In this document: piece by piece, positions 1 to 15,924 of the stretch
Layout of the letters: each line of letters opens with the position of its first letter
Position numbering within the stretch: the stretch's first letter is position 1
From: Methanomethylovorans sp.
Lineage (GTDB): Archaea > Halobacteriota > Methanosarcinia > Methanosarcinales > Methanosarcinaceae
NCBI GenBank assembly: GCA_020854785.1
Contig: JAHFZE010000116.1
Location: 1 to 15,924 of the forward strand
Length of the DNA stretch: 15,924 nucleotides
Reading direction: 5' to 3'
Program-made: the position numbers and the translations under genes
The notes under the pieces: model-generated
What the model was told of the DNA's origin: nothing
What the model saw: only the letters and a program-made list of their open reading frames with translations
Database searches by the model: none

Positions 1-1
1 A

Positions 2-211
2 GTGCTGAAAGGGAGGATCTATTTGGTTTCGCAGGTACCGGGGGAAGAAGGATTTATTGCCGATATTGAGCTGACCGAAGGAATGACATCAACATACAGG
101 GAAAAGATCAGGTTCATTCATGAAATGGATGGCACGGCTGATATTATTACCGGTAACAGCAGGTTGATTTACAGGTTTATAAAACCAATCAGAAGCCTGA
201 TTGATCAATGA
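2..211 (+). CDS. HlyD-family secretion adaptor, C-terminal part (partial)
   Basis: The reading frame is open at the left edge and ends at the TGA at 209-211, so only the last 69 residues are visible. GFIADIELTEGM, followed by MDGTADIITGNSRLIYRFI and a short tail, is the pattern of the C-terminal beta-barrel and membrane-proximal end of HlyD / bacteriocin-secretion accessory proteins. In that family the mature protein is a periplasmic adaptor that links an inner-membrane ABC exporter (often with a C39 peptidase domain) to an outer-membrane channel. The true start lies outside the window; the first in-frame ATG here would be internal. It sits upstream, in the same direction, of a decayed GG-leader peptide gene, which fits a peptide-export locus. 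The family call rests on motif memory only, and the exporter partner cannot be seen. Confidence 0.72.
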   Translation: MLKGRIYLVSQVPGEEGFIADIELTEGMTSTYREKIRFIHEMDGTADIITGNSRLIYRFIKPIRSLIDQ

Positions 212-650
212 TCCAGACTGTTTCTCAGGTATTCGATTATCTCATTGTCTGAATATTCTTTCACAATAACTGGCAATTTACCGGAAGAATAAACTTATAT
301 TATTCAAATTAATAACTTTTTTTCAAATTATTGAAAAAAAGTTTGTTAATCAGGGTAACAAATTGGCACCAATTGATATTAAACTAAGTATTTATAATTA
401 ACCGTTAGAACAGATTTGTTGGAAATGGCTGATTATGTGTGTTTTGCCAGTTTCAATACCTGGGACTGACGAGGCGGAAGCATGCCAAATTTGAAGTTAG
501 ATTATGGGAATTTTAGTTTTATTCGAGGGATCACAGATACAAGTGCTTTCGAATTCAGACTATAAAACTACAGGTTAGATTACAATATATCTGCAGGGTA
601 TAGTCTATAACCAGGAATTTTTTATGTTCTTAAACCGGTATTAATTGTAA
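212..650. other. Intergenic region without a recognisable gene
   Basis: I see no coding gene here; the longest ATG-started frames I noticed are about 25 codons and look random. The stretch holds three symmetric elements. One is the 13-bp inverted repeat at 314-343 (separate entry). The second is AATTGG-CA-CCAATT at 361-374, a possible operator-like dyad. The third is an AGACTATA / TATAGTCT pair at 557-564 and 599-606 just ahead of the small HTH gene. No clear promoter consensus was found. Confidence 0.6.
314..343. terminator. Perfect 13-bp inverted repeat, possible bidirectional terminator
   Basis: The arms AACTTTTTTTCAA (314-326) and TTGAAAAAAAGTT (331-343) are exact reverse complements with a 4-nt ATTA loop. 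It lies about 100 bp after the stop of the HlyD-like gene. The stem is very A/T-rich with runs of seven T and seven A, so it could end transcription from either side. It lacks the GC-rich stem of a classical intrinsic terminator, so a protein-binding or slippage-prone site is also possible. Confidence 0.4.
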
Positions 651-872
651 ATGAGAGCCTTCGATCCTTTTATAGAATCTCTGGTCCTTGAACCAAAGAC
701 CAGGGTGGAGCTCGCAGACGAATATGCGGTTTGTTGGAATACACTTAAAAACAGAATTAATAATGCAAAAATAGTACTGCCTACCGGTTTGATCTTTCCC
801 AGAGTACAAAAAGATATTTATTATGCTCTTGGCATTCCGCCATATTTAAAAACAGCTAAGAACAATAGTTGA
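651..872 (+). CDS. Small predicted helix-turn-helix protein
   Basis: This is a 73-aa protein. Residues about 18-38 (TRVELADEYAVCWNTLKNRI) read as a helix-turn-helix: a short helix, a turn, then a recognition helix. A stretch rich in Leu/Pro (KIVLPTGLIFPRVQKDIYYALGIPP) follows and resembles the second half of small DNA-binding proteins that are frequent in Bacteroidota mobile regions. It could regulate the adjacent leader-peptide locus, but this is inference from position only. No ribosome-binding site is obvious, which is normal for the phylum. The ATG at 651 is the only good start. It is not a family I can name with certainty, and it could be a remnant of a larger mobile-element gene. Confidence 0.5.
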   Translation: MRAFDPFIESLVLEPKTRVELADEYAVCWNTLKNRINNAKIVLPTGLIFPRVQKDIYYALGIPPYLKTAKNNS

Positions 873-893
873 TCTTGAAGGGTTCAGGTTGAT

Positions 894-933
894 GACGATT
901 TTTGATGATTTTTGACGGTTTTTGATTGGTTTA
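894..933. repeat. Four 10-bp tandem units with phased T-tracts
   Basis: The units GACGATTTTT, GATGATTTTT, GACGGTTTTT and the degenerate GATTGGTTTA follow one another without gaps from 894 to 933. Three T5 tracts are thereby spaced exactly 10 bp apart, near one helical turn, which is the known arrangement for intrinsically bent DNA. It lies just after the small HTH gene and upstream of the leader-peptide relic. Confidence 0.6.
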
Positions 934-999
934 TTACCAATTATTTTCAACGACATAGCCGAAATTTGTATTGTATTATATGAATATTTTGAAAGAAAA

Positions 1000-1142
1000 G
1001 GGCAGTTTAAAGCAGGGAGCATACGGCTGAGGGCAGGGTGCAAAAGAAATAAAACAATTGTAGAAGATAATATCGTTCTTGATCCCTCACCCCATACCCT
1101 TTGCCCCGAGCCATCTGCCCGGACCTTTCCATAACAGAAAGG
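1000..1142 (+). promoter_or_regulatory. G-run / C-run leader with a small hairpin upstream of the broken GG-leader gene
   Basis: GGGCAG occurs at 1000-1005 and again at 1031-1036, and CTGCCC at 1115-1120 can pair with either. Between them lie further C-rich stretches. Immediately after comes a hairpin, CCTTTC (1124-1129), loop CATAACA, GAAAGG (1137-1142), followed by GAGGTTAATGG. A closely similar layout with the shared string ATAACAGAAAGG precedes the intact precursor at 14863, so it probably belongs to the 5' untranslated leader of these peptide genes. Whether it acts as an attenuator, a processing site or a terminator is not known. The remaining bases 873-1223 hold no gene that I can support. 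Confidence 0.45.
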
Positions 1143-1223
1143 AGGTTAATGGCAAAGATATTTTATTTTAATCAGTTTGGCAGACTGGCAAAATGATTGT
1201 TTAAAATCTTAAAACGTACAATT

Positions 1224-1303
1224 ATGAAGAAATTAAGAAACTTCAAATCAACCCTGAAAAATTGATGAACAATGAAGAGTTGACTACTCTTAGAGGTGGG
1301 TAA
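1224..1303 (+). pseudogene. Broken GG-leader RiPP precursor: leader only, frameshifted, core lost
   Basis: The ATG at 1224 opens a frame that fails after 13 codons. One frame over, without a stop, the DNA encodes KKLQINPEKLMNNEELTTL followed by RGG, ending at 1300. This closely matches the leader of the intact precursor at 14863 (KKLNINPERLMKNEELKSI then RGG). Restoring a single A in the AAA run at 1230-1232 would put ATG AAG AAA ATT AAG in frame with it, so a one-base deletion explains the damage. Directly after the Gly-Gly codons comes TAA, which belongs to the fused IS66 fragment, so no core peptide remains. The product would have been a double-glycine leader for a C39-type exporter. Confidence 0.82.
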
Positions 1304-1602
1304 ATCGCTACTCCCGCCAAACCATCCATTTACAGTCGATGCCGGGATAAATACTCCTGCAAGCTTAAACATCGCGATTGAGCGGTGAAAAGGAAGATGA
1401 TAGACATATTTACCTATCAATAGTTCTGCCAGTAAACTCGCTCAGGCATTACTCCGGGGAAGTGGTAAGAGTGGAAGTGCTGCAATCTTCATATTCTTCT
1501 GCCCGCTCTCTTCATTTTCTTCCCGAAGTTGCTGCAAGTCTTTTCTCAATGCGTGTTTCGGACGAACGATGCCACGAACGTAAAGCTCACCCGGCTTATG
1601 CT
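1301..1602 (-). pseudogene. IS66-family TnpC fragment (middle part), reverse strand
   Basis: Read on the minus strand from 1600 down to about 1301, the sequence encodes HKPGELYVRGIVRPKHAL, then PLLPLPRSNA, a TGA stop, ASLLAELLIGKYVYHLPFHR, and FKLAGVFIPASTVNGWF with SSDL. This is the middle of an IS66 transposase: compare KFYVEKYVRPKYVFPKE and QFKRQDIDIAESTISGWF in the intact copy at 9694. The in-frame stop replaces a Gly codon in the conserved NAG motif. The piece is cut on its C-terminal side at the leader Gly-Gly (1300) and on its N-terminal side by the IS1634-type inverted repeat at 1603. The catalytic residues are not present. Confidence 0.82.
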
Positions 1603-3599
1603 CTAGCGTGAGTTTATCACGGGATGAGGTCTAAAACGCTGTAACATACAGGTAAACATAAAGATAGTGATCATTTATTTGTATACACCAACATCTTTGA
1701 TTTTGGGTTGTTGATTGTGGACGTTTTCTATACCTAAAGCGGTTATAATCTTATTCTCAGCTTCGGTCATCTGCTCAAGCATATAAGTGGCTTTTGGTTT
1801 ACCGGTCTTTTTCGATTCCTCTAACATTGTTCCAAGTCTGATATTATTGAGCATATCCAATAAATTATCCAGACTTCCGGTATAACTGGCCTTTAACCTT
1901 GCCTCTCTCCAGATAATACTGGATAACAGATATCCAATCACACAGATAAAATAATGCACCTTTATCTGCTGGTTGGTCCAGTGATACTGAGGCTTCAGGG
2001 CTAAATGATATGGGTTCTTCATGTTCCTGAAAGCATGTTCAATTTTAGATTGGCCATAATACGCGGTAATAATATCCTGACTGGTCCATTCATGCCTGTT
2101 AGTCATAATAATCCTGAAGCCAAGTTTCTCTTCAACATGGTGTAGTTGCTCCTGATCAATCTTGTAGTCCAGATAGTATTTTCCTTCTCCTGTCTGAATC
2201 AATTTCCATTTAAGGATATCTTTTAAGTATTGACCCGCTGCTATGGTTTTGATCTTTTTTTCTAACTCCTCCCGGTTCCGTTTTTTTCCACTTGGGTTTG
2301 CAAGCGCCTGCTGAAGTTTTTTAAGACTCTCTTGCTTTTTAGCAAGGCTTTGATATACGCCCCGGATCTGGCCTGCCTTTAACCGATCTGATATAAATAC
2401 CAGGATCGTTTTTTCATCTTCCCATATCGTGCTTTTTTCACGATATACAGCCAATGACTCATTGATTATTCTTATGGTGGACATCGCTTCCGTTGCCCTT
2501 TCAATGATCTCTGTATGATGATAAGGTGTTAAGGCTCCCACATAATAGAACCCTAAGCTGTTCACAATATCAAGATTCTTCTTCGAGTTGTTCCCGCGAT
2601 CGAAAACCAATGTATGAGTATCCTGGTTCAGCCCTAATGATAGCATGCGGTCTTTAATCTTCCCGATGACCTCTTTGAAAACGGTGACATCCTGTAGATT
2701 GCCCTGATAACTGTGATGAAACAAAGGGATATAGTCTTCTTTGCTGACAACCATGGCAAGGCCCACTTGTCGCAGGTCATCTCTTTTTTGCTTATTCTTG
2801 CCTCGTTGGGCAATATCACAGTGATCGTTCGTGGTGTCGATGTAGGTGAAAAAATTGGTCGTGTCATAAAACAAGGTATCTGTACGGATCTTATAGACTT
2901 CAAGCAAACGTGTCAATATTTCCTGCTCGGCAGAAGATATGGCATCTTCCGGAAAGCTGTCCATTAAATCCCAAAAATGCTGACTGTCAACCTTGCTCAA
3001 ATTACAGCGCAGAAGATATTCTACAGATGTGGTCTTTGCCCAGTTCCACCATCCCATCTTACTGGTAGGCATACATACACGCCCGATGGCTCCCAGAACA
3101 AAGGTGATGCCTGTGGTTAAATTATTCCTTACCGGCTTGTCTGCAACATATTGGCGGGAAGATTTAACATACTTATTCAAAATGCTGATAATATCCAGAC
3201 GTGCTGCAACATCTATTAAGGCGCTGACACCACCATGAGAATATGACTTGAGTTTATGTGTATGAAGTCCCTGCAGGCGTTTTAACAGGTCATCTGCTTT
3301 GCCAAGATAAGCCAGAACAATCGGTCTTGGTTTGCCGTTAACTCTTCTGGACTCTACAATATACCAGTACTTGTAACCCTTTGTTGTCTTGCTTTGAATT
3401 GTAGCCATAATTGGTATATACTAATGATATATAAATACAATTATCCACTACATATTAATTCATTGCAAAATTAGTTATTAACATTAGTTAGTGTATACAC
3501 ACTTCTCATCAAAAAATGCAAATATATCTGACTGATATTCAATCGATTTCATTGGTGAATAAATTTTGTAAATTGAGTTTTATAATAAACTCACGCTAG
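1603..3599 (-). mobile_element. IS1634-type insertion sequence, complete
   Basis: Terminal inverted repeats CTAGCGTGAGTTTAT (1603-1617) and ATAAACTCACGCTAG (3585-3599) match over 15 bp and enclose one transposase gene, giving about 2.0 kb. The flanks differ: an IS66 fragment lies to the left and an IS4-type transposase fragment to the right, and I see no matching target duplication. The element therefore either moved and then lost flanking DNA, or mediated a deletion or recombination with another copy. The outermost base of the repeat may be off by one or two. Confidence 0.85.
1675..3408 (-). CDS. IS1634-family transposase
   Basis: This is a 577-aa DDE transposase and appears full length. 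The N-terminus (KYWYIVESRRVNGKPRPIV) is the usual IS1634 opening strand pair. The presumed catalytic acids are D182 in LFYDTTNFF, D270 in LVFDRGNNSKKN and E457 in YGQSKIEHAFRNMK, the last being the family's Y-(2)-K/R-(2)-E-(3)-R-type signature. A lysine/glutamate-rich insertion (about residues 355-395) lies between the second and third acids, as expected for IS4-superfamily enzymes with a beta-strand or helical insertion. The start at 3408 (MATIQSK) is about 180 bp inside the right inverted repeat. No stop or frameshift is visible, so the element may still be active. Confidence 0.9.
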   Translation of the reverse strand: MATIQSKTTKGYKYWYIVESRRVNGKPRPIVLAYLGKADDLLKRLQGLHTHKLKSYSHGGVSALIDVAARLDIISILNKYVKSSRQYVADKPVRNNLTTGITFVLGAIGRVCMPTSKMGWWNWAKTTSVEYLLRCNLSKVDSQHFWDLMDSFPEDAISSAEQEILTRLLEVYKIRTDTLFYDTTNFFTYIDTTNDHCDIAQRGKNKQKRDDLRQVGLAMVVSKEDYIPLFHHSYQGNLQDVTVFKEVIGKIKDRMLSLGLNQDTHTLVFDRGNNSKKNLDIVNSLGFYYVGALTPYHHTEIIERATEAMSTIRIINESLAVYREKSTIWEDEKTILVFISDRLKAGQIRGVYQSLAKKQESLKKLQQALANPSGKKRNREELEKKIKTIAAGQYLKDILKWKLIQTGEGKYYLDYKIDQEQLHHVEEKLGFRIIMTNRHEWTSQDIITAYYGQSKIEHAFRNMKNPYHLALKPQYHWTNQQIKVHYFICVIGYLLSSIIWREARLKASYTGSLDNLLDMLNNIRLGTMLEESKKTGKPKATYMLEQMTEAENKIITALGIENVHNQQPKIKDVGVYK

Positions 3600-3926
3600 G
3601 GTAAAATACAGATCTTCAAAAAACTTATGATTCCTGTTGCGCAATCCGTCACATGCCGTACTCTTTGCTGGTGCCTGATCCATTCCAAGATGATTAAACT
3701 TACCGCCCATGGCCCGCAATCCTTCGCATATCTCGGTCATCGAATCACATCGGCTAAGTATCCCGAACAGCATCGTAAATAGGTGTGTGTGCGTCTTGAG
3801 TGACTTGTAATAGTAATCACTCTCGTGCTTACGGAGCAACCCTTGTATGTCAACTTTATCTACTAAATTCATAATCTGTTTGAAAATCGGCTGTCCGACT
3901 AATTTTATTTCCGTAATTTTACCCAT
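3591..3926 (-). pseudogene. IS4-family transposase (DUF4372-type), N-terminal fragment
   Basis: The start at 3926 gives 111 residues. GQPIFKQIMNLVDKVDIQ, then LRKHESDYYYKSLKTHTHLF, MLFGILSRCDSMTEICEGL and RNRNHKFFEDLYF are the N-terminal domain (DUF4372) of Bacteroidota IS4-family transposases. The last few residues and the stop come from the IS1634-type inverted repeat, so the catalytic domain is missing. The rest of this transposase is not found on the far side of the IS1634 element, which argues for loss of DNA after insertion. The element's outer end lies somewhere in 3927-4014, just before the IS630 copy. Confidence 0.85.
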
Positions 3927-4024
3927 GTTGTACGTGTTTTAGCAAAAACCAAATTACAACATTGGTGGAAACCTTTGGGGAGTATCCCTCTTATTTATTA
4001 TTTTAGTCGGACACTAGTGTTATG

Positions 4025-4690
4025 TCAATTATGTATTGACGGATAAAGTCGATGTAATTTCACCCTAGCGTCTTTTGTTGTAAACTGCCATTTTATTCTT
4101 GCGTCTTTATTGTTTCTGTGGTTTTGCCAGGCCTTCACTTCTTCTCTGACCGTTTTTATGTTGTCAATTCTTCTGTTCAAGCATTGTTTTGTCAATACGT
4201 TCAATTCTATTTCAGCCATATTTAACCAACTACCATGTTTTGGCGTATATACAAATTCCAGACGATCCCATATTCTTTTTGCCTCAGAAGGTTCAAAGGT
4301 TTCATATAACGCAGCAGCACTGTGTGAAGCCAGATTATCCATCACTAATGTTATCATTTCTGCCGCAGGATATAGCTTGTCACAAATAAAACGGACCAAT
4401 ATTGCCCAGTCATTCTTGGTTCTCTGGTTGGTAACTTTGGTGAAACGCTTTCCTGCAAGGGGCTCATTTACCATAAAAACATTGCACACCCCGGAACGGG
4501 AATACTCATAATCCACCTTTTTTTCAAATCCAGGTCTTATTGGTAATGACTTACGAACCTCTTTTATCAATTGCTTTGGAGTTTCATCCATACATACCAC
4601 TGGCCTTGCTTTATCATATGGCCGTTTGTAAACATCAAGTACTTGCTCCATTGCTGCTACAAAATGACTGTTTTCCCGGGGAGGAATCAC
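4025..4690 (-). CDS. IS630 transposase, downstream ORF (DDE catalytic half)
   Basis: From the first ATG at 4690 this is 221 aa, but the conserved frame reaches further upstream (SWVIPPRE), so the ATG is probably not the natural start. The catalytic triad is visible as D35 in VCMDETPKQL, D118 in LVMDNLASHS and E160 in WLNMAEIELNVL, the spacing expected of IS630. The normal product is a fusion with the ORF at 4699-5175, made by -1 frameshifting at the A8 run. The C-terminus runs into the left inverted repeat. No other damage is seen. Confidence 0.87.
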   Translation of the reverse strand: MIPPRENSHFVAAMEQVLDVYKRPYDKARPVVCMDETPKQLIKEVRKSLPIRPGFEKKVDYEYSRSGVCNVFMVNEPLAGKRFTKVTNQRTKNDWAILVRFICDKLYPAAEMITLVMDNLASHSAAALYETFEPSEAKRIWDRLEFVYTPKHGSWLNMAEIELNVLTKQCLNRRIDNIKTVREEVKAWQNHRNNKDARIKWQFTTKDARVKLHRLYPSIHN

Positions 4691-4698
4691 CCAACTCT

Positions 4699-5175
4699 TT
4701 ACTCTCCAAGATTTAAGTTCGTTTTTTTTAGAACCTTCCTGACTGTCTCGTGCGATATGTCTTCAACGTACTCCAATTCTACCATACGATCCGCCAATAG
4801 TCTCAAGGACCATTTGCCATATCCTTTAGGTGGTTCACTGCAGGCTATCGAAATTAACCGAGCCTCCGTTTCTCCATCAACCTTTTTGCGGTATATCCTA
4901 CTTGTCGGGGCTACACCCAGAGCAGCATCAAGGCCTTCCAGTACGAACCGTTGCTTTACTCTGTCAATGGTTCGCATTCCAATCTTTAATACTTTACAAA
5001 CATCTTCATTGGTTTGCGGTTTTTCTGCAAACCTACCCTGGTCTGCATTAAGAAGAATGAGAGAATGGATGACCTTCTTGGCTGTATGGCTGCCCTTCCT
5101 GGTATTTTCCATTAGTGTTTCTCTTTCTTTTTTGGTTAGAGTTACTTTGTACTTTATCATAGCATTTTTTGACAA
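4699..5175 (-). CDS. IS630 transposase, upstream ORF (DNA-binding half)
   Basis: A 158-aa protein starts at 5175. It holds the N-terminal helix-turn-helix region (QTNEDVCKVLKIGMRTIDRV, about residues 55-75) and the second winged part (KWSLRLLADRMVELEYVEDI, then HETVRKVLKK) of IS630/Tc1-type transposases. The frame ends at 4699, shortly after an A8 run (T8 at 4722-4729 on the plus strand). Slipping back by one base on A-AAA-AAA continues into KNELKSWRVKSWVIPPRE, the normal family sequence, and joins the next ORF. The DDE half therefore needs a -1 frameshift, either programmed or caused by a one-base indel. Confidence 0.85.
   Translation of the reverse strand: MSKNAMIKYKVTLTKKERETLMENTRKGSHTAKKVIHSLILLNADQGRFAEKPQTNEDVCKVLKIGMRTIDRVKQRFVLEGLDAALGVAPTSRIYRKKVDGETEARLISIACSEPPKGYGKWSLRLLADRMVELEYVEDISHETVRKVLKKTNLNLGE
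4722..4730 (-). promoter_or_regulatory. A8 slippery run joining the two IS630 frames
   Basis: On the minus strand the message reads CTA AAA AAA ACG. The A-AAA-AAA heptamer lies in the correct phase for a -1 slip, after which the codons AAC GAA CTT AAA TCT TGG restore the family sequence KNELKSW. The site lies at the usual domain boundary. I did not identify a clear stimulatory pseudoknot by eye. Confidence 0.6.
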
Positions 5176-5252
5176 AGATACAGAAAATATTTATTGCGTT
5201 ATACTATTATTGACATGACACTAGTGAAAGACTATAGTAATTTATTTCCAAT

Positions 5253-6005
5253 ATGATACAGAAACTAAACATTAATGACTTTACAATCCTTATACTTATT
5301 CGTTTGGATTCTATACATCGGCTAGAAAACATATTGGCAGTGTCAGAGTATTTGACTTCTAATATTGAAGCTGATTTTATGGTGCTTGAATCGTCTTCTT
5401 ATGATAATGGTTTGTTAAAAAAGCTATTCAATAAGAAAATTCGATATTCATTTCAGGAGGATAATGACCCAATACTCTATAGAACTAAATTATTAAACCA
5501 AATGGCTAGTCAAGTTGAAACTCCTTATTTTGCATGCTGGGATGCGGATGTAATAATCCCTATAGGTCAGATTGCTAAAGCAGTTGAACTTCTAAGAAAT
5601 AACATGACTGATTTTGTATACCCTTATGAGGAGCTATTTTTAGACACTTCACTTATTTTAAGAAAGTTATTTCTAATTGAAAAAACAAGTTTAGTTTTAG
5701 AAAAAAATATAAAAAAAATGGCGGCTATGTATTTACCAAATCCTCTTGGAGGTGTTTTCTTAGCCAGACTTGATAAATATAAAGAGGCAGGACTTGAAAA
5801 TGAAAATTTTTATGGTTGGGGTATGGAAGATGGAGATAGATATTATAGGTGGATTAATATGGGATACAGAGTAAACAGAATTCATGGTCCTCTATTTCAT
5901 TTGAGTCATGTCAGAGGAATAAATAGCCAGTATCACAATGAGGATCAAAAATTTATTAAGGAAAAGATGGTCCTAAACGTAAAACGGAATAAAGAAAATG
6001 GTTGA
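5253..6005 (+). CDS. Galactosyltransferase-like family 2 glycosyltransferase, RiPP-associated
   Basis: This is a 250-aa GT-A fold enzyme. The opening strand (FTILILIRLDSIHRLENI) is the nucleotide-sugar binding start, and WDAD at residues 96-99 is the DxD metal/sugar-phosphate motif. GGVF (166-169) and FYGWGMEDGD (186-195) form the C-terminal acceptor and catalytic signature of beta-1,4-galactosyltransferase-like proteins, followed by a putative metal-ligand histidine pair in LFHLSH (216, 219). No signal peptide or membrane span is seen, so it should be cytoplasmic. It is 28 bp ahead of the LanC-like gene in an operon-like pair; in Bacteroidota such pairs occur with GG-leader peptides, so a peptide substrate is plausible but not shown. 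The IS630 copy ends 30 bp upstream, so its promoter is likely altered. The donor sugar cannot be read from the sequence. Confidence 0.82.
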   Translation: MIQKLNINDFTILILIRLDSIHRLENILAVSEYLTSNIEADFMVLESSSYDNGLLKKLFNKKIRYSFQEDNDPILYRTKLLNQMASQVETPYFACWDADVIIPIGQIAKAVELLRNNMTDFVYPYEELFLDTSLILRKLFLIEKTSLVLEKNIKKMAAMYLPNPLGGVFLARLDKYKEAGLENENFYGWGMEDGDRYYRWINMGYRVNRIHGPLFHLSHVRGINSQYHNEDQKFIKEKMVLNVKRNKENG

Positions 6006-6033
6006 ATCAATTCTTTAAGTAGTTCTTCTTATT

Positions 6034-7080
6034 ATGAGCGAAGTTACAATCAAAATCCCGGAAATTGTCCAAAAGAGCCTGTTCAAAGTCACAAATCAGG
6101 GTTTGTTTCATGGCAACACAGGACTATGTATCTACTTTTATCATTTAGCCAGATACACTAAAAAAGCTAAGTATAATGCCATTGCATCTGATTTGATTGA
6201 TAAGGTTTTTAAAAACATGAATTCTGCTGTTCCAATAGACTTCGAGAATGGACTTGCAGGTATTGGGTGGGGAATAGAATATCTGATTCAAAACAACTTC
6301 GCAAACGGTGATACGGATGATTTGCTTGAAGACGTTGACGACAGAGTATTTAAATATTTAATTGAAAATGAACATAAATCGTTTGAGGTTACTACAGGAT
6401 TAACAGGATGTCTCTTATACCTAATAAGCAGATTGAGGAATAAACCTAGATCAAATACTATGGCACAAAAGATTAACCATGATTTGTTGATTTTTACAAT
6501 AAATATAATTGATGGTCTGGTAGCTGCTCAATTATACACAGTTATTAAGGATAAATATTTTGACCTTATGTGGAGATTCCCTATAATGTTGTTTGGATTA
6601 ACTTCTGCATTCAGGCAAAACTTATATAGTGAAAAGATTTCCAATATGATTAGACAGTGGGGAACAACCATTGAATCCTACGTTCCTACTATTCAAATAA
6701 ATCGGCTGTATCTAGCAACAGCCCTTATGCAAATTTTATTTTGGATTCCTGAACAAAAATTGGAAAAGCATATCAGATTGCTATTATTTGGAACAGATTT
6801 TAAATTAATTCCAACAGAATTGGATCCAACTCTTTTTAATCTCCGTTTTGGTCTGCCAGGTGTTGTACTAATTTTAAATCTGGCTATTAAGTTTATCCCA
6901 ACAAGTTTTCCAAATTATCTGCAAATAATATCTACCAATCAAGACCTCATGAAAAGATATGATGCCGAGTTAAAGAAACATATTTCTAAAATAAATCCAA
7001 CCACACAGCAAATAGGACTATGCGAAGGTATCTCAGGAGTAAGCCTATATAGTCTTATTGCCGAAGGTTGCACTAAATAA
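6034..7080 (+). CDS. LanC-like protein (lanthionine synthetase C-like fold)
   Basis: The product has 348 residues. GLFHGNTGLCIYFYHLARYT near residue 25, FENGLAGIGWGIEYLI around residue 75, TTGLTGCLLYLISRL near residue 125, LRFGLPGVVLIL, and GLCEGISGVSLYSLI at the end are the repeated Gly-rich helical hairpins of the LanC alpha/alpha barrel. In true LanC cyclases zinc is held by a Cys in a WCxG motif and by a Cys-His pair. Here the final motif reads C330-E331, with Glu where His is expected, and I find no WCxG. The zinc site thus looks incomplete, and lanthionine ring closure should not be assumed. It is probably co-transcribed with the preceding glycosyltransferase. No LanB or LanM dehydratase is in the window. 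The C-terminus is slightly short for the family. Confidence 0.8.
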   Translation: MSEVTIKIPEIVQKSLFKVTNQGLFHGNTGLCIYFYHLARYTKKAKYNAIASDLIDKVFKNMNSAVPIDFENGLAGIGWGIEYLIQNNFANGDTDDLLEDVDDRVFKYLIENEHKSFEVTTGLTGCLLYLISRLRNKPRSNTMAQKINHDLLIFTINIIDGLVAAQLYTVIKDKYFDLMWRFPIMLFGLTSAFRQNLYSEKISNMIRQWGTTIESYVPTIQINRLYLATALMQILFWIPEQKLEKHIRLLLFGTDFKLIPTELDPTLFNLRFGLPGVVLILNLAIKFIPTSFPNYLQIISTNQDLMKRYDAELKKHISKINPTTQQIGLCEGISGVSLYSLIAEGCTK

Positions 7081-7220
7081 AATTACACACTATTCCCATT
7101 ATTGAAGTAATCTTTACCATTGCTTGGTCATAATCATTTTACTCCAATAGCTTTCCCTAAATAGTTGATCCTTAATAATTATTGACGATCTGATTGTTAA
7201 TAACTTATGTTCTTTGAAAT

Positions 7221-7252
7221 TTTGAATTTTGCGTTGATTTTCAGTAAATTTG
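7221..7252 (+). promoter_or_regulatory. Bacteroidota-type promoter (TTTG - 20 bp - TAAATTTG)
   Basis: TTTG at 7221-7224 and TAAATTTG at 7245-7252 match the -33 TTTG and -7 TAnnTTTG elements used by the primary sigma factor of Bacteroidota, with 20 bp between them. Transcription would begin near 7258-7260, just ahead of the ATG at 7271. It is the clearest promoter match I noticed in the window. Confidence 0.55.
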
Positions 7253-7270
7253 AATAAAACCCTGAATATC

Positions 7271-7336
7271 ATGTTAAAGAAATTACCGGTTCAGCCACAT
7301 TTGGAGTGTTGCTACCCCATTTCTCCTACAGAGTGA
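7271..7336 (+). CDS. Candidate 21-aa peptide ORF
   Basis: A short ORF starts with MLKKLPVQPHLECC and ends in SPTE before a TGA at 7334-7336. It lies 190 bp after the LanC-like gene and right behind a good promoter match. It has a lysine/leucine-rich start and two adjacent cysteines but no Gly-Gly cleavage motif. It could be a real small peptide, a truncated precursor relic or chance. Nothing beyond position and promoter supports it. Confidence 0.25.
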   Translation: MLKKLPVQPHLECCYPISPTE

Positions 7337-7439
7337 GAGTAGGCATTTCTTCCATGTATTTTAATTTTAATTTTAAAAATTGAAACTCTTATGTAACTAC
7401 TTTTTTAAAGCGTTGAATTTTAATCTTTTAACAAGTTAT

Positions 7440-7618
7440 TCTTTTAGGGGCCATATGTACCCATACTGAGGGACTAATCAGTGCCTATAGTTTGGAGTGC
7501 CTAAATGTACATGAAAAATTTCGATTGACACACAGACGAATAAAAATCCAGTCCGTGTCTTGTGGCTCCTGCGTGTTCGTGACACATTCGTATATTGGAG
7601 CAAATAATTTTCAACATT
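7440..7618 (+). ncRNA. Structured 5' non-coding region of IS110, candidate bridge-RNA relic
   Basis: IS110-group elements encode a bridge (seek) RNA upstream of the transposase that specifies donor and target DNA. This stretch directly precedes the transposase start and has a plausible stem: CACACAGAC (7529-7537) pairs with GTCTTGTG (7557-7564) with one bulged base, enclosing a 19-nt loop rich in A. A further small stem (GTGT / ACAC) sits near 7575. The boundaries are guesses and the cognate transposase is broken, so this would be a relic unless supplied in trans. Confidence 0.35.
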
Positions 7619-8325
7619 ATGTACAAAACTTGCGGACTGGACGTACACAAAGATACAGTTTTTTGTGGCGTTTTTGATGGCAAGCGCCATCAGGTAGTAA
7701 AGGAATTTTCCACTTTGACATCATCAATTACTTCTCTTGGAGAGTATTTAAAAAGCGAAGAGATAGAGGACGTGGCCCTGGAGAGTACGGGAATGTACTG
7801 GATCCCCGTTTGGAACATTCTGGAAGAAATGGGCTTTAACCTGACACTGGTTAACCCCTATCTTATAAAGCAGATGCCAAGAAGGAAAAGCGATGTAAAA
7901 GATGCGCAATGGATAGCAACCCTGTTGCACAAAGGGTTGGTCCGAAGCAGTTTGATTCCGTGTAAAGGGATCAGGGAATTAAGGGTATATAGCCGTAAAT
8001 ATGTCAGACTTCAGCAAAGATTGACCTCCATACTGCAGGAAATGGAAAGAAATCTGGAAATGTGCGGAATCCGCATTACCAGTTTTGTCAGCAACATATC
8101 AGGTAAGAGCGTTATGAAGGTCATCCACGCACTCATAGAAGGAGAAAGCGATCCTGAGGTTCTTGCCGGTCACATCCATGGACGGATAGTCAATAGCATA
8201 AAAGGAAAACAATAGTTGAATCTTTAAGAGGACATATAACTCCGCAGCATCGTTTTCAGTTGGAACTATCGCTGGAGGAATATGAGTTGCTGTGTAGGCA
8301 AAGAGATCGCTGTGAAGAAGAGATG
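7619..8325 (+). pseudogene. IS110-family transposase, frameshifted and truncated
   Basis: The likely start is MYKTCGLDVHKDTVFCGVF at 7619, the standard RuvC-like DEDD opening with the first catalytic Asp. Next comes E in LESTGMYWIPVW, then VNPYLIKQMPRRKSDVKDAQWIA with the remaining acids. The frame breaks near 8210: a TAG follows SIKGK, but one frame over IVESLRGHITPQHRF and LELSLEEYELLCRQRD continue the protein, which points to a one-base loss. Homology then stops near 8325, where IS1380 sequence begins. The C-terminal domain with the catalytic Ser is missing. An upstream in-frame ATG at 7595 exists but lies outside the conserved start. Confidence 0.85.
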
Positions 8326-8897
8326 TCCATTTGGAACTATTGACACAGCGGGTTTTTCAGATAGCAGCAGGTTAGGAGGATTGCAATGTTTGTAATGATC
8401 TTCGTGAAGATATGATATATAAAATGTGTGCAGGGCGATTGCCTCAAAGCGACAGCGATTTAGCATTTCAACCTACAATGAGTCGACTGGAAAACACAGT
8501 TACAAAGACCGATCTGCTTCGGTTGGGTAAGTGTTTGGTAGACATCTTTATAAATTCGTACTCAAACGCACCTTCTGTCATCATTTTAGATTGTGATGAT
8601 ACCAACAATGATACTTATGTGCAACAAGAACTGGCATTATTCAACAACTATTATAACGAGTACTGCTACATGCCCTTACATATTTATGAAGGATTATCGG
8701 GAAAGCTGATAACCACCATTTTAAAACCTGGTTACCGGAACAAACAAGCCAATATTGCCAGACTATTACAAAAACTGGTATCGTACCTTCGTGCGCAGTG
8801 GCCAAAAACAAAGATTATAGTGCGCGGGGACAGCCATTTTGCATCGCAGGATGTTATGGATTGGACATGGATCCAGCCTGATGTTGACTTTATCACC
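8326..8897 (+). pseudogene. IS1380-family transposase pseudogene, first part
   Basis: In one frame from about 8340: LTQRVFQIAAG, a TAG stop at 8373-8375 (where Tyr is expected in GYEDCN), EDCNVCNDLREDMIYKMCAG, RLPQSDSDLAFQPTMSRLEN, then VIILDCDDTNNDTY (catalytic Asp), YMPLHIYEGLSGKLITTILK and IIVRGDSHFASQDVMDW (second Asp). This is an IS1380 transposase without its first roughly 90 residues. The N-terminus is replaced by the IS110 remnant at a junction between 8322 and 8340. At 8897 it is split by an IS66 element and resumes at 11265 in the same frame. Confidence 0.88.
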
Positions 8898-8968
8898 GTA
8901 ACCCTTCGGTCTGATGCATATTGTTCTTCCTGATTTGGCAAAATAATTTTGGATCCAAAACCGGTCAT

Positions 8969-9256
8969 ATGAAAAATCAGGAACGGATCAGCCGCCAGGA
9001 AGAGATGTTGTCCCTTATCGGGAGGTGGCAGGAAAGCGGTAAAACCCAGCAAGCATTTTGTCAGGAACACGGTCTAACCTATACAACATTTTATTATTGG
9101 CTTAAGCGTTATCGACGGGAACTTGACGAAAGCAACTTTCTTCCTGTCGAGATTAGTTCAGGATCACATATTGAGATCCGTTACCCGGGAGGAATAATTT
9201 TACAATTACCGGCCGCCACAAAACTCTCCATAGTAAAGCAGCTGTTAACTCTGTGA
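8969..9256 (+). CDS. tnpA: IS66 TnpA accessory protein
   Basis: The probable start is the ATG at 8969 (MKNQERISRQEEMLSLIGRW), giving 95 residues; an in-frame ATG at 8921 lies inside the terminal repeat region and is unlikely. The protein carries a helix-turn-helix of the kind in IS66 OrfA and IS3-like OrfA: WQESGKTQQAFCQEHGL followed by FYYWLKRYR. The C-terminal part (IEIRYPGGIILQLPAATK) is the typical small beta domain. It is required with TnpB and TnpC for transposition in the family. It ends 14 bp before tnpB. Confidence 0.88.
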   Translation: MKNQERISRQEEMLSLIGRWQESGKTQQAFCQEHGLTYTTFYYWLKRYRRELDESNFLPVEISSGSHIEIRYPGGIILQLPAATKLSIVKQLLTL

Positions 9257-9270
9257 GATGATCTAAAGAG

Positions 9271-9639
9271 ATGTTTTCACTCAGTTCCACCTTCCGGTAC
9301 TATTTCTATAATTCAGCTACCGACATGAGAAAAGGTTTCGATGGCTTGTGCGGGCTTGTACATGTTGAACTGGGTCGCCGGCCTGTACGCGGAGAGGTAT
9401 TCATCTTTGTCAATCATCAGCGTGATAAGATAAAAATGCTTCACTGGGAACAAGGTGGATTTGTGTTGTATTATAAGCGGCTTGAGCGTGGAACTTTCGA
9501 GCTGCCAAGGGTCAGTTTCCAGGGCAAAACATGTCAGATCAGCTGGTCGTCGTTGATGCTTATGGTAGAAGGTATTTCTATTGAAAAATACAAGCAAAGA
9601 CGTCGATATTTTATTAACAATTTTCCTGCGGCGTCTTAA
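9271..9639 (+). CDS. tnpB: IS66 TnpB accessory protein
   Basis: This 122-aa protein has the IS66 Orf2 pattern: YFYNSATDMRKGFDGLCGLV, then RGEVFIFVNHQRDKIKMLHW and GFVLYYKRLERGTFELP. Its role in transposition is accessory and its biochemical function is not well defined in the family. It lies between tnpA (14-bp gap) and tnpC (54-bp gap) in one transcription unit. The start MFSLSSTFRYYF matches the usual N-terminus, and no damage is visible. Confidence 0.92.
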   Translation: MFSLSSTFRYYFYNSATDMRKGFDGLCGLVHVELGRRPVRGEVFIFVNHQRDKIKMLHWEQGGFVLYYKRLERGTFELPRVSFQGKTCQISWSSLMLMVEGISIEKYKQRRRYFINNFPAAS

Positions 9640-9693
9640 TAAAAACCCCTGAAAATATTAGGGTTACAGATCTATTTTTGTCATTTTTGCGAT

Positions 9694-11199
9694 ATGCAGA
9701 ACGGGCAGGCAGCATATCAGGTAAACAGACCAATCTCAGAGGAAGAATACCTGTTTCTCCAAAAGGAAAACACTGAGTTGTCAGAGAAGGTTGCCAATCT
9801 TACTGCAGAGCTTTTATACTATAAGCAGGAACTTGCCCAGCTTAAGAGAATGATCTTTGGCAGTAAGAGTGAGAGGCATATCGGTTCTGATCCCTCGCAA
9901 TTAAACTTGGGACTGGATATTGAAACAGTTGAACAACCTGAAACAGAAACACAGCAGATAACCTATACACGCAGTAAGTCAGATAATAAAAAAGGTTCAG
10001 CCATACGTCTTGCCTTACCGTCACACCTTCACCGTGAAGAACATATCATTGAACCGCAGGAAGATATTACCGGTGCCCGCAAGATCGGAGAAGTTGTAAC
10101 AGAGGTTCTTGAATACACCCCGGGGAAGTTTTACGTTGAGAAGTATGTTCGCCCAAAATACGTGTTTCCCAAAGAGGAAAGAATTGTTATCGGAGAGCTT
10201 CCATCGTTTCCTATACCAAGAGGTAATGCAGGACCTGGCCTGCTGGCACATCTTCTAATCAGCAAGTTTGTTGATCATTTGCCTTTTTACCGGCAGGTAC
10301 AGCAGTTCAAGCGGCAGGATATTGACATAGCAGAATCGACAATCAGCGGATGGTTTACAGCTTCGTGCCGCCTGCTGGAACCATTATACGAAAGGTTAGT
10401 TGCAAGGATACGAGGCAGCGGTTACCTGATGGCTGACGAGACGCCGATCCCGGTCCAGACCAAAGACAAACCAGGTTCTACTCATAAGGGGTACCATTGG
10501 GTCTATTATGCACCACTGGAAAAACTTGTCTGCTTTGATTACCGGAAAGGACGTGGACGGGACGGTCCACAGAAGTTCCTTGAGTCGTTCCGGGGCATGC
10601 TTCAGACTGATGGTTATAATGCATACGACATATACGAGAAAAAAGAGGGCATAACTTTATATGGATGCATGGCCCATTCAAGACGGAAGTTCGAGAACTC
10701 AAAGGATAGTGATCCCCGAAGAGCTGAATATGTCCTTGAACGAATGCGGAAGTTGTATATGATTGAGCGTGAAGCGAAGGAGAATAACTTATCATCTGAT
10801 CAGAGAAAAGAGCTTCGGACAGAACAATCGATACCAGTATTGCAGGAGTTGGAGAGGTGGATGAAAGAACAATTACCGGAAGTACTTCCAAAGAGTTCAA
10901 TTGGACAGGCTATAGCATACACTCTGGGATTATGGCCCAGATTAACCAGATATACCCAAAATGGTCAGGTTGAGATAGACAATAATCTCATTGAGAACAG
11001 TATCAGACCGGTGGCCCTGGGTCGAAAGAACTACCTGTTTGCCGGTTCACACGAGGCAGCTCAGCAGGCAGCGATGATATACTCATTCCTGGGTACCTGC
11101 AAGATAAATAATGTCGAACCATACACCTGGTTAAAAGATACCCTGACCCGCATCCAGGATCATTCAATCCTGAAACTAGATGAGCTACTACCCCACTGA
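9694..11199 (+). CDS. tnpC: IS66 TnpC transposase
   Basis: This is a full-length 501-aa DDE transposase. An N-terminal coiled-coil-like stretch (about residues 20-55, ELSEKVANLTAELLYYKQEL) leads into the zinc-finger/helical region. The conserved QQFKRQDIDIAESTISGWF segment is followed by the catalytic acids D248 in LMADETPIPV, D306 in LQTDGYNAYD and E434 in NLIENSIRPVALGRKNYLF. The C-terminal WLKDTLTRIQ and the DELLPH ending are usual. The ORF ends 57 bp before the right end of the element. No frameshift is visible, so the copy may be active. Confidence 0.95.
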   Translation: MQNGQAAYQVNRPISEEEYLFLQKENTELSEKVANLTAELLYYKQELAQLKRMIFGSKSERHIGSDPSQLNLGLDIETVEQPETETQQITYTRSKSDNKKGSAIRLALPSHLHREEHIIEPQEDITGARKIGEVVTEVLEYTPGKFYVEKYVRPKYVFPKEERIVIGELPSFPIPRGNAGPGLLAHLLISKFVDHLPFYRQVQQFKRQDIDIAESTISGWFTASCRLLEPLYERLVARIRGSGYLMADETPIPVQTKDKPGSTHKGYHWVYYAPLEKLVCFDYRKGRGRDGPQKFLESFRGMLQTDGYNAYDIYEKKEGITLYGCMAHSRRKFENSKDSDPRRAEYVLERMRKLYMIEREAKENNLSSDQRKELRTEQSIPVLQELERWMKEQLPEVLPKSSIGQAIAYTLGLWPRLTRYTQNGQVEIDNNLIENSIRPVALGRKNYLFAGSHEAAQQAAMIYSFLGTCKINNVEPYTWLKDTLTRIQDHSILKLDELLPH

Positions 11200-11264
11200 A
11201 AGGCCTTTATAACAATCATTCCCTGAAAAACAAGAGGTATTAGGCCGAAGGCTTACTTATCACC

Positions 11265-11837
11265 GGTCTAACAGGCAATGCAAAACTCCACGAACTGGTA
11301 CAGGTTACCATTGAAAGTGCTCAAAGATACTTCAATCAATACCAAAAACCTGTAAAACGTTACCATTCATTTATGTACAAAGCCGGAAGCTGGGAAAACT
11401 ACCAACGGGTTATCGTGAAAGCTGAGGTAAGCACAATTGGAATCAACATCCGCTATATCGTTACCAGTCTTAACGATTTTCGTACCCGTAATTTATACGA
11501 GAAAGGCTACTGTGCCCGTGGTTCAATGGAGCTACGCATAAAAGATCATAAGTTGTACCTCAAGTCTGACCGGTCATTTTGCACGAAATTTACAGCCAAC
11601 CAGTTTCGCTTGTTCCTGCACTCAATGGCATATACTCATACATACCTTGCAGAAGGAAGTATTAAAAAAAGCGAGTATGCCAACGCAACCATGTAAACAA
11701 TCCAGCTCAAGATCATTAAAACAGCCGCCTGGGTTAAAGAGATGAGAACCAAAATAAAAATAGAGCTACCCCAATTTTGCACGACAAAAGGCGAACAAAT
11801 CAGAGGTTATGAGAGATTAATCGTGCTTCGAACTTAG
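11265..11837 (+). pseudogene. IS1380-family transposase pseudogene, second part
   Basis: Directly after the second TTATCACC copy the IS1380 frame resumes: GLTGNAKLHELVQVTIESAQ, RYFNQYQKPVKRYHSFMYKA, VIVKAEVSTIGINIRYIVTS, YEKGYCARGSMELRIKDHKL (catalytic Glu region) and NQFRLFLHSMAY. A TAA at 11694-11696 interrupts it, but TIQLKIIKTAAWVKEMRTKI and KIELP continue in frame to a final TAG at 11835-11837, so the TAA is a nonsense mutation (probably AAA or CAA to TAA). With the TAG in the first part, the gene had at least two stops in addition to the IS66 insertion, so it was probably dead independently of it. The 3' end of the element lies somewhere in 11838-12108. Confidence 0.9.
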
Positions 11838-12108
11838 AAATACTAAATCACCGTATCTACATAAACTACTTGGTAATCAATAACCTGAATGGGAAAGGTA
11901 TCCCCAAAAAGAAAAATTTGCACTCAAAATAAGACTGCACCGAAAAAATCAGCGTAGAATCAATATAAAAATGGAGAAAATCATCTCCAAAAAATTAAAT
12001 AACAAAATCCGTCCGAAAAAAGCAAGGAGCAATAAGTCAATTTTTATGTATAATTTTAAGTTTATGAATTAATCAGGCTAAAATACCAATAATTAATAAT
12101 TCAGGAGA

Positions 12109-13308
12109 ATGAAAAGAAAATCTAAGTTCTTAATATCAATGCTAGTTTTAACAACTTTCTTAACATACTGTAAAAGTTCAAACCTTGAACTAGCTGAAAT
12201 TAATCCAACTGATTCACTTATAACTTATGATCTGAAAGTGTTACCCGAACGGACAACTTTGAAACTAACTGATCTAGGTGCAATAGACATTCAGTATATT
12301 CCCTTGGAAACAACTGAACAAAATGTTATGACAGGTATTCAGAAAATTATCAAGAGCAGAAATTTTTTTCTGATAAGAAATAATTCAGACATATATATGT
12401 TTCGATTTGATGGCTCTTTTGTTACCAAAATAGGAATCCGTGGGAGAGGGCCAGATGAATTCACAGTAGTTCATGATGTAGAAGTTAATCCCCAGAATGA
12501 AACAATATATCTAATCGATGGATGGCAACAAAAATTCTTGGTTTATTCAAATACTGGTGAATTAATCAGGACTTTTAAATATCCTCTTCGTGCTTCAGTT
12601 GATTTCGAATTTACGGAGGATGGGATCCTTTGTTATAATCGTAATAGCATGGGTGATATTGAAACAAGTTTCATTCTGATAGATACAATGGGCACGATAT
12701 TAAGAAGCTTTCCAAATAAGTATCCGTGGATTAGAAACTTTCCTACATCTGCATTCCCAAGTGAAAATATCTTTTATCATTACGGAGATCGTCTTATAAA
12801 AAAGGAAATATACTGCGATACTTTATATATTTATAAAAACAAAGACTTTAGACCATATACAATTATTGATATAGGCGATCGACGTTTATCTCCAAAAATA
12901 AGAACAGAATATGATTTTCTATCTATAGATCAAAATTGTTTAATACAAAAGACTTTGTTCGAATTTGCAGAATACTTGTATTACAGATTTGGTGTGTATT
13001 ATGATGGTAGAATTGAAGGATTATCATTTATTGGATCAAAAGATGGTAATCTTCAGATATTACTTGATCCCGAAAAAGACTTAATCAATGACCTTGATTG
13101 CGGGCCAAATATCTTGCCCAGGACTGCATGGGATGATTCTACAGTCGTTTCCTGGATTGATGCATTTGAACTTAAGACATTTGTAAATTCAGAATTCTTC
13201 AAAAACAAAAAGCATAATAATCCTAAAATGAAAGAGGAGATTATAAAATTAGCTGACAAACTTAAAGACATTGACAATCCTGTCTTGATATTTATAAAAT
13301 TTAAATAA
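12109..13308 (+). CDS. 6-bladed beta-propeller lipoprotein
   Basis: This is a 399-aa protein. The N-terminus MKRKSKFLISMLVLTTFLTY has a charged start, a hydrophobic core and Cys21, consistent with a lipoprotein signal, although Tyr just before the Cys is atypical of a lipobox. The body follows the Bacteroidota 6-bladed beta-propeller family: DIQYIPLETTEQNVMTGIQK, FLIRNNSDIYMFRFDGSFV, then GIRGRGPDEFTVVHDVEVNP and TIYLIDGWQQKFLVYSNTGE, which are the repeated NHL/Kelch-like blade strands. It would sit in the periplasm or on the outer membrane. Its biochemical role is unknown; such genes are often found near GG-leader peptide loci in the phylum. AGGAGA lies only 1 bp before the ATG, an unusual spacing. 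It stands alone between IS remnants and is intact. Confidence 0.82.
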   Translation: MKRKSKFLISMLVLTTFLTYCKSSNLELAEINPTDSLITYDLKVLPERTTLKLTDLGAIDIQYIPLETTEQNVMTGIQKIIKSRNFFLIRNNSDIYMFRFDGSFVTKIGIRGRGPDEFTVVHDVEVNPQNETIYLIDGWQQKFLVYSNTGELIRTFKYPLRASVDFEFTEDGILCYNRNSMGDIETSFILIDTMGTILRSFPNKYPWIRNFPTSAFPSENIFYHYGDRLIKKEIYCDTLYIYKNKDFRPYTIIDIGDRRLSPKIRTEYDFLSIDQNCLIQKTLFEFAEYLYYRFGVYYDGRIEGLSFIGSKDGNLQILLDPEKDLINDLDCGPNILPRTAWDDSTVVSWIDAFELKTFVNSEFFKNKKHNNPKMKEEIIKLADKLKDIDNPVLIFIKFK

Positions 13309-13337
13309 CATATCAGATGCTTTGAATTGCATATTCT

Positions 13338-13857
13338 TGAGCAAAACGGACAGTAATTCCTGCGCAAAGCGGACAGCAATTCCTGCTGAATTCGGACACG
13401 GATTCTTGCCGAAAGCGGACAGCCGCCCTTTTTGAAAGCGGACGGTGATTTTTGAGGAAAGCGGACACTTATACATTTACTCATTTTCCACGGATTATTA
13501 TTACATCTGTTGGTTTAAAACATAACCAAGAGGAGGAAAATAAATGCCAAGAAAAAGAACCAACGTGGAAAAGATCAGAGAGATATTACGACTCAGTCAG
13601 GAGTTAAAGTTTAGTGTACGTCAAATTGCTGAAGCCACCGGAGTAAGTAAAACCAGTGCTGGCGAGTACATTGCAGAATACAAACGATCCGGATTGTCCT
13701 ATCAGGATGCATTGAACATAAATGACAAAGAGTTGGCTGAGATTTTTGAGAAGCGTAACAAGTCATTAAACCCGATGTATGAAGACCTTTCTAAAGAGTT
13801 CCCTTACTATGAAAAGGAGCTGGCACGTGTTGGTGTGATACTATACCTTCTATGGGA
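13338..13857 (+). mobile_element. IS21-family remnant: left end and start of istA
   Basis: The left end carries the repeat array described separately (13338-13467), then about 75 bp of leader and the istA fragment. It is cut at 13857 by the end of an IS66-type element. The outer boundary is taken as the TGAGCAAAACGGACAG start at 13338, by analogy with the TG...CA ends of IS21. No right end and no istB are present. Confidence 0.75.
13341..13467 (+). repeat. Six repeats at an exact 23-bp period (IS21 terminal array)
   Basis: The hexamer CGGACA (CGGACG once) occurs at 13347, 13370, 13393, 13416, 13439 and 13462, each exactly 23 bp after the last. The fuller unit is roughly GCAAAGCGGACAGCAATTCC with TGC, most complete in the first two copies. 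IS21 ends are known to bear repeated transposase-binding sequences, and the istA fragment starts 77 bp later, so this is the terminal binding array. The copy number and regularity are high. Confidence 0.85.
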
Positions 13858-13861
13858 GTAA
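13544..13861 (+). pseudogene. istA: IS21 IstA transposase, N-terminal fragment
   Basis: 105 residues remain. VEKIREILRLSQELKFSVRQ and IAEATGVSKTSAGEYIAEYK form the N-terminal helix-turn-helix. DKELAEIFEKRN and YEDLSKEFPYYEKELARVGV, ending ILYLLWE, are the typical second segment that leads to LWEEY in full IstA. The stop TAA is not native: the last GAG TAA overlaps GTAAGC, the terminal repeat of an IS66-type element. The catalytic domain and istB are absent. GAGGAGG lies just upstream of the start, a rare good ribosome-binding site here. Confidence 0.88.
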
Positions 13862-14246
13862 GCATACGGTCACGTACATTTTGATATTAAGACAAACACA
13901 ACTTATATTTCCACATAGTTTTCAGAAGAGTCTAATATCTATTGGAGTTCTTTGAAGTTTTGTAGAAAAGAGATAAGCTTTCCATCATTTTCCAACAAAT
14001 TCTAACAATTGTTGGATTTTATTGGAGTCACTTAGAGATGTGTGTTGTTTTCCAGTTATGAGGGAGAAGTTCCGCCAGGTCTCGGCTGTAGTCATTGTTA
14101 TAAGCAGGGATCCTTGTTAGTACGTCTATCAGCCACTGCCTGGGATTGACATCGCATGATTTCCAGCATCCGAGAAGTGAGTACATAATGGCTGCATTTT
14201 CAGCTGCATCATGATTGCCACAGAATAAATAGTTTTTCCGTCCCAG
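13858..14246 (-). mobile_element. IS66-family remnant: 3' end only
   Basis: GTAAGCATACGGTCACGT at 13858 resembles the GTAA-starting terminal repeats of the intact IS66 copy (GTAAGCCTTCGG). It marks the outer end of a second IS66-type element that interrupts istA. About 170 bp of non-coding tail follow, with a CCAACAA / TTGTTGG dyad at 13992-14015, then the C-terminus of tnpC on the minus strand. The rest of the element is replaced at 14247 by a different mobile end. The other side of the target duplication is therefore not available to check. Confidence 0.7.
14028..14246 (-). pseudogene. IS66 TnpC, C-terminal fragment
   Basis: Read on the minus strand from 14246 to the TGA at 14028-14030 are 72 residues: LGRKNYLFCGNHDAAENAAI, MYSLLGCWKSCDVNPRQWLI, DVLTRIPAYNNDYSRDLAEL, LPHNWKTTHISK. 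This is the C-terminus of an IS66 transposase (compare LGRKNYLFAGSHEAAQQAAM in the intact copy), just downstream of where the catalytic Glu would lie. The differences from the intact copy show it is another IS66 lineage. It is truncated upstream at the recombinase-type inverted repeat at 14247. Confidence 0.88.
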
Positions 14247-14283
14247 GTTATGGAAAGTTTTCCATAACTAAAGATTATGGAAA
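14247..14283. repeat. Recombinase-type inverted-repeat array (mobile element end)
   Basis: GTTATGGAAA (14247-14256) and TTTCCATAAC (14259-14268) are exact reverse complements separated by GT, and a third copy of the half-site, TTATGGAAA, follows at 14275-14283. Such 9-10 bp arms around a short spacer, with an extra half-site, fit the end of an element moved by tyrosine recombinases. The array starts exactly where IS66 homology stops and lies 130 bp upstream of a recombinase fragment. Confidence 0.5.
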
Positions 14284-14414
14284 CAAAATTATTATGTAAA
14301 CAAATCGATGTAAGGAATTGATATACATTTTATTCTTGCAATAAAATTTTGCATAATATCTTCCTAATTTTAGGGAAGAGACAGCAATGTCGCTGTCACT
14401 TAAAAATAAATATT

Positions 14415-14591
14415 ATGCAGAAAGATTATTCGTCTTTTGAACATTTAAAAGAAGCAGCATCTGATTACCTGGCAGGTATCAAGCGAAGCAAACAAACAAT
14501 AATTATGTATAACTGGATTTGGAGAAAAATCAAGTTATATATGGACAGAAACGACATCGCTAAATGTAGTTCAAAGGTTATTACTTTATAG
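14415..14591 (+). pseudogene. Tyrosine recombinase (integrase), N-terminal fragment
   Basis: The best start is ATG at 14415 (MQKDYSSFEHLKEAASDYLA), giving 58 residues. The sequence SFEHLKEAASDYLAGIKRSK then TIIMYNWIWRKIKLYMDRN reads as the SAM-like core-binding N-terminal domain of phage-type integrases. The catalytic domain with its R-H-R-Y residues is missing. The following 100 bp hold out-of-frame pieces with an integrase-like look, but I cannot prove homology. Two small hairpins (TCTTCC/GGAAGA at 14359-14379; GACAGC/GCTGTC at 14380-14397) lie upstream. It may be the first gene of a recombinase-in-trio type element, but that rests on the repeat array only. Confidence 0.5.
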
Positions 14592-14685
14592 ACATTGATT
14601 AGCTTATAAGCCAACATGATATTGAATGAAAAGGTACTATTCAAAAGGAATTTTCATTGGGGAAGAAATATCGTACTTATGGATA

Positions 14686-14761
14686 GGGATAGGGTTAAAT
14701 CTGAGGTCTTAGCTACTTTAGATTATCCGCCTTCCCTGTCCCTTGGATAACAGAAAGGGGG
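14686..14761 (+). promoter_or_regulatory. Leader with two competing hairpins upstream of the precursor gene
   Basis: GGGATAGGG (14686-14694) can pair with CCCTGTCCC (14734-14742) over nine positions in RNA, counting one U-G pair. The same CCC plus TT (14740-14744) can instead pair with AAGGG in the run at 14755-14761. The two stems cannot form together. The second stem encloses ATAACAG, shared with the leader of the dead precursor at 1131-1137. The start codon is 102 bp further on. An attenuator-like switch is possible; no ligand or function can be named. Confidence 0.4.
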
Positions 14762-14862
14762 TGAATATGAGAAGATAGTGATTTTCTGTGACAATGATTA
14801 CAGCCTGTGAAATGATATAACAGGAAAATAGATTGTAAATACAAACTAAATGTTTAATTATT

Positions 14863-15114
14863 ATGAAAAATCTTAAAAAATTAAACATCAATCCTGAAAG
14901 ATTGATGAAGAATGAAGAACTAAAATCTATAAGAGGTGGAGAGGGAAGCTCAGAGTGGGCTTTGTGCAAGGCCTATTACTATGATTCTATAGTAACCTTA
15001 GGAAGTGTATGTGTATCTAATTGTACTCCACAAGAAGCAATGGAGGCTTGCATCGGTTTATATCCTGGTACATATATTGCACAATGTACTAGTATAAATT
15101 GTTCACCGGAGTGA
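14863..15114 (+). CDS. GG-leader RiPP/bacteriocin-like precursor peptide, six core cysteines
   Basis: This is an 83-aa precursor. Residues 1-26 form a leader (MKNLKKLNINPERL, then MKNEELKSIRGG) of the Bacteroidota double-glycine type, normally cut after Gly-Gly by a C39 peptidase-exporter. The 57-residue core begins EGSSEWALCKAYYYDS and contains six cysteines (ALC, SVC, SNC, EAC, AQC, INC), a YYY run and many Ser/Thr, and ends CSPE. Cysteines could form disulfides or be modified; Ser/Thr could be glycosylated or dehydrated. The adjacent exporter gene is dead, and a glycosyltransferase/LanC-like pair lies 8 kb upstream, so processing would need proteins from elsewhere. The start is fixed by leader homology with the dead copy at 1224. 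A terminator-like palindrome follows 92 bp after the stop. Confidence 0.88.
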   Translation: MKNLKKLNINPERLMKNEELKSIRGGEGSSEWALCKAYYYDSIVTLGSVCVSNCTPQEAMEACIGLYPGTYIAQCTSINCSPE

Positions 15115-15205
15115 GTTGAAAACAATATTGAGTATCCAAATTGTGCAAACAGAAAATTAATAGATTTTTTTGCACTTAAATCCTGGTTCTCTTATTGAAA
15201 GCTAA

Positions 15206-15241
15206 CCAAGGAGTTCATAATTATAATTATGAACTCCTTGG
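15206..15241. terminator. Perfect 36-bp palindrome, likely terminator of the precursor gene
   Basis: CCAAGGAGTTCATAATTA and its reverse complement meet at the centre without mismatch, giving 18-bp arms (TATA at the middle would be the loop). It is 92 bp after the precursor stop. The following bases (ATTTAG) are only weakly T-rich, so it could be a bidirectional terminator, an mRNA 3' stabiliser or a symmetric protein site. Confidence 0.6.
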
Positions 15242-15594
15242 ATTTAGTATGAATCAATTACTCTATTTAAACATCTTTAACAGTATGCTTGATTGGCTTG
15301 CATCGAGAAAGAATGAAAAACACTTGTAAAAAGCAAGATCATAGAATGATGTATCCATTGATAATGAAATAGAAATAAAAGTCAAGACCATTCTTTTTTT
15401 GATGACATTTAAGTGGCAAAAGAATCATATAATCATTTTCTATTCTATAATACTCTTACTATACTCTTTAAGTTTTGTTATATTTTCTTTGTAAGTATGC
15501 ACTTTTATTAATTGATGAGTAGTTTAATAAAAAAGTTGTCTAACATTATATTTTTATAAATCATTTACTATGAGTTATTAAGAATTCCATCTGT
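15242..15594. other. A/T-rich intergenic region before the C39 relic
   Basis: I find no gene. Only very short frames occur (for example MLDWLASRKNEKHL at about 15292). The region is strongly A/T-rich with several T-runs. TTTG-like motifs around 15474-15493 could contribute to a promoter for the downstream exporter gene, but none matches the TTTG / TAnnTTTG pair at correct spacing. Confidence 0.5.
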
Positions 15595-15789
15595 ATGAAA
15601 TTTTATCATTTTTCACAGCAGGATTCAAGGGATTGTGGTCCGACATGTCTTCAGATGATATCTAAATACTATGGAAAGACGTATTCATTATAATACTTGC
15701 GGACAAAATCATTCACTACTAAATTAGGTGTCTCAATGCTCAACATAAGTGATACTGCTGAAAGTATAGGTTTTCGTACACGCGGTGTC
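15595..15789 (+). pseudogene. C39 peptidase-containing ABC exporter, N-terminal relic with nonsense codon
   Basis: From ATG at 15595: MKFYHFSQQDSRDCGPTCLQ, MISKYYGKTYSL, TAA (15691-15693), then YLRTKSFTTKLGVSMLNISD and TAESIGFRTRGV. This is the first 65 residues of a C39 bacteriocin-processing domain. The catalytic Cys is C14 in QDSRDCGPTC, with Gln8 or Gln9 as the expected oxyanion-hole residue. The TAA sits where Gln is usual, so CAA to TAA explains it. Homology ends at 15789; beyond it another sequence starts, and the His/Asp half of the peptidase, the membrane domain and the ATPase are gone. The intact gene would have cut and exported GG-leader peptides such as the one at 14863. Confidence 0.88.
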
Positions 15790-15812
15790 TTAACCCCCTA
15801 TAACCTGGACAG
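15786..15812. mobile_element. Possible IS3-like terminal repeat at the exporter breakpoint
   Basis: Where C39 homology stops, the sequence reads TGTCTTAACCCCC then TATAACCTGGACAG. The TG start, a C-run at about position 9 and GGACAG near position 22-27 resemble IS150/IS3-group ends (TG...CACCC...TTGGACAG). No OrfA or OrfB sequence is visible before the window ends, so this is a guess from the end sequence and position. Confidence 0.3.
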
Positions 15813-15924
15813 ATTTTTCAAAAGAATATAGAACTTCTTGTTTGATGTTCTCGTTATTTTCATTCATCATCCGATCAGCAAAGTTAGCCGTATCTCTGGA
15901 TTTGTCAAGAGCAAGGCGAGTGTC
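15790..15924 (-). CDS. Unknown protein, C-terminal 44 residues (partial)
   Basis: A minus-strand frame enters from beyond the right edge and stops at TAA (15790-15792). It reads LALDKSRDTANFADRMMNEN, NENIKQEVLYSFEKSVQVIG, G. The amphipathic, Asn/Glu/Lys-rich look suggests real coding sequence rather than chance, but I do not recognise a family. It ends exactly at the exporter breakpoint, so it could be carried by the element that truncated the exporter. Confidence 0.35.
   Translation of the reverse strand, partial: DTRLALDKSRDTANFADRMMNENNENIKQEVLYSFEKSVQVIGG

Follow-up and report, generated by a model that had tools for sequence, protein, structure and literature searches.

Zinc-less LanC-like proteins paired with and fused to glycosyltransferases in GG-leader peptide clusters

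A LanC-like protein without the zinc site of the lanthionine cyclases, encoded directly behind a glycosyltransferase (GT) gene, raises the question of what such a pair does. The pair lies in a stretch of 15,924 nucleotides (the window), which is the entire contig C254 of a 2.06 Mb bin. A sequence-only reading of the window had proposed a two-gene unit that might act on GG-leader peptides, with the LanC-like protein perhaps as a scaffold or leader-recruiting protein rather than a ring-closing enzyme. Comparison with related loci suggests that GG-leader RiPP clusters of Bacteroidota contain a probable peptide-glycosylation module made up of a zinc-less LanC-like protein and an adjacent GT, in which the LanC fold is reused as a non-cyclase partner.

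The window and its gene pair

The upstream gene of the pair encodes a member of the Glyco_transf_7C (GT7C) family (PF02709; 29 bits against a cut-off of 23), and no NCBIfam model scored above its cut-off. Its motifs are WDAD (residues 96-99) and WGMEDGD (189-195), in which W96, D97, D99, W189, G190, E192 and D193 were invariant in an alignment of 21 sequences. Beta-4-galactosyltransferase 7 was the best sequence-profile match among solved structures (E=2.5e-6, profile A2), over the WGWGxED region and spanning only about 90 residues. The initial description of a beta-galactosyltransferase-like gene with these motifs 28 bp ahead of the LanC-like gene, both on the forward strand, was confirmed (Table 1).

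The downstream protein matched LANC_like (PF05147) over residues 19-146 (E=1e-13, 51.1 bits against a cut-off of 23.2), and its NCBIfam matches were lanthipeptide synthetases. The Cys-gap-Cys-His zinc triad of LanC-type lanthionine cyclases was missing: as had been read from the sequence, the CHG site holds Cys-Glu (CEG, Cys330-Glu331) and the WCxG site holds LRFG (Arg271). This loss is a family-wide trait, beyond the window copy. Neither WCxG nor CHG occurred in any of the 120 homologues listed from a search of 5.8 billion proteins, of which P0091 stops short of both sites and P0092 short of the second. An alignment of 88 homologues had no column with Cys in at least 50% of sequences; His reached that level at three positions (26, 37 and 221), none of which is a zinc-ligand position.

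Around the pair, the GG-leader peptides noticed earlier amounted to one intact copy (14863-15114) and one broken copy (about 1224-1300). The broken copy has a disturbed reading frame, a stop directly after GG and no core. The intact precursor consists of a 26-aa leader and a 57-aa core with 6 Cys, 7 Ser and 4 Thr; it scored 16.1 bits against TIGR04149, the model for rSAM-modified precursors, below the curated cut-off of 25. No LanB or LanM match was found among the window ORFs scanned (some small ORFs lay outside the scan), in keeping with the reported lack of a dehydratase near the pair, and the window therefore did not qualify as a class I lanthipeptide locus. The rSAM profile had no match in the window, and Lant_dehydr_N had none in a search of the whole bin, a search that gave no match in its controls either.

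The window is a decaying RiPP island riddled with insertion sequences, and it may no longer make a product. Pieces of IS1634, IS4, IS630, IS110, IS1380 and IS66 interrupt it. The IS1380 transposase is in two parts (8412-8933 and 11373-11696), apparently split by the insertion of an IS66 element (8921-11199) that lies between them. Both ORFs of the pair are full length, with the family-invariant residues kept.

Table 1. Features of the window, LanC-GT fusions in relative loci and the element upstream of GG-leader genes
Feature	Location	Strand	Detail
HlyD-like membrane fusion protein, C-terminal end, cut by contig edge	window, 2..211	+	local HlyD profile positions 362-430 of 431, E=2.7e-26
Broken GG-leader remnant	window, 1224..1303	+	leader profile E=1.4e-9; sequence and three-frame translation
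GT, Glyco_transf_7C (beta-4-galactosyltransferase-like)	window, 5253..6005	+	250 aa; DxD (WDAD) and WGxED motifs
LANC_like protein without cyclase zinc triad (Arg271; Cys330-Glu331)	window, 6034..7080	+	348 aa
6-bladed beta-propeller protein (DUF5128), a type that occurs in these clusters	window, 12109..13308	+	local propeller profile E=1.8e-77
GG-leader precursor, intact	window, 14863..15114	+	83 aa; leader profile 38.4 bits
C39-peptidase ABC exporter, broken N-terminus	window, 15574..15828	+	in-frame stop; similarity ends near 15795
TAACAGAAAGG element, upstream of GG-leader genes	window 1132, 14748; L081 4103, 5855 (-); L097 643		
LanC-GT4 fusion	L046, L055		
GT2-LanC fusion	L043, L049, L054, L064		
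GT2-LanC-GT7C fusion	L052		

Among the proteins encoded in the bin is a ribosomal protein uL3 of 337 aa. The 50S L3P chains of the archaeal ribosome entries 1s72 and 1jj2 are among its best solved relatives, and this resemblance indicates that the bin is archaeal. GC content was 37.6% in the window and 38.4% in contig C257, against 42-50% in 13 other contigs, a 14th consisting of N throughout. Most probably the window is a Bacteroidota contig that was mis-binned into an archaeal MAG; transfer of the island into an archaeon is conceivable as well. Searches around the bin's own taxonomy gave only the window itself at family and order level and 9 of 392 at phylum level, and are uninformative on Bacteroidota because the bin is archaeal.

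C257 (locus L081) is also likely mis-binned, with Bacteroidota-type RiPP genes and about 38% GC like the window, with which it apparently shares its source. It encodes VKOR-thioredoxin, two GG precursors, two propellers, a C39 exporter and the start of an HlyD. Since the HlyD N-terminus lies at 1-198 of C257 and an HlyD C-terminus at the start of the window, the two contigs may adjoin in the source genome. All five GG-leader genes on the window, C257 and contig C174 (locus L097) have TAACAGAAAGG about 90-120 nt upstream. It sits within a small inverted repeat, CCTTTCC...GAAAGG in most of the five copies, and is a candidate for a shared regulatory or 5' leader element.

Pairing and fusion in relative loci

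One scan of 84,980 genomes yielded 67 relative loci, nearly all labelled Bacteroidota; L062 is labelled Oscillospiraceae yet is approximately the same as L061. These loci contained 83 zinc-less LanC-like ORFs, 65 of which had a GT neighbour or fusion in an unrestricted tally. When the count was limited to the 65 zinc-less ORFs flanked on each side by 900 bp or more, a GT was adjacent or fused in 53 with duplicate loci kept (such as L052/L053 and L061/L062), in 54 when L054, whose GT2 part was shown by Pfam, was included, and in 49 of 60 after clustering at 85%, which removed the duplicates. ORFs shorter than 60 aa or less than 900 bp from a locus end do not enter these counts, nor do L001, L002 and L070, which represent the window itself. 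The paired genes were closely packed: 69 of 73 spacings were at most 50 bp, the median was -4 bp and 42 pairs overlapped. There was no adjacent or fused GT for 12 of the 65 ORFs (11 once L054 is counted as fused), and 8 of the 67 loci, including the long stretches L007, L010 and L028, had no GT by local profiles. WCYG and CHG were present in all eight zinc-type LanC ORFs of the loci; of these, three had a LanB neighbour, two a GT neighbour and three neither.

The reverse test started from the GT. Ten whole genomes, picked for holding LanC-like genes, contained nine places that matched the GT7C profile at E<=1e-10. Eight of them either lay no more than 160 bp from a LanC-like match or shared a frame with one, whereas about 8 kb separated the ninth (G514:C3) from such a match. 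Zinc state was considered for six of the eight partners, all but those at G517:C44:5326 and G508:C1:4234695. An earlier, indirect count of co-location (35 of 69 LanC homologues on contigs of at least 2.5 kb, among the best 90 matches listed) is superseded by the loci.

Gene order was constant among the nearest relatives. L003-L006, with 47-49% identity in the best segment, all carried GT7C, LanC-like and GT2 genes in this order, and L003 and L004 showed the arrangement C39 exporter - HlyD - GG precursor - GT7C - LanC-like - GT2. The exporter and HlyD were upstream in L006, with the GG precursor still further upstream, and the L005 locus was too short to show a precursor. At the place between HlyD and GT where L003 and L004 have their precursor, the window has only the broken leader; its third GT is lost or absent, as is the local precursor. 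The intact 14863 peptide is therefore only a candidate substrate of the pair. The neighbour of the LanC-like gene in more distant loci was mostly a GT4. The nearest loci with their GT7C-LanC-GT2 order, and GT4 elsewhere, point to a modular LanC-like/GT partnership rather than one fixed pair. The proposed partnership thus stood and the fixed two-gene unit did not. More broadly, the zinc loss on which the initial interpretation was built and the co-occurrence that had been set as its test held up, and they are extended here by fusions and by pairing across whole genomes.

Seven ORFs from six genomes had the zinc-less LanC domain fused to a GT. The L052 fusion unites the three genes of the nearest relatives in one protein. 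Pfam alone did not detect the LanC part of the L043 and L052 fusions. A search with the LanC part of L046 found 129 proteins, 120 of them listed; a GT domain was present in 109 of the 120, counting the query's own cluster, a fraction biased towards fusions because the query was itself a fusion and candidates were restricted by length. The 109 comprised 100 LanC-GT4 and 7 GT2-LanC proteins by local profiles, and P0343 (GT2) and P0350 (GT11) by Pfam.

A six-frame search gave GG leaders at E<=1e-3 in 34 of the 67 loci, compared to none of 20 control stretches, and a search of ORFs gave them in 39 loci at 9 bits or more. The expectation that the pair would recur with GG-leader precursors in other genomes was therefore borne out. 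Matches at E<=1e-3 were also seen to GT4 (51 loci), C39 exporter (35), VKOR (27), HlyD (23), GT2 (22), propeller (22), GT7C (21), rSAM (14) and LanB (6). With the same profiles the control gave zero throughout except for one propeller; it was small (20 stretches, 400 kb, three genomes), and the GG-leader and GT profiles had been trained on the same 67 loci. The control stretches were ordinary coding DNA, by chance poor in ABC exporters. The leaders of L003, L004 and L006 were missed by both the regular expression and the leader profile, and were visible as small ORFs. Among 36 chosen GG precursors, 30 matched TIGR04149 at E<=0.05, five matched NF038153 and three NF038158. Several Bacteroidales cores (precursors of L030, L035, L042, L050, L052 and L059) share a Cys cluster (CCxC) with an Asn/Ser/Gly-rich tail behind it, as in CCICGC...SSTTDNHGANTSGG.

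Many of the LanC domains were short: by our count, about 34 of the 83 zinc-less ORFs were only 201-250 aa, approximately half length. These forms lack the half with the zinc site; what they retain includes the first helical hairpins and a stretch reading GxGWGxEY. This stretch was strongly conserved in zinc-less LanCs (G78 in 72/73, W79 in 69/73, G80 in 68/73, Y83 in 70/73) compared to the same positions in zinc LanCs (0/8, 2/8, 0/8 and 0/8, respectively). Its retention in half-length forms suggests that the conserved surface is on the half without the zinc site.

Proposed role and rival explanations

Since zinc-less LanC-like proteins stand beside or are fused to GTs in many peptide clusters, they probably help attach sugars to small exported peptides. 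In the proposed pathway the LanC barrel would no longer close thioether rings; it would most likely bind the GG precursor, at its leader, its core or both, and present it to the GT for transfer of a sugar to side chains of the core. The product of a neighbouring GT2 or GT4 gene would act in the same pathway, for example in glycan extension, and the C39 exporter would then cut the leader at GG and export the product. Zinc loss, gene pairing, overlaps, fusions and the association with GG precursors and exporters are observations; the binding of leader or core, the transfer of sugar to the peptide, the order of these steps and the identity of the sugar are inferred.

The scaffold role had been read from the missing zinc. 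Zinc loss itself was upheld and is family-wide; as a sufficient argument it failed, since absence of zinc does not by itself exclude cyclisation: the cyclase domains of class III LanKC are also without zinc ligands, according to the part of PMC7268733 available to us. By analogy, the LanC-like protein might still be a cyclase, with its dehydratase encoded elsewhere and the GT as a secondary tailoring enzyme, and LanB and a zinc-type LanC do stand beside the zinc-less one in L022, L036, L047 and L052. Cyclisation is opposed more strongly by the scarcity of dehydratases (the LanB profile matched in only 6 of the 67), by the LanC domains of about half length, from which the active-site part is gone, and by the GT fusions. 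In the four loci named above, a separate zinc-type LanC accompanies the dehydratase. The precursor cores also differ in Cys (3 in L003, 1 in L004, 6 in L006 and 6 in the window) with Ser and Thr in all four, suggesting that ring chemistry is not their common theme, and a core with a single Cys, as in L004, cannot form internal thioether rings in number. Taken together, these results make a zinc-free cyclase quite improbable. The LanC-like/GT4 module beside LanB and a zinc LanC in the four loci suggests that glycosylated lanthipeptides may be one outcome.

A role in surface polysaccharide metabolism, instead of peptide modification, was also considered for the pair; the LanC-like protein would then be an alpha/alpha barrel resembling glycoside hydrolases of the endoglucanase type. 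PMC10352776, in the part available, took zinc-less Bacteroidales LanCs near CAZymes as likely endoglucanase-like, and some homologues of the window GT are named 'predicted glycosyltransferase involved in capsule biosynthesis' at source. The neighbours, however, are GG precursors, C39 exporters, HlyD and VKOR-thioredoxin, the NCBIfam matches are to lanthipeptide synthetases, and the active site of an alpha/alpha glycosidase would presumably not survive in the common half-length domains. We consider this explanation unlikely. There is a fair deal more to be said for the pair being an idle leftover of a decaying island in this organism, an explanation that is compatible with glycosylation in the family: leader and exporter are broken, and six kinds of insertion sequence are packed into 15.9 kb. 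Against this, both ORFs are intact, and C257, apparently from the same source, has an uninterrupted C39 exporter frame of 762 residues and two GG precursors. We regard the leftover as possible but somewhat doubtful. Beside the zinc-independent cyclase, a chance neighbourhood and an intact capsule locus were considered for the pair and set aside.

Peptide glycosylation by a LanC-like/GT module remains the preferred reading, and on balance we favour a wider form of it. A LanC lineage without metal, and often without about half of the barrel, may have become a general peptide-presenting subunit for RiPP GTs (GT7C, GT2, GT4 and GT11). Glycosylated GG-leader peptides would then be a widespread class in Bacteroidota, with the module added to plain, rSAM and lanthipeptide clusters. 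If true, some of the LanC-like proteins now discarded or left unclassified in genome mining would gain a function, and many glycosylated peptides of gut and environmental Bacteroidota would await study. It would also be a case of an enzyme fold turned into a partner that presents substrates.

Relation to known systems

The class I LanC cyclases and the LanC domains of LanM, LanKC and LanL share the Pfam family (PF05147) and the setting of GG-leader clusters with the window protein. The zinc-less family differs from them in lacking the zinc triad, in the rarity of a dehydratase, in its half-length forms and in its linkage or fusion to GTs. Glycocins of the sublancin/SunS type combine a GT, a precursor peptide and an exporter. 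The present loci would follow the same overall logic if the sugar goes onto the peptide: GT, GG precursor and C39 exporter occur together in one cluster, most clearly in L003 and L004, and the window has remnants of this set plus the intact 14863 gene. Unlike the glycocins, these systems, in which glycosylation is predicted, have a LanC-like partner and use a Glyco_transf_7C-like GT in the window and GT4, GT2 or GT11 in other loci. Ten glycocins had been identified by the time of PMC9576775, all from Bacillota, and the available part of that paper mentions no LanC.

Zinc-less LanCs in Bacteroidales clusters were already known. The accessible text of PMC10352776 (2023) describes rSAM + LanC clusters (BGC3-5) with a zinc-less LanC, tabulates 41 'rSAM + LanC + GlyS' areas, and places the zinc-less LanCs, as endoglucanase-like, outside lanthipeptide biosynthesis. 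BGC3-5 resemble the present loci in their zinc-less LanC, GG precursors and exporters, with glycosyltransferases in BGC3 and CAZymes in BGC5; they differ in that the same text reports neither a gene fusion nor a LanC-GT unit. In 2020, PMC7268733, in the part available, counted 1392 LanC-like proteins as 'remaining unclassified' and regarded them as possibly a RiPP class yet to be characterised; like most of the present loci, they lack a dehydratase, and a number lie among exporters and proteases. A description of LanC-like proteins as GT partners was not found in the literature searched, which covered titles and abstracts with subscription journals mostly outside the search.

The L052 locus of Bacteroides fragilis Q1F2 (932-5188) encodes a zinc-type LanC with Lant_dehydr_N (454.7 bits) and Lant_dehydr_C. 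This LanB-type dehydratase contrasts with PMC10352776, whose available text reports no LanB in the Bacteroidales genomes screened there.
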